The notes beneath the pieces were generated by a model. That model ran no database searches. It had not been told where the DNA came from and worked only from the letters and a program-made list of their open reading frames with translations. This document shows, one piece after another, positions 1 through 64,000 of a DNA stretch of 64,000 nt; the stretch's first letter is position 1; each line of letters starts with the position of its first letter. Position numbers and translations under genes: made by a program. This DNA comes from Bdellovibrionales bacterium GWA1_52_35 (GTDB taxonomy: Bacteria; Bdellovibrionota; UBA1018). The stretch covers positions 84,538 through 148,537 of the forward strand of contig MEPO01000013.1 in NCBI GenBank assembly GCA_001769805.1, given 5' to 3'.

Positions 1-552
1 GGTGAGCTTATTATAAATCTTGCCGACCTCGATTTTGTCGCGCTTGATCCGGGCCATGTCCTTTTTGGTTGGCCGGATATGCCTGGAGTTCACTTTGAGT
101 TTTTCAGAAGCCCAGTTTCCAGCCACCACCCGAAGCGGTATTTCCCGGGTGTATTCCCCGCCCGAAGCCACCACTTTGATTTCGATCGGGTACTGACCGG
201 GTTTGTTCGCGTAAGGGACGCCCAGAACAGCTCCGTATTTCAAGAAATTTTTGTCGTTGTAACTGAAAAAAGTAAATTCAGTCTCTTGAAATTTGCCACG
301 AATGACTGCGGCCGAATCTGCCCGCACGATCTGCTCGAGTTCCGGAGAAAGCGCGAGATTCAGGAATACGAGTGAGCCATCTGTCACTTCCTCAGCTGAG
401 AGCTGAACCTTCAACTCGGTTTCGGGAGGCACCGACAGAGCCTTCACGGCCGTGACACTGCAAGCCGAAAGAGCAAGAAGCAGAAAGCAGATCCAATTCC
501 TGGCGAATCCGAAACTATTGCTAATTTGCACTAACTGATTTTTGACCATCAT
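1..552 (-). CDS. Predicted lipoprotein, N-terminal part of an M23-peptidase-type envelope protein (partial, runs off window start)
   Basis: Reverse-strand open frame starting ATGATGGTCAAAAATCAG at 552, with lipobox-like LLLALSACS then a beta-rich domain (VPPETELKVQLSAEEVTDGSLVFLNL...). No stop before base 1. The M23 assignment is only a guess from the N-terminal domain. Confidence 0.5.
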   Translation of the reverse strand, partial: MMVKNQLVQISNSFGFARNWICFLLLALSACSVTAVKALSVPPETELKVQLSAEEVTDGSLVFLNLALSPELEQIVRADSAAVIRGKFQETEFTFFSYNDKNFLKYGAVLGVPYANKPGQYPIEIKVVASGGEYTREIPLRVVAGNWASEKLKVNSRHIRPTKKDMARIKRDKIEVGKIYNKLT

Positions 553-1792
553 GAAAAATTATCCTCAACTCTTGCCCAGATTGAACCTGAGCCGCACTCT
601 TGATGACAGTATCCACCTCGCCGCCCCCGCGCACAATCGCATAACCTCTCTGCAGGACGCGCAAAGGGGAAAGCGCATCCATTTTCCCCATCCAATGCTC
701 CAGGAGTGCCTTGCGCTTCTCCACACCCAGCTGCATCGCCCGCGTCAGGCGGTGATAGAGCTCGTCACAGCGCTGGACCTGCTCGCGCAAGCGGTCTTTG
801 GGACTGATCAGCCGCGCAGTAATATGTCCCAGCAGCGTTTTACGAGTACTTAGATCGCGAAGCATAGAAGCCTGCAGCCTCGCTCCGTAATCCTCTATGC
901 GAACGGCAGCATCGACCCAGTGTCCGGAAATCAGCTCTGCGGCCGCGGAAGGCGTCGGCGCACGCAAATCCGCGACAAAATCTGCAATTGTGAAATCTGT
1001 TTCATGTCCGACGGCCGAGATCACGGGGAGCGTGGAACCGGCAATGGTGCGAGCGAGCGATTCGTCATTGAACGCCCATAAATCCTCGATGCTCCCACCT
1101 CCGCGTGCCAGCACAATGACATCGGCAAGCTGATGCCGGTTGATCAGCTCAATTCCGTTTTTCACCTGTGCCGCCGCCCCCTCTCCCTGCACTGAAGCGG
1201 GGACTATCAGAATTTCGATATGAGGCGCGCGCCTTTTTAGAATATTCAGGATATCCTGGATGACCGCACCCGAAGGGGAAGTTACAACGGCAATTTTTTT
1301 CGGGAAGTTCAGAAGGGATCGTTTACGAGAGGAAGCAAAGAGTCCCTCGGCCGCCAGCTTGGTCTTGAGAAGCTCAAAAGCGATCTGAAGCGCACCGGTT
1401 CCCAGCGGCTCAATCTGGTCCAGCGAAAGTTGATAATTCCCGCGCGGTGCATAGACACTCAACTTCCCGCGGCAGAGGACCTGAAGGCCGTCCTTGAGTT
1501 CAAAAGCTTTTCTCCTCGCGCCCCAACCAAAGAACGCAGCGGAAATCGTCGCATTTGAATCTTTCAGCGAAAAGTAAGCGTGGCCGGAGCTGGCGGGTCG
1601 ATAATTGCTGACTTCTCCCTGAACCCAGACCTGCGTAAATGCGGGTTCGAGAACACCCTTGATCTGGCCGGTCAGCTCAGAGACCGTCCACTTCTTGGGA
1701 ACCGATGCGGACCCTGGCACGGGACTCCCGCTCTTTGCAGTTGCTGCTTCTGATTCAGCCGCTGCAAAAAGTGGCAGATCCTTGTGTTTCAT
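521..1792 (-). CDS. xseA: Exodeoxyribonuclease VII large subunit
   Basis: 423 aa; N-terminal OB fold (VWVQGEVSNYRPASSGHAYFSLKD) and conserved VVTSPSGAVIQDILNILKRRAP, ARGGGSIEDLWAFNDE, SAVGHETDFTIADFVADLRAPTPSAAAEL. Confidence 0.97.
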   Translation of the reverse strand: MKHKDLPLFAAAESEAATAKSGSPVPGSASVPKKWTVSELTGQIKGVLEPAFTQVWVQGEVSNYRPASSGHAYFSLKDSNATISAAFFGWGARRKAFELKDGLQVLCRGKLSVYAPRGNYQLSLDQIEPLGTGALQIAFELLKTKLAAEGLFASSRKRSLLNFPKKIAVVTSPSGAVIQDILNILKRRAPHIEILIVPASVQGEGAAAQVKNGIELINRHQLADVIVLARGGGSIEDLWAFNDESLARTIAGSTLPVISAVGHETDFTIADFVADLRAPTPSAAAELISGHWVDAAVRIEDYGARLQASMLRDLSTRKTLLGHITARLISPKDRLREQVQRCDELYHRLTRAMQLGVEKRKALLEHWMGKMDALSPLRVLQRGYAIVRGGGEVDTVIKSAAQVQSGQELRIIFHDGQKSVSAN

Positions 1793-1813
1793 GAAGCACC
1801 TGACCCATCGCGC

Positions 1814-3343
1814 TTAATGTTTGGCGCTGACAGTCTTGGGTTCTGTTTTGGAATCACGACCCTGTACAACCAATTTTTTCATGATGTCGTAGGACTTCAG
1901 GTAATTCACTGCTTCCATAACCTGGTAATCCTCTTTCGGATTGAACTTCATGGGAGCCATTATATCATCTTCGTCTTTGGATTTGTCTGTCGCCTTGTCC
2001 GTTGATTTTCCGGCGTCCTTCTTCTTGTTGCCGCCCTTCATGACAGTGTCGAGTTCCTCTTGCTTGAATTCCTTGGCCTCTTCATCCGTATTGACCATAT
2101 GACCTTTGAGATCCTTCTCGCGGAAATACTCGGTCTTGCGTTTGGCTTCCGCCAGAAGCTTGGGATCGAAATCATCCAGTACGATGTCAGGTGATACGCC
2201 TTTCTCCTGAATGCTCCGGCCACTGGGAGTGTAATAACGGGCGATTGTCAGTTTGAGTCCCATATCGGGTCCCAATTCGACAACCGTCTGAACAGAACCT
2301 TTCCCGAACGTGGGTTGCCCCATAACAATCGCGCGATGATGATCCTGGAGGGCGCCTGCCACGATTTCAGCCGCCGAGGCCGAACTCGAGTTGACGAGAA
2401 TTGCCACCGGGAAATCTTTGTACGCATTACCCTTGCGCGCGTATTTCACTTCTTTCTGATCCGGGTTGCGACCGATTGTGGAGACGACCACGCCCTCATC
2501 AATAAAGAGGGAAGAAACTTCCACTGCCTGATCCAGCAAACCGCCCGGATTCGTGCGCAGATCCAGAACCAGACCACGCAGTTTCTTCTTGGCTTGAAGT
2601 TTTTCGATCGCCTTCTTCATATCCGAGGCGGCATTCTCATTGAAGCTCGCCAGGCGAACGTAACCGAATTCCGGTTCGAGCTGTTCGCTTTTGACAGCCT
2701 GAATTTTGATGATATCGCGGGTAATCGTGACGTCTTTGAATTTCTCGAAGCCTTCGCGATAAATTGCAAGAGTCACGTCCGTTCCCTTTTTGCCGCGCAT
2801 CTTTGCAACGGCTTCCACCAGCGTCATGCCTTTGGTGCTCTCGCTGTTGATTTTCACGATACGGTCATTCGGCTTCAAGCCCGCTTTCCAGGCCGGCGTA
2901 TCGTCAATGGGAGCGATGACGGTCAGGACGTTGTCTTTCATTCCAATTTCAATACCCAAGCCGCCAAATTTGCCGCTGGTATCGATTTTCATGTCTTTGA
3001 AAACATCCGGAGGAAGAAAAGACGAATGGGGATCCAGTGTTTCAAGCATGCCTTTGATGGCGCCGTACACGAGATCCTTATGCTTGACCTTGTCTTCCAC
3101 GTAATTGTTCTCAACGAAATGAAGCACTTTCTGAAACAATTCGAGATTCTCCAGGCGCTGCTGTTTGGAAGTTGCGATGTCGGTGACGTTCGCACCGAAG
3201 CCCGTAGCCCCTTTCAAGACGGGAGCTGCTTGCGCCGTCGCTATGACGATTTGTCTGCTCAGATTCTGGCCGACCACGACCCCGAGCGAAGAAATACCGA
3301 AAACCAATCCCAGGAGAGCAACTTTTCTTGTGAATTGAATCAT
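1814..3343 (-). CDS. S41 family C-terminal processing peptidase with PDZ domain
   Basis: Signal peptide, PDZ (GGLGIEIGMKDNVLTVIAPIDDTPAWKAGLKPND), catalytic region VNSSSASAAEIVAGALQDHHRAIVMGQPTFGKGSVQ. Confidence 0.95.
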   Translation of the reverse strand: MIQFTRKVALLGLVFGISSLGVVVGQNLSRQIVIATAQAAPVLKGATGFGANVTDIATSKQQRLENLELFQKVLHFVENNYVEDKVKHKDLVYGAIKGMLETLDPHSSFLPPDVFKDMKIDTSGKFGGLGIEIGMKDNVLTVIAPIDDTPAWKAGLKPNDRIVKINSESTKGMTLVEAVAKMRGKKGTDVTLAIYREGFEKFKDVTITRDIIKIQAVKSEQLEPEFGYVRLASFNENAASDMKKAIEKLQAKKKLRGLVLDLRTNPGGLLDQAVEVSSLFIDEGVVVSTIGRNPDQKEVKYARKGNAYKDFPVAILVNSSSASAAEIVAGALQDHHRAIVMGQPTFGKGSVQTVVELGPDMGLKLTIARYYTPSGRSIQEKGVSPDIVLDDFDPKLLAEAKRKTEYFREKDLKGHMVNTDEEAKEFKQEELDTVMKGGNKKKDAGKSTDKATDKSKDEDDIMAPMKFNPKEDYQVMEAVNYLKSYDIMKKLVVQGRDSKTEPKTVSAKH

Positions 3344-3358
3344 AAAAGAAAGGCTAAA

Positions 3359-4576
3359 CTAATTGGAGAGCCACTGCAATGGGTTCACAGCAACGTTTCG
3401 CGCCCGAATCTCAAAATAAACTGGAGTGCCCAAGTCATCTGTTTTACCAAGAGGATCACCGGCCTTGACGGCCTCCCCCTTTTTCCGCCCGAGTTCACCC
3501 AGATGAGCGCAAAGCGTGTAGAAGTGGTCACCATGATCCACTATGGTCACCCGCCCGTAATCCGGCAGCTCTCCTGAGTAGGCAATCCTACCGGGCGCCA
3601 CTGCTTTGACGGTCTCGCCTTTGGAGGCGGAGATATCCACGCCTTTTTTGAAAACATAGAGGCCCGACTTCGGATCGAAAGTCCGCCCGAAGCTGCCGAC
3701 AACGCGTCCGCTCGAAATTGGAAAAGGTACAGTTCCTTTTAATTTTGCGAAGGCGCTCTGCATCATTGCCTTGGAAACTGCCCGTTCGGTCGCAACCACC
3801 TGCTCGAGTTCTAGACGCGCGTTGAATTCAACGAGCATTTTTTCGACCTGAGCTTCCGAGGATTTCAATTTGCGGTAATTTTCCAACCGGGAAAGTCGCT
3901 CCTCATGTTTCTTCTGAAGCAGATCCACCTGGAGCTGTTTATTCAGTTCGAGCACGCCTTCTTGCTCGTTCAAATCCTGAAAAAGATAAACAAGCTGCTG
4001 CTTTTCATCCTGGATCTTGAGTTCCAGATGATCGGCATCAGCCATGTCCACGCGCAATGCTTCGAGTTCCTTAAAGCCACGACCCACGAGATTGGCGAGC
4101 ATCTTGCGGCGAGGTGATTCGAGCTTCTCTTCTTTCATCAATGCAGCCGGATCTGACGGAGGAATCAAACGATCGTCCTTGGACTTACGGATCCCCATCA
4201 GAAATTTACGCACAGAGTCCTGCTGCCCTGAGATCCGGTCATGAAGCGTGCCGCGCCTCTGCTCAAGATCCCCGATGGTTTTCTCAAGCTCGGCCATCCG
4301 CTTGCGGCCCAATTCGCGTTCCTCTTTTTGCAATTTCAAAAGAAGTTGGATTTTTTTCACGTTGGACTGGAGCTGCTGATGAGAACGGACGCCGTCCAGC
4401 AAGCCACCCTCCACTTCGACTATCTTCTTTCGCAAATCCGAAAGTCTGTCTGAAAGTTTGGGTGCTTTAATGACGGCGCTGACGGGCGGAACCGGAGCTG
4501 CGACCGGTAATGACGCATGCAACAGCGTCGGTACAAAGAAAAAAAACCCAAAAAGAAAAATGGAGTTCAAAGCCAA
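3359..4576 (-). CDS. EnvC-like murein hydrolase activator (coiled coil + degenerate M23/LytM domain)
   Basis: Signal peptide, long coiled coil, then PISSGRVVGSFGRTFDPKSGLYVFKKGVDISASKGETVKAVAPGRIAYSGELPDYGRVTIVDHGDHFYTLCAHL. The track ORF extends to 4756, but a TTG at 4576 with GGAGG upstream fits the end of ftsX better. Confidence 0.88.
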   Translation of the reverse strand: MALNSIFLFGFFFFVPTLLHASLPVAAPVPPVSAVIKAPKLSDRLSDLRKKIVEVEGGLLDGVRSHQQLQSNVKKIQLLLKLQKEERELGRKRMAELEKTIGDLEQRRGTLHDRISGQQDSVRKFLMGIRKSKDDRLIPPSDPAALMKEEKLESPRRKMLANLVGRGFKELEALRVDMADADHLELKIQDEKQQLVYLFQDLNEQEGVLELNKQLQVDLLQKKHEERLSRLENYRKLKSSEAQVEKMLVEFNARLELEQVVATERAVSKAMMQSAFAKLKGTVPFPISSGRVVGSFGRTFDPKSGLYVFKKGVDISASKGETVKAVAPGRIAYSGELPDYGRVTIVDHGDHFYTLCAHLGELGRKKGEAVKAGDPLGKTDDLGTPVYFEIRARNVAVNPLQWLSN

Positions 4577-5523
4577 TTTCGGCCTCCAAAGCCGGATCGT
4601 CCGGTCTGGGGCGCACTCGCCCACCAACCTGCCAGCATCCCGGCGGAAGCCCCCAGCAAGCCACCGGCAGCCAAAAGCAGAAAACCCATTGCCGGAGCGA
4701 TCATCGGAAGGGCGCGAAGAGCGGGCGACAGCTCGCGCAGTCGTCCTGCAAACCACTCACTGCTGAAATACCAGGTCACGCAGGCAAGCAGACCGCCGAG
4801 CAGGCCTACCATCATTCCTGAAACCGCCCCCGGAATGAGAATTCCCGTGCGGGTCGCGCCCCAGAGCCGAAGAAAACTCAGGACCTCTTTATAAAAATGG
4901 GAATTGACCCGGGAGAGATGAACCAAACCGGTGAGCAGCGCGAGACCAAGCCCGCCCATGAAAAGCTTGGTGACCCAGGAAAGGGCGATGAAAGCGGCAA
5001 TCACCTGCTCGTAACGATCTTTTGAACTCTCAACCAGCTCGACACCGGGAATCTTCCGCAGCCCCTCAAGAGTGGCGTCATCCAGAACACCGGCTATGGA
5101 AACGTACTTCGGGACCACTTGTTCCGCTTCTTCGACTCCCAGGGATTCCACTTCATTGACCAGCTCAGGATAGCGATCTTTCAGCTCAGCCAGAAATTGG
5201 TCGCCGTTTGTATAAGAGAGATCCTGTACGGCTTGAGAGCCGAGCGATGCGCGAATCCGGTCGACGAGCTTCTGTTCGTCAGTTTTTTTTACGGAAGCCG
5301 AAAAATAGGCGGTAATAACTTGGTTGTTCTGCAACTGGGCAAGTACCGGATTCAAACCATGATCCACCCAGAAAACAAGACCGGTAATGAGCAGGAGGAT
5401 ACCAACAGCAACTGCAGAAAGCAGTTGACTGAAAGGGGCCAGTCGCCAGGGCCGGAATGCAAGCCTCAATAAGTACACAAGGTCTCCTCGAAGATCAGGC
5501 GTCCACCTTTTAAGGCCGCGCAC
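4567..5523 (-). CDS. ftsX: FtsX-like cell division ABC transporter permease
   Basis: 318 aa, four predicted TM helices, FtsX-type extracellular domain, adjacent to ftsE. Confidence 0.88.
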   Translation of the reverse strand: MRGLKRWTPDLRGDLVYLLRLAFRPWRLAPFSQLLSAVAVGILLLITGLVFWVDHGLNPVLAQLQNNQVITAYFSASVKKTDEQKLVDRIRASLGSQAVQDLSYTNGDQFLAELKDRYPELVNEVESLGVEEAEQVVPKYVSIAGVLDDATLEGLRKIPGVELVESSKDRYEQVIAAFIALSWVTKLFMGGLGLALLTGLVHLSRVNSHFYKEVLSFLRLWGATRTGILIPGAVSGMMVGLLGGLLACVTWYFSSEWFAGRLRELSPALRALPMIAPAMGFLLLAAGGLLGASAGMLAGWWASAPQTGRSGFGGRNWL

Positions 5524-6158
5524 CTCTTGCGAACACGACGTACGATTTCCCGGTCGTGGGTCGCTAAAATTACAGAAGTTCCGGTCAAATTGGCGCGAAG
5601 TACGAGATCCATCAGCCCCCAGGCCGATTCGCGATCCTGTGAACCCGTCGGCTCATCGGCGAGCAAGAGTGCCGGACTTCGGGCCAGCGCTCGCGCCACG
5701 GCGACCCGCTGTGCCTCTCCGCCTGAAAGCGTGCAGGCCATCTGATTACGTTTCTCGATCAGCCCCACCCGCTCGAGCAGTTCATGAATCCGGGTCTTGG
5801 ATTGAACGGAAAGTGCGCGACGGCCACCCAGTGAAATTGAAAGCGCGACATTATCGTAGATGGTCAGATCAGAGATCAGCCGCACATCCTGTGGGATATA
5901 TCCGATCGATTGCCGGATCGCCCGGAGCGTCGACTCGGAAGCCGAGTGCACTGCATACCCAAAAAGAGAAACCTGGCCGGCTGAAGGATCTTCCTCCGTA
6001 GCCAGCAGGCGCAAGAGCGTGGACTTCCCTGTGCCCGTTCCACCAATTAAATAGAGGAACTCACCTTTTTTCATATCAAAGGAAATCTGGTCAAGAACCC
6101 GAGCCTGGCTCTGGTTCTGCCCCGAATACCATTTGGAAACACCCTTCAGGCTGATCAC
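5466..6158 (-). CDS. ftsE: FtsE-like ABC transporter ATP-binding protein
   Basis: Walker A GGTGTGKSTLL, signature LSGGEAQRVAVARALARSPALLLADEPTG, H-loop ATHDREIV. Confidence 0.93.
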   Translation of the reverse strand: MISLKGVSKWYSGQNQSQARVLDQISFDMKKGEFLYLIGGTGTGKSTLLRLLATEEDPSAGQVSLFGYAVHSASESTLRAIRQSIGYIPQDVRLISDLTIYDNVALSISLGGRRALSVQSKTRIHELLERVGLIEKRNQMACTLSGGEAQRVAVARALARSPALLLADEPTGSQDRESAWGLMDLVLRANLTGTSVILATHDREIVRRVRKRCAALKGGRLIFEETLCTY

Positions 6159-6211
6159 ATGCCCCCCAACCTACTCAATAGTATCATACCAGTTTGCTGC
6201 AGTCGTCCAGT

Positions 6212-6225
6212 CCGGATATGTCCGG
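6212..6225. promoter_or_regulatory. Inverted repeat CCGGA-TATG-TCCGG in the divergent ftsE / tol-operon intergenic region
   Basis: Perfect 5+5 bp inverted repeat, followed by TATAAT at 6247..6252. Confidence 0.35.
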
Positions 6226-6300
6226 GAAATCATAATACAAGAATAATATAATGCAGCGCGTAAGTCTTGTTTGAATTTCCTACAAGGGTATCCTTCGAGA

Positions 6301-7368
6301 ATGACCTCTTTGCAAGACCCCTGGCTCGAATCCAAATGGCTGCGCAAGCTGCGCAGCTTTGCCCAGGCGAACCGGGGACTCGCCGCCCCGCTGGGGACTT
6401 TTGGATTCTATTTCGTCTGGGTCTGGCTCTTTCGCCTGCTGATCCTGAGTTTTGTCACCTATTTCATGCTTCCTGAACCCGCGCAGTTCGGGACGGAAGT
6501 GAATCATCTCCTGAGTTTTGAGGAGATCTCGGAAGTTCTCGGCGCAAACGAGCTGCCGCTTATCGGGTTGTCGGCTTTTTTATTTGTGGCATTTCTCCGT
6601 GCGCTGTACCCGCTCACCTCAACCACGACATCCGAAATTTTTTCAGTTCAGCGGTTGCGCCGTTTATTTTTGCCCGGCGCCTCGCACGGATTCATCTTTG
6701 CTTTCGGACTGGGCCTCGCTTTTTTATTCAGCGGGATCTACAAGGTCTTTGGTTTTTCCATTCTCGCCGATGAATTCATTCTGGCATTGCCGGGACTGAT
6801 TCTCCGGGTACTGACTCTGATTATTTTTGTTTATTGTGAAGAATACATATTCCGCCGCAAAATAATGCCGAAGTTGATCTCCTCCAAGGTGGCGGAAGCT
6901 GGTGGCATTCCCTGGGCAGCGGTTGCTACAGTTTCGCTCCTCTACTGTTTCGTCAAACTGATTCAATTTGATCTCGGCATCATGCAATCAATGACGCTGT
7001 TTCTGGTTTCAGTCGTGCTGTCACTTCAGACACTGGCAGACGGAGACTTCAACCGGGGGGCCGGGTTCTGGGCGATAACCCTAGTGGTCTTCCAGCCCCT
7101 CTTAGGCTTGCCCGTTTTCGGCAGCGAATTTTCTGGAATCCTGCTTTTGAAATATCAGGCCACCTTAGGAAACAGCGGCCTTGTGGGCGGGGTCGCCGGA
7201 AATCTGACGAGCAGCAACATTGGAAGTCTGCAATTTCTGACCGGTGGCTTTGGTGGACCTCTTTCGTCCTTTGCTTTCCAGTTCCTGCTGCTGCTGGAAA
7301 TCGTCCGAAGCCTCACGAAAGTCAAAAAGCACAAGAAAACTCTTTTGAAGCCCTCCTTCAATCGCTAG
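6301..7368 (+). CDS. Polytopic membrane protein, possibly a degenerate CPBP-family (Abi/CAAX-protease-like) protein
   Basis: Multiple hydrophobic segments and an EExxxR motif (VYCEEYIFRRKIMPKL). ATG at 6301 preferred over the TTG start at 6271. Confidence 0.6.
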   Translation: MTSLQDPWLESKWLRKLRSFAQANRGLAAPLGTFGFYFVWVWLFRLLILSFVTYFMLPEPAQFGTEVNHLLSFEEISEVLGANELPLIGLSAFLFVAFLRALYPLTSTTTSEIFSVQRLRRLFLPGASHGFIFAFGLGLAFLFSGIYKVFGFSILADEFILALPGLILRVLTLIIFVYCEEYIFRRKIMPKLISSKVAEAGGIPWAAVATVSLLYCFVKLIQFDLGIMQSMTLFLVSVVLSLQTLADGDFNRGAGFWAITLVVFQPLLGLPVFGSEFSGILLLKYQATLGNSGLVGGVAGNLTSSNIGSLQFLTGGFGGPLSSFAFQFLLLLEIVRSLTKVKKHKKTLLKPSFNR

Positions 7369-7377
7369 AATGCCCGT

Positions 7378-8100
7378 ATGCCAAATCACGCCGCTATTGT
7401 TCAAACAGGTGTAGTCGGTCTCATCTCTGATTCCGGACCCGTCGCAAAATTTGTCCTTCTTCTCCTGCTGATGGCCTCCGTCTTCTGCTGGGCGATTATT
7501 TTCATGAAATATCGTTCGCTCCGTCGAGCGCAGGTCCAGAACACCGAGTTTCTGAACACCTTCTGGCACGGAAAGAATCTCGACGAAATCATCGCCAAGG
7601 TCGACCAGTTTTCCGCGTCTCCGATTGCGGTGATCTTTCAGGCCGGCATGAAGGAGATGAAAAGATTTCCCGGTCTTGACGGCGAGATCAATGGTGGAGC
7701 GGACCGGAGCTCGGATCGTATCGAAAATATTTATCGAGCCATGATTCGCACATCGCAGTCAGAGGTCGCGGTTTTTGAACGCCACATCGGCTGGCTGGCC
7801 ACTACCGCCAGCGCCGCGCCGTTTGTGGGCCTGTTCGGAACGGTCTGGGGCATCATGAATTCGTTCCAGAATATCGGCGCCACCGGTGCCGCAAATCTTG
7901 CCGTTGTAGCCCCGGGTATATCTGAAGCGCTCATTACAACCGCCACCGGCATCGGTGCCGCGATTCCGGCAGTCATCGCTTACAACCATTTTGCCGGCCA
8001 GATCAAACGCATTTCGATCGAAATGGAAGGGTTTTCGCATGATTTCCTGAATATCGTCCAGCGGAGCTTCTCCAATGCCGCCGGACGGAAGGGAAGCTGA
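7378..8100 (+). CDS. tolQ: MotA/TolQ/ExbB proton channel family protein, TolQ-like
   Basis: HIGWLATTASAAPFVGLFGTVWGIMNSFQNIG and PGISEALITTATGIGAAIPAVIAYNHF; followed by tolR, TonB-domain protein and tolB. Confidence 0.93.
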   Translation: MPNHAAIVQTGVVGLISDSGPVAKFVLLLLLMASVFCWAIIFMKYRSLRRAQVQNTEFLNTFWHGKNLDEIIAKVDQFSASPIAVIFQAGMKEMKRFPGLDGEINGGADRSSDRIENIYRAMIRTSQSEVAVFERHIGWLATTASAAPFVGLFGTVWGIMNSFQNIGATGAANLAVVAPGISEALITTATGIGAAIPAVIAYNHFAGQIKRISIEMEGFSHDFLNIVQRSFSNAAGRKGS

Positions 8101-8101
8101 A

Positions 8102-8557
8102 ATGGGAATGGGTATTCCAAAGGGATCGGGTGGGTCCGGAGGTTTCGGGCATGCGATTCCCACCACGCTGGCGGAAATCAATGTCACACCATTGGTCGAT
8201 GTCATGCTGGTGCTGCTGATTGTTTTCATGATTTCCGCGCCACTTATGCAACAGGGCATCCAGGTGGATTTGCCGAAAGCGAACGCGGCTAGTCTCTCCG
8301 AAGTTCCTGATCAGCTCGTCCTCGTCGTCACCCGTTCCCGACAGATTTCGATTAACGGAAATTCGATTGAGCAGGGCACGCTCAGACCAAAATTGGAAGC
8401 GGTGGTTTCGGTCAAACCCACAGTGGAAGTAGTCATTCAGGCGGATCAGGCGGTGCCCTACGGTTTCATTGCCCAAGTCATGGCTGAAGTGAAACGCGCA
8501 CGCATCAACCGGGTGGGACTCGTAACCGAACCCGGCGATCCCGCGTTCAAATTATGA
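8102..8557 (+). CDS. tolR: ExbD/TolR family protein
   Basis: EINVTPLVDVMLVLLIVFMISAPLMQQGIQVDLPKA is diagnostic; ATG at 8102 preferred. Confidence 0.93.
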   Translation: MGMGIPKGSGGSGGFGHAIPTTLAEINVTPLVDVMLVLLIVFMISAPLMQQGIQVDLPKANAASLSEVPDQLVLVVTRSRQISINGNSIEQGTLRPKLEAVVSVKPTVEVVIQADQAVPYGFIAQVMAEVKRARINRVGLVTEPGDPAFKL

Positions 8558-8563
8558 GGTGAA

Positions 8564-9457
8564 ATGCCGCGTTCTGCCTTTAACCCCGCACCCCTGCCTG
8601 CAGGCCCCCCTGGACCACCTCCGCCGAGGGATGCGCACGACTATAGTGCCGGCTTCCGCTGGTCTGTTATCATTCACGCGGTATTTCTGACCGCGGTCGT
8701 GATCAAGAGCCTGGTTTTTCCCGGCGGTTCGAAGCCGTATATTCCGACCCTGCGGGTCGATATCGTCGGCTTGCCTGACATTTTGAAAAAAGACCTTTCT
8801 GCCGTTCCCAAAGAATCCGCCTCGCTTGATCAGATCAAGGAAGCTCTCAAAAGGGCCGATGACCAGCTTCGTCTTTCAAAAGAAATGGCTAAACAAGCGC
8901 TCGCGAAAGAGGCCAAAGCAAAGGCTGCGGAGAAAGCAAAAACCGCCGAGCCGGATGAAATGCTGGTCAAGCCCAGGACCGTTACCGCAAAACCTGATGG
9001 AAATACCGGAAAGACTCGCCAGAAAAAAATGAAAGACGCCCTCGCTCGCTTGAAGGCGCTGGAACGGATCCGTTCAGAAGCCGCACCTTCGCCGTCCAAT
9101 ACCAAGACCCAGGGCATCCTGATCAAAGGTAATAAGGTTTCCCACGGCACTCAACTCTCAGGTGAGGCGCGTGAGTCGGAACAGGCAAACTATTATGACT
9201 CCTTGCGCTCCCGGCTTCAGGACAACTGGGCCTTACCCGTCTGGGTTGCGCGCCAGAAGCTTTCAGCCCAGGTGCAGATCTTCATTGATGGGCGCGGCCG
9301 GTTGCGAACTTATCGTTTTATCAAGCTATCGGGAAACGCCCAGTTCGATGGTGCTGTGAAACAGTGCCTGAGCGACAGCCAGCCTTTCCCCCTCCCTCCG
9401 GAAAGCCTGAGTTCCTCCATTCTGGTGGATGGCATTTTGATCGGCTTTCCCCTATGA
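8564..9457 (+). CDS. TolA-like protein with TonB-type C-terminal domain
   Basis: N-terminal TM, Lys/Ala-rich helical middle, C-terminal VWVARQKLSAQVQIFIDGRGRLRTYRFIKLSGNAQFDGAVKQCLSDSQPFPLPP; located between tolR and tolB. Confidence 0.85.
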   Translation: MPRSAFNPAPLPAGPPGPPPPRDAHDYSAGFRWSVIIHAVFLTAVVIKSLVFPGGSKPYIPTLRVDIVGLPDILKKDLSAVPKESASLDQIKEALKRADDQLRLSKEMAKQALAKEAKAKAAEKAKTAEPDEMLVKPRTVTAKPDGNTGKTRQKKMKDALARLKALERIRSEAAPSPSNTKTQGILIKGNKVSHGTQLSGEARESEQANYYDSLRSRLQDNWALPVWVARQKLSAQVQIFIDGRGRLRTYRFIKLSGNAQFDGAVKQCLSDSQPFPLPPESLSSSILVDGILIGFPL

Positions 9458-9464
9458 TGTTCTC

Positions 9465-10817
9465 ATGAAATTCAATGATTTCGCCCGCACCCCGGTCACG
9501 CTTGCTTTCCTTTCGCTCGCACTACTGCTTGTGCCAGGCCCCGCCCCGGCACAGGAGGGCACGACCTATATTCCTGTCGGCTCGGCTCGCACCAAAAAGA
9601 CAGTGATCGCATTCACAGACATCCGCAATACCGGAGGCCAGGCTGCGGCAATCGCGAAGACGATCTCCGAGACCGTCAATCGGGACCTGTCTTTCATGGA
9701 TATTTTTCGGTTTCTGCCCGCGACTGCCTTCATTGAGAATCCAGCCACTTCCGGGATCCTGCCGGGCACTTTCAAATTCTCAGACTGGTCTTCGATCGGT
9801 GCCGAATTTCTGGTCAAAGCGGCAATCGGGGTCGAGGGAAAGAACATGACCCTCGAAGCCAACCTGTATGACACCTTCGGAGCCAAGCAAGTCCTGGCCA
9901 AGCGTTACGTCGCATTCACGGCCGACGCGAAAACTGTCGCACATACTCTGGCCAACAATATTGTCGAAGCCCTCACCGGCTTGCCCGGAATCTTCATGAC
10001 CCGCGTCGCGATGTCCTGTGATCGCACGGGCAAAAAAGAAATCTACATCATGGATTTTGACGGCAGCAACGTGAAGCAGGTCACCAAGCACCGCTCGATC
10101 TCTTTTGCTCCGGCCTGGAGTCCTGACGGGACGAGAATCGCCTACTCGCTTTACAACCGGCATAAACGCAACATCAAGAACATCGACCTTTATGAATACA
10201 ATTTTGTCACTGAAACCGTTCGCATGCTCTCAAATCGCAAGGGCATCAACAGTGGCGCAGCCTATTCACCGGATGGCAAAAAAATTGCGCTGACCATGAG
10301 CTTCCTGGGAAATCCTGAGATTTTTCTTCTGGACGCAGCGAACAGTACAGTTACTCCGGTCACCAAATCCTTCGGTTTCGATGTCGATCCCACCTGGAGC
10401 CCGGACGGCAAGCACGTCGCCTTTGTCTCTTCGCGAACTGGAATGCCCATGGTCTACAGTTCCAATCTTGATGGTTCCAAAGTGCAGCGCCTGACTTTCG
10501 CTGGCCGTTACAACGCGACGCCTTCGTGGTCCCCTCAGAACAACAAAATCGCTTTTTCCGGCTGGCTGGATGGGCGCTTTGATATTTTCATCATGAATCC
10601 TGATGGCTCCAACATCGAACGCCTGACGAAGAGCCAGGGCAACAACGAAGACCCGAATTTCAGCCCGGATGGAAACTTCATCGTGTTCAGCTCGAACCGG
10701 ACGGGTCAGCAGAATATCTACGCAATGAATGTCGATGGAACTTTTGTTAAACGGCTTACCTATGGACTCGGCAACTGTGTCGCGCCCCGCTGGTCAGGCC
10801 CGACAAAAATGCCGTGA
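9465..10817 (+). CDS. tolB: Tol-Pal system beta-propeller protein TolB
   Basis: Signal peptide, N-terminal TolB domain and repeated WSPDGTRIAY / YSPDGKKIAL / WSPDGKHVAFVSSRTG / FSPDGNFIVFSSNRTGQQNIYAMNVDG blades. Confidence 0.95.
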   Translation: MKFNDFARTPVTLAFLSLALLLVPGPAPAQEGTTYIPVGSARTKKTVIAFTDIRNTGGQAAAIAKTISETVNRDLSFMDIFRFLPATAFIENPATSGILPGTFKFSDWSSIGAEFLVKAAIGVEGKNMTLEANLYDTFGAKQVLAKRYVAFTADAKTVAHTLANNIVEALTGLPGIFMTRVAMSCDRTGKKEIYIMDFDGSNVKQVTKHRSISFAPAWSPDGTRIAYSLYNRHKRNIKNIDLYEYNFVTETVRMLSNRKGINSGAAYSPDGKKIALTMSFLGNPEIFLLDAANSTVTPVTKSFGFDVDPTWSPDGKHVAFVSSRTGMPMVYSSNLDGSKVQRLTFAGRYNATPSWSPQNNKIAFSGWLDGRFDIFIMNPDGSNIERLTKSQGNNEDPNFSPDGNFIVFSSNRTGQQNIYAMNVDGTFVKRLTYGLGNCVAPRWSGPTKMP

Positions 10818-10851
10818 GACCAACTCCTGGCAAACTCCCAAGAAGGAAATC

Positions 10852-12132
10852 ATGACTCAAAATCGCGTTGTGGTAGTCGCTGGAACCCGCACCCCCTTTG
10901 TTCGTGCACGGACGGTATTTCAAAAGCTTCCCGCCTCCACTCTGGGCGGTGTGGTGCTTCGGGAAACAGTAGCACGCTCCGGCATTGACCCCGGACTCAT
11001 CGAAGAAATCCATTTCGGAATTGTGTCGCCACCGGCTGAAGGTACGAACGTTGCCCGGGAGGCGCTCTTCGACTCCGGGCTTCCAGCGCGTATCCCGTGC
11101 ACCACCATTAATCGTTACTGCGCCTCGGCAGCAGAAGCAGCAGCAGGAATCGCTGCAAAGATCCTGGCGGGACAAATCGAAGTCGGGCTCGCCGGCGGCG
11201 TCGAATCGATCAGCTCTGTGCGTGCGCTCTTCAGCCAGGAGGCGACTGACTTTTTCCAGGATTTCGCCAAAGCCAAAACCACGGCCCAGCGTCTCGGCCA
11301 TTTCAGAAAATTCAAACCCACCCTGCTCGCACCGCATGCGCCAGGCATTTCGGAACCGACGACAGGACTGAGCATGGGACAATCCGCGGACCTCATGGCC
11401 CGTCAGTTCAAGATCGGCCGTGCCGAACAGGATGAATTTGCGGCCAGCAGTCATCGCAAGGCGCACGAAGCGTGGGAGAGAGGTTTTTACCAATCCCATG
11501 TGGTGGGCGTCGCCACACCTGAAGGCAGAATTATCGATCGTGATACGGATATTCGGCCGGACACATCCGTGGAGAAGCTCTCGAAGCTTCGCCCCATTTT
11601 TTATAAAGACGGGACAATCACCGCCGGTAACGCCAGTCCACTCACGGACGGTGCCTCGGCCGTACTCCTGATGAGTGAAACCAAAGCGTGCGAACTCGGG
11701 TTAAAGCCCCTGGGCGCAATCCGCAGTGTGGCTGTTGCAGGTGTGGATCTGCAGAAAGAGCCTCTGCTGATCGGTCCAGCTTTCGCGATGCCCAAAGCCC
11801 TCGAGAAGGCAGGGATCACCTGGAACGATCTCGACCTGGTTGAAATGCATGAAGCCTTTGCAGGCCAGGTCCTCGCGACAATTGCCGCCATTGAATCAAA
11901 AGAATGGGCGAAGGAAAAACTGGGTCTTGAGCACGCGATCGGAAAAGTGGACCGGTCCCGCCTGAACGTGAACGGAGGGAGCATTCCTTTGGGACATCCC
12001 TTCGGTGCAACCGGCGGGCGCCTGATCCTGCAAACCCTGCACGAACTTCAGGCCCGTAAAAAGAATCTTGGCCTGATCTCAATCTGCGCGGCGGGTGGTC
12101 TCGGGCTTGTCATGGTGGTTGAGTCTATTTAA
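10852..12132 (+). CDS. Acetyl-CoA C-acyltransferase (thiolase)
   Basis: NRYCASAAEAAAGIAAKILAGQIEVGLAGGVESIS, NVNGGSIPLGHPFGATGGRL, SICAAGGLGLVMVVE. Track start 10729 overlaps tolB; ATG at 10852 preferred. Confidence 0.94.
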   Translation: MTQNRVVVVAGTRTPFVRARTVFQKLPASTLGGVVLRETVARSGIDPGLIEEIHFGIVSPPAEGTNVAREALFDSGLPARIPCTTINRYCASAAEAAAGIAAKILAGQIEVGLAGGVESISSVRALFSQEATDFFQDFAKAKTTAQRLGHFRKFKPTLLAPHAPGISEPTTGLSMGQSADLMARQFKIGRAEQDEFAASSHRKAHEAWERGFYQSHVVGVATPEGRIIDRDTDIRPDTSVEKLSKLRPIFYKDGTITAGNASPLTDGASAVLLMSETKACELGLKPLGAIRSVAVAGVDLQKEPLLIGPAFAMPKALEKAGITWNDLDLVEMHEAFAGQVLATIAAIESKEWAKEKLGLEHAIGKVDRSRLNVNGGSIPLGHPFGATGGRLILQTLHELQARKKNLGLISICAAGGLGLVMVVESI

Positions 12133-12224
12133 TTAAATAATATCAGCGGCATACATCCTATTTGACCTTGCTTACAATACCTGATAAAAGTACTCAGGTT
12201 TTGTAAACCAAAGGGTGTGAATAG

Positions 12225-14006
12225 ATGAGAAAACTTCTTTTAGCCAGTGCTGCTGCAAGTACATTGGGCTTGTTCCTTTTAGCTCATCCGAGCCGTGGCG
12301 CGCCCGTACCTCCTCAGAATTGCAAGGACCTGGCCTTCTGGGCTGTTCAACCCGCGCCCAATCCCAACCCCTTCAAGAAGCCTTGTAACAAGAAGTTGGA
12401 TAAATCCGCGTGCACCATTGAAGAAGCTTACGCCCGCATGCTTCCGACTCCTGATCTCTCGGGTAGACTTGCTTACAGCCTGGATCAGGCGGAAGAGAAT
12501 GAATCAGAGCTGGTAAAGCCCTACCTGGATCTGCTGACCCGGTCCCCGGCCATTCAGGAAATCAACCGGATGCGGATCGAAGCGCGTGAACTTGCGGGCT
12601 ACTCCTATGTCTGCGAACCCAATCTGATTTATCTCGGCAAGAAAAAACTTTTCGGACTGGGACCAGTCTTCGTCGACTCAACACGCTTCGTGCTTGGATC
12701 AGCAACATATTCCAATTTTATCTCAGCCGAAGACGCGACTTTCGCCGGCGTTTCACTCCTGAGCAAAGACAGTCTCATCAAGAACAATTATTTCGATATT
12801 GTCGTCGCGCACGAATTGGCGCACGCACTGACCCAGGATCTTTACGGCCTGGATGCGTTTGCAAAAATATTTAAAAAATCCGTATCCCGTGACGGCCACA
12901 TGGCCAGCGCCGTGACGGACCCGACCATTGCTCTCATTGAAGGCGTAGCCGAAGGCTACGAAGCCTACTTCGGAGAAAAACTCCATGGGCGCCATCACAT
13001 TTATCCCACGCCGACTTTGACCCAGATGCTGCTGCAGTCCAATACCGCGGCAGACTTCTTCCAGGAGCGCGGATACCAGGGTTACATCTTCGGAGCACTC
13101 CCGTTCGTCGTGAAGCAATTCACAAGCACTCTCTTCAACATGCCGGCTTTTACGTCGGAATTCCTGATTTCAGAACGGCAGGAGACGATTCGCGAAAACC
13201 ATTTCGTGCTTCAAGGCAGCATGTCCAATCTCGCGCATCAGTTTGAGCTGATCCCCGGCATGGTATCGGATCCGGAACTGGATGCACTGGTCGGATACGA
13301 AATAGAAAATTACGATGCCCTCTTCAGTAAAGAGGGCGTGATCGCGCATCTCATTTACAAACTTCTGAAGGCCGGGTTGCATCGCGAACTCTTTGAAATC
13401 CTCACCCACACTAAGCCCCAGAATTCCTATGAACTCGTAACCAGTATTCTTCGCAATCTGCCTCCGGCCCAACTTGCCCCACTTCTTCCTGCTTTGAAGT
13501 CCACCTTCACGGAACCGGGCCGGCGCGCCGTCCGCGAATACGTCAGAGCCGCTGTCCGTTGGCGCAGAGCCGAGATCACGACTCCGGCTTACCAGGCCGC
13601 AAAATCCGAATTGTCCCGGCAGCTGTCGCGAATTTCAATGCCCTCTTCACTCCCTGCTCCCCGGGAACTCTGGATTGAATTCCAGACGCCTTCTCGGGTT
13701 CGAAGTAAGCTCTACGGGAAGATGGACCGCATCAATATCTACACGGCCACGCCCGACCGGCTTCTTTCGTTCATCACCGCGACCCAGAAACCTGAACTCC
13801 GCAAGAATTCTCACCGCGAACAACTCCTGAAGATCTTGATGAATACGCGGATCCGAGGTTCCGGTGATCGCGCTACGCTCACCCGGAGCCTGCGAGACCA
13901 GATCTCATTCCAGGATGCACAGAAGGCCCAGATGCTCTCGGCACTGATCAGCGGTATCAACCAGGGTGCGGAGTGCTTTCAAAAGCGCTGCCTCAGCTTG
14001 CAGTAA
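12225..14006 (+). CDS. Secreted protein with HExxH zinc-metallopeptidase-like motif
   Basis: Signal peptide MRKLLLASAAASTLGLFLLAHPSRG; VAHELAHALTQDLYG followed by IEGVAEGYEAYF (possible third ligand Glu). Confidence 0.65.
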   Translation: MRKLLLASAAASTLGLFLLAHPSRGAPVPPQNCKDLAFWAVQPAPNPNPFKKPCNKKLDKSACTIEEAYARMLPTPDLSGRLAYSLDQAEENESELVKPYLDLLTRSPAIQEINRMRIEARELAGYSYVCEPNLIYLGKKKLFGLGPVFVDSTRFVLGSATYSNFISAEDATFAGVSLLSKDSLIKNNYFDIVVAHELAHALTQDLYGLDAFAKIFKKSVSRDGHMASAVTDPTIALIEGVAEGYEAYFGEKLHGRHHIYPTPTLTQMLLQSNTAADFFQERGYQGYIFGALPFVVKQFTSTLFNMPAFTSEFLISERQETIRENHFVLQGSMSNLAHQFELIPGMVSDPELDALVGYEIENYDALFSKEGVIAHLIYKLLKAGLHRELFEILTHTKPQNSYELVTSILRNLPPAQLAPLLPALKSTFTEPGRRAVREYVRAAVRWRRAEITTPAYQAAKSELSRQLSRISMPSSLPAPRELWIEFQTPSRVRSKLYGKMDRINIYTATPDRLLSFITATQKPELRKNSHREQLLKILMNTRIRGSGDRATLTRSLRDQISFQDAQKAQMLSALISGINQGAECFQKRCLSLQ

Positions 14007-14055
14007 ATCATTGGTTTAATGTGGTTTTTATAAATATCTCGCCCAACTGATAGTA

Positions 14056-14084
14056 TTGACACTATGCGGCAATAATTATATGGT
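14056..14084 (+). promoter_or_regulatory. Candidate sigma70-type promoter for the GAF/AAA+ activator gene
   Basis: TTGACA at 14056..14061, 17-nt spacer, TATGGT. Confidence 0.35.
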
Positions 14085-14143
14085 CGGCCAGTGTTCCGGG
14101 AATAAATTATCATTCATCGGAAATATTTTCAGAGGTAGTACCC

Positions 14144-15799
14144 ATGTCATCCAGTGAAATCAGCAATGCCCAGCAGATCTCGCAGAAAAAGCGCGGGACC
14201 CAGCTCAAACTTCTCAATCAACTTTCGACCCGTCTCCAGAGCCTTCTGGAATCCGACAATGTTTACCAGGAGATCATCAACATCATCCAGGCGCATTTCA
14301 ATTACTACTGCATCAATATCTGGAGCGTGGACGAAGAGGTCTTCACCTTGCGCGCACAAGCGGGCAACTATCACTCCCATCTTAAAATCGGCCACCGCAT
14401 TCCATCAAACGAAGGGATCACCGGTGCCGTCCTTGCCTCCAAACAGCCGTACCTCTGTCCTGATGTTTCAAAAGACCAGCACTACAAAAATCTCGAAATC
14501 GCGATCGGAACTAAATCAGAGCTCTGCGTTCCGATCCTGTCCCGGACCGGCGCGGTCATGGCGGCCCTGAATCTCGAGAGTGACAGCGAAAACGCTTTTG
14601 ACCAGGATGATGTGATCACCCTGGAAGCCGTGGCCTGGCAGGTCGCCGTTGCGATCGGAAATCAGCGGCTCTACAGCGACGTGAAGCATTTCAACCGCAA
14701 GCTTCAGTCCGCCGTCGAAGACAAGACGCTCGAACTGCGCAGGGCGCATGAACGTATTCTGGATCAGCAGAAGCTCCTTCAAAAAGAAAATAAAGCACTC
14801 AAATCCCTTGTCGACCAGGATCAGCAAAAAGGCATGGAAATCATCGGGAAAAGCCCAACTCTGCTCAGCCTGATCGCCATGGTCGACAAGATAGCGCCCA
14901 CGACTGCCTCAGTTTTAATTCAAGGCGAAAGTGGAACCGGCAAAGAACTCATCGCGCGCAGACTTCACCTGAAGGGCGATCGCGCCGGCAAGCCTTACGT
15001 TACCGTCAACTGCGGGGCACTCCAGGAATCACTCCTTGAGTCGGAACTTTTCGGCCACGAAAAAGGTTCGTTCACCGGCGCCGTATCGCAGAAGATGGGG
15101 CTCTGCGAGACCGCCGATGGCGGAACACTCTTTCTCGACGAAATCGGAGAGCTCTCCCTCGGTATTCAGGCCAAACTTCTCCGCTTCCTCCAGGAAGGCG
15201 AATTCTATCGCATCGGAGGCAAGCGGCCGATCAAAGTGGATGTGCGCATCGTCAGTGCCACCAACCGTGACCTCGAACGCGAAGTCAAGGAAGGCCGCTT
15301 CCGCGAGGACCTCTTTTACCGCTTCAATACGATCACCCTTCGGATGCCCCCTCTTCGCAAAAGGAAAGAGGACATCCCGGCATTGGTCGAATTTTTCATC
15401 AAGAGCTCCCGTTTTGGGGGCGCGACCCTCCAAATCCGAAAAATAGACCCCCGCGTCATAGACGTGCTCATGAATTACAATTGGCCAGGCAATATCCGGG
15501 AACTTCAGAACACCATTGAGCGTTTGAAGATTCTGGCGGAGAACAATGAGATCCGCCTGGACGATATTCCTTTTAATATTCGAATGCCTAAGATGAAAAC
15601 GGAAAACAGCGAATTCGCAATCGACATGCCCCTGGAGGAGGTCGAAAAACATCATATTCTCCGGGCGCTGACGTTTAACCATGGAAATAAGACGAAGACT
15701 GCACAATCGCTAGGCATTACGATAAAGACGCTTTATAACAAGCTTCATCGGTACGGCTTTCTGGAGACGCCGGCCGAACAACCAGAGGCGATGGCATAA
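14144..15799 (+). CDS. Sigma54-dependent transcriptional activator (GAF + AAA+ + Fis-type HTH)
   Basis: N-terminal GAF, Walker [22 protein letters not shown] loop (GAFTGA variant), [30 protein letters not shown]-terminal [36 protein letters not shown]. Confidence 0.96.
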
Positions 15800-15850
15800 C
15801 ACCGGGGAACTGCAGGATCGAGCGATCGCCCTTCCGAAAGAGGGGATCTG

Positions 15851-16057
15851 ATGAGCACGCAAGGGGAAGTGTTACTCACTGGAGATAAAAAGACGGGCAA
15901 GGTCACTAAAACAGAAAAAGGCATTGACCTGGCCTTGCGAACGATGTCTGAAAGAGATACGGAAGAAAACACAAATATTTCCGCCACCCTGGCCCAGAAG
16001 TTGATGGGCTACGGTTTTGTCGAAAACGACACGCCGGCCGGGAATAAAGCGAACTAG
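15851..16057 (+). CDS. Small hypothetical protein (68 aa)
   Basis: ORF preceded by GAGGGGATCTG and lying between same-strand genes. Confidence 0.5.
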   Translation: MSTQGEVLLTGDKKTGKVTKTEKGIDLALRTMSERDTEENTNISATLAQKLMGYGFVENDTPAGNKAN

Positions 16058-16078
16058 CCAGCAGGAGACAAATCAGTC

Positions 16079-16501
16079 ATGAGCCCAAAAGCGGCGCCGA
16101 AAAAGGCTCCCAAAAAGCCCGTTGTTGTTAAAGAATCCAAAAAAGCGAAGGCCGAAAAACCTTCAAAAGGCAAAGCCGCGAAAGCCGCCAAGGTCGAAGA
16201 AGCCCTGCCTGCAGACCCATTGGCCATGAGCGATGCGGAACGGGAAGAACTGGAAGAACAGCAGGAAGAAGCGGCAGCCAGTGCCGGCCAGAACAGCAGT
16301 GCCGCCGCTCTGGCTGCCGCTTCCGGTCCCACTGAAATGTCAGCCTCTTTCAAGAATTTCCGCCATCATCCGGATATGGAAAATTTCTACCGTTTCATTT
16401 ACGAAAATGATCTCAGACACGAAGCGCTTGCGATCATTGACGAGATCATGCGCGACAAACAGGAAAAGAAAAAACTGGGCAAGCCCATCCGCAATGCCTG
16501 A
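16079..16501 (+). CDS. Hypothetical protein with Lys/Ala-rich, histone-H1-like N-terminal region
   Basis: MSPKAAPKKAPKKPVVVKESKKAKAEKPSKGKAAKAAK then an acidic stretch and FKNFRHHPDMENFYRFIYENDLRHEALAIIDEIM. Confidence 0.65.
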   Translation: MSPKAAPKKAPKKPVVVKESKKAKAEKPSKGKAAKAAKVEEALPADPLAMSDAEREELEEQQEEAAASAGQNSSAAALAAASGPTEMSASFKNFRHHPDMENFYRFIYENDLRHEALAIIDEIMRDKQEKKKLGKPIRNA

Positions 16502-16530
16502 ACCGTATCTGAACCGTACCTGAACCGCAA
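16498..16530. repeat. Three tandem 11-bp units CTGAACCGTAT / CTGAACCGTAC / CTGAACCGCAA
   Basis: Read directly from the sequence; overlaps the upstream stop codon and abuts the next start. Confidence 0.85.
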
Positions 16531-16533
16531 TTG

Positions 16534-18986
<2,453 letters not shown>

Positions 18987-19065
18987 GCGAAAGTTCAATT
19001 TAGACACTTGCACTTGGAGCAGGTCTTTGATAACCGATATGTCCTTGTCAGCCAGTTTCTAGCGT

Positions 19066-19141
19066 GAGGCATTAGCTCAGTCGGTAGAGCATTACACTTT
19101 TAATGTAAGGGTCCACGGTTCGAATCCGTGATGCCTCACCA
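19066..19141 (+). tRNA. tRNA-Lys (anticodon TTT), CCA encoded
   Basis: Cloverleaf by eye: acceptor GAGGCAT/ATGCCTC, D-arm GCTC..GAGC, anticodon loop CTTTTAA in stem TTACA/TGTAA, T-arm CACGG TTCGAAT CCGTG, discriminator A + CCA. Confidence 0.97.
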
Positions 19142-19269
19142 CTTTAACTCCAAGAAATCAAAACATAATTCAAGAAGACCGGATCAGAGAGATAACTCTG
19201 GAAAATCGTTCGGGGTAACACGGGGGTAACAGAACGACACCCACAAGCTTTGAACTTTTCCAAATTATT

Positions 19270-20190
19270 TTAGGCTGCTTTGTTTTCGTCTGTTACGACA
19301 GCCACAGCCGGGGTAGCCGCTGCCGATGAATCGGGGGCAGTAACCGCAGTACCTTCAATTGCATCAGCCGATAATGGTCCTCGCCTTTTGGTTTTTTTCG
19401 CCTGTTTCTTTTGGTTCCGAATATATCTATCTAGCTCAGCTTTTTGAGTTTCATTCCATGTACCGACCAGATCGTTCAGTCCTTGTTCTAGAAGCTCTGA
19501 AAGCTTGTCGGTCAAAAGGTCAACTGAGGCGCGATAATCATGCTCCCCGTTCAAGACCTTTCCAATGCGCTTCACTACATCGGCGGAAAGGATCGCGCGC
19601 GCCAGAGAGTCGGGCGAAAGCGCTTGAGCTTCAGCCGAAAGCTCTTCCCACGTTTTGCCCTCAAAATAGTTAGCCGAGAACTCTATAAGATCCCACGCAG
19701 CCTCGGTAATCCCCTTACCAGATACATCTAGCTCCTGCTGATCATTTCGAATATCGGTAGATGCAACAGTAATGAGATCACTTTTGAAATCATATAAACG
19801 CCATTCGTAGCCGTTCGTCAGGATTCCCCACCTAACGTCGCCAACGGTCTTCAAATATTCATTAAGCTGTACCTTACCTGAGCGCAAATCTGACTTATTG
19901 AGATCTGCCCCTAGCTTTTTCACTTCCACAAGCAACAAAATCTGCTCAGGCTTATCCGCCTTTGATATGGCGATATCAAATCGCATTTTTGCACGTGCCT
20001 CTTGTGTCCTAACGACGTAGCCGGAACTTGCGCTGAAACCGAGAACTGACTTCAAAAGGGATTGGCACCAACTCTCAATATCGCTTTCCTTAGATGAACC
20101 CGAAGCAAGATTTTTCAATTCAATCATATGCTCAGTCAGTAACGGCGTCATCGAGCGTACGGTTCTTTCATCTTTCGTTTCTTTAGCCAT
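19270..20190 (-). CDS. HsdR-N-terminal-like / PD-(D/E)xK-type protein, paralogue of 24695..25612
   Basis: KMRFDIAISKADKPEQILLLVEVKKLGADLNKSDLRSGKVQLNEYLKTVGDVRWGILTNGYEWRLYDF; D..ExK arrangement and WGILTNGYEWRLYDF typical of type I R-subunit N-terminal domains. Confidence 0.75.
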   Translation of the reverse strand: MAKETKDERTVRSMTPLLTEHMIELKNLASGSSKESDIESWCQSLLKSVLGFSASSGYVVRTQEARAKMRFDIAISKADKPEQILLLVEVKKLGADLNKSDLRSGKVQLNEYLKTVGDVRWGILTNGYEWRLYDFKSDLITVASTDIRNDQQELDVSGKGITEAAWDLIEFSANYFEGKTWEELSAEAQALSPDSLARAILSADVVKRIGKVLNGEHDYRASVDLLTDKLSELLEQGLNDLVGTWNETQKAELDRYIRNQKKQAKKTKRRGPLSADAIEGTAVTAPDSSAAATPAVAVVTDENKAA

Positions 20191-20201
20191 TTAGTGCCCT
20201 C

Positions 20202-20217
20202 TATTCGTTTTGGAATA
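20202..20217. promoter_or_regulatory. Operator-like inverted repeat TATTC-GTTTTG-GAATA
   Basis: Perfect 5-bp arms, 6-bp spacer, about 12 nt upstream of the start codon at 20190 (minus). Confidence 0.5.
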
Positions 20218-20349
20218 CAGTGCTTGTATCGGAACAACACCAGTTGTTCTGAAGACAAAAAAAACTTCCACATTTTTTGTGTGGCAATGATTTCACTTTA
20301 GGCGGCAGGCACCCGAACCGCCGTGTCTCAGATAATTGATTAACCCTTA

Positions 20350-20817
20350 TTATTGAATTGGCTTTTCTGTTGCGCGGTCACAGACCGCAGCCCAACTACC
20401 ATTCACGCATTTAATAGAGCAATCTGAGCTTCTTTTTTTTGGAATTGGACCAGAGCAACTCTTCTTTGTGCTTGGGGGTGCTTTGAAATTCTCATCTTCA
20501 CCTTTTAAACTTGTGCCCGTAGCCGAATCTAATGCTGTCGGACTTGGCGTAGCCTCACATTTTTGTGGCGCGCTTTTGCAGGCCGCAAAGCACTCATAAC
20601 CACTAAATGCGCTACCACAACCAAAGATTCGCTCTGGCCTGTGCCCGCATAACTCCATTGCACGCGACTTTATGGCATCAACTTCACAAGAGGGCCCATC
20701 GCTGCAACGCACATTAATTAACCACGTATGTCCGTCTGGCAACATAGCCTCTTTGTAAGCTGTTGCACAGCCGGAGCTATAAGCTACGAGTAAGGAAAAG
20801 ATAAGAACCCTTCTCAT
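20350..20817 (-). CDS. Small Cys-rich predicted lipoprotein
   Basis: MRRVLIFSLLVAYSSGCATAYKEAM lipobox; multiple Cys. Confidence 0.6.
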   Translation of the reverse strand: MRRVLIFSLLVAYSSGCATAYKEAMLPDGHTWLINVRCSDGPSCEVDAIKSRAMELCGHRPERIFGCGSAFSGYECFAACKSAPQKCEATPSPTALDSATGTSLKGEDENFKAPPSTKKSCSGPIPKKRSSDCSIKCVNGSWAAVCDRATEKPIQ

Positions 20818-20833
20818 GTGTGTAGCTCCTCAA

Positions 20834-21112
20834 TCACTTCGAACATGGTACATCGAAGCCAAAAGCGCTCTTGCACGCAACTTTCCGCTCGGGTTCTCCC
20901 GGTTGTGGCACGCCGTCCATCTGCCTAGTACGGTAGCACATTGGACCTGCATTTTGATCCGCATCATGAGCCTTGCAGTAATACAGCGACATTCCCACCG
21001 TTCCGTGTTCCGTTACATTAAACCATCCGCTTTTCTCGTGGGTTAAAAACACGCCCGTAGTTGGAGCACACCCAAAGAACACAATAACCGAAATGAGTAC
21101 GAATCTCCTCAT
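20834..21112 (-). CDS. Small predicted lipoprotein
   Basis: MRRFVLISVIVFFGCAPTTGVFL lipobox; longer ORF from 21187 has an unlikely N-terminus. Confidence 0.55.
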   Translation of the reverse strand: MRRFVLISVIVFFGCAPTTGVFLTHEKSGWFNVTEHGTVGMSLYYCKAHDADQNAGPMCYRTRQMDGVPQPGEPERKVACKSAFGFDVPCSK

Positions 21113-21222
21113 ACCCACCTTTCGGTTTTGGTGCATTTGAAGGTTCCATTGAAATCTGCTTTCCCGCAGCAAACCAAACCAATCCATTTACTAGAACAGC
21201 CGACAGCAGTTGAATTTTTCAT

Positions 21223-21242
21223 ACTATTCAATTCGGAATAGT
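21223..21242. promoter_or_regulatory. Operator-like inverted repeat ACTATTC-AATTCG-GAATAGT
   Basis: Perfect 7-bp arms, 6-bp spacer; upstream of the minus-strand lipoprotein gene. Confidence 0.5.
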
Positions 21243-21287
21243 TTGAAGCAAACATGAGTCAACTAATTCGCACTATTCCCAGCATCT

Positions 21288-21953
21288 CTATTCCGGTATT
21301 TCAACGCCCTGCACCTCAATGTCATCAGTACGCGGCGTTCGAGAAATGCCCGTATCAATTATGTAAGTGATCGGCCTATCAGGATCGCCCACGACCTTCG
21401 TCTTATTCCCGTAAACGTCTGGATTACTGATCTGAGCTACCCACTGGTAAGCCGCAACTTTAACCCGCGATGCCTGTACGTTGTCCTCATCAACCGTATC
21501 CGCTACCTCGATTACCTTTCCCTCAAAGAAGTCGGCCCGGCATTCCCGAGCAATCCTCATGTGCGCCCGGAACTCGGGATGCTCTCTCAGCCACCTGAAA
21601 ATCGTGTGAGCCGGTGGAAAGCCCTCTAATTGCCCAATCTGAGTGACCGCAAGACCTTCCGTAACCTTTTGAAGTATTTGGTCACAAGTCACCTGAGCGA
21701 ATGGGAACGCTACACGAGGCAGTTCGTCCGGGTTTGTACCTTTCGGCACCCAGAGCTTCCGGCCACGGTCATCAATGATATGATGATGCGTTTCGCTCGG
21801 CTTCTTGTCGGCGTTCGTATACTTGATTCGAGCAGGATCACGGCTTGAGCGTTTCTTCTTCTCAACCCAAAGGACGGCGCCAGTCTCTGGATCAAGGCCC
21901 TCAAGAACGCCCTCGGCGTTTACTCGCGTGATCTGTTTATCTGTCTCGCTCAT
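21288..21953 (-). CDS. Phage terminase small subunit-like protein
   Basis: HTH-like ICDQILQKVTEGLAVTQIGQLEGFPPAHTIFRWLREHPEFRAHMRIARECRADFFEGKVIEVADTV..SRVKVAAYQWVAQISNPDVYGNKTKVVGD matches the terminase-small-subunit pattern (ATVYRWL..pEFr..Y..Ar..qad.l.dei...ad). Confidence 0.72.
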   Translation of the reverse strand: MSETDKQITRVNAEGVLEGLDPETGAVLWVEKKKRSSRDPARIKYTNADKKPSETHHHIIDDRGRKLWVPKGTNPDELPRVAFPFAQVTCDQILQKVTEGLAVTQIGQLEGFPPAHTIFRWLREHPEFRAHMRIARECRADFFEGKVIEVADTVDEDNVQASRVKVAAYQWVAQISNPDVYGNKTKVVGDPDRPITYIIDTGISRTPRTDDIEVQGVEIPE

Positions 21954-22169
21954 GGAACAACTCCTATTAAGAGGGTTAACATTGTTTTAAACGCTATTCG
22001 GAAGCGGCGCATAATAAGGCCGTGAAAATGCGTTGCAGCATCGGTTTTTCAGAAAAACTTGTCCCGAACATGGAAAGGTCACCACACGTCAGGCGAGCTG
22101 CGCGTTTTGGGGTGTATGGGGTCAAATCAAAGGCCACCGGGGATGTCTGTGGGGTGATCAATGAGCAAC

Positions 22170-22373
22170 TCATCGCTTGCCCTTAGTGCCCTGCTCTCGC
22201 AGCCACGTAACGTAGTCCTCAAGAATTGTGGTCACCAAGACTGAGAGGTCATGCCCAGCATTTTCTGCCGCTTCCCTCAGTGCTTCCTTAGTGGACTCCT
22301 TCACCCTGACTGAAAGGGTCTTGGTTGGTTCCTTCTTCTTAATCTCACTCGGATGTCTGTATCTCGCGGTCAT
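22170..22373 (-). CDS. Ribbon-helix-helix (CopG/Arc-type) DNA-binding protein
   Basis: 67 aa; TKTLSVRVKESTKEALREAAENAGHDLSVLVTTILEDYV. Confidence 0.75.
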   Translation of the reverse strand: MTARYRHPSEIKKKEPTKTLSVRVKESTKEALREAAENAGHDLSVLVTTILEDYVTWLREQGTKGKR

Positions 22374-22409
22374 AATTTCACCTTATATGAATCACCACAC
22401 GTTTACAAT

Positions 22410-22420
22410 ATGTATTACAT
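22410..22420. promoter_or_regulatory. Near-perfect palindrome ATGTATTACAT between RHH gene and recombinase gene
   Basis: Lies 4 bp upstream of a TTGACA (22425..22430) that is 17 bp from TAGAAG (22448..22453). Confidence 0.45.
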
Positions 22421-22473
22421 TCTGTTGACAAATAGACTAGCGACCTGTAGAAGCGTGCGCGAGAGGTGCAGTT

Positions 22474-23043
22474 ATGGCCAATCGTGTAGCAATTTATTTG
22501 AGAGTATCGACCCAAGATCAAGCCACTGAGTTACAGCAGCGCGAACTCACGGCGTATGTTCAAGCCCGTGGCTGGGTTGTATTCAAGACCTACGAGGACA
22601 AGGCCACCGGAACCACTGCCAATCGAGCCATGCTCAAGGCTATGCTAACCGATGCACGCCTGCGCCGATTCGATCGCATCATAGTATGGAAGCTTGATCG
22701 GTTTGCCAGATCGCTCAAAGACCTCGTTACAATGCTTCAGGAACTATCTGAACTGGGAATTGAGTTCATCAGCTTACGGGACAATATCGACCTCACCACA
22801 AGCTCAGGGCGGCTTATGATGCATATGATTGGTGCATTTGCTGAGTTTGAAGCCAGCATTATCCGCGAGCGGGTACGTGCCGGGATCGCCAACGCCCGAG
22901 CAAAAGGGAAACGATTGGGGCGCCCAAAGACAAGGGATGACGGCACAATCAAAGCATTGCGCAGGCAAGGGCTATCAATCCGATCCATTGCATTGCAGGC
23001 ACACTGTTCTGCAGGGGCCGTACAGCGGGCTCTGCTATCCTGA
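22474..23043 (+). CDS. Serine recombinase (resolvase/invertase family)
   Basis: VAIYLRVSTQDQATELQQRELTAYVQARGW, IIVWKLDRFARSLKDLV, GRLMMHMIGAFAEFEASIIRERVRAGIANARAKGKRLGRPK, C-terminal HTH. Confidence 0.96.
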   Translation: MANRVAIYLRVSTQDQATELQQRELTAYVQARGWVVFKTYEDKATGTTANRAMLKAMLTDARLRRFDRIIVWKLDRFARSLKDLVTMLQELSELGIEFISLRDNIDLTTSSGRLMMHMIGAFAEFEASIIRERVRAGIANARAKGKRLGRPKTRDDGTIKALRRQGLSIRSIALQAHCSAGAVQRALLS

Positions 23044-23140
23044 CGAGTCACATATAGCATCACAGAACCACAGGACGAGCCTGAGAACTAAATTACAAAT
23101 ATCGCTCAATGAGAGCTGTATCTAGACCGAAACTATCAGT

Positions 23141-23548
23141 ATGAAACGAATTATCTATTTAGTTCTGATCTTGGCATTACCCGCATTACCGGGCACTGCG
23201 TTTGCGAAGAATCTTTTTTGCAACGAAATAGGATCAACAGATCTAATGTGGGAAAAGACAAAACAAAACTTCAGTACTCAGGGGTATAGTATCCCAAAAA
23301 ATCCAGCTACCTTTGCAATTTCAAATTTTGATTCAAAAAAACCGATGCTCGTTGGAAACGCCGGGAACGAAGAACTCGCACGCAAAGGTGATTATTTTTT
23401 CGAAGCTACGCCTGTCGGAAATATTAATCTGTACCGCTGGTATCGATTGGACGCTAACACTGGTCTGATCCTCATGATTAAAGCATACGATATGCTGGGA
23501 GCCCCGTATTCGATTTCTGTCGCATACAAATGCAAAGTCGGAATTTAG
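23141..23548 (+). CDS. Small secreted hypothetical protein
   Basis: MKRIIYLVLILALPALPGTAFAKNLFCNE signal peptide. Confidence 0.5.
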   Translation: MKRIIYLVLILALPALPGTAFAKNLFCNEIGSTDLMWEKTKQNFSTQGYSIPKNPATFAISNFDSKKPMLVGNAGNEELARKGDYFFEATPVGNINLYRWYRLDANTGLILMIKAYDMLGAPYSISVAYKCKVGI

Positions 23549-23600
23549 CGACCTAGGGTCGGTGTATCGAAATTCCTGATCAAATCAAACCAAAAATGCC

Positions 23601-23851
23601 TTATTTATTCGGAGCGAGTAAGCGCAGATACTTCGTATTCAAAACATTAGATTTCGATGCATCGAAATAATTATTCCGACCTTTTCCTCTGTGCCGGTTA
23701 AGCGTTTCGATTTGAGTGGTGAAAGTCCGCATAAGCTTGTTCGCCCATTCGATATTTAGGGCGACCCCTTTGCTTGATAAACCCTTGTTGTTTGCTCGAC
23801 CAAACAATCCATCGCAAGATTATGAACGGCCGCCATTTGGGCTGAGAGCAT
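23601..23851 (-). pseudogene. Frameshifted/truncated remnant of a phage/plasmid-type conserved protein
   Basis: Two overlapping reverse frames: MLSAQMAAVHNLAMDCLVEQTTRVYQ (23851..23756) and ..EWANKLMRTFTTQIETLNRHRGKGRNNYF (23807..23601). Together they resemble the 'QMxAxHxxAMECxRRA...QANKLxRTxxxQxExLxRHRGKGQQ' architecture (recalled family pattern). Confidence 0.5.
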
Positions 23852-23968
23852 ACCCCACAATCACGCCTGATCCGAACCTTTAGCGCACCGGTTATTTCGA
23901 AGCTGCGGGGAAATTCGAATCAACTGGCACAACTTGCAAGTGGCGCATATCCACTAAAATAATTTCAC

Positions 23969-23988
23969 AATATTCGTTCAAGAATATT
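23969..23988. promoter_or_regulatory. Operator-like inverted repeat AATATTC-GTTCAA-GAATATT
   Basis: Perfect 7-bp arms, 6-bp spacer; 23 bp upstream of the lipoprotein start at 24012. Confidence 0.5.
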
Positions 23989-24011
23989 GCTATCCTATCC
24001 GAATAGCATTC

Positions 24012-24647
24012 ATGAGAATAATTCTCGCACTGTTGATTCCGGCTCTCTCCGGATGTGCACACTACTCGCCAATGCTGCCACAAGAAACGTGCGCACTGGA
24101 CAATATGAAGCACTCCGTTTCTGCCCACGGCTCAGGTGCTGCGGTTGCAGGACTGCAGACTTTGGCAACAGACAATGAAGCGACCGTTTGCACAAAGCCC
24201 CAGAATGAAATCGATGTGATCGCGATAAAGGAAGACGCGGAATCGGCCAAAAAGAAGATCAAATACAACAGTCGCGTATACCAGCAGAAACTGGGGTACA
24301 AAATTGCGATCTCGTCCTATTTGGCAACTGTATTGATCGGCAGCTCTAAAACACCTGCAGACGGGTCTACTTTAGTCCAAAATTCAAGCGGGCAGTTCAT
24401 GATTGCAGACAGACAGTATCCGCATCTGTATTGGGTTCCGGTAATTGGTCCCATACTCAATATCAGCGAATATCCCGGCGAAATGACATCCGGTTGGAAG
24501 GCAGCCAGCATCATCAGCTCTCTAACTCAGTCGTTTGGAGTTGGATTAATTGTATTGAACATTCCCAGAGCTGACTTTGGTGAACCAACTATTAGAATTG
24601 ATCCAGCGCCCTCCGGTATACAGACCAGTCTACAGCTTAAATTTTAA
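24012..24647 (+). CDS. Predicted lipoprotein
   Basis: MRIILALLIPALSGCAHYS lipobox, 211 aa. Confidence 0.6.
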   Translation: MRIILALLIPALSGCAHYSPMLPQETCALDNMKHSVSAHGSGAAVAGLQTLATDNEATVCTKPQNEIDVIAIKEDAESAKKKIKYNSRVYQQKLGYKIAISSYLATVLIGSSKTPADGSTLVQNSSGQFMIADRQYPHLYWVPVIGPILNISEYPGEMTSGWKAASIISSLTQSFGVGLIVLNIPRADFGEPTIRIDPAPSGIQTSLQLKF

Positions 24648-24694
24648 GGTTTATCAGAAAACATAATCGCACGTACTTTCGAAAGGACCAACAC

Positions 24695-25612
24695 ATGAGC
24701 CGTGAAACGAAACAAGATCGCCTCGTACGAGGAATGAATGACCAAGTGCTTGAGCATCTACACGAACTCAAAGCACTCGAAGCAAACCCCGCTACAAAGG
24801 AGCTTGATCTGGAACGATGGTGTCAAAGCGTCGTTCGAAATTGCCTCGGATTCACGCCCACCAATGGCTATAACATCCGAGCACAAGAGACCCGTGGCAA
24901 AATGCGACCCGATCTCCTGGTTATGAAAGGTGACGTAATTGTGTGCGTAATAGAGGTGAAGAAACTCGGTTTTGACCTTTCAAAATCGGATTTCCGCTCA
25001 GGGAAGGTCCAACTCGCAGAATATCTTAACGCTCTTGGCGATGTCCGTTGGGGAATTCTCTCGAATGGCTACGAGTGGCGGCTATACGACTTCTCCCAGA
25101 GAAATGCTGGCGGAACTGAAGTAACTTCTTTTGACCTGCGAAACGAGGAAGACCAAATCGACTTAACAAAACGCTCTATTGACGACATTTGCTGGAGCTT
25201 CGTCGACCTTCATGAGTCAATGTATGCAGGAAACTCTTGGGAAAATCTTGCAAAAGAAGCGACGGCATTCTCGCCGGAATCACTTGCTCGAGCTATTTTA
25301 TCAGCGGAGTCGGTGAAATACATCGCCAAAATTATTCGCGGAGAGCATGACTACCGAGCTAATACGGAAGTCTTGTTTGATAAACTCTCGACCCTACTTC
25401 AGAACGGGTTGGATGACTGCGCACATGGATGGAATGAGGTGAAGCAGGCGGAACTTGGAAAATACGTTACCTCTCAGAAGCGTGCGGGAAGAAGAAGAGC
25501 TGCTAAAGAGGCTAAGACGTCCGCTACCCCACCTCCTATAAAAGAGGGAACGTCAGAAGCAACTCAGGAGGCCTGCACTCCCCCTAACCCAACCGCGAAA
25601 CAGGCCGCCTAA
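24695..25612 (+). CDS. HsdR-N-terminal-like / PD-(D/E)xK-type protein, paralogue of 19270..20190
   Basis: RGKMRPDLLVMKGDVIVCVIEVKKLGFDLSKSDFRSGKVQLAEYLNALGDVRWGILSNGYEWRLYDF; PD..ExK. Confidence 0.78.
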   Translation: MSRETKQDRLVRGMNDQVLEHLHELKALEANPATKELDLERWCQSVVRNCLGFTPTNGYNIRAQETRGKMRPDLLVMKGDVIVCVIEVKKLGFDLSKSDFRSGKVQLAEYLNALGDVRWGILSNGYEWRLYDFSQRNAGGTEVTSFDLRNEEDQIDLTKRSIDDICWSFVDLHESMYAGNSWENLAKEATAFSPESLARAILSAESVKYIAKIIRGEHDYRANTEVLFDKLSTLLQNGLDDCAHGWNEVKQAELGKYVTSQKRAGRRRAAKEAKTSATPPPIKEGTSEATQEACTPPNPTAKQAA

Positions 25613-25700
25613 TCACCATCACAAGGAGAGCGAGTTCTTTTGGCGCTTCTAAAAAACCAGTAATCAACCTTCAAAGCCCTCTGAACAGAACCTAGGCGTA

Positions 25701-26462
25701 TTAAGAATCGCTGGCTCTGGGCCTCGACTCTTTTAGCCCATACGCTTGCTCCACAGACGTAAACCAATTGAACCGGAACAGATGCCAGAGTGCCGCGAAG
25801 CCATCTTTCCAGGTGATCTTCTTGCCCTGACGTCGGGTTCGCGGATGGTACGAGATCGGCAACTCCTGAATTCTTATACTGACTTTGGCGAGGTACGCCG
25901 TCAACTCAACTTCAACCCCAAAGCGTTTCGATTGCAGCCGCATGGACTTGAGCAGCTCCGCGCGAAACACTTTGTAACAAGTTTCCATGTCCGACAGATG
26001 GATACCCGAAAGCAGATTACTCAAAATCGTCAGAATACGATTAGCGAAATAGTGCCAGGTCCAATGCGCCTGGAATGATCCTTCGCCGAACCGGTTGCCA
26101 TAGACGACATCAGCCCGCTGCTCAATCAGCGGCTCCAGAAGCCTGGCAACATCAGAAAGATCATATTCAAAATCAGCGTCCTGAATCACTATGAAATCGC
26201 CGCTGGCAGCTTCAATTCCGCGAATGACAGCGGCACCTTTGCCCTGATTATTTTCCTGAACAATAATTTTGAAGTCATATTGGCGCTGGAGTGTTTTGAG
26301 GACTGTCAGGCTGGCATCATTCGAAAAATCGTCTACAAAGATCCACTCACATTGGACTGGAAGAGTCTTCGCCTTTTCCATCAACGCTTGAACTACTTGC
26401 GCGAGGTGCTCCGCTTCATTGTAGACAGGCACGATCAACGTCAAAATACTGCGGTTTTCCAC
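25701..26462 (-). CDS. Family 2 glycosyltransferase, dolichol-phosphate-mannose synthase-like
   Basis: LIVPVYNEAEHLAQVV, EWIFVDDFSNDASL, VIQDADFEYDLSDVARLLEPL, DMETCYKVFR. Confidence 0.92.
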   Translation of the reverse strand: MENRSILTLIVPVYNEAEHLAQVVQALMEKAKTLPVQCEWIFVDDFSNDASLTVLKTLQRQYDFKIIVQENNQGKGAAVIRGIEAASGDFIVIQDADFEYDLSDVARLLEPLIEQRADVVYGNRFGEGSFQAHWTWHYFANRILTILSNLLSGIHLSDMETCYKVFRAELLKSMRLQSKRFGVEVELTAYLAKVSIRIQELPISYHPRTRRQGKKITWKDGFAALWHLFRFNWFTSVEQAYGLKESRPRASDS

Positions 26463-26521
26463 CTAAAATGAATATGAGCTGGGATCACGAAAGTCAACGA
26501 TCCACTTGAAGCTCAAATAAC

Positions 26522-28711
26522 TCAGGGACGAAGAAAACCAAACAGCTTATTCAAACACCCCGCGACCGCAGCTGTAGATTTCTTGACCGGCAAAGGAATG
26601 GTCGAATGAGGCTTCACGGGCGAATATTGCCGGAATTTCAACTTGATATTCTGATCTCCGGCTTTCCACCATTTGCTTTCGTCCGAAGAGCCCAGAAGAA
26701 ATTCAACCGTGTGGCTCTGATCTTTCAGAGAAATGCGGAATTCCACTTTGTCCCCAAGAATATCGGCTTTGACCTTTCCTGAATTTTTCCAGCCATCGAT
26801 TGAGTATTTCAAATTTGCCCCTTCAATCTCGCTCAGCGGGATGCTGTGGCCGAAGAATTTTACCTGCCCGTTGACAACCGGCTGCTCAAGAATGAGCCGG
26901 TACTCAGATGAGCGGGCATCGTAGATATATCGGTTGATACTGCCGCTGATCGGCTCTTTGGCTTCATGAACTGTGAATTTGTAGGGATCAGGGCTCCGGT
27001 AGCCCCGCCTGGAATTTGCGATGGTGGAATCGATGTAATTCCAGATCGTGGAACGATCTCCCGTCTTGAGATACTCATCGATCAAGGTCGTATCCTTCGC
27101 TTGTAAATCCGGACGATACAGTGCAGGAGTTTCAAGGTTGACGAGATGAGCTTTTTCGGAAGCGTAATTCATCAGAGACTGCGGCGGAATTCCATCTTTC
27201 TGGGCTTCAATCAGCACCATTTTCATGAACTCATGATAGGCGTCAGCAAATTCAGTACTGTTAGTGAAATCCGGCAAGGTCCTCGACAAGGAAGCGCTCA
27301 GGGACTGCTTGTCCATCGGATTCTGATCAACCAGCTCGGTCATCACTTTCTTCATGTCATAGGTCGTGGTACTTACCGGCATTACCTTGTCCACGTTTAC
27401 CGGTTTTGCACCCTGAAGTGCCGCCCTCTTTATCAATTCTGCAAGGCGAGAGGCTTCGTCAGTACTTCCAAGTTTTTTGACCAGATTGGCCGGCGCGCCA
27501 GTGAGTTCCAGGAATAACTCAGAAATACGAGCGTCATAAACCTTTTGGAACCGAGCCGTGAGCGACTCGGAAGAAGGGATCGCATTCTGAAGCCCCTCAG
27601 GGAGGTGATCCCTCAACGAAGCCACAAAGTTCCTAATCAACTCATTTTGAATCTCGACTGTTTGTCCCGCGCCCTCGACAGAATTGAGGATTCGAATTTG
27701 CCCATAGCCGGGCTGCGCGGTCATCGTACCGAAATCAAGGAACTTGCCGGTTACCTCGAAATTGGATTGGCTGGCAGTACCGTGATAGACGCGCTTAACG
27801 AACGCTGAGGCATACTGTTCCGCCACACGATCGCTGTATTCATGTAGCCCGGCAACAAGCTTCTTCTCTGCGGAGGCCCCGCTCAGTTCAGGCGGAACCG
27901 GCAGTACGTTAATAATCAGTTTTGCGGAAGCAGCGGTTCTGGACCTGTCACTGCGAATTAAGGTACCGCTGCCATTGGGCGCTCTCATGTAATGGGCCGG
28001 TCGAATTGGATCTTCCCGGATGATCAGGGCATTACGCTCCCTGCCGCCATCCTTCCACACTGTATAGGTGCCCGGGTCTATAACGGCGATCACTCGATTT
28101 GCGCCGTGAGGCAGATCATTGCTCATTTCGCCCCAAATCACCTCTCGGATGGACTCCTCCAAAGATGCGCGACCATGCGCATGGTCATAACCTTGACCGT
28201 GTCCTACCAGAGGAGTGACACCGATGCCTTTGATCTGGATTTTGCCCGCCGAAGCCGCGCGACCACTCCCGAAGTTATAGCCAATCCCCCTGCCCCCATA
28301 GCGATCTGCATAGAATGTTTTTTCTTTGGACGTGTATGTCGCCGGAGAGTCATTCGGCCCTGGCACGCCCCAGGCAAAAGCATTCAATATTTCTTTTTCA
28401 AACTCCGGCACGAGTCCTTCGGCTGGAATATCAATTCCCGCTTCGCGAAGCAGATCGTAATTAAGCCAAAGCACTTTGGCATTCGCCAATTGCTTTGCTT
28501 TCACTTTGACATAGCCTTCCGGCGCTATTGCGAGACCCAGTAATTTGGGTGGTCCCGCGCTCAGTGTTTCAATCGGGGCTGCTAAAATCGCCGGGCCCCA
28601 GCTCAGGAGCAGGAGAAGGGAAATTGAGCGAACCAGAATTGCCTGAAAATGAGAACGCAGCATCATTATCTGATCGGCTATTGACGGGCAAAAGCTGAGA
28701 ACTGAAGCCAC
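26522..28711 (-). CDS. Predicted exported SelO-like (protein adenylyltransferase/pseudokinase fold) protein
   Basis: N-terminal hydrophobic signal-like segment; YGGRGIGYNFGSGRAASAGKIQIKGIGVTPLVGHGQGYDHAHGRASLEESIREVIWGEM and HGTASQSNFEVTGKFLDFGTMT parallel SelO QLKGxGPTP..DGRAxLRxSIREFLxSEAM and [20 protein letters not shown]. Confidence 0.6.
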   Translation of the reverse strand: MASVLSFCPSIADQIMMLRSHFQAILVRSISLLLLLSWGPAILAAPIETLSAGPPKLLGLAIAPEGYVKVKAKQLANAKVLWLNYDLLREAGIDIPAEGLVPEFEKEILNAFAWGVPGPNDSPATYTSKEKTFYADRYGGRGIGYNFGSGRAASAGKIQIKGIGVTPLVGHGQGYDHAHGRASLEESIREVIWGEMSNDLPHGANRVIAVIDPGTYTVWKDGGRERNALIIREDPIRPAHYMRAPNGSGTLIRSDRSRTAASAKLIINVLPVPPELSGASAEKKLVAGLHEYSDRVAEQYASAFVKRVYHGTASQSNFEVTGKFLDFGTMTAQPGYGQIRILNSVEGAGQTVEIQNELIRNFVASLRDHLPEGLQNAIPSSESLTARFQKVYDARISELFLELTGAPANLVKKLGSTDEASRLAELIKRAALQGAKPVNVDKVMPVSTTTYDMKKVMTELVDQNPMDKQSLSASLSRTLPDFTNSTEFADAYHEFMKMVLIEAQKDGIPPQSLMNYASEKAHLVNLETPALYRPDLQAKDTTLIDEYLKTGDRSTIWNYIDSTIANSRRGYRSPDPYKFTVHEAKEPISGSINRYIYDARSSEYRLILEQPVVNGQVKFFGHSIPLSEIEGANLKYSIDGWKNSGKVKADILGDKVEFRISLKDQSHTVEFLLGSSDESKWWKAGDQNIKLKFRQYSPVKPHSTIPLPVKKSTAAVAGCLNKLFGFLRP

Positions 28712-28726
28712 AAAATTCTTTAAATC

Positions 28727-30118
28727 CTAAAACCAGACATGACAGGCAAGTCCTGGAGCCGCTGTTTTGTCGTCACCCACGTAAGCGGGGGTCAGAATAC
28801 CTTTGCGGGTCATCCCTGTTTTTTTCGATTTATCTGAAAAACCAAAATGCAGATAACGAGGTAGGACGAAACCCGCAAGCAACCCTACCGCGGTCCCGGC
28901 CGCAACATCTGACAGGTAGTGATTGTCTGAAACAATCCGCATCACGCCTGTGGCTGATGCCAACGCCAAAGAAGCCAGGCAGGCTGCGTTGTCCGCAGCC
29001 TTGGAGTCATATAGGCTCAAATACGAATGCGAAGTGCAGATCAACCCTGCCGCCGTGAAGGCCAGGGCCGAGTGCCCACTCATGAAGCTCTTGCGATCTT
29101 CAAGTGATCCACAGATCTCGCCGGGAGGACAGTTTTCGACAAACGGGCGGTTGCGGTCGAAAGCGGCCTTGGTTGCATTTGAAAGCATTCCTGCGAAGAG
29201 AAAAGACTCTGCACTGATCAATCCCAGCTGTACGGCAGTTTCAGTATCGGTTTTGCCGCGAGCCCGGGCAACACCGGCATCGAGCATGGGGTACAGAATC
29301 AAACCACCCATCAGGACCGTGCTCGCTTTTGATATCAGGTCGTTCGTCTTCGAATCCGAAAGGCCCATCAGGCTTCTGATCTTTTCATCGAACCCCGGTG
29401 CGTCGCCAAACTGCAAAGGCTTGCTTGGGCGAAGAATATCGTTCGTCAGGAAAGTCGTGGCCCCCATCAAACCGACCGCAATATACTCACTTTTTCGAAA
29501 TTTGGGCCACTGAGGGTCCCATTTCACGATTTCTTTTTTCTCGAGGATTTTCGGTTCATACCGGCTCAAGGAAGCCAGCAGATTTTCCTTCAACCTGGGC
29601 GTCGCCGCCTGTTCTTTGAGCTTGTCCGCAAGTTCACGCAGAGACTTTCTGGATGCTTCGGGCAACTTCAGATCGGCTTGCTTCAGACTGGACTCTATTG
29701 CCTCAGCATGCACGAGAAGCCCCCGGCGAATTTCCTCTTCTGACTGATTTTCTATAATCAGGCGTTCATTCATGATCAGAAGCCGGGCCTTCGAAACAGA
29801 TTCCAGCAACTCCACTTCAGCAGCGGGCTTCCCGTTCTGATCGCAGGTCAACCAGCCTCGCTCCCCCTCTTTGTCTCCAAAGGTCAGGAGTGCAGGATTG
29901 GAAGTAGGCAGAAGGTCCGGTGCCCCGGCTGTGCAAACCTGCACTTGATTGGGTTCAAGGATCGTGAGGGAGTGCTGCGCGCGATCCCAGGTCTTGAGCA
30001 GAAGATCGTCTTCGGCCGTGCGCAGGACTTCAGACCAAGCTGGCGTGATCACGATTCCGGAAATCCAGATAAGACTCAAAAGAGTTGCAAACTTCATAAC
30101 TATACAAAATTCTACCAC
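28727..30118 (-). CDS. PAP2-family phosphatase (lipid phosphatase-like)
   Basis: AAFDRNRPF, SFMSGHSALAFTAAGLIC, SDNHYLSDVAAGTAVG correspond to PAP2 motifs. Confidence 0.88.
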   Translation of the reverse strand: MVEFCIVMKFATLLSLIWISGIVITPAWSEVLRTAEDDLLLKTWDRAQHSLTILEPNQVQVCTAGAPDLLPTSNPALLTFGDKEGERGWLTCDQNGKPAAEVELLESVSKARLLIMNERLIIENQSEEEIRRGLLVHAEAIESSLKQADLKLPEASRKSLRELADKLKEQAATPRLKENLLASLSRYEPKILEKKEIVKWDPQWPKFRKSEYIAVGLMGATTFLTNDILRPSKPLQFGDAPGFDEKIRSLMGLSDSKTNDLISKASTVLMGGLILYPMLDAGVARARGKTDTETAVQLGLISAESFLFAGMLSNATKAAFDRNRPFVENCPPGEICGSLEDRKSFMSGHSALAFTAAGLICTSHSYLSLYDSKAADNAACLASLALASATGVMRIVSDNHYLSDVAAGTAVGLLAGFVLPRYLHFGFSDKSKKTGMTRKGILTPAYVGDDKTAAPGLACHVWF

Positions 30119-30232
30119 GCGTCATTCGGACGGAATACAAAATCGAAGTATCAGCTTTATAGAGCAGCTCAGGGGATACAACACGGTGCATTAATCTTAA
30201 TTTCTGGTCTGAACACTGCATCTTTGCACCCC

Positions 30233-30394
30233 ATGGAAAAAGATGCGGTGAAATCCCCAGAACCTGATCGTCTCCGGAACCATCCCCAAGCCGAGCCTCG
30301 ACGCAGCAAACCGGACCCGACCACCGTTCGTCGCGAACGCGCCAAAGCCTTACGCTTGAAGAACAGAGCCAAGCGCATGCGCAGAGTGGGCTGA
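30233..30394 (+). CDS. Small basic hypothetical protein (53 aa)
   Basis: MEKDAVKSPEPDRLRNHPQAEPRRSKPDPTTVRRERAKALRLKNRAKRMRRVG; in frame within the longer track ORF 29945..30394. Confidence 0.4.
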   Translation: MEKDAVKSPEPDRLRNHPQAEPRRSKPDPTTVRRERAKALRLKNRAKRMRRVG

Positions 30395-30464
30395 AGTTTC
30401 GGGGATAATAATTTCGCGGGTAATAAATTGACGCCCAATTTCTTTTCATGAGAGAAGGGCGGGG

Positions 30465-31136
30465 ATGATTACGTTTCAAGACATTGTTGTTGTCGGCTTC
30501 CTCGCTTTTTTGGAAGCAATTCTTTCGATCGATAATGCGGTCGTGCTGGCCGTCATGGTCAAACACCTGCCTCCGAAGCAACAAAAGATGGCCCTGACTT
30601 ACGGGCTCGCCGGCGCAGTCGTCTTCCGTCTGATCGCCTTATCCATTGCCACCTATCTTATTCAGATGCGGTGGGTGAAATTTGTCGGCGGCGGTTATCT
30701 CATTTTCATCGGACTCAAACACCTTCTGCAGAAACAGCCGCACGGAGACGAAACCAAACCTGTCCGTCATGCAGGTTTCTGGAAAACAGTCGTCATGATC
30801 GAAATCATGGATATTGCTTTCGCGGTCGATTCAATCCTGGCCGCGGTTGCCATCAGCCCCAAGCTCTGGATCGTTTTCTTCGGCGGGTTCATCGGAGTGC
30901 TGATGATTCGTTATGCGGCGACCTTTTTTGCAAAATTATTGCTCAATTTCCCGACCTTCGAAGTTTCGGCCTACTTGCTGGTACTCGTGATCGGCCTGAA
31001 ACTCACCATGGAGGGCTTTCATTTTCCGGGCGTGGATTTTATGAGCGCTTCGAATCCCGCCTTCTGGATTTTCTGGATGGCTATGGCTCTCTGCGTGGCC
31101 TTTGGTTTCAGGCGGACAAAGAAGTCACCGTCTTGA
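30465..31136 (+). CDS. TerC family integral membrane protein
   Basis: LEAILSIDNAVVLAVMVKHLPPKQQKMALTYGL, MIEIMDIAFAVDSILAAVAIS. Confidence 0.93.
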   Translation: MITFQDIVVVGFLAFLEAILSIDNAVVLAVMVKHLPPKQQKMALTYGLAGAVVFRLIALSIATYLIQMRWVKFVGGGYLIFIGLKHLLQKQPHGDETKPVRHAGFWKTVVMIEIMDIAFAVDSILAAVAISPKLWIVFFGGFIGVLMIRYAATFFAKLLLNFPTFEVSAYLLVLVIGLKLTMEGFHFPGVDFMSASNPAFWIFWMAMALCVAFGFRRTKKSPS

Positions 31137-32352
31137 TCGGAAAGTAAGCTTCAAAGACATTTCCTTTTCCAGGGATGCTTTCAACCAGCATCACGTTTCC
31201 CCCATGGAGCTGCGCAATCTGCTTTGAAATGAATAACCCCAGCCCCATCCCCCCCATCCGGGCGGTACGCTGAGCTCTCTCAAAAGGGTGAAATATTCTC
31301 TCACGATCCTCGAGCGGCACTGCCGGGCCCTGGTCCCGCACCGAAAGCCTGAAGGCGCCGGAGCTTTCGGCCAGTTTGACCCAGACACTGCCTCCTTCAG
31401 GCGAAAAGCGGATGCCATTCATTATCAGATTGGTCACGAGTTCTTCGAACCGTACAGGATCCACCCAGGCGGTCAATATGGGGGGGCTTTCCAGTTTCAA
31501 AGAAACCCCCGCTTCGGCAGCAATAATATTCATTCTCTGGCTACTGGATTCTTTCAGAATCGAAGCCACGTCCACTTCCGACGGTTCCACCACGAACCGG
31601 CCATTCTGAATCCGGGATACATTCAGCAGGCCGTCGATCAACTCATTGAGGCGCTCAACCTGACGAATCACCATTTTGAGAAATGACTGCTGCCGTGCAA
31701 TTTGTTCACCCTCCGGTTCATCTTTCTTCTGCCGAAGAACGCGCTCCTGAAGCTGCAGAATGCCGTAAATCGCGGTCAACGGCGTCTTGAGGTCATGGCT
31801 CGCAATAGAAAGGAACTGACCTCGCTGAGCGATGATCGATTCTAGCTGTGCAATTTCACCCAGTTCCGAAAATCTCTGCGCAAGTGCCAACCCGAGAATA
31901 CCCTGTCGCACGTCCTGCTCATGATCGCCGCCCAACGCGAGCCACCCTGCCTCCTGCTTGATTTTGGCTTCAGCGCCGCGCCCGTTGAGCCAGCTCTGTA
32001 TCGAGATTGGAATAATAGTGATCGATCGCGGCGCCCTCAAGCGCCAAAACGGAAAGTTTCTTTCACCCACCGGAAAAGTCCGCAGATCGCCTGCCTTCGG
32101 AGAAGGATCCAGAAGGCTAATTTGCGTTCGGAGAAATTCCTTCAGAGCGGCTTCGGCAGTCTCTGGAACAAGATCCGGCTCAAAAGTCCCGACCGCGAGC
32201 AACTCAGGCTGTCCGGGAACACTGAGCTGGATTGCGGCGAATTGTGCCCCACAGACTTGTGCGGCCCGTGAAGCGGCGGCCGCGAGCTCCGCCTCACTTT
32301 TCGGGAGTGTACTGACATTCCGATAAAACGAAGACAGACGCATGGTCTCCAT
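31108..32352 (-). CDS. Sensor histidine kinase (HisKA + HATPase_c, GAF-like N-terminus)
   Basis: SIASHDLKTPLTAIYGILQLQ, LVTNLIMNGIRFSPEGGSV, GMGLGLFISKQIAQLHGG. ATG at 32352 with AAGAGGAA upstream preferred over the 32562 start. Confidence 0.9.
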   Translation of the reverse strand: METMRLSSFYRNVSTLPKSEAELAAAASRAAQVCGAQFAAIQLSVPGQPELLAVGTFEPDLVPETAEAALKEFLRTQISLLDPSPKAGDLRTFPVGERNFPFWRLRAPRSITIIPISIQSWLNGRGAEAKIKQEAGWLALGGDHEQDVRQGILGLALAQRFSELGEIAQLESIIAQRGQFLSIASHDLKTPLTAIYGILQLQERVLRQKKDEPEGEQIARQQSFLKMVIRQVERLNELIDGLLNVSRIQNGRFVVEPSEVDVASILKESSSQRMNIIAAEAGVSLKLESPPILTAWVDPVRFEELVTNLIMNGIRFSPEGGSVWVKLAESSGAFRLSVRDQGPAVPLEDRERIFHPFERAQRTARMGGMGLGLFISKQIAQLHGGNVMLVESIPGKGNVFEAYFPIKTVTSLSA

Positions 32353-32555
32353 TTCCTCTTGATACCATAAAGATTTGCGTGACCGTTCTGCGTAAAAGGA
32401 GGTGCAAGGTGCGCATATTTCAAAATTTCCGGGGCATGCTTTTTGTACTTTGAGAAAGCGTTGGTCACATCTCGATAAACATCCTGCATGACCATTCGAG
32501 GAAGTGAGTTGCATCAGCATCAACCGCCCCCGACTGACGCGACCCACCTCGAAGG

Positions 32556-32587
32556 GGGGCAAGCTCCGGCTTGCCCCTTTTCTTTTT
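32556..32587 (+). terminator. Rho-independent terminator GGGGCAAGC-TCCG-GCTTGCCCC-TTTTCTTTTT
   Basis: Perfect 9-bp stem, tetraloop, T-rich tail on + strand. Confidence 0.85.
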
Positions 32588-32676
32588 ATACCGGGGACTT
32601 AGCGCAATCAAGCGCAGCACTGCATTCGCATTAAATGAAAAAAAGTATTATTCCGATAGAGGAGTAACGACCCTGT

Positions 32677-33843
32677 ATGGAAACTCCTTTAAAACCTGGC
32701 ACACCTCCTCCCTCCTCAGCGCGCCCGCAGCAGACGGCGACTCAACCTAAGGCCGCCGCGCGACCAGCACCAGCACCTGCTCCCGCACCGGCTCAGACGG
32801 CGCGGCACCTGAAGAAAGGCGAGCTGCTTTTCGCGGAGGGCGAAAATTCCAGAGCCATGTATTTTTTGAAAACAGGAATGCTTCGAATTTTCAAAAAAAA
32901 GGGCGAATCCCACATTGAAATCGATACGATTCATTCCGGCCAGGTCGTAGGCGAACTTGCATTCCTGGACGGCAACCCACGTTCGGCTTCGGGCGAAGCG
33001 TTGACCGAGTGCGATCTGGTCGAAGTTTCAGGACCTGTATTCCAGGATGTGCTGACAAAAATGCCTGACTGGTTGAAAATTCTGCTCAAGACGGTCGTCG
33101 CGCGTCTGAGAACCGCGAGCACCCGGATCCGTCAGCTTGAGTCCGCTAGTGTGGCGGTTGATTATTCGGACAAAGACGGCAAGCGCAATTCTCATTATGT
33201 TTACCTTTCACCGATTGATGTCCTGAAGATCGCCTCAGGAATCCTGCTGGTCTGCGCCCGCAATGGTGCGGGCGTTCCGGGCGGCGTCACAGTCCGGGTA
33301 GGTTTGCTTCAGAGATACGTGAATCAGATCATGGGAGTTCCGGTCGCAAAGATCACCACCTTCATGGATGTACTTGAGCAGGTGAATGTAATCAAAACTT
33401 CCAGCGATGGCGACAGCCAGCAAAGCATTCTGCAAGATATCGACTTTCTTGAGCAGCTCATCACGTATCTGAACGAAGAAAATCTGCTCGAACCCTCCAA
33501 ACGCCACGACCTGACCATCCGGGGATTTCTCGTCATGGGCCTGATGGCCAAACACATGGATCAGTACGGAACTGACCAGGTGACGGGAATGAAGGTTCTG
33601 AATATCGCTGAAATCAGGAAAAAGGAAACCACCGCAGCCGGGAAAGAAGCTTTCCGGATTGAGGAATTCCCGGAGCTCGTCAAGCTGGGCTACGCAACCG
33701 GGCTGAACATAAAATCAACTGATGAAATGTTCACCTCGATTAAAGCGGAATTTTTCATGCATGCTTACCGCCTGCAGCGTCTCGTAGTTTCCATCCAGGC
33801 GGTCAACGAACAAAAGCGTAAAGCCGGCTCGATGGGCCGCTAA
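32677..33843 (+). CDS. Cyclic-nucleotide-binding-domain protein with Pro/Ala-rich N-terminus
   Basis: HLKKGELLFAEGENSRAMYFLKTGMLRIFKKK..IDTIHSGQVVGELAFLDGNPRSASGEALTECDL. Confidence 0.85.
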   Translation: METPLKPGTPPPSSARPQQTATQPKAAARPAPAPAPAPAQTARHLKKGELLFAEGENSRAMYFLKTGMLRIFKKKGESHIEIDTIHSGQVVGELAFLDGNPRSASGEALTECDLVEVSGPVFQDVLTKMPDWLKILLKTVVARLRTASTRIRQLESASVAVDYSDKDGKRNSHYVYLSPIDVLKIASGILLVCARNGAGVPGGVTVRVGLLQRYVNQIMGVPVAKITTFMDVLEQVNVIKTSSDGDSQQSILQDIDFLEQLITYLNEENLLEPSKRHDLTIRGFLVMGLMAKHMDQYGTDQVTGMKVLNIAEIRKKETTAAGKEAFRIEEFPELVKLGYATGLNIKSTDEMFTSIKAEFFMHAYRLQRLVVSIQAVNEQKRKAGSMGR

Positions 33844-34913
33844 ACCAGATCGGGACGAACCGTCTTCAGACGGTCCACGATTTTCTTGATATCTTGCGCC
33901 TTTTCTTTATGCGCGACCAGAATCGCCTGCCCGTGTTCCACCACGATCAGATCACTCACCCCAAGGATTGCAACCAGCCTGCCTGGTGCGTCCACGATGT
34001 TTCCATCTGACTCAACAGCCAGCAACTCGCCCCCGGTGACTACTCCGCCCTCACGGCGCGCCTGCAATACATCAGCCGCACCCTCGAGCGAAATCCAGCT
34101 GCCAAGATCATCCCAACCGCAGTCGAGCGGAAAGGAAACCACGTTCCGGGCTTTCTCCATGATCCCGTAATCAATCGAAGTCGCTGTCATTTGCGGGTAG
34201 GCCTTCTGCAGGTCACCACCTGAACTTTCCCAGGCCCTCTTCATCTCCGGCATGAATTCGTCGAAAGCCTTCAGGATCACATCCGCACGCCAGACAAACA
34301 TTCCACCATTCCAGAGATAATTCCCTGCCCTCAGGAATTCCTGCGCCCTCTCGGCATTGGGCTTTTCCACAAATGCATCCACCTTGCGGCAAGTACCACC
34401 CGGCAAGGCACTACCGATACGGAGGTAGCCATATCCGGTTTCGGGCCTCGTCGGCTGCACGCCCAGCGTAACGAGATCATCATGAACCTGTGCCCACTCC
34501 GCGGCTGCCCGGACGGAAGTTCTGAATTTTTCCGGCTGGGAAATGTAATGATCCGCCGGCATGACCAGCATGATTCCGCGCGGGTCTTTTTCAGCAACGG
34601 CGCGCGCCCCCCAATAGACACAAGGCGCGGTATTCCGGCCCTGCGGCTCAGCCAGGATCGTCACTTGCGGGGCATTCTGTGCCACTGCTTCGCTGAGAAG
34701 CTGGGTCGTGATGATCATCCGGTGTTTCTGTCCCTGGGCTCCGCCCGGCACGAGACCGTCAAAGCGGTTGAGTGTCTGCGAAAGGAGTGATGGCGCCTGA
34801 GGTTCCGAAGCGGAGGAAAACGAGAGAAGCTGCTTGGGACGCCGGGATGTGCTCTTTGGCCAGAAACGTGTTCCGCTCCCACCCGCAATAATGACGAGAA
34901 AAAGGTTGTTCAT
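33840..34913 (-). CDS. manC: Mannose-1-phosphate guanylyltransferase
   Basis: FLVIIAGGSGTRFWPKSTSRRPKQLL, EPQGRNTAPCVYWGA, MPADHYI, FVEKPNAERAQEFLRAGNYLWNGGMFVWRAD. Confidence 0.95.
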   Translation of the reverse strand: MNNLFLVIIAGGSGTRFWPKSTSRRPKQLLSFSSASEPQAPSLLSQTLNRFDGLVPGGAQGQKHRMIITTQLLSEAVAQNAPQVTILAEPQGRNTAPCVYWGARAVAEKDPRGIMLVMPADHYISQPEKFRTSVRAAAEWAQVHDDLVTLGVQPTRPETGYGYLRIGSALPGGTCRKVDAFVEKPNAERAQEFLRAGNYLWNGGMFVWRADVILKAFDEFMPEMKRAWESSGGDLQKAYPQMTATSIDYGIMEKARNVVSFPLDCGWDDLGSWISLEGAADVLQARREGGVVTGGELLAVESDGNIVDAPGRLVAILGVSDLIVVEHGQAILVAHKEKAQDIKKIVDRLKTVRPDLV

Positions 34914-34921
34914 AAAATCAC

Positions 34922-35308
34922 TCAGGCCTGAGTAGTGCCGGCCCGGCCATAGCCGTCTTCCAGCCGCACGACGTCTTCAAGAAACGGTGTGGAAACCTCA
35001 AAAATATCGCAATCCTCGTTGGCAATCATCCGATGCTTCCGATGCGGTGGAATATGGTGCGCCTCTCCGGCTGCAAGTTTGACATCCATCATCTCGCCGC
35101 GATCGTTTTCGAAAACCAAGGTCATGCTGCCAGACTGGACGAAAATCGTTTCTTCTTTCCTCTCGTGGTACTGCAACGAGAGCTGATGGCCGCGGTTGAT
35201 ATGAAGAACTTTGCCCACATAATCCGGAGTCTTGGCCCAGATAAGCTCGTAACCCCAAGGCTTCTGCACTTTTTGAATCGGCTGTTTAGAGGTAATCTCG
35301 ATAGACAT
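34922..35308 (-). CDS. Cupin-fold phosphomannose isomerase/ManC C-terminal-type protein
   Basis: KPWGYELIWAKT, VLHINRGHQLSLQYHERKEETIFVQSG, GEAHHIPPHRKHRM. Confidence 0.88.
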   Translation of the reverse strand: MSIEITSKQPIQKVQKPWGYELIWAKTPDYVGKVLHINRGHQLSLQYHERKEETIFVQSGSMTLVFENDRGEMMDVKLAAGEAHHIPPHRKHRMIANEDCDIFEVSTPFLEDVVRLEDGYGRAGTTQA

Positions 35309-35323
35309 ATGAAAAGACGCTTA

Positions 35324-36013
35324 TCATCTCACCGCATTAGCGACAATGTAAGAGTCAATCAAGCCACGAGTCCTGAGTTCCCGGCCGCTGCTTTCCGCGA
35401 TGTCCTTGCCTGTATACCCGCCTATATAGATCCGATACCAGCGACCACGCCCGGGCAGTTCCACGACTCTCATCAAAGGCTTCAGGCCTCCTGCTTCAGC
35501 TCTCGAAATCTGTTCGCGGGCAGTTTCTATTTTGGAGTGAGAACCAATCTGGAGTGTGTATTTTCCGATTGGGGCCGCTCGGGTCACTGCAGCCAGAGAT
35601 TGCAATGAGGCATCTGCAACTGCATTCTCCGGTTCGGCTAGCGCATTGATTTTTTCGGCCTTGGACTGCTCGGGCAATTCAACTTGACGCCGGACACTCG
35701 CTTTGAGTCCGGTCCGCCCCACTTCGTCATGCGCGGCCTTGTCGAGAACATCATCGGATTCAACCTGGGCTCCCCGGTTCTGATCTGCGAGATCCTGGGC
35801 AACCGGGACGGGGTCCTCTTCAGTTGCGGCAAGCGTGGCGGCAGCGAACTCGGTCTGAGCCTCACCTGCACCAACACGTTTTCCGAGATGAACACCGAGA
35901 GTAAATGCAAAAATGGCGACCAAAAGCGCTAAAAGGAGTAAAACTCCCATTTCCTTCCGATCATAAATGAAGAGGCGCTGTTTTTGCTGCATTTTCAATA
36001 TCATAGCGAGCAT
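35324..36013 (-). CDS. SPOR-domain membrane protein
   Basis: Single TM; C-terminal YTLQIGSHSKIETAREQISRAEAGGLKPLMRVVELPGRGRWYRIYIGGYTGKDIAE. Confidence 0.85.
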   Translation of the reverse strand: MLAMILKMQQKQRLFIYDRKEMGVLLLLALLVAIFAFTLGVHLGKRVGAGEAQTEFAAATLAATEEDPVPVAQDLADQNRGAQVESDDVLDKAAHDEVGRTGLKASVRRQVELPEQSKAEKINALAEPENAVADASLQSLAAVTRAAPIGKYTLQIGSHSKIETAREQISRAEAGGLKPLMRVVELPGRGRWYRIYIGGYTGKDIAESSGRELRTRGLIDSYIVANAVR

Positions 36014-36176
36014 TTGCCGGGTCTGTCAATTCCCGAGGAAACCCGGAACCTGAATTGGGTCTGAAAATCGGAGGCCCGATCCGGCTTTCTCAAGAATATC
36101 GTTCCAGGAGGTGGTTTTTTGAATCTCACAGGCCCGAAAATTCCATTGAGCCTCGGAACGAAAGAGGAACCTGAAC

Positions 36177-36338
36177 ATGAAAATGAATAAAAAAGGCCAG
36201 GGCTTGACCGAGTACATCACCTTACTGCTGCTGGTTTCAGTTATTTCAATTATTTCCGCAAAGTCGCTTGGAACGACAATAAAATCAAAAATCCAACAGG
36301 CGCGAGAACACATCAACTCAGATCTGTCGATGAACTGA
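36177..36338 (+). CDS. Flp-type pilin-like small protein (53 aa)
   Basis: Below track cutoff: MKMNKKGQGLTEYITLLLLVSVISIISAKSLGTTIKSKIQQAREHINSDLSMN; G-QGLTEY class III prepilin-like motif followed by hydrophobic segment. Confidence 0.7.
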   Translation: MKMNKKGQGLTEYITLLLLVSVISIISAKSLGTTIKSKIQQAREHINSDLSMN

Positions 36339-36345
36339 ACGGCTT

Positions 36346-36669
36346 ATGAATTTCCTCCGGAAGAGAGAAGCGGGCATGGAAGGTCAGAGCCTGCTTGAAT
36401 TCAGCGTCAGCCTGCTGGTGATTGTTCCAGTTTTATTGGCTGCGGCGGCCCTGATCCGTTCTGAGTGGGCCCGGGCACGGTGCGCCTACCAGGTATTCGA
36501 AGTCGCGCGGGCCCGGCTGAATTCCCAGCATTCGGGATTCAGTCTCACTCGCCGGGCGAACATCGCGATCACCCTTGAGGATACCCCGCAAGAGCTGCAC
36601 GCCCGGGCTCTTTGCGGGAATATCTCCGAGCAGATACGGTTTCAGAAGCTGGACCATGCGGAATTTTAG
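36346..36669 (+). CDS. TadE-like pseudopilin
   Basis: GQSLLEFSVSLLVIVPVLLAAAALIRSEWARARCAYQVFEVARARLN. Confidence 0.65.
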   Translation: MNFLRKREAGMEGQSLLEFSVSLLVIVPVLLAAAALIRSEWARARCAYQVFEVARARLNSQHSGFSLTRRANIAITLEDTPQELHARALCGNISEQIRFQKLDHAEF

Positions 36670-37285
36670 CAACCCCGCAGGCTCCCTTCACCTGCCGATG
36701 CTCGCTGCCATTCTGATCCTGGTTGTCAGCGGGACAGGCACCTGGGGCTTGCTCAGGAACTGGAGAGCTTTGGTTGAGACTCAACTGCGTCTGGATCGCT
36801 GCATAGGGAGGGTCTCACTTGAGTTCAGGGACCGAATGAACCGGATCACGAAGATCAACTCTGAAATCACCGGGCTGCGCCTGTCCGTGGCTGCCGCGGC
36901 TCTGGAGCCTACCCTCATCCCACCTCTTAAAGCTGCGCTGCAATTCGAAGTTCTCCGCCAGGAGGCTGAGCTGGCGGTATGGAAGCTCAGACAGCTTCAA
37001 TGGGTCTCGCGGCAGAGCTGTCTCAGAAAGGGGGAGTGGTTCCTCCCTCTGCCTGGAATGCACTGGACTCGTCCCGCGGAAGATCCCCTCGGGCCGCAGC
37101 CGCTGGAATGGAACGGGTCTTTGCCGAAGCAGTTCCAGATTGAAGCCGGACATGACTCAAGAACGGCAGCTGCCCTGGTATTTCGCCCCGAGGCGGATCC
37201 GATGGAAGGACTTTATGGAAAAACGAAATTCTCCGCCCGCTGGGCGATACCGACCAAGCTGCTTGCAAGGTCAAATTTTCATTGA
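36656..37285 (+). CDS. Hypothetical TadG/pilus-associated-like protein
   Basis: MRNFSNPAGSLHLPMLAAILILVVSGTGTWGLLRNW single N-terminal TM; overlaps the preceding gene. ATG 36656 preferred. Confidence 0.5.
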   Translation: MRNFSNPAGSLHLPMLAAILILVVSGTGTWGLLRNWRALVETQLRLDRCIGRVSLEFRDRMNRITKINSEITGLRLSVAAAALEPTLIPPLKAALQFEVLRQEAELAVWKLRQLQWVSRQSCLRKGEWFLPLPGMHWTRPAEDPLGPQPLEWNGSLPKQFQIEAGHDSRTAAALVFRPEADPMEGLYGKTKFSARWAIPTKLLARSNFH

Positions 37286-37294
37286 GGGCTGCCT

Positions 37295-37867
37295 ATGGAT
37301 ATCGCTCTTCGGCTTCATCAGTTATGGGCTCTTCTTGGGGTTTCGAAAGGAACTCTCAAATTACCATTCCGTTGTTCGGGAATACTCGGACATGGGCACG
37401 GAAAGACACTGACCGGCATCGCCCTTCTTCTTCTTTCATTTTTAATTGCCCAAGGCGCTCATGAGGCATCACTGAGCACCGGGCGGGGGGAATGGGAAAG
37501 ACAGCATGCTCCAGGGCTCAAAATCTGGGAATTCGCCTTGGGATCGAGAGGGTATAAGCCGGTAACCCAGGAATACGCTTTTTTGAAGAAGACTCGTTTC
37601 CTCTCGGCCCTCGACAGCTCCGCAAAATTCTGGCTCAGTCCCGAGCAAGCCTGTATCGCGCTTTTTGAACAGCAGAACGAGACCCCTTCGAAGCTTTTCT
37701 GCGCAATCGCGAAGGCAAAATCGGGTGGCTCCTCCGGCTGGGAGCCCATCGGGACCGGGTGGCCCGGATTTGAAGTTGCCTTGGCTCGGATCGATCAGCT
37801 GAATGAAGTCCCAGCCCCGCCCCGCCCCGGCAAAACTTTGAGTGACCCGCGCGAGGTCCGATATTGA
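37295..37867 (+). CDS. Hypothetical membrane-anchored protein in the Flp/TadE-like locus
   Basis: TGIALLLLSFLIAQGAHEASLSTGRGEWERQHAPGLKIWEFALGSRGY; stop overlaps the next start. Confidence 0.5.
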   Translation: MDIALRLHQLWALLGVSKGTLKLPFRCSGILGHGHGKTLTGIALLLLSFLIAQGAHEASLSTGRGEWERQHAPGLKIWEFALGSRGYKPVTQEYAFLKKTRFLSALDSSAKFWLSPEQACIALFEQQNETPSKLFCAIAKAKSGGSSGWEPIGTGWPGFEVALARIDQLNEVPAPPRPGKTLSDPREVRY

Positions 37868-38859
37868 CAAAAAGCTCTGAGCAAGGCTTAACTGCGGGGG
37901 TGAAAAACCCAAATCCAATGTCGTCCGCCTCTTCCATCCTAACTGTAGGTTCCATGGCCTTTGATACGATTCGCACCCCTACCGGAGTGGCAGAATCCGT
38001 TCTCGGCGGCTCCGTGAATTATTTCTCCATTGCCGCCTCCTTTTTTGCCCCGGTTCAGGTCGTGGGTGTGGTTGGCGAGGATTTCCCGAGTACGCATCTG
38101 GACTGGCTTGCCTCCCGCCAAATTGACGTGAGCGGAATTGAGGTCGCGCTCGGCAAAACCTTTCATTGGACGGGTTCCTACGATGGCAACATGAATGAAG
38201 CCAAAACCCATTCAACAGCACTCAATGTCTTTGAAAGTTTCAATCCCCAGCTCCAGACCAAGCACCGCGATTCTTCTTACCTGTTTCTGGCCAATATCGA
38301 CCCGGTCCTGCAGCAACGAGTCCTTGACCAGAAAGGCACCTCCAATCTGATCGCCTGTGACAGCATGAACTTCTGGATCACGGGAAAGCTCGAGGAAGTA
38401 CGCAAGACTCTCAAGCGCATCGACGTTCTTTGCATCAACGAAGGTGAATCGGTTCTACTTTCCGGTCAGCGAAATTTGATGGCTGCAGCCACTGCGATCC
38501 GGAGCATGGGACCTTCCGTCCTCATTATCAAACGCGGTGAATACGGCGCCTCCCTGTTTACGGATCAGGGAATCTTTTTTGCCCCGGCTTTTCCCACTCA
38601 AACGGTCGTTGATCCCACGGGAGCCGGCGACAGTTTCGCGGGCGCCTTTATGGGATATCTGGCCAAAGTCGGTGCGCACCGGGATATGGCCAAAACTGAG
38701 CCTGAAAAATGGAACGCCCATTTGCGCCGGGCCGTGATCGCCGGGTGCGTGATGGCAAGCTTCACTGTCGAGGATTTCAGCGTTCACCGGCTGATGCGGC
38801 TGACGCCGGAAGAACTCAGCAGCCGCATGGATCATTTGTTGAAGATGATGCTCGTCTAA
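37864..38859 (+). CDS. PfkB family carbohydrate/nucleoside kinase
   Basis: LGGSVNYFSIAASFFAPVQVVGVVGEDFP, VDPTGAGDSFAGAFMGYL. Confidence 0.93.
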   Translation: MTKSSEQGLTAGVKNPNPMSSASSILTVGSMAFDTIRTPTGVAESVLGGSVNYFSIAASFFAPVQVVGVVGEDFPSTHLDWLASRQIDVSGIEVALGKTFHWTGSYDGNMNEAKTHSTALNVFESFNPQLQTKHRDSSYLFLANIDPVLQQRVLDQKGTSNLIACDSMNFWITGKLEEVRKTLKRIDVLCINEGESVLLSGQRNLMAAATAIRSMGPSVLIIKRGEYGASLFTDQGIFFAPAFPTQTVVDPTGAGDSFAGAFMGYLAKVGAHRDMAKTEPEKWNAHLRRAVIAGCVMASFTVEDFSVHRLMRLTPEELSSRMDHLLKMMLV

Positions 38860-40037
38860 GTCCTGGGAGTCGGTGCCCAGCCAGCCTGGATCATGGCCTC
38901 CAGCGGTGCGGGGTTCTTGCCCCGGTTTGACCAGGCTTCACGAATCGCCGCGAGCAGTTCCTGCTGGAAACGTTCACGCGAAAACTCCGCTGCGCGCGCG
39001 CGACAGTCGGCTTCCGAAAAATGTACGGTACCCGCTTCCATTTTCAGGACCGCCTCTTTCAAGGCATCCACCGTCTGCGGGCGGAAGAAGAGTCCGGTTT
39101 TTTCCGAAACTGTTTCTGAAGCCCCCCCTTCCCCATAAGCGATCACGGGTGCGCCTGAAGCCATAGCTTCAAGCGGCGTGATCCCGAAGTCTTCCACTCC
39201 CGGGAAAACAAAGGCCCTGCATTTAGAGTACAAATCGGTGATGACCTCGTTCGAACGGGATCCCAGAAATTCCACCGTGGGACCGGCTTTCTTCCTGAGT
39301 CTGGCTTCGTCCTGCCCGGAACCGACGATCAAAAGAGGAAGCTTCAGTTCATTGAAAGCCTGAACCGCCAGATCCACACGCTTGTAAGGGGCAAAAGCCC
39401 CGACCATCAGATAATGCCTCCCGGCATGTCGAGGCCGGTTGAAACGTGCAAGATCCGCGAAGGGATAAATGACTTTGGCATCCCGCGCGTAGGCTCTGCC
39501 GATCTGTTCACGGATATATTGACTGTTGCCGATGAGCAGGTCGACCCGCTCCTTTCCACTCACGCTGCGGTCCCAACGCTGGAAATAGCCTCGCAAAACG
39601 CGGGCAGCAAGCCGAACCGGCAGGGAAGCCTTCCCAGGGCCAAAGTAATCATCATAACGATCCCACATATAGCGCATGGGTGCGTGAACATAACTGACAT
39701 GGACGGCATCAGCGGGCTTGCGAATCCCCTTGGCGACACAATGAGACGAAGAAATCACCAAGTCAAAACCGCTGAGATCAAACTCCTCGATCGCGCGCGG
39801 CATGAGCGGCAGGTAATGCCGATATTTTTGTTCGGCATAAGGAAACTTTTGTAAAAAGCTCGTGTGCCGTTTCAGCGTGGTAAGCGTAGGTGCGATTTTG
39901 CCGGGAACGTACAAGAGAGTAAAAAGTTCTGCTTTCGGGAAAAGTTCGGCAATTGCTTCGAGCACATACTCGCCGCCGCGCATCCCGGTCAGCCAGTCAT
40001 GAACGAGTGCTACCCGAAGAGGAACGTCAAAGTTCAT
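38856..40037 (-). CDS. GT4-family glycosyltransferase
   Basis: VALVHDWLTGMRGGEYVLEAIAELFP, GSRSNEVITDLYSKCRAFVFPGVEDFGITPLEAMASGAPVIAYGEGGASETV. Confidence 0.93.
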   Translation of the reverse strand: MNFDVPLRVALVHDWLTGMRGGEYVLEAIAELFPKAELFTLLYVPGKIAPTLTTLKRHTSFLQKFPYAEQKYRHYLPLMPRAIEEFDLSGFDLVISSSHCVAKGIRKPADAVHVSYVHAPMRYMWDRYDDYFGPGKASLPVRLAARVLRGYFQRWDRSVSGKERVDLLIGNSQYIREQIGRAYARDAKVIYPFADLARFNRPRHAGRHYLMVGAFAPYKRVDLAVQAFNELKLPLLIVGSGQDEARLRKKAGPTVEFLGSRSNEVITDLYSKCRAFVFPGVEDFGITPLEAMASGAPVIAYGEGGASETVSEKTGLFFRPQTVDALKEAVLKMEAGTVHFSEADCRARAAEFSRERFQQELLAAIREAWSNRGKNPAPLEAMIQAGWAPTPRT

Positions 40038-41011
40038 AATTGAGTACGGAAGTAATCAATGCTTTCCCGAATACCTTCGGCGAAGCTGACCTTGGGCTCC
40101 CACTTCAGCAGCTCGCGTGCGCGCGTAATATCCGGGCAGCGCTTGCGGGGATCATCGGGGCGAGCCGGGAGGTACCGGAGTGTTGAACGTCCCCCTGTGG
40201 CCTCCTGAACAGTTTTGGCAAATTGCAGAATCGTCTGCTCCACGGGATTCCCGATATTCACCGGGACCGTGATCTTACTTTCGAAAAGCCGGAAGATACC
40301 CTCGATCAGATCCGAAACGTAACAGAAGCTGCGCGTCTGCTGACCTTGACCATGCACGGTCAACGGCTCACCCTTCAGCCCCTGGATACAGAGTTCCGGG
40401 ACAATCCTGCCATCATCCGGACGCATGCGAGGTCCGTAGGTATTAAAAATCCGGACAATCGCGCCGTTGAGCGGAGCCTGTTTCCTGGGTCCATTTTCCA
40501 CACCACGAATCGCGCTACTCACGTAGGCTTCGGCAAACCGTTTGGTTTCGTCGTAACAGGCTCGTGGACCGATCGTATTCACGTTGCCGAAGTAATCCTC
40601 GGTTTGCGGATGAACCAGAGGATCACCATAAATTTCGGAGGTGGAGGCCACCATGAAGCGGGCTTTGTGCTTCAGCGCCAGGCTGACGGTATTCATGGTA
40701 CCAATCGAGTCAACGGCGAGGATTTCAAACGGAATTCTTTCAAAATCAATCGGGCTGGCGGGACAGGCGAAGTGAAGAACTCCAGCGAGGCCATGCTTCT
40801 TGAAAAGCTTGAAGTCTTGTTCGTCAAACGGAAGAGTCACGTCATGTTCGATCAGATCGAAATGAGGTTGCCCCAGAATGGTGGAAAGATTTTCTTTACG
40901 GCCCGTGACAAAATTGTCGATCGCCGTGACGGCGTACCCACGCGAAAGGAAAAGTTCACAGAGATGAGACCCAATGAATCCGGAACCACCGGTGATCAGA
41001 ACATGCTTCAT
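40034..41011 (-). CDS. NAD-dependent epimerase/dehydratase, UDP-glucuronate decarboxylase-like
   Basis: VLITGGSGFIGSHLCELFL, HFACPASPIDFERIPFEILAVDSIGTMN, STSEIYGDPLVHPQTEDYFGNVNTIGPRACYDETKRFAEA. Confidence 0.93.
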   Translation of the reverse strand: MKHVLITGGSGFIGSHLCELFLSRGYAVTAIDNFVTGRKENLSTILGQPHFDLIEHDVTLPFDEQDFKLFKKHGLAGVLHFACPASPIDFERIPFEILAVDSIGTMNTVSLALKHKARFMVASTSEIYGDPLVHPQTEDYFGNVNTIGPRACYDETKRFAEAYVSSAIRGVENGPRKQAPLNGAIVRIFNTYGPRMRPDDGRIVPELCIQGLKGEPLTVHGQGQQTRSFCYVSDLIEGIFRLFESKITVPVNIGNPVEQTILQFAKTVQEATGGRSTLRYLPARPDDPRKRCPDITRARELLKWEPKVSFAEGIRESIDYFRTQL

Positions 41012-41028
41012 ATTGATTGCCGCCTCTT

Positions 41029-42156
41029 TTATATGCCTAACACACGTCGATAGATCCGGTCCATATGACGCCCGAGATTTGCTACACTATACCGCATGCG
41101 GACCCGCTTCATTGTTTCCGGATCAACCCTGGGTGCCAGAGGCTGTCCCGGTTTCCCCACCCGCAGCAAAGCCTCGATCCAACCTGACAAATCATTTGGA
41201 CCCACCCAGATTGCTTCATCTGCATGCAAGTCACAGAGGCCCTCTCGATGAGGCACAATGTCAGAGACCATGATCGGTGTTCCGATTGATGCGGCCTCAA
41301 CTGGGGGCAGACCAAAACCTTCATATAACGAAGGAAATACCAACGCACCCGCCCCGTACATCAGGCAAAGGGCCTCATCATCCATCAATGAGCCCAGTTC
41401 AACTATTCCGGGACTCCCGGGCTGGGCAATACCGTGCACGCTAAGCGCCAGTGGCCATAATTCTGCGCCGTCCAGAGCAGGTGAAGAGCGCGCCTTCTGA
41501 TAAGCTTCAGTCAGAAATCGCACGTTCTTATGCGGCTTGGGATTTGAGAGGCAGAAAAAATACTTTCCTTCATGCAAGCCAAACCGGCTCAGGACACTCG
41601 CAAGTCGCTCAGCCGCGGGTTTTGCAAAAAGTTCAGGACCGAGGGCATTGGGCACCACTTCAATTTCAGATTCTGGAACCGAGAGCCAAGCGGCGATTTC
41701 CTGCTTTGAAAATTCGGAGACGGTCAGAAGTTCCACAGCATTGCGCGCGAAGCGCTTGAGAATTCGACTGTAATAAAGACGCTCTTTGAATCCGCCGTAA
41801 GTCCGGTGGTTCAAATCATGGACAGTCACCAGGGAGGGACAGGGTGCCCAAAGAAGGCTCGAGAAGGTCGGGCTGTGATAGGCAGCAGCTCGCTCGGCAT
41901 TCAGAATTTTTGGAATTTCGACGAGTTCCTTGAAATTCAGAAAATCACTGCTGACTTCAAGCATCCGGAAAGTTTCGAAAGCCTTGAGATCTGTAGTCGC
42001 GTTGACCAGGAAAACCGGCTCGTAGGGCAGGCCACGGCTTTCTGCCCGAACCAGCCGAAGTCCGTCGGCCAGCCGCCAAACATAACGGGCAAAGCCATGA
42101 GGCACTCGCGTCACCATTCGCCCGTCGATCACAATTTTCTTTATTTCAGAATTCAT
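41029..42156 (-). CDS. GT4-family glycosyltransferase
   Basis: DGRMVTRVPHGFARYVWRL, LMYGAGALVFPSLYEGFGLPPVEAASIGTPIMVSDIVPHREG. Confidence 0.9.
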   Translation of the reverse strand: MNSEIKKIVIDGRMVTRVPHGFARYVWRLADGLRLVRAESRGLPYEPVFLVNATTDLKAFETFRMLEVSSDFLNFKELVEIPKILNAERAAAYHSPTFSSLLWAPCPSLVTVHDLNHRTYGGFKERLYYSRILKRFARNAVELLTVSEFSKQEIAAWLSVPESEIEVVPNALGPELFAKPAAERLASVLSRFGLHEGKYFFCLSNPKPHKNVRFLTEAYQKARSSPALDGAELWPLALSVHGIAQPGSPGIVELGSLMDDEALCLMYGAGALVFPSLYEGFGLPPVEAASIGTPIMVSDIVPHREGLCDLHADEAIWVGPNDLSGWIEALLRVGKPGQPLAPRVDPETMKRVRMRYSVANLGRHMDRIYRRVLGI

Positions 42157-43442
42157 AAAGTTTTTCCGGGACTGATTGAGTCATCAATTGGCGTTGCCCA
42201 AAGCAGGAGCCAGGCAATCATGAATGCCAGCTGATGCTGCACTTTGGCTTCCCAGAAATTCACCTGAGTCAGGCCATTGATATGAAAGACAACAAACGCG
42301 CAGAGCAGCCCGACTGGGAATTTGAGACCGCTCGGGCTGTGCAGCGCCTTCCCAAGAATAATAAAAATCACCCACCACCAGCCCACCCAGGCGAGCGTGC
42401 CGAGAGCACCCGTTCCACCCAGCAGATCCAATACATTACTGTGGGCATGCCCGGAAAAAACCGGCGCTCCTAGCGGAGTCCTCGCCTCAAGAAAATAAGC
42501 AGAAGCCTCTTCATTCATCCGCCAGCCAGTACCGGTCAAAGGACGGTTTTTAAAAAATTCCAAATTCGCGTTCCAGAGGGCCTGCCGGTCCCCCACTCCC
42601 ATCGAAGCCTGAACCCGGCTCTGGATTTTTGGATGCTGCAGAACCAGTCCCACCCCGAGTACCACCAGAATTGACGCCATAATAGCCCACTTCCGCGGAA
42701 GACTCAGAAGCGACCAGAGCAGAAGCCCGATCGGCAAGGCGACCCAGAGCATTCGCGAGTAGGTTCCCAGGAGAGCCACAACCCCGAGCCCAACTGCGAT
42801 GATCAATACCCCGCGACTGAGCCCGCGACCCAAGAGACCAGCGGGCTTACGCGCCAGATCCAGAACGGCAAAGAACGGAAAAATAAAAATGCTTGCCACC
42901 GAGAGGTGATGTCCTAGGAACAGAGTCGTATGAAAGTAGGGCTCGTTACCCGGAATGACCTGTGGTCTCGGCCACCCGGTGAAATATTGAACAATCCCGA
43001 TAAGCGACAGGAGAACGAAAGCCCAGATCCAGCACTGAAGCACCGCTCTTCGATTTGAAGTGCTGAGATTTTTCAAGCCGACCCAGAGCAAAAGCGGCCA
43101 GAACAGATACCAGAGCTTGCTTGAGGTTCTCCAGAACTGAAGACGAAGAGCATGTCCCTCGTATAACGAAGGGAAAACACGAGCAGCCAGCAGACTGAGC
43201 AGCAGGGTTGCGGCAAGTGCGAGCGAAGCGCGAAAAAACATTTTCCCGGAATTTTGCGCACAAGCTTCCCTCAACTCATGCCAGAGCCCATTTCCGTGAG
43301 AGCCCGCCTGAACTCTGGCGTGGTAAAAAACGGCCACCAAAACCAGGAATGCTGAAATGCTCATTGCAGCCATTGAGACCAGACTGCAAACGGCATAAAA
43401 GCCCAGCGCGGCAGTCAGCAGGAATTCAGACCTTCGGCTCAT
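42153..43442 (-). CDS. O-antigen ligase / polymerase family membrane protein
   Basis: Many TM segments; TGTGWRMNEEASAYFLEARTPLGAPVFSGHAHSNVLDLLGGTGALGTLAWVGW. ATG at 43442 preferred over 43544. Confidence 0.85.
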   Translation of the reverse strand: MSRRSEFLLTAALGFYAVCSLVSMAAMSISAFLVLVAVFYHARVQAGSHGNGLWHELREACAQNSGKMFFRASLALAATLLLSLLAARVFPSLYEGHALRLQFWRTSSKLWYLFWPLLLWVGLKNLSTSNRRAVLQCWIWAFVLLSLIGIVQYFTGWPRPQVIPGNEPYFHTTLFLGHHLSVASIFIFPFFAVLDLARKPAGLLGRGLSRGVLIIAVGLGVVALLGTYSRMLWVALPIGLLLWSLLSLPRKWAIMASILVVLGVGLVLQHPKIQSRVQASMGVGDRQALWNANLEFFKNRPLTGTGWRMNEEASAYFLEARTPLGAPVFSGHAHSNVLDLLGGTGALGTLAWVGWWWVIFIILGKALHSPSGLKFPVGLLCAFVVFHINGLTQVNFWEAKVQHQLAFMIAWLLLWATPIDDSISPGKTL

Positions 43443-43462
43443 TCGACTCAGGGGGATTGCCT

Positions 43463-44419
43463 TCACGACGTGAGTTCTCCAAATTTCTTGCGTTTCACAG
43501 GGTTCTTTCCTGAACCGACATGACAGACGGGGCGAATTTGACAATTTTTGCAGATTTCCGCTAAATACTTTCCGGTACAGACATCCAGTATCCCCAGACG
43601 CGAAAGAGCGAAGTCATAGCGAACCGGGTCCTGGGGATCGGCCCCCCGCAAAGCCGAGGTCACTTCAAGAGCTGTCTTCCAGTCGGTTGCCTTTCTTTCG
43701 GTCAGCCGCAGATAACGACTGATCCGCGAGACATGGGTATCCATTGGCATGATCAACTGATGCGGGGCCAGGAAACGTCCGGCGGGGAAAGTTGTGCAAA
43801 GAGCGCTGCCCTGGGTCCAAAGCCCGGGATCAATTGAATCCGAACGTCCCATCCAGCGGAGGAACATACACCACCGTTTGCAGCAACTGCCGGAAGCCGG
43901 TGCCGTCAGGAAAAATCGAAGCCCCGGGGTCGCCGAAGCGCCGCCGGACCAGGCACTCCAGTCGGCAATGAGTAGGTTCAAGGCACCGGAGATGTCTTTG
44001 TCCGCTGGAGCAAGGTTTTTAGTGAAATGCGCTCCCAATGTGCCATACGTGGACCAGCTCCTTGAAAGCAATCCCAGCAGCTTCAATAAATCCGCGCCGG
44101 TGTTAAATCGATGAACCCAGCTCTGGAATTCTCTTTCTGCCTTTTTGCGAAAAGCAGGACTCTCCATTTGCCCGGCGAAATCTGCAGGTCTTTCAGCCAA
44201 AAGTGCCATGCGCTCCAGGGCAGAGGAAACCGAGCGACGGATCTGGACGACGTTGCCATACGCCAGAAGAGCGGCGATCAGACCCACGACCTCCTGATCA
44301 TAGGGATCCGGATACCGCGTCATGAACTCCAGAGGATCTGAATTCAGCAATTCGCGCCGATGGTATTGCAGGACCAGCCGGTCAAGAAAAGTCGCAAGAG
44401 GTTTCGCAAGAGGGGTCAA
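43463..44419 (-). CDS. TIGR02757-like conserved protein
   Basis: DPLEFMTRYPDPYDQEVVGLIAALLAYGNVVQIRRSVSSALERM, PMDTHVSRISRYLRLTERKATDWKTALEVTSALRGADPQDPVRYDFALSRLGI, Cys-rich C-terminus. Confidence 0.8.
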   Translation of the reverse strand: MTPLAKPLATFLDRLVLQYHRRELLNSDPLEFMTRYPDPYDQEVVGLIAALLAYGNVVQIRRSVSSALERMALLAERPADFAGQMESPAFRKKAEREFQSWVHRFNTGADLLKLLGLLSRSWSTYGTLGAHFTKNLAPADKDISGALNLLIADWSAWSGGASATPGLRFFLTAPASGSCCKRWCMFLRWMGRSDSIDPGLWTQGSALCTTFPAGRFLAPHQLIMPMDTHVSRISRYLRLTERKATDWKTALEVTSALRGADPQDPVRYDFALSRLGILDVCTGKYLAEICKNCQIRPVCHVGSGKNPVKRKKFGELTS

Positions 44420-44529
44420 GAGGTCTCCTTGAGACCTTTTCTATACTGCACCGCATACCTCGAAGCAATCCATCTCGAAAAGCATTCCGCCATTGTCAAA
44501 GCGCGCCCAGCCATTTATTCAGATAAGAC

Positions 44530-45111
44530 ATGACCCTGAAGCCCGTTACACCTGCGTGCATCTCAATTGTCTGCTGTCTGCTGCTCCTGATTCCGGGTGC
44601 AAACGCGCAACCCAGCGCCAGGATCAACTCCGGCCCGATTCCAGAAGCTCCCAGCCGGCCTCCCGAACTCGCCGTTGGACAGCCGTTGGACCCCTTCCGT
44701 TGTGAGCGGGAATTTATCTATCAGGGTGAACGCATTCAATGCGACACGATGATCCGTCAAGACGGCGAACGCCTGCGGCCGATCATCCGCGAAGTGCCCG
44801 AAGCCGTTGCTGAACTCGACCAATATCAAAGAAACCGGAGGAATATCCGCTCCGCTGCCTACATCGGAACAGCCGGCATTCTTGTGATGATTGCGGGATC
44901 ACTTCTCGGCAGGGTCAACAGGGAAACCAGCAGCTTCACCCGGAATTTCGTCACTTATGGTGGTTTGACACTGACCGCCGGGACGGTGCTTTATGGTATC
45001 AGTACCCTTCAAAGCAATGAAGCCCATCTGGGTAATGCGGTCCGAATCTACAATGAGCACCGCCCGAACCGTCCCATCGAGCTTCAATTTACAACGGACG
45101 TGAGTTTTTAA
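44530..45111 (+). CDS. Secreted/membrane hypothetical protein
   Basis: Signal peptide ACISIVCCLLLLIPGANAQ; second hydrophobic region. Confidence 0.55.
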   Translation: MTLKPVTPACISIVCCLLLLIPGANAQPSARINSGPIPEAPSRPPELAVGQPLDPFRCEREFIYQGERIQCDTMIRQDGERLRPIIREVPEAVAELDQYQRNRRNIRSAAYIGTAGILVMIAGSLLGRVNRETSSFTRNFVTYGGLTLTAGTVLYGISTLQSNEAHLGNAVRIYNEHRPNRPIELQFTTDVSF

Positions 45112-45117
45112 ATAAAT

Positions 45118-45417
45118 ATGGCATACGATCATGGCGGAAAATGTTGGCACTGCGGTACGGACCTGACCCCCCTGGATTATGGCCGGGAAGATACCTGTAC
45201 GAAATGCGGACGCGATACGAAAGCCTGCAAAGGCTGCTCTTTTTATGATGCTTCCGCCAACAATTCCTGCCGGGAATCCCAAGCTGACCGGGTCCTGGAC
45301 AAGGAAAGATCGAATTTTTGCGATTACTTTCGCCCATCCTTGGGCAAGCCCGGGGCCCAGGCTGCCTCGAGGGATGCCCTCAAGGCAGCGGCAGACGCGC
45401 TTTTCAAGAAAAAGTAA
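45118..45417 (+). CDS. Small zinc-ribbon-like protein
   Basis: [64 protein letters not shown]; multiple CxxC. Confidence 0.75.
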
Positions 45418-45463
45418 GCACTGGATTTGCCTACTCGCAAAGTCCTGTGTTAGCACAGGGACT

Positions 45464-45943
45464 ATGGCTCAAGAAAAAATCCCCATGACCGTTCTGGGCA
45501 AAAAACGCCTGGAAGAAGAGTTGAAAAACTTAATGTCTGTCGAGCGTCCCACGATCATCAAAGCCATCGAAGTGGCGCGCGGCCACGGCGATCTTTCGGA
45601 AAACGCCGACTACTCCGCGGCTAAGGAACGGCAAGGTTTTATCGAAGGCCGCATTCAGGACATCAACGGCAAGCTGGCCCGGGCCCAGGTCGTCGACCCC
45701 ACGACAATCAAATCAGAAAAGGTGGTTTTCGGCGCAACTGTCGTGGTTGAGGATCAGGGCAATGGAAAGCAGACAACTTATCAGATCGTCGGCGTGGATG
45801 AAGCCGATATCAAGAGCGGCAAAGTGGGAATCACTTCACCGATTGCCCGTGCGTTGATCGGAAAGTCTGAAGGAGATGAAGTCGTCGTTCTGGCACCCAA
45901 AGGGGAAATTCGTTACGACGTCATCAAAATCATCTACCAGTAA
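45464..45943 (+). CDS. greA: Transcription elongation factor GreA
   Basis: [60 protein letters not shown]. The track ORF begins earlier at 45179. Confidence 0.96.
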
Positions 45944-48128
45944 TAATTCTGCGCTCCGCGCGAGTGGTGCAGAGACCCCGATTCAATTTGTCAAAGGAGT
46001 AGGGCCTCGTCTGGGCGCCATTTTTCAAAGTCGCGGCATCGAAACCGTACGGGACATCCTCTTCTTCTTCCCCAGAGCCTACGAAGACCGTACCCATTTG
46101 CTCACAGTCTCTGAGCTGAAAGAGGGCCAGAAGGCGTCAATAGCCGTCAGGGTTGCCGGCAAGCGCCAGATCCCGACCCGCAGTTACGGAAAAACAATTC
46201 TGGAAGTCCGCTGCGAAGACAGCTCCGGCCCGCTCCTTCTGAAGTGGTTTCATGCACCACGCGGAATGGAGGCGCGTTTTACAACAGGAGCCCAGCTGAT
46301 CGCCACCGGTTTGGTCAAACGCTACATGGGTCGTAGCGAAATTATTCATCCGGAGATCAACTGGGGGGTTTCCATTGGTAGCGCTGATGGCGCCGCGACG
46401 AGCGCCGGACAGCCTCACGTCGGCAGAATGATTCCCATCTACACTGAGATTGAAGGAATCCAAAGCCGGACACTGCGAAAGATCCAGTGGGAAGCCGTTG
46501 AGAAATTCGCCGAAACTCTCACCGAGGATCTGCCTGAAGTCTTTCTGCAGAAACATGGCCTGCCGAAATTGGCCGAATCCATACGCAAGATTCACTTTCC
46601 GCCGGACAATACGGTTTCCACTGAAGACCTGGTGAATTTCAAAACGCCTTTTCACCAACGCCTTGTTTACGAGGAATTTTTTAAATTCGAGTATCTGATC
46701 CTCAAGCAACGGCTCAAGATGGAACGCGAAAACGCCCAGGCTTTCGGTCAGCACGGTGGCCTGGCCGTGCTCCGTGATTCTGAAAGTAAGCTTCCGTTTC
46801 AACTCACAGGCGGTCAGAAAACCGCACTCCGGGAAATTCTCGAAGATCTGGCCCAGCCTCATCCGATGAACCGTCTCATTCAGGGGGATGTCGGCTCCGG
46901 GAAAACAGCTGTGGCTTTTCTCGCCGCAGGTTGCGTGCTGGCCGAAGGCGCGCAGGCTGCTTTGATGGCACCCACTGAAATTCTGGCCGAGCAACATGTC
47001 AAGACGGCTCGGAGGCTTTTCGGCGGGCGGCTCAATACTGCCCTGCTGACAGGAAAAACTCCTGCCGATGAACGCCTTGAATTGTTCCGGCGCCTGGAAG
47101 GGGGCGAACCCTTACTGCTGATCGGCACCCATGCGCTGCTGGAGGACCCGGTGGTCTTCGCCAATCTCGGGTTGGTGATGATTGACGAACAGCATCGTTT
47201 TGGAGTGGAGCAGCGCAGAACTCTTCGAAAAAAGGGTTCTCATTTAAATCCTGACGGCCTGTCGCGGCTTCCACATTCTTTGATTCTGACCGCGACGCCG
47301 ATTCCCCGAACTCTGGCCCTGACGGCCTACGGGGATCTTGCCGTGACCAGCATCACCGAACTTCCCCCAGGCCGTACTCCGGTCCAAACCCGTCTGGTTC
47401 GCGAGAACGCTGACCGGCTGCGCGCCTACGAGCATATTGGTAAAGAGCTTGCCAATGGGCGGCAGGCTTATTTTATTTTCCCTCTGGTCAATGAAAGCGA
47501 AGCAGAGGGCTTCACGCAGCTTAAGTCTGTCATAGTTGAAGCGGAGCGACTCGGCAAAGAGGTATTCCCTGAGTTCACCGTCGGCATCCTGCATGGTCAG
47601 ATGAAGTCAGATGAGAAGGCCTGCGTCATGGCCCGATTTCAAGCGAACGAAATTCAGATCCTTGTTTCCACAACCGTTGTTGAGGTGGGCGTGGACGTTC
47701 CAAATTCTTCAATTATTGCTATTGAGCACGCAGAGCGTTTCGGACTCTCCCAGTTGCACCAGCTCCGCGGGCGTGTCGGACGCGGCCAACACCTCTCCTA
47801 CTGCTATTTGCTCACAAGCTCCCGGACCGGGGAAGTTGCAAACCAGCGGTTGGACATTCTTGAGGAAACGACGGACGGATTTAGGATATCCGAAGCTGAT
47901 CTTGAGATTCGGGGACCTGGGGAGTTCATAGGTACCCGGCAGGCAGGAGCCCTTCCTTTTCGACTCGCCAACCTCGTCCGGGACCGCGACTGGCTACTGA
48001 AGGCCCGAGATGATGCAAGTACATTACTGAAAGAAGACGCTGACTTAATAAATAAAGAGCATGCTTCCCTGCTCCGTTACTTTACCCGCGAAGGCCAGCT
48101 CCACCTGGAGCGCCTAAAAACATCATAA
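45876..48128 (+). CDS. recG: ATP-dependent DNA helicase RecG (start uncertain)
   Basis: [75 protein letters not shown]. Confidence 0.96.
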
Positions 48129-48151
48129 AATAGTTATACTCACAGGAATAC

Positions 48152-48175
48152 TGCAAAATGCAACGGCATTTTGCA
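48152..48175. promoter_or_regulatory. 10-bp inverted repeat TGCAAAATGC-AACG-GCATTTTGCA between recG and the XRE regulator gene
   Basis: Perfect arms, 4-nt loop, no T-tract. Confidence 0.45.
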
Positions 48176-48280
48176 TTGTAAGTAATCTGAATTACTCAAT
48201 TTTTTGACTTGAAAAGCCGCTAAAAAGAGGCGATACACTCATTGACTGATCATGGTCGGAAAGTTTAGAGTTAAATGTAT

Positions 48281-48730
48281 ATGCTTAACTTAATCAAGCG
48301 TCCGAAGGTGGTAGGGGAATTTATTCGAAAACGGCGTGAAGCCCTCAGCCTCTCACAGCGCGCTATCGGGCTCATGTTCGATCCTCCGGTCACAACCCAG
48401 TTTATTTCAAATGTTGAACGCGGTGTAACGCCTTTGCCGCCTGCTCATGTGCCTACCCTGGCCAGAGCGCTGGCAGTGAATGAGAGTGAACTCACCGTCC
48501 TGCTTGAGCGTGAATACACGATGAAGCTTTCGGATCGTCTGGGTAAACCCGGTGATTCTGCTGCTGAATCCGTTCCTGTTTTAAGCATTGAGCAATCTGA
48601 TTATGATTTCATGCGCAATATGTATGAAGCCTACCAGAACGCAGATCCCAAAACGAAGCAAGCGTTTACCGAATTATGCAAGAACATGCTCAAGGTCGAT
48701 ATAATCCAGTTCGGAACAAATAAATCCTGA
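48281..48730 (+). CDS. XRE-family helix-turn-helix regulator
   Basis: FIRKRREALSLSQRAIGLMFDPPVTTQFISNVERGVTPLPPAHVPTLARALAVNESEL. Confidence 0.85.
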   Translation: MLNLIKRPKVVGEFIRKRREALSLSQRAIGLMFDPPVTTQFISNVERGVTPLPPAHVPTLARALAVNESELTVLLEREYTMKLSDRLGKPGDSAAESVPVLSIEQSDYDFMRNMYEAYQNADPKTKQAFTELCKNMLKVDIIQFGTNKS

Positions 48731-48740
48731 TATCATTCGT

Positions 48741-49769
48741 TTGATGGATATTCAGTTTCCAATCAGGCCCCGTCCACCCGGTGCCCGAAAAAAACGTCTT
48801 GGAGCCCGAGCTGATGCGAACCGCGGCCCGGTTACTCATGGCTATATCAAGAGCTTCGATGGCACCCAGCTTTTCTACAGCACTGAAGGTACGGGCAAAC
48901 CGCTGGTCTTTTGCTATGGACTGGTTTGCTCGAGCCTCCACTGGACCTATCAGATTGATCACTTCCGGGAAAATTATAAAACCGTCTGGTTCGATTATCG
49001 CGGTCACCACAATTCAGAAACTCCCGAAGACCTATCCAGCCTGACCATCAGCAACATTGCCCGGGATCTCGACATCCTTCTTGATGAGCTGAAGATCGAA
49101 AAACCCGTTTTCCTCGGCCATAGCATGGGAGTGAACGTCGTACTGGACTATTACCGTCTTCACCCGGAACGGGTTCACGGAATGATCCTGGCGAATGGGA
49201 CAGCCCAACGACCGCTGGAAACACTTTTTCGACATAATGCCCTGCAAACCGGTTTCGAACTGCTCAAGAAAGCGCATCAGAAGTCGCCCGAACTGGTTTC
49301 AAGCTTTTTAAAATTGCAGAAAGGTAATCCGCTCGCTCGGACGCTGATCGGTATCGGTGGGTTCAATCCCAACCTCACGCCCAAAGAGGACATCGAACTT
49401 TACGTCAATCAGGTGCTCGAAATGGATCCCTCAATTCTGATTCACCTGATCCAGAACTATGATTCTTACGATGCGACCTCCTGGTTGCATACAATCTCAA
49501 GTCCCACGCTAATCATCGCCGGGCAACAGGACCGGGTCGTACCCTTGGAACAACAAGAACTCATGAAACAGCTGATCTCCGGCAGTCAGCTGGAAATTAT
49601 TCACCACGGCAGTCACTGCCCGCAGATGGACCTCCCGGATCTCGTCAACTTCAAGATCGAAAACTTTTTGAAGGAGATCAATTACGGTTCAGAGTCCATT
49701 CTGACCATGGAAAGCGCCAGTCAATCCACTGCGACAGATCCATCCCCTGTTCCTTCAGCAGGCGCTTGA
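48741..49769 (+). CDS. Alpha/beta hydrolase
   Basis: YFDYRGHHNS-type region, VFLGHSMGVNVVLDYYRLHPERVHGMILANG nucleophile elbow, AGQQDRVVPLEQ, HGSHCPQMD. Confidence 0.92.
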   Translation: MMDIQFPIRPRPPGARKKRLGARADANRGPVTHGYIKSFDGTQLFYSTEGTGKPLVFCYGLVCSSLHWTYQIDHFRENYKTVWFDYRGHHNSETPEDLSSLTISNIARDLDILLDELKIEKPVFLGHSMGVNVVLDYYRLHPERVHGMILANGTAQRPLETLFRHNALQTGFELLKKAHQKSPELVSSFLKLQKGNPLARTLIGIGGFNPNLTPKEDIELYVNQVLEMDPSILIHLIQNYDSYDATSWLHTISSPTLIIAGQQDRVVPLEQQELMKQLISGSQLEIIHHGSHCPQMDLPDLVNFKIENFLKEINYGSESILTMESASQSTATDPSPVPSAGA

Positions 49770-51603
49770 ACGGATCCATGCAGCGCTGCCCCCTGCACTT
49801 GCCCTCGCCCACGTGAGTGACGGATAATACCGCTTCGGGAGAACGCAATTTCCCCTGCTGTAACCGCGCAATCACGGACTCGGCCGAGATGCTCTGACAA
49901 GAGCAGAGAAATTCGTCCGAGGGGTCGGACTCCGGACGTTTAGGCAGCTGAACCGCCATCCCTTTATGAATTTTTGTCTGACAGGCCAATTTTTTCACGC
50001 CGTCCACATTCACATCACAAAGTCCGCAACTTCCGTCTGAACAATGAAGCAGGTCTTCAGGCCGGGCCAGTCCGAGTTCAAACAAGGCCGTGGCAATAGG
50101 CACCTGGTCACGAACCCGGCGCTTCTCGCCGTTCATGGTGATTTCCACTTTGCCTTCCTGCTTTTGTGAATCGTCCACCGCTGCAAAATATTTTTCGTCC
50201 GCAGCAGCAGAAAGCTTTGGCCGCTTGATCGCGCGCGCTTCCCAGAGCAGATGTGAAGGAATTTCCAGTTGTACAATGGTCACCGGTGACTCCGGCTCCG
50301 GCGGCGAGTCCTTGTCCCGCACCACTCTTGCCGAACCGAGCACCTCTCCATGCCGATTCAGAATAACCGGTAATTCTCCATGTTTCCAATTCCGCTTTCC
50401 GCGCCAGGGCAGTCCCAGAAGAGAAGACGACTGCTCCTCTCTCTGGTGAAGCAGAACAATGGCATCAGCGGGGCAGACTCTGACACAGACACCGCAGCCA
50501 GTGCACTTTTCCTCATCCAGCCCGTGTTCCACACTAATGGCCCGTTCGGGGCAGATCAGATGGCAGACATTGCACGAGATACTTTCGATGCACTCAATGG
50601 AGGCGACCGGGCGGTTGAGATGCGCTGCCTTCGGCACCCCGGCACATTCCTTGATCTTGCGCAGATCCGGGGCGGCAACCCACTTCCCTTCGTAAGCAGG
50701 AGTAAAGGGTTCCTGATAATGGCGTTGATAGCGCTTCAACCGGCTGCGGGCTTTTTTCAAAACACTCTCGAGTTCTTCCCGATTTGATTCCTGCTGAGCA
50801 CCGAGCGCTTTGATGATCTTACAGGCCAGCCATCGTCCTCGCTCCTCTTCGAGGAGCCAACCATCGATGTCCTGCTCTTTTGTTGCTCCGGCAGTCTGTT
50901 CCAATTCGAGCAAAAGAGAGCCAGGTGGATACTCCCGGATTGCTGGAAGATCTGAAAAGGGCCCGGCCATTACGACACGCGTGACTTCCTGGACCCGAAT
51001 ACCGTGGGAATCCTGCAGACGTAACTCCCAAAGCAAAGCCGCCTGTCGCGTGAGACTCAGCGGCTGCGCTTCGATCAGCTTGCCTCCGGCCATTTCAAAC
51101 CGGCGCCGAAACACTTCCCACCCCGAAAATCGCTTGGCTCCTCGCTGTGGATTGGTTTCAACACAGATGACCTCTGCCACACCGGAATCCAGAAGCTCAC
51201 AGCCGAACTGAAGGGCGGCATTGCCTGAGCCCAGAATGACCGTATTAGGGTCCCAGGAAACTGAATGATTCTTCCAAAGACGCTTTGCCGTGTTCAGCGG
51301 CACAAGGGCCGGGGAGTCCCAGCCTTTGAACGGATCTGCAATGAGACCGGTCGCAGCAACCCGTACCACGGAACGTGCGTGAATCCGGTGAATTCGGCCC
51401 TGGATGTCCTGAGCCAACACCAGAGCGCCAGCTCCCTGAAGGGGAATCACTCCTTTGACGGAAATCGATTCGCCACCAAAAACGCCCACGGTCAGGCCCA
51501 TCTTTGCGCAAAAAGAGGAAAGGGATCGCACCCCCACAGAGGGCCAGGGCTCAGCCCGGGGTCCTGCCGCGATCACAAGATCAAAATATCCATCGCGGAT
51601 CAT
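49678..51603 (-). CDS. Multidomain FAD/NAD-type + 2x[4Fe-4S] ferredoxin + [2Fe-2S] oxidoreductase
   Basis: VILGSGNAALQFGCELL, CNVCHLICPERAISVEHGLDEEKCTGCGVCVRVCPADAI, CSDGSCGLCDVNVDGVKKLACQTKI, FLCSCQSISAESVIARLQQGKLRSPEAVLSVTHVGEGKCRGQRC. Confidence 0.82.
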   Translation of the reverse strand: MIRDGYFDLVIAAGPRAEPWPSVGVRSLSSFCAKMGLTVGVFGGESISVKGVIPLQGAGALVLAQDIQGRIHRIHARSVVRVAATGLIADPFKGWDSPALVPLNTAKRLWKNHSVSWDPNTVILGSGNAALQFGCELLDSGVAEVICVETNPQRGAKRFSGWEVFRRRFEMAGGKLIEAQPLSLTRQAALLWELRLQDSHGIRVQEVTRVVMAGPFSDLPAIREYPPGSLLLELEQTAGATKEQDIDGWLLEEERGRWLACKIIKALGAQQESNREELESVLKKARSRLKRYQRHYQEPFTPAYEGKWVAAPDLRKIKECAGVPKAAHLNRPVASIECIESISCNVCHLICPERAISVEHGLDEEKCTGCGVCVRVCPADAIVLLHQREEQSSSLLGLPWRGKRNWKHGELPVILNRHGEVLGSARVVRDKDSPPEPESPVTIVQLEIPSHLLWEARAIKRPKLSAAADEKYFAAVDDSQKQEGKVEITMNGEKRRVRDQVPIATALFELGLARPEDLLHCSDGSCGLCDVNVDGVKKLACQTKIHKGMAVQLPKRPESDPSDEFLCSCQSISAESVIARLQQGKLRSPEAVLSVTHVGEGKCRGQRCMDPFKRLLKEQGMDLSQWIDWRFPWSEWTLNRN

Positions 51604-52793
51604 CTTAGATTTCCCTCCCGGGCCTCTTGAAACGAAGTACAGGCGGACCTGGCGCGCCGGACGATATCCACCAGTGAACCATCACAGCCTGCAACGACCC
51701 ACGTCCGTGGATCTTTCGAAAGTACAAAGGGTGCCGGTGACCCCTTGGCCCATTCAAACATCGCTTTATGTCGCATGGAACGGACTGCAAAACTTTCCCA
51801 GTTCAGAAATTCGCACAAGCTCGAGAGCCGCTCAAATGAATGGGCATCGGCCCAGCTCAAACCCGGTTCTTTGAACTGAAGCAAGGGTCCCGCTAGCAGG
51901 ACAGATAGACGATGGAGTTCCCGCCCCTCACTGCTTTCGGCCCAGACTGTCATGTCACGATAAGTACCGATCGTATGGGCATCCAGTTTGTCGCGAGAGG
52001 CGAGCGACCATTCTTCCCAGAGGCGGATACCATCGGGCAAGGGCAGCGAACGATCTACTTCTTTCGCCTTGGCAAGCACCCACTGATTCAGCCGCGAGGT
52101 CCAGAAGACCAGCATGCCTTCGTGGATTCGGGCCGTATAATGTTTATCCCCGGTCGTGAAACGGATGCCGCCCGGCATGAGTTCGATTTGTCCGGCACCG
52201 CAGATGAGGCGTTCAGGCCCAAGGCGTTCGCTCAAAAACTCAAGAAGACCTTCGCGATAATTCACGACATCAAATTCGCAGAAACTCGGCAGCAGTAGGC
52301 CCCTGCTATGATCCGCGTTGCGGATCTTCGCCATGCCCGGAAAGCGACCGACGGCCTGGACTCCATCCAATATCTGCGGCTTGAGTCCCCAGTCTCCGCC
52401 ATCGATGAAAAGGCTTTCGAACAGATCCCATTGGTCAGGCGGTGACTCGGGACCAACTACCCAAAGTCGTGATCGCTGCCGGAGTTGCGGTGCCGCAGGA
52501 TCATGAAAACCCGCCGTGGACCCCTTCTCCGACCAGTACTCCACCGCACCGGGAAAGGAAGGGCGCAGCTGGGCAATTGCGTTTTCAGGGAGGTTCAGAA
52601 GCAGACGGTCCCGATTGAAGGTATTCCGGGTCAAGGGCCAGAGAGGATCGAGCGAGAGCTCCGAGTCTTCCTGGAAGAAATCGTCATCGGGATTGAGCAG
52701 AAGAACGCTGTAGCCTTGTGAAACCAGCTGATTGGCGGCGACGAGAGATGCGACTCCCGTTCCCAGGAGTACCACATCACTATCGAGCGGCAT
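51600..52793 (-). CDS. FAD-dependent oxidoreductase-like protein
   Basis: DSDVVLLGTGVASLVAANQLVSQGYSVLLLNPDDD Rossmann motif; C-terminal WVVAGCDGSLVDIVRRARSACTSF. ATG at 52793 preferred. Confidence 0.8.
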   Translation of the reverse strand: MPLDSDVVLLGTGVASLVAANQLVSQGYSVLLLNPDDDFFQEDSELSLDPLWPLTRNTFNRDRLLLNLPENAIAQLRPSFPGAVEYWSEKGSTAGFHDPAAPQLRQRSRLWVVGPESPPDQWDLFESLFIDGGDWGLKPQILDGVQAVGRFPGMAKIRNADHSRGLLLPSFCEFDVVNYREGLLEFLSERLGPERLICGAGQIELMPGGIRFTTGDKHYTARIHEGMLVFWTSRLNQWVLAKAKEVDRSLPLPDGIRLWEEWSLASRDKLDAHTIGTYRDMTVWAESSEGRELHRLSVLLAGPLLQFKEPGLSWADAHSFERLSSLCEFLNWESFAVRSMRHKAMFEWAKGSPAPFVLSKDPRTWVVAGCDGSLVDIVRRARSACTSFQEAREGNLR

Positions 52794-54024
52794 CCACCAA
52801 TCCTCCCATGACGCGTCTGAGCGCCGTCTGTAATTGCGCTTTCTTGTATTCACTGTGCGCGCTGCGACCCCGTTCATTTTCCTCATGGCTCTTGATGTCG
52901 AGCACCTGGACTTCATAAGGATAAAAAAACCGGACCTCGCGCTGCAGGTGAACCATGTCGACGCGATCAAGAACCTTCATAATCTCCCAATAGGCCGGGT
53001 TGGATTTGGCCAGGGCTTTCAGCTCCCGGATTTCGTCATACACCGGGTTGCATAGTTTGATCAGCTGCCGGCAGGTGAATTGAATCGAGTGGTAAAACTC
53101 ACTCGAATGCGGATTGTCCGGGCTCACGCGCGGAGCATGGGCCGCCTGCTGAAGCCGGTCGACAAATTCCTTCTCGGTGATTTCGGCACGGGCGAGCTGG
53201 TCCTGAAGACTCGCCAATTGCACCCTGAACTCTTCAAGATCCACCAAGGTATTACGGGAGCGGCTCGGCTTAATGTTGGGCACCACAATGATCATCTGAT
53301 CCTTGATGTACTTCACGACCCGCAGGCAATCCAGCGGGGTTTCCGTGATAAACCGGATCCCCACGCGGTCAAAAATATCCTCCGCCACATTTTCCGGTTT
53401 GTGGAGCAGCTTGAGAATGATCGAGTTCCGGGCTTTCTTCGGTTTGGCTTCAAAAGATACAAGATTGATCCGGATGGGTTGACCATCCTTGTCGCCGAGG
53501 AAAAGGTTCCCTTCGCCGTCGCGGTGGATGATCTTGTAAAACCGGTCGAGGATCTGCATTTGGATATCGAGAAAATAAGGGGAGCGCAGATCTTTATCGA
53601 TATGAGCGATGGTGTGCATGACCTTCAGGACGGAGCAGGCCCAGTTTCGCAGCAAAAGCGCTTGCGGATCCAAACCCACGGCTCCACCGCTCTGGCTTGC
53701 CAGGCGGAACAGCTCGGCGATATCAGTCAGCTCGAGGATCTTTCGCGGAATATCGATGCGCAACCCGCTGGGATTCTCCGGCTGCAGAAAATAGCGGCGG
53801 ATGAAATTCAGGGCCTCATGAAAGTTGCCCATTACCTCCGCTTTTTCAATCGGATTACTGAAGTCATAGCCGTAGCTCAGGATGAATCGGTTGGCCTGTT
53901 CGAGATTGCGCAGATGCAGGCCAGCGGAGGAATCAATGAGCGAACGCCCACTGAGGATGACGTCGAGGACATCCGGACGAAAATCATACTGGGAGCGAAT
54001 ACTGGCTTCAGGTGGCAAACTCAT
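52780..54024 (-). CDS. Conserved protein with divergent RelA/SpoT-like nucleotidyltransferase domain
   Basis: KPKKARNSIILKLLHKPENVAEDIFDRVGIRFITETPLDCLRVVKYIKDQ ... FYHSIQFTCRQL ... YPYEVQVLDIKSHEENERGRSAHSEYKKAQ parallels RSH synthetase motifs in order. Confidence 0.6.
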   Translation of the reverse strand: MSLPPEASIRSQYDFRPDVLDVILSGRSLIDSSAGLHLRNLEQANRFILSYGYDFSNPIEKAEVMGNFHEALNFIRRYFLQPENPSGLRIDIPRKILELTDIAELFRLASQSGGAVGLDPQALLLRNWACSVLKVMHTIAHIDKDLRSPYFLDIQMQILDRFYKIIHRDGEGNLFLGDKDGQPIRINLVSFEAKPKKARNSIILKLLHKPENVAEDIFDRVGIRFITETPLDCLRVVKYIKDQMIIVVPNIKPSRSRNTLVDLEEFRVQLASLQDQLARAEITEKEFVDRLQQAAHAPRVSPDNPHSSEFYHSIQFTCRQLIKLCNPVYDEIRELKALAKSNPAYWEIMKVLDRVDMVHLQREVRFFYPYEVQVLDIKSHEENERGRSAHSEYKKAQLQTALRRVMGGLVDAAR

Positions 54025-54148
54025 TGGATTGGCTGCAGTTTAGCCGAATCGGGGGCATCACGGCAATGGACATTCAGGTGGAAACGGCATAAACGCGCGG
54101 CGCATCAACATTATTGGAAACTGCGCATGATTGGGTTATCAACGATCT

Positions 54149-54565
54149 ATGTCCAAAATCTACAAGTGCAGTTTCGAGGTTCGTGGTTACGAGCTCGACA
54201 GTTTCGGCCATGTCAACAATGCGGTTTACCTCAGGTATCTCGAACACGCTCGCTGGAAGATGCTGGAAGAAGAAGGCATCACACTAAAAAAAATAAGAGC
54301 CTCGAAGCGCTGGCCTGTCATTTCCCGCGTGGAAATTAGTTATAAACGGCCACTGTTCATGGGCGATGCCATTGAAATTGAAACCCGGATCGTCTCGCAC
54401 CAGAAAGCGAGCTTCACGATCGAACAGCGCATCTTTCGTCAAGGAACCCTGGTTTCAGATGCAAAGTTAAAGTCGGTCGTAGTCGATGAAACTGGACGTC
54501 CTGTCGGTCTTCCGGAAGAGTTCCTGCAACTCGGCCGTCAACTGGGGAATCATCATGAACATTGA
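54149..54565 (+). CDS. Acyl-CoA thioesterase (4HBT hotdog fold)
   Basis: YKCSFEVRGYELDSFGHVNNAVYLRYLEHARWKMLEEEG. ATG 54149 preferred. Confidence 0.93.
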   Translation: MSKIYKCSFEVRGYELDSFGHVNNAVYLRYLEHARWKMLEEEGITLKKIRASKRWPVISRVEISYKRPLFMGDAIEIETRIVSHQKASFTIEQRIFRQGTLVSDAKLKSVVVDETGRPVGLPEEFLQLGRQLGNHHEH

Positions 54566-55082
54566 ACTGGAAAAAATTCGGGGCATCAAAGACGCCTTGG
54601 CTATCTTCGTGGCAACTGCTGGCGGTGCAGGGTTTATTCCCAAAGCACCTGGGACCGCAGGGGCTGCAGTAGCGGTGCCTCTTGCTTTTTACAGCGCAGG
54701 CTGGACTACCGAATCTCGCGCCTTGCTTTGGGTCGGACTCACCGCGATCGGAGCATGGTCGGCACGCATGATCGACGAAATCATGGGCTCAAGTGACAAC
54801 CAGAGCATTGTCATCGACGAAGTAGTGGGACTCGGAATCACGGCGTGGACGGCGGGTACTGACTTGAAAGCGCTTCTGGTCGCATTCGTTCTGTTCCGAT
54901 TTTTTGACGTTGTGAAGCTGCCTCCAGTCCGCGCGCTGGATCACTGGTCCAAGAAGAAAGCGCTGGAGTCGGGTTCAGCGTCCAAATGGTGGGGCGGTTT
55001 CGGAGTGATTGGCGATGACATTCTTGCAGGATTTCAGGGACTCGCGGTCATGGTCTTGCTTCAGTATTACGGCATTTTATAA
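54555..55082 (+). CDS. pgpA: Phosphatidylglycerophosphatase A
   Basis: ATAGGAGFIPKAPGTAGAAVAVPLAF, IVIDEVVGLGIT, FRFFDVVKLPPVRALD, GGFGVIGDDILAGFQG. Confidence 0.93.
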   Translation: MNIELEKIRGIKDALAIFVATAGGAGFIPKAPGTAGAAVAVPLAFYSAGWTTESRALLWVGLTAIGAWSARMIDEIMGSSDNQSIVIDEVVGLGITAWTAGTDLKALLVAFVLFRFFDVVKLPPVRALDHWSKKKALESGSASKWWGGFGVIGDDILAGFQGLAVMVLLQYYGIL

Positions 55083-55211
55083 TTCAAAACCATTGCCGTC
55101 AGCCTGAAATTGACGCGTCGCGGTTTTCGTGAAACCGGGGCAAAAAACTTTTTCGTGTCCAAAACCTTGTGGTACGGTCGTTGCTCAAAGCGCCCAAAAA
55201 GGAGAGAGAAA

Positions 55212-56360
55212 ATGGAAGTCACTAAAACCGTCCCCGAAACCGCTGCGCACGCGCAGAAGAACAAAGCGATTGAACTCGCTGTCCAAGCCATTGAAAAACA
55301 ATTTGGCAAAGGTTCGATCATGCGCCTGGGAAATCAGGAAAGCATGGTTTCTCAAGATATCCCCGCAGTCCCCACAGGTTCCTTGAGCCTGGACATCGCC
55401 TTGGGAATCGGAGGCTATCCTCGCGGCCGCATCGTTGAAATTTATGGACCGGAAGCTTCCGGTAAAACGACTCTCACTCTGCATGCGATTGCTGAAGTGC
55501 AGAAGCAGGGTGGCATCGCGGCGTTCGTCGACGCCGAACATGCGCTGGACGTGAACTACGCCCGCAAACTGGGTGTTCGTACGGATGATTTGCTGATCTC
55601 GCAGCCGGATACGGGCGAGCAGGCGCTGGAAATCGCGGACATGCTGGTTCGTTCTGGCGGCGTGGACCTTCTGGTCGTCGACTCGGTCGCAGCCCTGGTT
55701 CCTCGCGCCGAAATCGAAGGCGAAATGGGCGACTCCCACATGGGTCTTCAGGCCCGCTTGATGAGCCAGGCGCTTCGCAAACTCACGGGCTCCATCAATC
55801 GCAGCAAAACACTGGTTGTTTTCATCAATCAGATCCGCATGAAAATCGGTGTGATGTTCGGCAATCCGGAAACCACCACCGGCGGCAATGCTCTGAAATT
55901 CTACGCCTCTGTCCGTCTGGACATTCGACGGATTTCCGCACTGAAAGATGGCGAAAACATTATCGGTAACCGCACTCGCGTCAAAGTCGTCAAAAACAAG
56001 ATGGCGCCTCCCTTCAAAGAAGTTGAATTCGACATTCTGTACGGTGAAGGCATCTCCAAGGAAGGCGATCTTCTGGATCTCGCTTCCAGCATGAACATCA
56101 TCGAGAAGAGCGGTACCTGGTACACGTACAAAGATGAGCGGCTCGGCCAAGGCCGGGAGAATTCCCGGAATTATCTGAAAGAACATCCGCACATCATCAA
56201 GACGGTGTACGAGGAAGTTCTCGCCAAGACTGGAATCAACGTGAAGACCACGCTGACTACTCCGAGTGCCACGGCAGAAGCCAATGAAAAAGCCAAAAAT
56301 GCACCCTCCAATGGGAAACATTCAGGCACGTCCCTTTCTGGGGCCCCGGCGAAGCACTAG
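55212..56360 (+). CDS. recA: Recombinase RecA
   Basis: [93 protein letters not shown]. Confidence 0.99.
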
Positions 56361-56382
56361 TTCAATATTCATGAAATCAGAG

Positions 56383-56415
56383 AAGGGCAGAGGAGAAATC
56401 CTTTGCCCTTTTTTT
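56383..56415 (+). terminator. Rho-independent terminator after recA
   Basis: AAGGGCAgAGGA-GAAA-TCCTtTGCCCTT followed by a T-tract. Confidence 0.9.
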
Positions 56416-56474
56416 ATGCCGTTCGCTTGGCCGCCGGCTAATAGACAGGAACACCCATTGCAGCTAAGCTGAAT

Positions 56475-57164
56475 ATGGCAAGCTGCCCACTCTTGTTGCT
56501 TGGTATTTTATCTCTGATCCCTCACTTGGCCTCTGAAGCCGCAGCTCAAACAAATCCAAATCCGCCAAGTCCGACTGATACGAGCACTCCTGGAAATATC
56601 GTCGTCTTTGGCCAGAGCGGCGTATTGCAATCGGGATCGAGCGGCTTCAACGTCGTCATACCCGACTCCAGCGGCGGACTCAGAAGCGTACCGCTCGATC
56701 AACTGGGTCAAGTGACCCCGGCACCGCAGACAGGCAGCGCACCGAACGCAAACTTAAATCAAATCAATCCCAATCCCATATCTCCCAACCCGCCGCCCGG
56801 AATCACCACGCCTGAAGCAGCATCGGACGCGGCTCGAGCTGCCGGAGTCGGAACAGGGACGGTTCAATCACCGCAACTCGGCGGTGCACAGAACCCCTTT
56901 GTCTGTGAATGCCGGTGTCCTCCCTGTCCTTCGCCCGCGCCGGATTCCTTGGCGGCACGAAATGCGGCGAGAGAGGAAGAAAGAAGAGAGACCGGCAGAT
57001 CCAATGAACCGGGACCAGAGCCCTTGCCAACGGATAATCAAAACCGAGACCAAGCTCAGCCTCTGAACCAGAACCAGGAAGCTGGGCGAGTGCCTGATCC
57101 CAGGGCGGATGAATCACTCAGGGATTTTTACGGGCCGCTGCCGCTTCCCCGTCGCAATCCGTAA
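56475..57164 (+). CDS. Secreted Pro/Asn-rich hypothetical protein
   Basis: Signal peptide MASCPLLLLGILSLIPHLASEAAAQ; low-complexity NPNPISPNPPPG. Confidence 0.55.
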   Translation: MASCPLLLLGILSLIPHLASEAAAQTNPNPPSPTDTSTPGNIVVFGQSGVLQSGSSGFNVVIPDSSGGLRSVPLDQLGQVTPAPQTGSAPNANLNQINPNPISPNPPPGITTPEAASDAARAAGVGTGTVQSPQLGGAQNPFVCECRCPPCPSPAPDSLAARNAAREEERRETGRSNEPGPEPLPTDNQNRDQAQPLNQNQEAGRVPDPRADESLRDFYGPLPLPRRNP

Positions 57165-57638
57165 TTAATTGGATTCTTCCAGCTTCCGCAAATCACCCCA
57201 TAAGGCGGTCTCACCGTAAGTCATATTGGAAATATCGATGCTTCCCGTTCCGTTCACGTTCAGCTGAATGCGAAGGTGATAATCATTATCCCGCTGAAGG
57301 GGGGCGTCGCCGTACGGGCTCGAATATTCGGGCTGCACGCCGTGAACTGTATTCACGGTTTCGATCACAAAGCTGCCTTCCACTTCGGCGTTGGCCGTGA
57401 AGTTCCTTGCATACTCTTGGGCATTAAAGCGCATGAGGAGCAGGGGCGACCGCTTGAGATCCCAAAGTTCGAGCCCTGAAATTTCCTGCCCCCGGGTCAT
57501 CACATCGAGCCGCACGGACATGCTGCGGGCGCTCAATTCATCCACGAGTTCGTAGCTCGTTACCCGAATTGCATTTTGAGCAAATGCGTTGGAAATTCCA
57601 AAAAACAGAGTGGCAACCGCTAAAATTGATTTAACCAT
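57165..57638 (-). CDS. Secreted hypothetical protein
   Basis: MVKSILAVATLFFGISNAFAQ signal peptide. Confidence 0.6.
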   Translation of the reverse strand: MVKSILAVATLFFGISNAFAQNAIRVTSYELVDELSARSMSVRLDVMTRGQEISGLELWDLKRSPLLLMRFNAQEYARNFTANAEVEGSFVIETVNTVHGVQPEYSSPYGDAPLQRDNDYHLRIQLNVNGTGSIDISNMTYGETALWGDLRKLEESN

Positions 57639-57726
57639 GAGCCATGAAATAGCCCAGATCCGCTTAGACTAAAAATACATAGCGCAACATTTAGTATGCA
57701 CTAAACACATATTAAAAAAATTCAGT

Positions 57727-58542
57727 TCAGAGAGTCAGTATCTCAGCCTGAGCTTCACGCGCTTCTTTTCTCAGGCTCGTTTGCCTGGCGCGTCTCTGAC
57801 GAATCTCGTTACCCATCTGACCATTCTCGTTTCGAAGATTCGAGATATCAGATTCAAGCTGCTGCAGTGTCTTACCAGTCGAGCTCAACGGCTGTACTGT
57901 GTTCTGGCCCGTTGCAATCCCACTCATGTGATGGACAAGTCGCGTCTTCTCGAACTCGAGATTCTGGATTTCAAAAACCCCCTGCTGCTGTCGCCGCTCT
58001 AAATCGTTGATTTCACGTTCGAGGTCATCGGCCTCGCCCTGCCTCTGGATCATCACTCCAGCGAGGAATTTTTTGCGGCCCTTGTTAAATTCTGGGATGA
58101 AAGCGGCTTCCAGCGTCTTCGGGCAGATCTGGTTGTATTTTTTCCCGGTCGCGCCCGCAGCCGAGCCGTTCGAGGGCTGACAGTACTCGACGATTCCCTC
58201 GGCATGTTTGGGCTTCATCAGCCGCTCCTGCCCCCCAGAGCACATGTCCTGAGAAAGGGGATCACCGCGTCTTCCCAGCTGGTATGCGAACTCAGGCGTG
58301 CAGTATTCACTGAGCCCCTTCTGGAATCCCTGACTGAGCGCCGAATGATCGATCTGCACTTCTTCCTTTTCACATTGGGAAACAAAACTATCCGTGCTGG
58401 TCCGTTGTCCGCGCTTTGCCACCAACTCACCGTATTCAAACCAGTTGGTAGCCTCACAACTCCGCTTCAGGGCAGAACTGCAGGAAGCGAAGCAGAAACT
58501 CAACATAATGATGGCAAAGCAGGCCTGAATTCGGAATATCAT
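57727..58542 (-). CDS. DUF2799-like lipoprotein with C-terminal coiled coil
   Basis: Lipobox SFCFASCSS; repeated CEATNWFEYGELVAKRGQ..CEKEEVQIDHSALSQGFQKGLSEYCTPEFAYQLGRRGD pattern. Confidence 0.7.
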   Translation of the reverse strand: MIFRIQACFAIIMLSFCFASCSSALKRSCEATNWFEYGELVAKRGQRTSTDSFVSQCEKEEVQIDHSALSQGFQKGLSEYCTPEFAYQLGRRGDPLSQDMCSGGQERLMKPKHAEGIVEYCQPSNGSAAGATGKKYNQICPKTLEAAFIPEFNKGRKKFLAGVMIQRQGEADDLEREINDLERRQQQGVFEIQNLEFEKTRLVHHMSGIATGQNTVQPLSSTGKTLQQLESDISNLRNENGQMGNEIRQRRARQTSLRKEAREAQAEILTL

Positions 58543-58588
58543 GATAAATCATTCAAACATGAAAGCCCGGAGCCCGCAACCCAAGTAA

Positions 58589-59356
58589 CTACTGGCGCGC
58601 AACCAGACTGACGGACGATTGCTGGGTTGGGAAGACCACCAGCTCCTGAATATTGACGTGCTTCGGACGCTGCACACACCAAAGCACCGTCTCGGCAACG
58701 TCCTGCGCCGAGAGCGGCGTCATTCCCGTATAGACGGCTTTGGCTTTTTCAGCATCCCCCAGCCGAACAAGGCTGAATTCCGTTTCAGCCATTCCCGGCG
58801 CGATCTCCGTCACCCGGATACCGGTCCCGTGCAGATCCACCCGCATTCCCTCGGACAGTGCTTTGACCGCGAACTTCGTCGCGCAATAAACATTCCCGTT
58901 CGGATAAACCCAGTACCCGGCAACCGAACCGATATTCACCACATGGCAACTGACGCCCTCCGCAGCGCGTTTGATCATCAAAGGAAGCAGCCCGCGCGAG
59001 ACATAGAGCAAGCCTTTGACATTGGTGTCGATCATTCGCTCCCAATCATCGATATTCCCGGTCTGAATCGGGCTCAAACCGGCCGCAAGCCCCGCATTAT
59101 TAACCAGAACCTCTATCGTGTTCAGCACAGCTTGATTACCGGCAATAAAGCCTTCCACCGCCTTGCGGCTGCGGACGTCGAGTTCAAACGTATGGACGTG
59201 GATACCATGTCTTTCGCGAAGCTCCGTCGAGAGCTTCTCAAGGCGATCCTTACGCCTGGCGACAAGGACAAGGTCCTTTCCATTTGCCGCAAAGTTTCGG
59301 GCGCAAGCCTCTCCAATTCCACTAGAAGCACCTGAAATGAAAACTGACATTGCCAC
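58589..59356 (-). CDS. Short-chain dehydrogenase/reductase (YdfG-like)
   Basis: VFISGASSGIGEACARNFA, VLVNNAGLAAGL, VNIGSVAGYWVYPNGNVYCATKFAVKALSEGMRVDLHGTGIRVTEIAPGMAETEFS. Confidence 0.95.
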   Translation of the reverse strand: MAMSVFISGASSGIGEACARNFAANGKDLVLVARRKDRLEKLSTELRERHGIHVHTFELDVRSRKAVEGFIAGNQAVLNTIEVLVNNAGLAAGLSPIQTGNIDDWERMIDTNVKGLLYVSRGLLPLMIKRAAEGVSCHVVNIGSVAGYWVYPNGNVYCATKFAVKALSEGMRVDLHGTGIRVTEIAPGMAETEFSLVRLGDAEKAKAVYTGMTPLSAQDVAETVLWCVQRPKHVNIQELVVFPTQQSSVSLVARQ

Positions 59357-59399
59357 CCCTTTAAGAATCGAGTTATACCTGTTTTTTCAGGAGATTAAG

Positions 59400-62141
59400 A
59401 TGAAAGCCGCCGAGATTCGTTCCAGATTTCTCAAGTACTTTGAAAAAAACGGTCACACGATCGTCGAGAGTTCTTCGCTCGTCCCTCAAAATGATCCCAC
59501 TCTGCTTTTTACTAACGCCGGGATGGTCCAATTCAAAGATGTTTTTCTGGGAAAAGATCCGCGCCCCTATAAACGCGCCACGACTTCACAGAAATGCGTG
59601 CGTGCCGGCGGCAAGCACAATGACCTGGAAAACGTCGGCTTCACCGCCCGCCACCACACGTTTTTTGAAATGCTGGGGAACTTTTCTTTCGGGGATTATT
59701 TCAAAAAAGACGCAATCCGCTTTGCCTGGGAATTCGTCACCCAAGAACTGAAATTACCTAAAGACAGACTCTATGTGACCGTCTTTGAAAACGACGACGA
59801 GGCTGCCGATATCTGGCATCAGCAAGAAGGCGTCCCCAAGGATCGCATTTATCGTTTCGGCGAAAAAGATAATTTCTGGTCCATGGGAGATACCGGTCCC
59901 TGCGGCCCCTGCAGTGAAATTTTCATAGACCGCGGCGCCCAGTACAGCTGTGGCAAAACCACATGCGCGATGGGCTGCGATTGCGACCGGTACATGGAAT
60001 TCTGGAATCTCGTTTTCATGCAGTTCAACCGGGACTCCAGCGGCACTTTGACTCCGCTTCCCAGGCCTTCCGTCGATACCGGCGCGGGCCTCGAACGTAT
60101 CGCCTCGATCCTTCAGGAGGTCGAGACGAATTACGATACCGATGCCTTCCTCCATATCATTTCCAAGACTGCCGAACTCGCGGGGCAGCCCTATGACCGC
60201 AAGGCCGAAACGGCCGTTTCGTTCCGCGTGGTCGCGGATCACTCGCGCGCCACCGCATTCCTCATCGGTGACGGGGTTATGCCATCCAATGAAGGTCGCG
60301 GTTATGTCCTGCGCCGGATCATCCGACGCGCCATCCGCCACGGCAAGAAACTCGGCTTCACCGGCCCCTTCTTGCATAAAGCTACCGGCTTTGTCATCGA
60401 ACAGATGCAGGACGCCTATCCAGACATGGTCGAAAAACGCGCCTTCATTGAGAAAGCGGTTTTCGCTGAGGAAGAACAGTTTTTCAGAACGCTTGAGCGC
60501 GGCCTCACCCTTCTTGACGAAGAAACGGGAAAGCTCGCGGGCGCCAAAACGCTTCCTGGCGAAGTGGCTTTCAAACTTTACGACACCTTCGGCTTTCCAC
60601 TCGATCTCACTCGCGTGATCTGCGCGGAAAAGGGCATCGCCGTTGACGAACCCGGCTTCGAAAAAGCGATGGACCGGCAGCGTGAAATGGCGCGCAAGAA
60701 CTGGAAGGGTTCCGGTGATGAAGCCATCAACTCGATTTACCTGAAGCTTGCAACCGATCTCAAAGCCGCAGGCAAGCTGCCCAAATTCACCGGATATGAA
60801 AAAGGCCAGGACCAAGGCGAGTGCCTGAAAATTCTCGCGACCGGCGCTGCCGACAAAAATGAGATGACGGAGGTTCAGAGCTTTGCGACGCCCGCATTTG
60901 CAGCAGCAACAAACAGTCCTGAGACCAGCCCGATCATCGAAGTGGTTTTCGCCACCACCCCATTCTATGGCGAAAGCGGTGGTCAACTCGGCGACCGGGG
61001 ACGGGTCTTTGGAATCAACGGAATGAACAAAGATGAATTCCTCGGCGAAGTCATCGATGTTCAGCGCCCCGTACCGGAACTCATCGTCGCTCATGTCCGG
61101 CCGGTCAAAGGCACTCTGAAGGTCGGCACGCATTATACTCAACAGACTGATGCCGAAATCCGGGCGCTCACGGCACGCAATCACACCGCAACCCATATCC
61201 TCCACTGGGCCCTGCGCGAAGTTCTTGGCAAGCACGTGAAGCAATCCGGATCCCTCGTCGGCCCCGAACTGCTTCGTTTCGATTTCAGCCATTTCCAGGC
61301 CATGACTGAGCAGGAGCTCACGCGAGTGGAGAACCTGGTGAACGAGCGAGTCTGGGGTGGCGAAGCCGTCCTGAAGAAGGAAATGAACAAAGAAGAGGCA
61401 ATCGCGTCGGGCGCCATCGCCTTCTTCGGTGAAAAATACGGCGACACGGTTCGCGTGATCAAAGTGGGCGGCTTCTCCACGGAACTTTGCGGCGGGACGC
61501 ACGTCGATCATTCCAGTGACATTCACCTCTTCAAAATCGCGAACGAAAGCGGAATTGCGGCCGGAGTCCGCCGTATTATTGCTTATACTTCCAAAGGGGC
61601 TTTTGAGTACCTGCGCAAACGCGATCTCGAGGTCAAAATTATCCGTGACCGGCTCAAGGCCTCATCCAGTGACGAGATCCTCGGCAAGCTGGACAAGATG
61701 ACCCTGACCGAACGCGAACTCAGGAAGGAGATCGAGCAGTTCCAGGCAAAGAGCGCAAGCGGTGAAGTCGACGAAATGCTTGCCAAAGCCGAGGTCATCC
61801 AAGGCACCCGGTTGGTGACCTATCTCTGCGCTCCGGATACCCAAGGGGTGAAGCGGCTGCGTGACCTCTGCGAGCGGGTCAAACAGAAGGCGCCCGACGC
61901 TGTCATGGTCCTAGGCATGAAAGATCCGGCCTCAGACAAGGCGTCTCTGATTGTTGCAGTAGGACCCCAGGCTCCGAAGACTCTCAACTCAAACGATATT
62001 CTGAAAGAGCTCGCACCTCTGATTGAAGGTCGCGGCGGCGGCAAAGCGGATATGGCTCAGGCGGGTGGCACCAAGCCGACCGGATTACCTGATTCGCTGA
62101 AACTTGCTGCCAAAGTCGTGGCAGCAAAGCTGGGTAATTGA
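59400..62141 (+). CDS. alaS: Alanyl-tRNA synthetase
   Basis: FLKYFEKNGHTIVESSSLVPQNDPTLLFTNAGM, KCVRAGGKHNDLENVGFTARHHTFFEMLGNFSFGDYF, GGTHVDHSSDI, GRGGGKADMAQAGG. The track ORF starts earlier at 59163. Confidence 0.98.
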   Translation: MKAAEIRSRFLKYFEKNGHTIVESSSLVPQNDPTLLFTNAGMVQFKDVFLGKDPRPYKRATTSQKCVRAGGKHNDLENVGFTARHHTFFEMLGNFSFGDYFKKDAIRFAWEFVTQELKLPKDRLYVTVFENDDEAADIWHQQEGVPKDRIYRFGEKDNFWSMGDTGPCGPCSEIFIDRGAQYSCGKTTCAMGCDCDRYMEFWNLVFMQFNRDSSGTLTPLPRPSVDTGAGLERIASILQEVETNYDTDAFLHIISKTAELAGQPYDRKAETAVSFRVVADHSRATAFLIGDGVMPSNEGRGYVLRRIIRRAIRHGKKLGFTGPFLHKATGFVIEQMQDAYPDMVEKRAFIEKAVFAEEEQFFRTLERGLTLLDEETGKLAGAKTLPGEVAFKLYDTFGFPLDLTRVICAEKGIAVDEPGFEKAMDRQREMARKNWKGSGDEAINSIYLKLATDLKAAGKLPKFTGYEKGQDQGECLKILATGAADKNEMTEVQSFATPAFAAATNSPETSPIIEVVFATTPFYGESGGQLGDRGRVFGINGMNKDEFLGEVIDVQRPVPELIVAHVRPVKGTLKVGTHYTQQTDAEIRALTARNHTATHILHWALREVLGKHVKQSGSLVGPELLRFDFSHFQAMTEQELTRVENLVNERVWGGEAVLKKEMNKEEAIASGAIAFFGEKYGDTVRVIKVGGFSTELCGGTHVDHSSDIHLFKIANESGIAAGVRRIIAYTSKGAFEYLRKRDLEVKIIRDRLKASSSDEILGKLDKMTLTERELRKEIEQFQAKSASGEVDEMLAKAEVIQGTRLVTYLCAPDTQGVKRLRDLCERVKQKAPDAVMVLGMKDPASDKASLIVAVGPQAPKTLNSNDILKELAPLIEGRGGGKADMAQAGGTKPTGLPDSLKLAAKVVAAKLGN

Positions 62142-62144
62142 GCC

Positions 62145-64000
62145 GTGGCACCAAGCCGTTCATTCGCCGCACCTCTTATGATCCCCGTACTGATCACCTT
62201 GGCGTTTGTGCTTCCGGGCTGTTCAGGGAAAATACCAAAGGAAAAAGCTGCCATTCTTCACGACTCGCTCTCGGCGGATCCCAGATCACTGGACCCGGCG
62301 ATTGCATATGATAGCAACAGCCTGAAAGTTCTCCCCAATATCCTGGAGACGCTCTACCAGTACGACTACCTGGCCGACGGCTATCGTCTGATCCCCCTGC
62401 TTGCGGCAGACATGCCCAGGTTTTCGAAAGACCGGCTCACGATCAGAATTCCCCTGCGCAAAGATATCCGCTTTCAGGACGACCCCTGCTTCAAGGAAAC
62501 CCAGGGCAAGGGAAGGACATTGAAAGCCCAGGATTTTGTTTACGCTTTCAAACGACTGGCGGATCCCTCCCTCGAGTCCCCGGGCTGGTGGCTCTTCGAC
62601 AGCAAACTTGCTGAATTTGATGTGTTTCGTGCACGGATGGCGGCAGCTTCTTCCAAAGCCCGGGTGAACGCCTTTGCAAGACCGGTCAGGGGTGTCCGCG
62701 CGCTGGACGACTTCACGCTCCAGTTGACGCTGGTGAAGCCCTTTCCTCAGCTTCTTTATGCGCTGGCAATGACACTTACCGCACCCGTTCCCCATGAGGC
62801 CGTCACTGCCTATGGAGACGAGAACGGAAGCATCTCCGAGCATCCCGTCGGTACCGGAGCTTTTCTTTTGAAAAAATGGGATCGCGACCAGAGTTTGCAG
62901 CTCCTCCGGAATCCAGGGTTTCATTCTGAGTTTTATCCAACGAAAAGTTCAGAATTTCTTGAACAGCAAGGATTTCTGGTCGATGCCGGCAAGCTCCTGC
63001 CCTTCCTGGATGGTGTCACTTTGAAAATCATCAAGGAGCCCCAGCCCGCTTGGGCGAGCTTTACACAAGGGGAACTGGATTTGCTCCCGCTGTCCAAAGA
63101 CCATCTTCCGCAGGCGATTACCAGCAACGGTCTTGCCCCAGCGCTACTTAAAAAGCAGATCCGGCTTGCGTTAGCGACCGGAAACCGTTTCACCTATCTT
63201 TCCTTCAATACGCTGGACCCGGTTCTCCGGAACAAAACCCTGAGGCAAGCTCTCTCGCGCGCGGTCAATCGCGACGAATGGATTGCTCTTTCCACAAATA
63301 ACACTGCCGCAAAAATGACCGGCCTGATACTGCCGGGAATTGCCGATCGGCCGGCGAGTACCGCACTCAAGTTCGATTATGATTTGAAACGTGCGAAAGC
63401 CCTCCTGGCCAGGGCAGGGTATCCAGAAGGACGCGGGCTCCCCCCTCTTCGTCTCGACATGCGCGGAGCCGACAGCCGCTCTCATCAGCTCGGTAAGTTT
63501 CTCACTTCGCAATTTGCCGCTCTCGGCGTGAAGATTGAAGTCATTTACAACACATTTCCGGATTACATGGAAAAGCAACACCAGGGAAAACTGCAACTGG
63601 CGAGCAATGCCTGGGCGCTTGATTATCCTGATGCCGAAAACATCTTACAATTGCTCTATGGCCCGAACCGCTCACCGGGGTCCAATGACTCCAATTTCAA
63701 CCACCCGAAATTCAATCAGCTCTACGAGCAAATGGCTGTGATGGATGCTGGACCAGCCCGCGCAACTCTCATTCAGAAAATGGATGAAATCGCCCAGGAA
63801 GAAGCGCCCTGGATCCTGGGTTATCACCCGACCGATTATTTACTCAGCCAGCCGCGGGTAAAAAATCTGAAACCCGGAGCATTCTCGGAAAATCGCTACA
63901 AATATCTCCGTAGGTTCCCGGCCTTTCAGTTGACGACCTTAAGTGGGACAGATTTGGGTTGCGATTTTCGGGGGTTGTGGATTCTGGGTAGTGCAGCGAA
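62145..64000 (+). CDS. Peptide ABC transporter substrate-binding lipoprotein (OppA/DppA-like, family 5), open to window end
   Basis: Open frame (GTG 62145 or ATG 62178), lipobox LAFVLPGCSG, HDSLSADPRSLDPAIAYDSNSLKVLPNILETLYQY, TGAFLLKKWDRDQSLQLLRNPGF, ending ..NRYKYLRRFPAFQLTTLSG without a stop. Confidence 0.88.
   Translation, partial: MAPSRSFAAPLMIPVLITLAFVLPGCSGKIPKEKAAILHDSLSADPRSLDPAIAYDSNSLKVLPNILETLYQYDYLADGYRLIPLLAADMPRFSKDRLTIRIPLRKDIRFQDDPCFKETQGKGRTLKAQDFVYAFKRLADPSLESPGWWLFDSKLAEFDVFRARMAAASSKARVNAFARPVRGVRALDDFTLQLTLVKPFPQLLYALAMTLTAPVPHEAVTAYGDENGSISEHPVGTGAFLLKKWDRDQSLQLLRNPGFHSEFYPTKSSEFLEQQGFLVDAGKLLPFLDGVTLKIIKEPQPAWASFTQGELDLLPLSKDHLPQAITSNGLAPALLKKQIRLALATGNRFTYLSFNTLDPVLRNKTLRQALSRAVNRDEWIALSTNNTAAKMTGLILPGIADRPASTALKFDYDLKRAKALLARAGYPEGRGLPPLRLDMRGADSRSHQLGKFLTSQFAALGVKIEVIYNTFPDYMEKQHQGKLQLASNAWALDYPDAENILQLLYGPNRSPGSNDSNFNHPKFNQLYEQMAVMDAGPARATLIQKMDEIAQEEAPWILGYHPTDYLLSQPRVKNLKPGAFSENRYKYLRRFPAFQLTTLSGTDLGCDFRGLWILGSAA

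Follow-up and report, generated by a model that had tools for sequence, protein, structure and literature searches.

Two HsdR-N-like PD-(D/E)xK proteins, probably acquired independently, in a stretch inserted at a tRNA-Lys gene of a Bdellovibrionales bacterium

The window (the whole stretch of DNA analysed, 64,000 nucleotides from Bdellovibrionales bacterium GWA1_52_35) carries two intact ORFs, copy A and copy B, which encode proteins of one family and are the only copies of that family in the source genome (Table 1). Copy A is convergent with the tRNA-Lys gene, and its stop codon lies 129 bp from the 3' end of the tRNA. The purA-tRNA-Lys order was kept in most relatives. In the source DNA, 11.3 kb (19142-30464) were found between tRNA-Lys and the terC gene, and four relatives (G002, G022, G006 and G018) had empty sites, in which the terC-like match started ~10-110 bp past tRNA-Lys. 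Other relatives carried different insertions at the same site, and together with the empty sites these mark tRNA-Lys as an insertion hotspot.

Table 1. Features of the inserted stretch and its edges, with positions in the window.
Feature	Position	Strand	Basis
tRNA-Lys (TTT), left insertion edge	19066..19141	+	ARAGORN
Copy A, stand-alone HsdR-N-like PD-(D/E)xK protein, 306 aa	19270..20190	-	ORF list, Pfam, BLASTP, tree
Copy A, C-terminal tail NKAA	19273..19284	-	alignment
Copy A, active-site stretch D72, E89-x-K91, Q108xxxY112	19855..19977	-	alignments
Two small secreted/lipoprotein-like ORFs, 155 and 117 aa, no family	20350..21187	-	
Phage terminase small subunit, Sf6 type	21288..21953	-	PF20901, E 7e-25
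Small serine recombinase	22474..23043	+	PF00239, E 2e-45
Two secreted/lipoprotein-like ORFs, 135 and 211 aa, no family	23141..24647	+	
Copy B, stand-alone HsdR-N-like PD-(D/E)xK protein, 305 aa	24695..25612	+	ORF list, Pfam, BLASTP, tree, model
Copy B, active-site stretch D73, E87-x-K89, Q106xxxY110	24911..25024	+	alignment, invariant in 20 members
Copy B, C-terminal tail KQAA	25598..25609	+	alignment
Glycosyltransferase, 729-aa protein and 463-aa protein	25701..30118	-	
TerC-type membrane protein, right insertion edge	30465..31136	+	named by resemblance

The relatives with an empty site also lacked the block of the glycosyltransferase and the 729-aa and 463-aa proteins in their tRNA-Lys-terC interval. 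Since the insertion spans 19141 to 30465, copy B lies inside it and the two copies are not its two ends, so that the initial annotation, in which A and B bracketed the island, did not hold; the copies would be end-markers only if the block at 25.7-30.1 kb were a separate event. At the far edge, the window showed no direct repeat (attR) of the 3' end of tRNA-Lys, and the mobile origin of the 11.3-kb stretch is therefore argued from the empty site. No HsdM or HsdS gene was found in the inserted stretch around A and B, and none was common to the member loci.

The two proteins were 47% identical over 304 aa, their whole length (BLASTP; 286 bits, E 7e-101), a likeness beyond chance, and a direct count gave 32 identical positions out of 39 in the stretch from which their homology had first been claimed. 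Copy A matched PF13588 (25.2 bits, cut-off 25) and copy B matched PF04313 (28.0 bits, cut-off 25.1), the latter family being matched at E<0.01 by all 20 collected members. No helicase motor was detected in A or B, and ~305 aa leave no room for one; signal peptide features were likewise absent from both. Taken with the motifs described below, the Pfam matches and the length bear out the description of A and B as stand-alone HsdR-N/PD-(D/E)xK-type proteins without a helicase.

D...(D/E)xK is the catalytic motif of such nucleases, and a QxxxY motif is known from HsdR. When the active-site D, E and K were aligned, as the initial annotation had suggested, D73, E87-x-K89 and Q106xxxY110 (B numbering) were invariant in 20 of the 20 members. 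The D...(D/E)xK residues of a PD-(D/E)xK active site were found in every member, and the QxxxY that follows ExK, an HsdR trait, was present as Q106 and Y110. An AlphaFold model of moderate confidence (mean pLDDT 77.5, pTM 0.59) showed the order alpha-beta-beta-beta-alpha-beta of the PD-(D/E)xK core, which is followed by a helical domain and a disordered end. Foldseek matched the model best to BpuSI (3s1s, E 8.7e-4), followed by DrdV (7lo5, 4.9e-3), RecU (0.059) and the HsdR of EcoR124I (0.096). The TM-scores were low, so the fold, also expected from the initial annotation, is backed for the nuclease core and not for the whole protein. A sequence search of solved structures returned one chance match only, to lactate dehydrogenase. 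From model and alignment, the members are predicted to be PD-(D/E)xK-fold proteins with the complete HsdR-type motif set and without a motor. They would have an HsdR/type IIG-like PD-(D/E)xK domain at about residues 36-135 and a conserved helical domain at about 159-275, followed by a disordered linker that varies between members and by a C-terminal tail that is short and conserved.

Compared with known systems, the family has ExK and QxxxY in common with the N-terminal nuclease of type I HsdR (PF04313/PF13588), whereas type I HsdR carries an SF2 translocase and works with HsdM/HsdS, which the family lacks, having a helical C-terminal domain of its own. The type IIG enzymes BpuSI and DrdV are the best fold matches to the nuclease domain, and MmeI_N was matched weakly in 12 of the 20 members; unlike type IIG enzymes, with their fused N6-adenine methyltransferase and specificity domain, all members are devoid of both. 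No PADLOC model fitted the family protein over its full length, and weak matches were seen in some members (best E 5e-6). No settled role is known for HsdR-N-like proteins that stand alone.

Among the 369 Bdellovibrionota genomes, 23 carried the family, nearly all in single copy. The source genome alone had two full copies; the two matches in each of two other genomes were fragments of a single gene, broken or split. In the maximum likelihood tree, copy A and the G360 copy were joined with 100/100 support on a long branch (1.55), away from the remaining 18 members; copy B grouped with the G347 and G009 copies. The G360 copy is 70% identical to A, and its host belongs to another taxonomic family. 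This placement indicates that the split between A and B predates the island, in which the two probably met by separate arrival. A and B are thus single members of two old branches, whose separation is older than the inserted stretch, and they were probably acquired independently and not duplicated locally. The proteins make up a family of stand-alone predicted nucleases that was found here only in Bdellovibrionota.

The surroundings of 22 family copies were fetched. Wherever the fetched DNA included a tRNA (15 loci, about 10 of them independent, six Bdellovibrio copies sharing a tRNA-Met site), the gene lay on the 3' side of that tRNA, in 15 cases of 15; the tRNAs involved were Lys, Met, His, two Gly, Leu, Val, Cys and Gln. 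At five of ~18 independent loci the gene was <500 bp from a tRNA, whereas a simple uniform model with 36 tRNAs per 3.78 Mb, which ignores gene clustering, predicts 0.24 such loci (P about 3e-6). Copies convergent with a tRNA and close to its 3' end were window A, G256 (59 bp) and G230 (226 bp), and the G237 copy was 98 bp from a tRNA-Met fragment. Several copies had no tRNA within ~8-20 kb. Direct repeats derived from the tRNA were found in L059 (67 bp), L046 (30 bp) and L166 (15 bp), and integrases were present in the G009 and G223 islands. An Rfam scan for tRNA fragments beside the copies returned two whole tRNAs only, both already known. The initial annotation had also raised the question of whether homologues occur in pairs with a fixed position; they are singletons, and the positional association does exist, with tRNA 3' flanks and not with a partner copy. 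Most likely, the family gene travels as cargo on mobile DNA that inserts at tRNA 3' ends. For B. bacteriovorus HD100 and Tiberius, islands and single genes that are specific to a strain and lie at tRNAs have been described (PMC3539863); these tRNA-linked islands are alike in position, but the available text of that paper does not describe the HsdR-N-like family in them.

An all-against-all comparison of the neighbours gave no constant partner gene, none besides the family itself being found in >4 of the 22 loci. A serine recombinase was considered as such a partner and rejected, as it occurred only in the window and at G347. A relative of the window recombinase adjoins a family member in L053, and no relative of the L053 terminase large subunit was found in the window. 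Among the neighbours of the G344 copy was an AbiE-like pair, recognised by its similarity to that of G237. Defence genes were found within ~12 kb of several family copies, and varied from locus to locus: AbiEi/AbiEii near the G237 copy; AbiEi and a GIY-YIG protein at G357; a type II-A retron and a PDC-S21 protein at G244; a type IIG enzyme at G246; a 1572-aa primase-RT resembling DRT UG10 and a SIR2_2 protein at G223; and YhcG/PDC-S02 at G206. The 142 neighbour proteins yielded 185 PADLOC families versus 24 from 71 core control ORFs, which suggests that PADLOC families are more varied near the copies than in core controls, the counts being of families and not of hit proteins. With no constant neighbour, the link to defence is drawn from the company kept on the islands.

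On this evidence, we give about an even chance to the reading that the family gene encodes a defence-type nuclease, carried on islands as a single gene, and that A and B were acquired independently. The protein would cut DNA, and would act on incoming DNA by itself or together with host factors encoded elsewhere. With no methyltransferase linked to it, it would have to spare host DNA, either by recognising a feature of foreign DNA or by being scarce, as it might be if its tail led to proteolysis.

The main rivals to the defence-type reading are a phage origin and a role in element maintenance. It is unlikely that the genes belong to phages or phage satellites, as relics or as cargo that is packaged along with genes for terminase and recombinase. 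Such an origin might be suggested by the terminase small subunit encoded in the 11.3-kb stretch and by the neighbours of the G347 copy, a terminase large subunit and a serine recombinase. Phage-related matches were also obtained with the proteins: the model matched the HsdR-N protein of an uncultured caudovirus (E 9.5e-6), and phrog_17239, a phage protein of unknown function, matched A weakly (residues 32-269, E 3e-9) and B over 60-136 only. However, tblastn against phage (50,697) and plasmid (72,556) records detected no relative at 1e-5, and relaxing the threshold to E<=1 brought up only partial matches of an HsdR-N/type IIG-like kind; scans of IMG/VR with two family profiles gave no match, no close phage relatives of the family were found, and most loci are without phage genes.

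That the family protein serves the mobile element itself, in excision, integration or maintenance, is distinctly unlikely. At several loci the family gene is the one nearest to the tRNA end and faces it, a place often taken by the integrase, as with the convergent copies and the G237 copy described above, and no tyrosine integrase was seen in the 11.3-kb window stretch. Proper integrases are nevertheless present at other loci, and PD-(D/E)xK domains of the family type are, to our knowledge, not known integrases. The Bdellovibrio copies, which lie 5-13 kb from the tRNA, differ by 0.07-0.14 nonsynonymous changes per site, with synonymous sites saturated (hence no dN/dS ratios), which indicates that the protein is maintained by strong purifying selection. 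The same selection, and RecU among the fold matches, would suit a housekeeping-type repair or recombination nuclease (RecU-like) that was lost in most lineages, but a family so patchy, found in unlike places and on islands, makes this very unlikely.

That A and B arose by local duplication and then diverged, or that they form a two-component pair of nuclease and modulator, both put forward in the initial annotation, is highly improbable: the identity of A and B, their outward orientation in the same island and one 116-bp stretch of 74% DNA identity inside both genes are outweighed by the separate tree positions of A and B and by the single copy of nearly every other carrier, and a search for an inverted duplication of the island arms matched the A and B genes alone, the other arm genes being unrelated.

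For the defence-type nuclease, the C-terminus offers a possible means of control. All 19 of the 19 full-length members end in [AV]-[AS], and the ~40 residues upstream are unconserved; for the last residue alone, the probability from linker composition is about 7e-12, a value that is overstated because the sequences are related. The tmRNA tag in the source genome and in G223 is GNDYALAA. The EcoKI HsdR is reported to be degraded by ClpXP in the available text of PMC4231737. The shared ends, the ALAA of the tmRNA tag and this precedent make a degradation tag a reasonable candidate. The tail may then be a built-in ClpXP-type degradation signal and the family a one-gene nuclease defence of predatory bacteria and their kin that is checked by proteolysis; we regard this fuller proposal as quite doubtful. 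If it were true, a nuclease could be carried safely without a protective methyltransferase and be released on infection.

The family thus has a full active-site set, occurs as a rule once per genome and habitually lies downstream of tRNA genes. It may serve to guard predators from phages or foreign DNA, and it would be a marker for tRNA-linked defence islands in a phylum whose defence is little studied.

At the tRNA-Met loci carrying members of the family (stand-alone HsdR-N-like PD-(D/E)xK proteins), the primase-RT protein of L163 resembles DRT UG10, and the type II-A retron of L045 consists of an RT and an NDT-type partner. Within the segment enclosed by the repeats of L059, a family member survives as a C-terminal remnant, and the decayed member of L055 is out of frame, with its C-terminal part deleted. 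In all full-length family members, the [AV]-[AS] end is conserved and is preceded by a variable linker; this end resembles the ALAA end of the host tmRNA tag.

Features of the window and of loci around family copies in other Bdellovibrionota genomes (L-numbers)
Location	Strand	Feature	Remark
L163:4736-12632		tRNA-Met island: integrase, 1572-aa primase-RT protein, SIR2_2 protein
L045:9362-13758		Type II-A retron and DUF4917/PDC-S21 protein, flanked by family member and tRNA-Met	A Bdellovibrio
L166:9441-17191		tRNA-Met 3' end, 15-bp repeat at 13069	Type IIG restriction enzyme on the far side of the repeat
L059:3848-7819		tRNA-Leu 3' half as 67-bp direct repeat	∼2.3 kb enclosed
L055:8028-8744		Decayed family member	451 bp after tRNA-Gly
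Window 21288-21953	-	Sf6-type terminase small subunit gene	Adjoins serine recombinase
L053:9-4749		Serine recombinase, Cro-like regulator, family member, PLD-like protein, terminase large subunit	Short contig

Downstream of purA-tRNA-Lys, dissimilar insertions were observed in some relatives within the host's family and none in others (L113, L115, L117, L119, L121, L127). For the half of the window insertion around family copy B, the nearest counterpart was L053. No terminase large subunit was seen in the window; an Sf6-type small subunit that lacks this partner and has a serine recombinase as its neighbour may be a feature of phage satellites.

Follow-up and report, generated by a model that had tools for sequence, protein, structure and literature searches.

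Three identically spaced palindromes at the transcription units of a lipoprotein/nuclease island: candidate operators of a local regulon

Are three short inverted repeats, found close to one another in a genomic island of an uncultured Bdellovibrionales bacterium related to the predator Bdellovibrio, the binding sites of a common regulator? The window, that is, the whole 64 kb stretch of DNA analyzed, contains the motif TATTC-N6-GAATA exactly three times, at 20202, 21225 and 23971, within a span of 3.8 kb. An earlier note had described three sites sharing arms and exact spacing, with no other copies spotted by eye in the window: the exact scan finds all three where it had placed them, and only these three. 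Their full extent is reported below; no strand is assigned.

20202..20217: palindrome S1, TATTC GTTTTG GAATA (exact motif search, read from the sequence)
21223..21242: palindrome S2, ACTATTC AATTCG GAATAGT (exact motif search, read from the sequence)
23968..23989: palindrome S3, CAATATTC GTTCAA GAATATTG (exact motif search, read from the sequence)
23988..24008: second imperfect inverted repeat, TGCTATCC-TATCC-GAATAGCA, just after S3

The TATTC half-sites are separated by 11 bp, centre to centre, corresponding to one DNA turn, and S1, S2 and S3 differ in both N6 core and outer flanks. Arms are 7 bp long in S2, where outward extension gives 11 matches out of 12 (12-bp arms with one mismatch), and 8 bp long in S3. 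The repeat just after S3 has arms resembling the motif, at a spacing of 5. A dispersed repeat or MITE was rejected as an origin, as neither flanks nor cores are conserved and only three copies are present.

The island begins after a tRNA-Lys gene, and its G+C content is below that of the flanks. It encodes a serine recombinase, an Sf6-type terminase small subunit, a ribbon-helix-helix (RHH) protein, orphan lipoproteins and two HSDR_N proteins.

19066..19141, plus strand: tRNA-Lys, left edge of the island
19270..20190, minus strand: left HSDR_N gene (PD-(D/E)XK nuclease-like, 306 aa; Pfam PF13588 at cut-off), downstream of S1
20268..20284, minus strand: terminator-like hairpin with a T-run, separating the lipoprotein unit from the S1 promoter
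20350..20817, minus strand: second lipoprotein gene of the S2 unit (155 aa), for which the phylum offers a single, weak possible relative
20834..21112, minus strand: small lipoprotein gene, MRRFVLISVIVFFGCAP..., lipobox recognized by eye
21109..21222, minus strand: 37-aa ORF, MKNSTAVGCSSKWIGLVCCGKADFNGTFKCTKTERWV, read from the sequence, first ORF after S2
22170..22373, minus strand: RHH protein (67 aa), recognized by profile models, promoter without the motif
22474..23043, plus strand: serine recombinase (DNA invertase/resolvase type), between S2 and S3
24012..24647, plus strand: lipoprotein gene (211 aa), first gene after S3, no relatives found
24695..25612, plus strand: right HSDR_N gene (305 aa), after the lipoprotein gene at 24012

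The three sites correspond to three transcription units, laid out as two opposed lipoprotein/HSDR_N modules. All are intergenic, each no more than about 25 nt away from the start codon that opens a unit. S1 sits just 5' of a ribosome-binding site, with 11 nt separating the palindrome from the start codon of the left HSDR_N gene, on the minus strand, in agreement with the distance of about 12 nt originally proposed. S2 is immediately adjacent to the ATG (21222) of the 37-aa ORF, which the earlier note had not included: its placement of S2 upstream of a lipoprotein gene holds for the position, at about 113 nt from the lipoprotein start, with the ORF lying in between. The TGA of this ORF overlaps the ATG (21112) of the small lipoprotein gene, as ATGA, and the two are apparently translationally coupled. 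The second lipoprotein gene (20817) and the terminator-like hairpin follow, in this order. For S3, the placement before a lipoprotein gene is also retained, the gap changing from 23 to 22 nt, measured from the end of the 8-bp arm to the ATG; this lipoprotein gene and the right HSDR_N gene form an apparent operon.

The possibility that the trio is a chance recurrence in AT-rich intergenic DNA, picked out by eye, was evaluated by shuffling. The three exact copies in the window compare with a shuffle mean of 0.02, and none of 100 shuffles reached three: the cluster of the named motif is far beyond chance. As the motif had been picked after the fact, a pattern-agnostic count was run alongside, accepting any 5-bp arms, at a spacing of 0–12, in at least three copies, in shuffled islands. 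Such a family of three was found in 3 of 300 island shuffles, so that, taken by itself, the trio reaches a significance of about 1% per island, which is not astronomical, and the 64 kb window amounts to about ten such stretches. To this figure the longer arms of S2 and S3 and the promoter-proximal placement of all three sites add further weight: like the identical spacing, they lie outside the 1%, and chance seems a rather improbable explanation. TATTC-N6-GAATA is also the sole family of this kind, with any 5-bp arms, within 5 kb across the whole window; in related loci (about 250 kb), families of three are found only with low-complexity arms (AAAAT, TTTTT, AATTT, CGCGG).

Outside the island the motif is sparse. 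When one mismatch is allowed, just two sites are added in the window, at 7858 (within a coding gene) and at 48135 (intergenic). The host genome (3.73 Mb, 35 contigs) contains five exact sites: three are the island trio, while the other two fall inside a coding gene (L004) and at an isolated intergenic spot (L005). With three of five exact sites within 3.8 kb, the motif does not reach a comparable density elsewhere, as the enrichment check proposed in the earlier note anticipated. The one-mismatch genome sites that were inspected are mostly coding, and the rest share no common gene type; a genome-wide regulon was rejected on these grounds. Exact sites are also infrequent, and dispersed, across 40 related genomes, where only one other trio is found within 5 kb, on G048:C13 (47338, 50681, 50774), in an AT-rich genome: it spans 3.4 kb of a locus at 36% G+C, with two sites 93 bp apart, next to unrelated genes. 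A literature search for the motif found no match.

The likely promoters of the three units were compared with a sigma28/FliA-type element of HSDR_N orthologues, featuring a TAAA-type -35, a CCGA(T/A)A -10 and a spacing of 11–12 nt, at about -50 from the ATG. The attack-phase FliA consensus described in Bdellovibrio is TTAAG-N16-CCGATA (Karunker et al. 2013, PMC3627812), and does not include the island palindromes. A similar element, of the form TAAACTTT-N11/12-CCGA(T/A)A (e.g. TAAACTTT-N11-GCCGAAAT), is present at about -50 upstream of 13 of 18 HSDR_N orthologues, against 5 of 153 neighbouring genes, the orthologues being mutually related and the 13 cases therefore not independent events. FliA is encoded by the genome of the window, where weaker versions are found at the three island units.

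20226..20253, minus strand: weak sigma28/FliA-like promoter, TTCAGAAC-N12-TCCGATAC, 9/16, upstream of S1 and the left HSDR_N gene
21230..21257, minus strand: sigma28/FliA-like promoter, TCATGTTT-N12-TCCGAATT, 10/16, -10 inside S2
23978..24005, plus strand: sigma28/FliA-like promoter, TCAAGAAT-N12-TCCGAATA, 10/16, -35 inside S3

These elements match at just 9, 10 and 10 of 16 positions, less than those of the orthologues, and a score as high as 10/16 is reached by 5 of 153 background genes; a strict search for the sigma28 pattern gives only three matches genome-wide. At S2 and S3 the expected transcription start falls at or beside the ATG and a ribosome-binding site is not visible, which suggests that the corresponding transcripts may be nearly leaderless.

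As judged from the sequence, the three palindromes are probably, at modest confidence, the operators of one dimeric DNA-binding regulator, switching the three lipoprotein/HSDR_N units together. The dimer would contact both TATTC half-sites, which lie one turn of DNA from each other; given that S1–S3 overlap promoter elements or come directly after them, it would act there as a repressor, on units possibly read by a sigma28/FliA-type RNA polymerase. Identity of arms and spacing, confinement to the island and location on, or just downstream of, the likely promoter of each unit all argue for operators, while no candidate regulator gene carries the motif at its own promoter. Fixed-spacing half-sites at several promoters are also a feature of the multi-operator sets of phage and island repressors (XRE/lambda-type, Arc-type RHH, HipB with TATCC-N8-GGATA); these sets differ from the island in that no autoregulated regulator gene was found in the latter. 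To our knowledge, motif sequence and spacing match no known repressor operator set. The arrangement is probably a local regulon of three promoters, ordinary in kind. The element-specific operator set envisaged in the earlier note, linking the nuclease-like gene and the lipoproteins, is borne out as to island confinement and promoter-proximal placement, and is not as to conservation and the binders it named.

Two other roles may be considered for the palindromes, both less likely than that of operators. They might be RNA hairpins at mRNA 5' ends, controlling stability or translation, rather than DNA sites: their RNA stems fold better than most shuffles, and S1 lies directly before a ribosome-binding site. 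The stems, however, are short and AU-rich, the loops are not conserved, and S2 and S3 would be largely outside the transcript, if this starts near the ATG; hairpins are therefore a doubtful explanation. A function as crossover or accessory sites of the island serine recombinase is suggested by the position of its gene, between S2 and S3, and by S2 itself, a 30-bp near-palindrome of a size typical of recombinase sites. Only S2 is long, however, as S1 and S3 do not extend to 26–30 bp; central dinucleotides differ (TT, TT, TC) and all three palindromes are located at start codons, making this function very unlikely.

If the sites are operators, which protein binds them? The earlier note had named the RHH protein and LexA, and neither proposal is supported. 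The RHH protein (22170–22373), whose choice as the regulator is a narrower form of the operator reading, is the only obvious dedicated regulator-like gene, and the only small regulator-like protein, of the island to which the motif is confined, and half-sites roughly one turn apart are common targets of RHH dimers. RHH-type proteins, on the other hand, are usually autoregulatory, and at spacing 6 no copy, even with two mismatches allowed, is present between the RHH and recombinase genes; the nearest models of the protein are of mobilisation and antitoxin types. Overall, it is an unlikely, although not implausible, binder. LexA would imply that the sites are SOS boxes and the units are induced by DNA damage. 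LexA is encoded in the genome, and mobile islands are commonly under SOS control; yet the lexA promoter features a different palindrome, TACCATAC-GTAT-GTATGGTA, with no ATTC-N6-GAAT, and the recA promoter lacks the motif palindrome, so that this identification appears extremely improbable.

Conservation was evaluated at the promoters of the HSDR_N orthologues. The motif is absent upstream of all 18, apart from one weak lookalike, TCATTC-TTAATT-GAATGA, at -62 (L059/L098), which chance would produce with an estimated probability of about 10% across all promoters. For the lipoproteins, next to no relatives were found, nor was a homologous lipoprotein island, and the island cannot therefore be footprinted phylogenetically; no phage or plasmid relatives of the nuclease or of the lipoproteins were found either. 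Lack of conservation in related islands, which the earlier note would have taken as evidence against operators, is thus what is observed, as far as these 18 promoters and the lipoprotein search allow. Non-conservation, along with an island that cannot be footprinted, is the main weakness of the operator reading.

Standalone HSDR_N (PD-(D/E)XK) genes are found in 23 of the 369 genomes of the phylum. Residues D72, E89 and K91 are invariant in the 18 orthologue sequences. The best matches of the predicted fold are the type IIG enzymes BpuSI and DrdV, with TM-scores as low as 0.31–0.34 of the query, so that the likeness of the modelled protein is a domain-level match. Fold and catalytic D, E and K are common to the island proteins and to the PD-(D/E)XK domain of these restriction enzymes; the island proteins, in contrast, are standalone, without a methyltransferase or specificity domain, and feature a long, disordered tail with -xAA or -xAS at its end. 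Left and right HSDR_N are only 46% identical, while the right one is 68% identical to its closest orthologue, from Oligoflexia, and the left one 70% identical to an orthologue from a groundwater deltaproteobacterium. A recent duplication was rejected, as each is closer to an outside orthologue than to the other; the two genes were probably gathered from different sources, yet both are found under the same motif.

The attack-phase-type promoters found on standalone nuclease genes are a stronger, and more interesting, lead than the palindromes. The island might even place its nuclease and lipoprotein cargo on the sigma28 (attack-phase) promoters of the predator, adding a private operator on each: firing of the cargo would then require both a free-swimming cell and the lifting of the island's own regulator. 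So specific a scheme is, at present, quite unlikely. The presence of a standalone PD-(D/E)XK family behind promoters of this type, across the phylum, may be tested in a laboratory predator. If S1, S2 and S3 are operators, standalone restriction-type nucleases and orphan lipoproteins, two types of cargo that look unrelated, would be tied into one co-regulated module, and the sites would offer a direct handle for finding its regulator.

Standalone genes of the PD-(D/E)XK nuclease-like family HSDR_N are present in 23 of the 369 genomes of the phylum. The set analyzed comprises the left and right genes of the window (19270-20190, reverse strand; 24695-25612, forward strand) and the orthologues at loci L096-L113. 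Promoters of the sigma28/FliA type are found for 13 of the 18 HSDR_N orthologues, versus 5 of 153 neighbouring genes. A tRNA gene, differing in identity between loci, often lies within about 0.5 kb of the HSDR_N gene (L099, L107, L108, L111 and the window); at L019, from a groundwater MAG, it is farther away.

Exact TATTC-N6-GAATA sites, the palindrome type found before the left gene (S1), recur in an AT-rich relative (G048:C13), where two are spaced by 93 bp and a third, close to HTH regulator genes, lies 3.3 kb from the pair. Other palindromes, and a tandem repeat, are listed with this pair:

L119 (G048:C13), 10682 and 10775: two exact TATTC-N6-GAATA sites, on either side of a divergent promoter.
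Window, 20233-20250: GAACAAC-ACCA-GTTGTTC, whose arms form an inverted repeat without mismatch; it overlaps the promoter predicted upstream of S1.
L114, about 1478-1497: perfect palindrome TACCATAC-GTAT-GTATGGTA in the lexA promoter of the window's genome; its core has one exact copy genome-wide.
L019, 6300-6426: tandem repeats of type AATCCGGTNNNNNCCGATCACC, at the contig end, interrupting a left-type HSDR_N orthologue.

The interrupted orthologue ends early, at 231 aa. In alignment A2, the HSDR_N C-terminal tail is disordered and variable, and most orthologues conserve a short end motif (-KxAA, -KxAS or -xAA), which resembles C-terminal degrons.

Follow-up and report, generated by a model that had tools for sequence, protein, structure and literature searches.

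The window, a 64,000-nucleotide stretch of contig MEPO01000013.1 from Bdellovibrionales bacterium GWA1_52_35, carries at 52780-54024 (-) a gene that an earlier note, made from the letters of the DNA, had taken for a divergent RelA/SpoT-like synthetase with a large insertion, lying in a redox operon. This locus raises the question whether the encoded protein is a true relative of the RSH synthetases, whether its active site is intact, and what such an enzyme would make beside the long Rel that the genome also encodes.

The gene encodes a member of an uncharacterised family with RSH motifs

The open reading frame encodes a 414-aa RSH-superfamily protein of the TIGR04552/TIGR04562 family, a putative ATP:3'-pyrophosphokinase, as judged from its translation, family and Pfam scores, structural model and fold matches. 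All motif strings quoted in the note were recovered from the translation in RSH order, namely NSIILKLLHK, EDIFDRVGIRFITETPLDCLRVVKYI, PNIKPSRSRNTLVDLEEF, FYHSIQFT and YEVQVLDIKSHEENERGRSAHSEYKK, and the reading frame is real. The guess that it might belong to TIGR04552 was borne out: the protein scored 366.4 bits against this NCBIfam model (cut-off 125) and 385.5 bits against the sister model TIGR04562 (cut-off 140). It matched these models over their full length with nothing structural different, and the scores make it a plain member of a named, uncharacterised family. The models carry no function, and the papers searched gave no published function for the family. What is added here, from alignment and model, is the tie of this family to the RSH synthetases and a map of its putative active site.

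The protein also matched the Pfam RelA_SpoT domain PF04607 above its gathering score (33.0 bits versus 27, E 7.8e-8, residues 197-249), as well as the NCBIfam spoT_relA model, weakly. We assembled a set of 59 divergent orthologues, down to about 30% identity, which is the basis of the conservation counts, the structural model and the family profile; 39 of them matched PF04607 at E<=1e-3. A six-frame search of the own genome gave two PF04607 loci, namely an ordinary long Rel (152 bits), encoded on another contig, and the gene at 52780-54024.

Profile and fold comparisons support RSH descent

Searching the sequences of the PDB with the single 414-aa protein returned nothing relevant, whereas the profile of the 59 orthologues did match: only four chains were found at E<=1, and all were RSH/SAS synthetases (RelSeq, YwaC/RelP, Mtb Rel and RelA) aligned at the catalytic motifs. 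Family members scored up to 15.5 bits against an HMM built from the Rel synthetase domains of the phylum, and about 1,200 shuffled or reversed copies stayed at or below 5.6 bits. A profile-profile comparison with the same Rel domains aligned the catalytic Glu region alone (probability 36%, E 4e-4), probably due to shallow alignments on both sides and to the insert, which breaks the alignment.

The AlphaFold model, built from the 59-sequence alignment, reached a pLDDT of 89.4 and a pTM of 0.83. Its best 50 PDB matches in Foldseek were all RSH/SAS enzymes, among them RelSeq, Mtb Rel, RelP, RelQ, SpoT and CapRel. The E-values were modest (1.4e-3 to about 0.5) and the TM-scores low, owing to the inserts and the additional domain. 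The nucleotidyltransferase/RSH fold, whose possible absence the note had proposed to check, is present in this high-confidence prediction, and the RSH-like synthetase domain that the note had read from the motifs is recovered by Pfam, family profile and predicted fold alike. A chance match of the motifs was ruled out by the profile, the fold, the conservation and the shuffled-sequence controls.

The ATP and Mg site is retained

We mapped the active site onto the ligand residues of SaRelP, whose roles, including those of K80, S84, K88, D107, R112, E174, H190 and Tyr151, were taken as given in PMC5794853; equivalences were assigned by sequence registration and fold similarity. By sequence registration, SaRelP K80, S84, K88, D107, R112, Tyr151, E174 and H190 correspond to K197, S201, K205, D219, R224, Y311, E371 and H390, respectively, and these residues are kept in 58-59 of the 59 orthologues when Y311 is counted as Tyr or Phe.

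The ATP-phosphate motif K194-x-x-K197-x3-S201-x3-K205-x3-K209 (53398-53445 (-); SaRelP K80/S84/K88) is invariant at K194, K197 and K205 (59/59) and kept in 58/59 sequences at S201 and K209. It is followed by the Mg-ligand and adenine-side motif D219-x-x-G222-x-R224-x-x-T227 (53344-53370 (-); SaRelP D107 and R112), in which all four named residues are found in 59/59. The catalytic strand and helix, E371-V-Q373...G386...H390...Y393-K394 (52843-52914 (-)), correspond to the RSH motif EVQIRT...AExGIAAHWxYK; E371, Q373, G386 and Y393 are invariant (59/59), and K394 and the ribose-side His, H390, occur in 58/59. The spacing from E371 to G386, H390, Y393 and K394 (+15/+19/+22/+23) recurs unchanged in the long Rel that this genome encodes. 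The catalytic Asp and Glu that the note had read as retained, D219 and E371, both putative Mg ligands, are each present in 59/59.

A few positions around this site differ from the canonical enzymes. One of the two adenine-stacking arginines of SaRelP, R112, is R224 in 59/59; the position of the other, R78, is occupied by Pro, Ser or another residue (P195 here), next to the invariant K194. Where SaRelP has R91, the protein has H208, adjoined by K209, and the Arg of the RSH EVQIRT motif is replaced by a hydrophobic residue (L375) followed by a near-invariant D376. Taken together, these results make descent from the RSH superfamily with an intact ATP site almost certain.

The acceptor loop is rebuilt

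The canonical GRFKDYI...PKxNGY(xSLHT) loop is missing between D219-x-x-G-x-R224 and Y311. Residues 250-311 (53092-53277 (-)) instead form a rewritten acceptor (G-) loop made up of N250/P253/N258, a helical insert, N304 and Y311. N258 and N304 are invariant (59/59), and 39-52 residues lie between them across the orthologues, in line with the note's reading of a replaced GRFKDYI loop plus an insert. Two helices are predicted in this insert by the AlphaFold model (residues 263-278 and 284-294), and R255 is found in 52/59 orthologues. Y311, the equivalent of SaRelP Y151, is Tyr in 54/59 and Phe in 5/59 at the aligned position, with its binding role taken over from SaRelP. It is followed by a family-specific strand, I314-Q-F316-T-C-R319 (53068-53085 (-)), in which F316 and R319 are invariant (59/59) and nothing in the RSH motif corresponds to R319. 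Ahead of the catalytic Glu strand lies a second variable segment, 11-49 residues long.

The N-terminal domain matches no solved fold

Residues 1-182 (53479-54024 (-)) form an N-terminal helical domain with a conserved H137-x3-H141-x3-D145 motif and near-invariant P93, W128 and Q155/Q157. Among the 59 orthologues H137 is invariant, and H141, D145, W128 and Q157 are near-invariant. When modelled alone, the domain reached a pLDDT of 87, and a Foldseek search of this model against the PDB gave nothing better than E 1.2. We looked for an HD-hydrolase motif in the domain and found none, nor any fold match; the reading of the N-terminus as an HD hydrolase was therefore ruled out, with neither an HD motif (Pfam) nor a PDB fold match. 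As far as sequence and model can tell, the domain is not the RSH hydrolase, and Foldseek ties it to no solved fold. This conserved domain and the near-universal, single-copy distribution of the gene had both been missed in the earlier note.

The protein shares with the long RSH enzymes (Rel, RelA, SpoT; RelSeq 1vj7, Mtb Rel 5xnx) the SYNTH fold, the motif order and the K-S-K, D-R, Tyr, E-Q and G-H-Y-K positions. However, it carries no HD hydrolase, TGS or ACT domain (Pfam), so the long-RSH combination of an HD hydrolase with TGS/ACT is absent; the GRFKDYI...PKxNGY loop is replaced, the N-terminal domain is unrelated, and the GRFKDYI...PKxNGYxSLHT loop that marks canonical (p)ppGpp synthetases is not found. 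Like RelP and RelQ (6ex0, 6fgk, 5dec), which are among its best fold matches, it is a stand-alone synthetase without a hydrolase, and its ATP-site residues match those of SaRelP. The matched SAS structures comprise 181-203 residues, whereas proteins of the family are 357-585 aa long, adding an N-terminal domain of about 180 residues, the 39-52-residue G-loop insert and the 11-49-residue variable segment. The 414-aa protein is therefore not a single-domain SAS of about 180-200 ordered residues with no extra domain.

The gene is a core gene of Bdellovibrionota

The family was present in 170 of the 189 genomes drawn from Bdellovibrionota, and in 148/158 of those that were >=90% complete and <=5% contaminated, almost always in one copy. 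Nearly every genome searched carried one long Rel beside it. The nearest named relatives were MAGs of Bdellovibrionales, Oligoflexia and Bacteriovoracaceae at 60-66% identity. Outside Bdellovibrionota the search covered 14 control genomes, plasmids and phages; the gene was found in 0/14 control genomes, and no plasmid homologue was found. The gene tree recovered most genome families as clades and broadly followed them. Both the window's class and a second large group (f15) have the family gene close to recG and oriented divergently to pgpA and recA; in f15, the largest group, it stands alone as a monocistronic gene. Genomes of another group (f13) carry it with a lipoprotein gene before it and a PlsC-type acyltransferase gene after it. 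We infer that f13 is Bdellovibrio-type and f15 Bacteriovorax-type. These results show that the gene is a vertically inherited core gene and not a mobile one.

Three further observations were made in these searches. The lipoprotein gene of the f13 genomes is conserved, encodes about 210-230 aa and is separated from the family gene downstream by 16-56 nt (L059:8302-8952, L061:10189-10869, L075:8283-8909, L076:8278-8964); the lipoprotein tested from these genomes had no Pfam or NCBIfam match. The phage search gave a single match (L111 and L112), a TIGR04562 member on MW495066.1 ('Microcystis phage MaAM05', 273,876 bp). Submitted as a complete phage genome, the entry contains rpsA, rplU, rpmA, ruvA, trpS, fliA, fliM, cheB, smc, secDF and mqnC; it is plainly bacterial chromosome, probably from a Bdellovibrio-like organism that forms plaques and was taken for a phage. 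In addition, two Bdellovibrionota genomes encode an extra, separate PF04607 protein of about 350 aa (G047:C1:3625858-3626172, G052:C108:862-1176), with an intermediate score of 67 bits and distinct from both the long Rel and the TIGR04552/TIGR04562 family.

Predicted reaction and alternative acceptors

Alignment and model show that the protein is homologous to the RSH superfamily, is predicted to have its fold and conserves the ATP/Mg site almost completely. It is probable that the protein is an active ATP:3'-pyrophosphokinase of this superfamily with changed acceptor specificity; that it is an active pyrophosphokinase at all, as its residues predict, is likewise probable. Mg-ATP would be bound as in long Rel and RelP/RelQ, and its beta,gamma-pyrophosphate would be passed to the 3'-OH of an acceptor nucleotide. 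Because the ATP and Mg site is intact, we infer that the reaction is most likely a pyrophosphate transfer from ATP to a 3'-OH. The base-stacking Tyr is retained, so a nucleotide base is expected in the acceptor site, and the loop is rebuilt, so specificity would be changed or gated differently. In the pocket, a longer loop that is partly helical and carries the invariant N258, N304, F316 and R319 would take the place of the canonical one, with the Tyr kept, and the N-terminal domain would probably act as a ligand or partner sensor or regulator of synthesis, forming a regulatory or second catalytic part. The acceptor is probably still a nucleotide and may not be plain GDP/GTP, and a non-canonical product is possible. 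As to its size, we lean towards a small nucleotide rather than RNA.

Like toxSAS enzymes and CapRel, the enzyme might instead pyrophosphorylate a tRNA or other RNA at its 3' end, and would in this way regulate or shut down translation. CapRel (7ztb) is among the PDB fold matches, toxSAS/CapRel and the family share a divergent SYNTH domain with altered acceptor use (read here from sequence and model), and the rebuilt pocket, with its basic residues R255 (52/59) and invariant R319, could accommodate RNA. However, neither a fused antitoxin domain nor an adjacent conserved small antitoxin gene was found, the family gene standing alone in f15 and between lipoprotein and acyltransferase neighbours in f13. 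The family also gave no PADLOC match and no plasmid homologue, and a conserved single-copy gene of vertical inheritance is unlike mobile toxin and defence genes. Neither the cognate antitoxin nor the patchy, mobile distribution of toxSAS/CapRel was thus found, and we regard this toxSAS-like reading as unlikely. A toxin-antitoxin reading was rejected, as there is no partner and the upstream candidate in f13 genomes is a lipoprotein by sequence.

The SYNTH fold might also serve another phosphoryl or nucleotidyl transfer, with a cofactor or a lipid precursor as a possible acceptor, or the protein might be a pseudoenzyme that binds ligands to gauge nucleotide levels. The loss of the canonical acceptor loop, the new invariant residues N258, N304, F316 and R319 and the novel N-terminal domain would be consistent with such a change, as would the phospholipid-gene neighbours (pgpA, a PlsC-type acyltransferase) in several lineages. 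The pgpA neighbourhood, however, includes recA and recG and resembles general synteny. Pseudoenzymes seldom keep metal- and phosphate-binding residues invariant, whereas here these residues are invariant or nearly so over 59 sequences down to about 30% identity, and changed chemistry appears distinctly unlikely.

The redox operon is confined to one order

Downstream of the synthetase gene lies a gene for a DAO-like FAD protein (51600-52793 (-); weak PF01266 match), whose ATG at 52793 is 14 nt inside the synthetase gene. The third gene of the operon encodes a flavin/4Fe-4S/2Fe-2S oxidoreductase with Fer4 and Fer2 domains (49678-51603 (-)) and has an ATGA (4-nt) overlap with the second. The redox operon claimed in the note is thus real locally. 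The claim does not carry beyond one order: the DAO-like protein was found in 21/112 genomes of the phylum, all of the window's order, and the pair is absent at all 31 other family loci examined, where the synthetase keeps the same invariant residues. Within the order, the DAO-like gene lies immediately downstream of the TIGR04562 gene in 20/20 genomes with listed synthetase coordinates, and the Fe-S oxidoreductase adjoins the family gene in 17/17 loci, with the DAO-like protein recognisable in 15/17. The pair (49678-52793 (-)) is conserved, overlapping and seen only downstream of the synthetase in this order, and has itself no close named family. Being confined to one order, the operon is real but recent, and in that order the synthetase would be translationally coupled to the oxidoreductase pair.

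That the protein is a dedicated part of this flavin/Fe-S system, making or regulating something for the redox complex, fits the overlapping genes, the downstream position of the DAO-like partner in each checkable case and the adjoining Fe-S gene, but it is an unlikely reading, since the synthetase persists without the pair elsewhere and its base function is therefore independent of it. Absent from 31 other loci, the redox operon does not define the function of the synthetase, and as a general defining function it was ruled out.

Relevance to the biology of Bdellovibrionota

On the favoured reading of an ATP:3'-pyrophosphokinase with changed acceptor specificity, the enzyme would act beside the long Rel as an additional alarmone-type input specific to Bdellovibrionota. 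The papers found treat alarmone signalling of Bdellovibrio-type predators solely as ordinary ppGpp/DksA biology, and in the literature searched PMC9888234 alone names the TIGR04552 family. There, experimental evolution of Bdellovibrio sp. NC01 brought a deletion of one base in the 'TIGR04552 family protein' DOE51_RS08710 to >75% frequency in line B; starvation survival was improved over the ancestor in every evolved population, though not significantly in all of them (PMC9888234). Line B also carried three other high-frequency mutations, and the DOE51_RS08710 change was absent from the other lines (PMC9888234), so that the tie of the frameshift to starvation survival is suggestive only. The deletion indicates that the gene can be lost without loss of predation in NC01. 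A more far-reaching proposal, a second alarmone system of the phylum in which a nucleotide signal other than (p)ppGpp, made by this enzyme in its rebuilt pocket and sensed or destroyed by the HxxxHxxxD domain, sets growth arrest against survival between prey, is tentative and as a whole rather doubtful.

What is new here, as read from sequence and model, is that the family is a branch of RSH-type synthetases with an intact ATP site, a rebuilt pocket and a novel N-terminal fold, conserved across a predatory phylum. The protein is a near-universal second RSH-type enzyme of Bdellovibrionota, in which both the acceptor pocket and the attached domain are new. If active, it would be a new branch of alarmone synthetases and perhaps the source of a new signal. 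It is a candidate for the predator's choice among hunting, growth and starvation survival, which would fit the rise of the frameshift in a starvation-adapted line.
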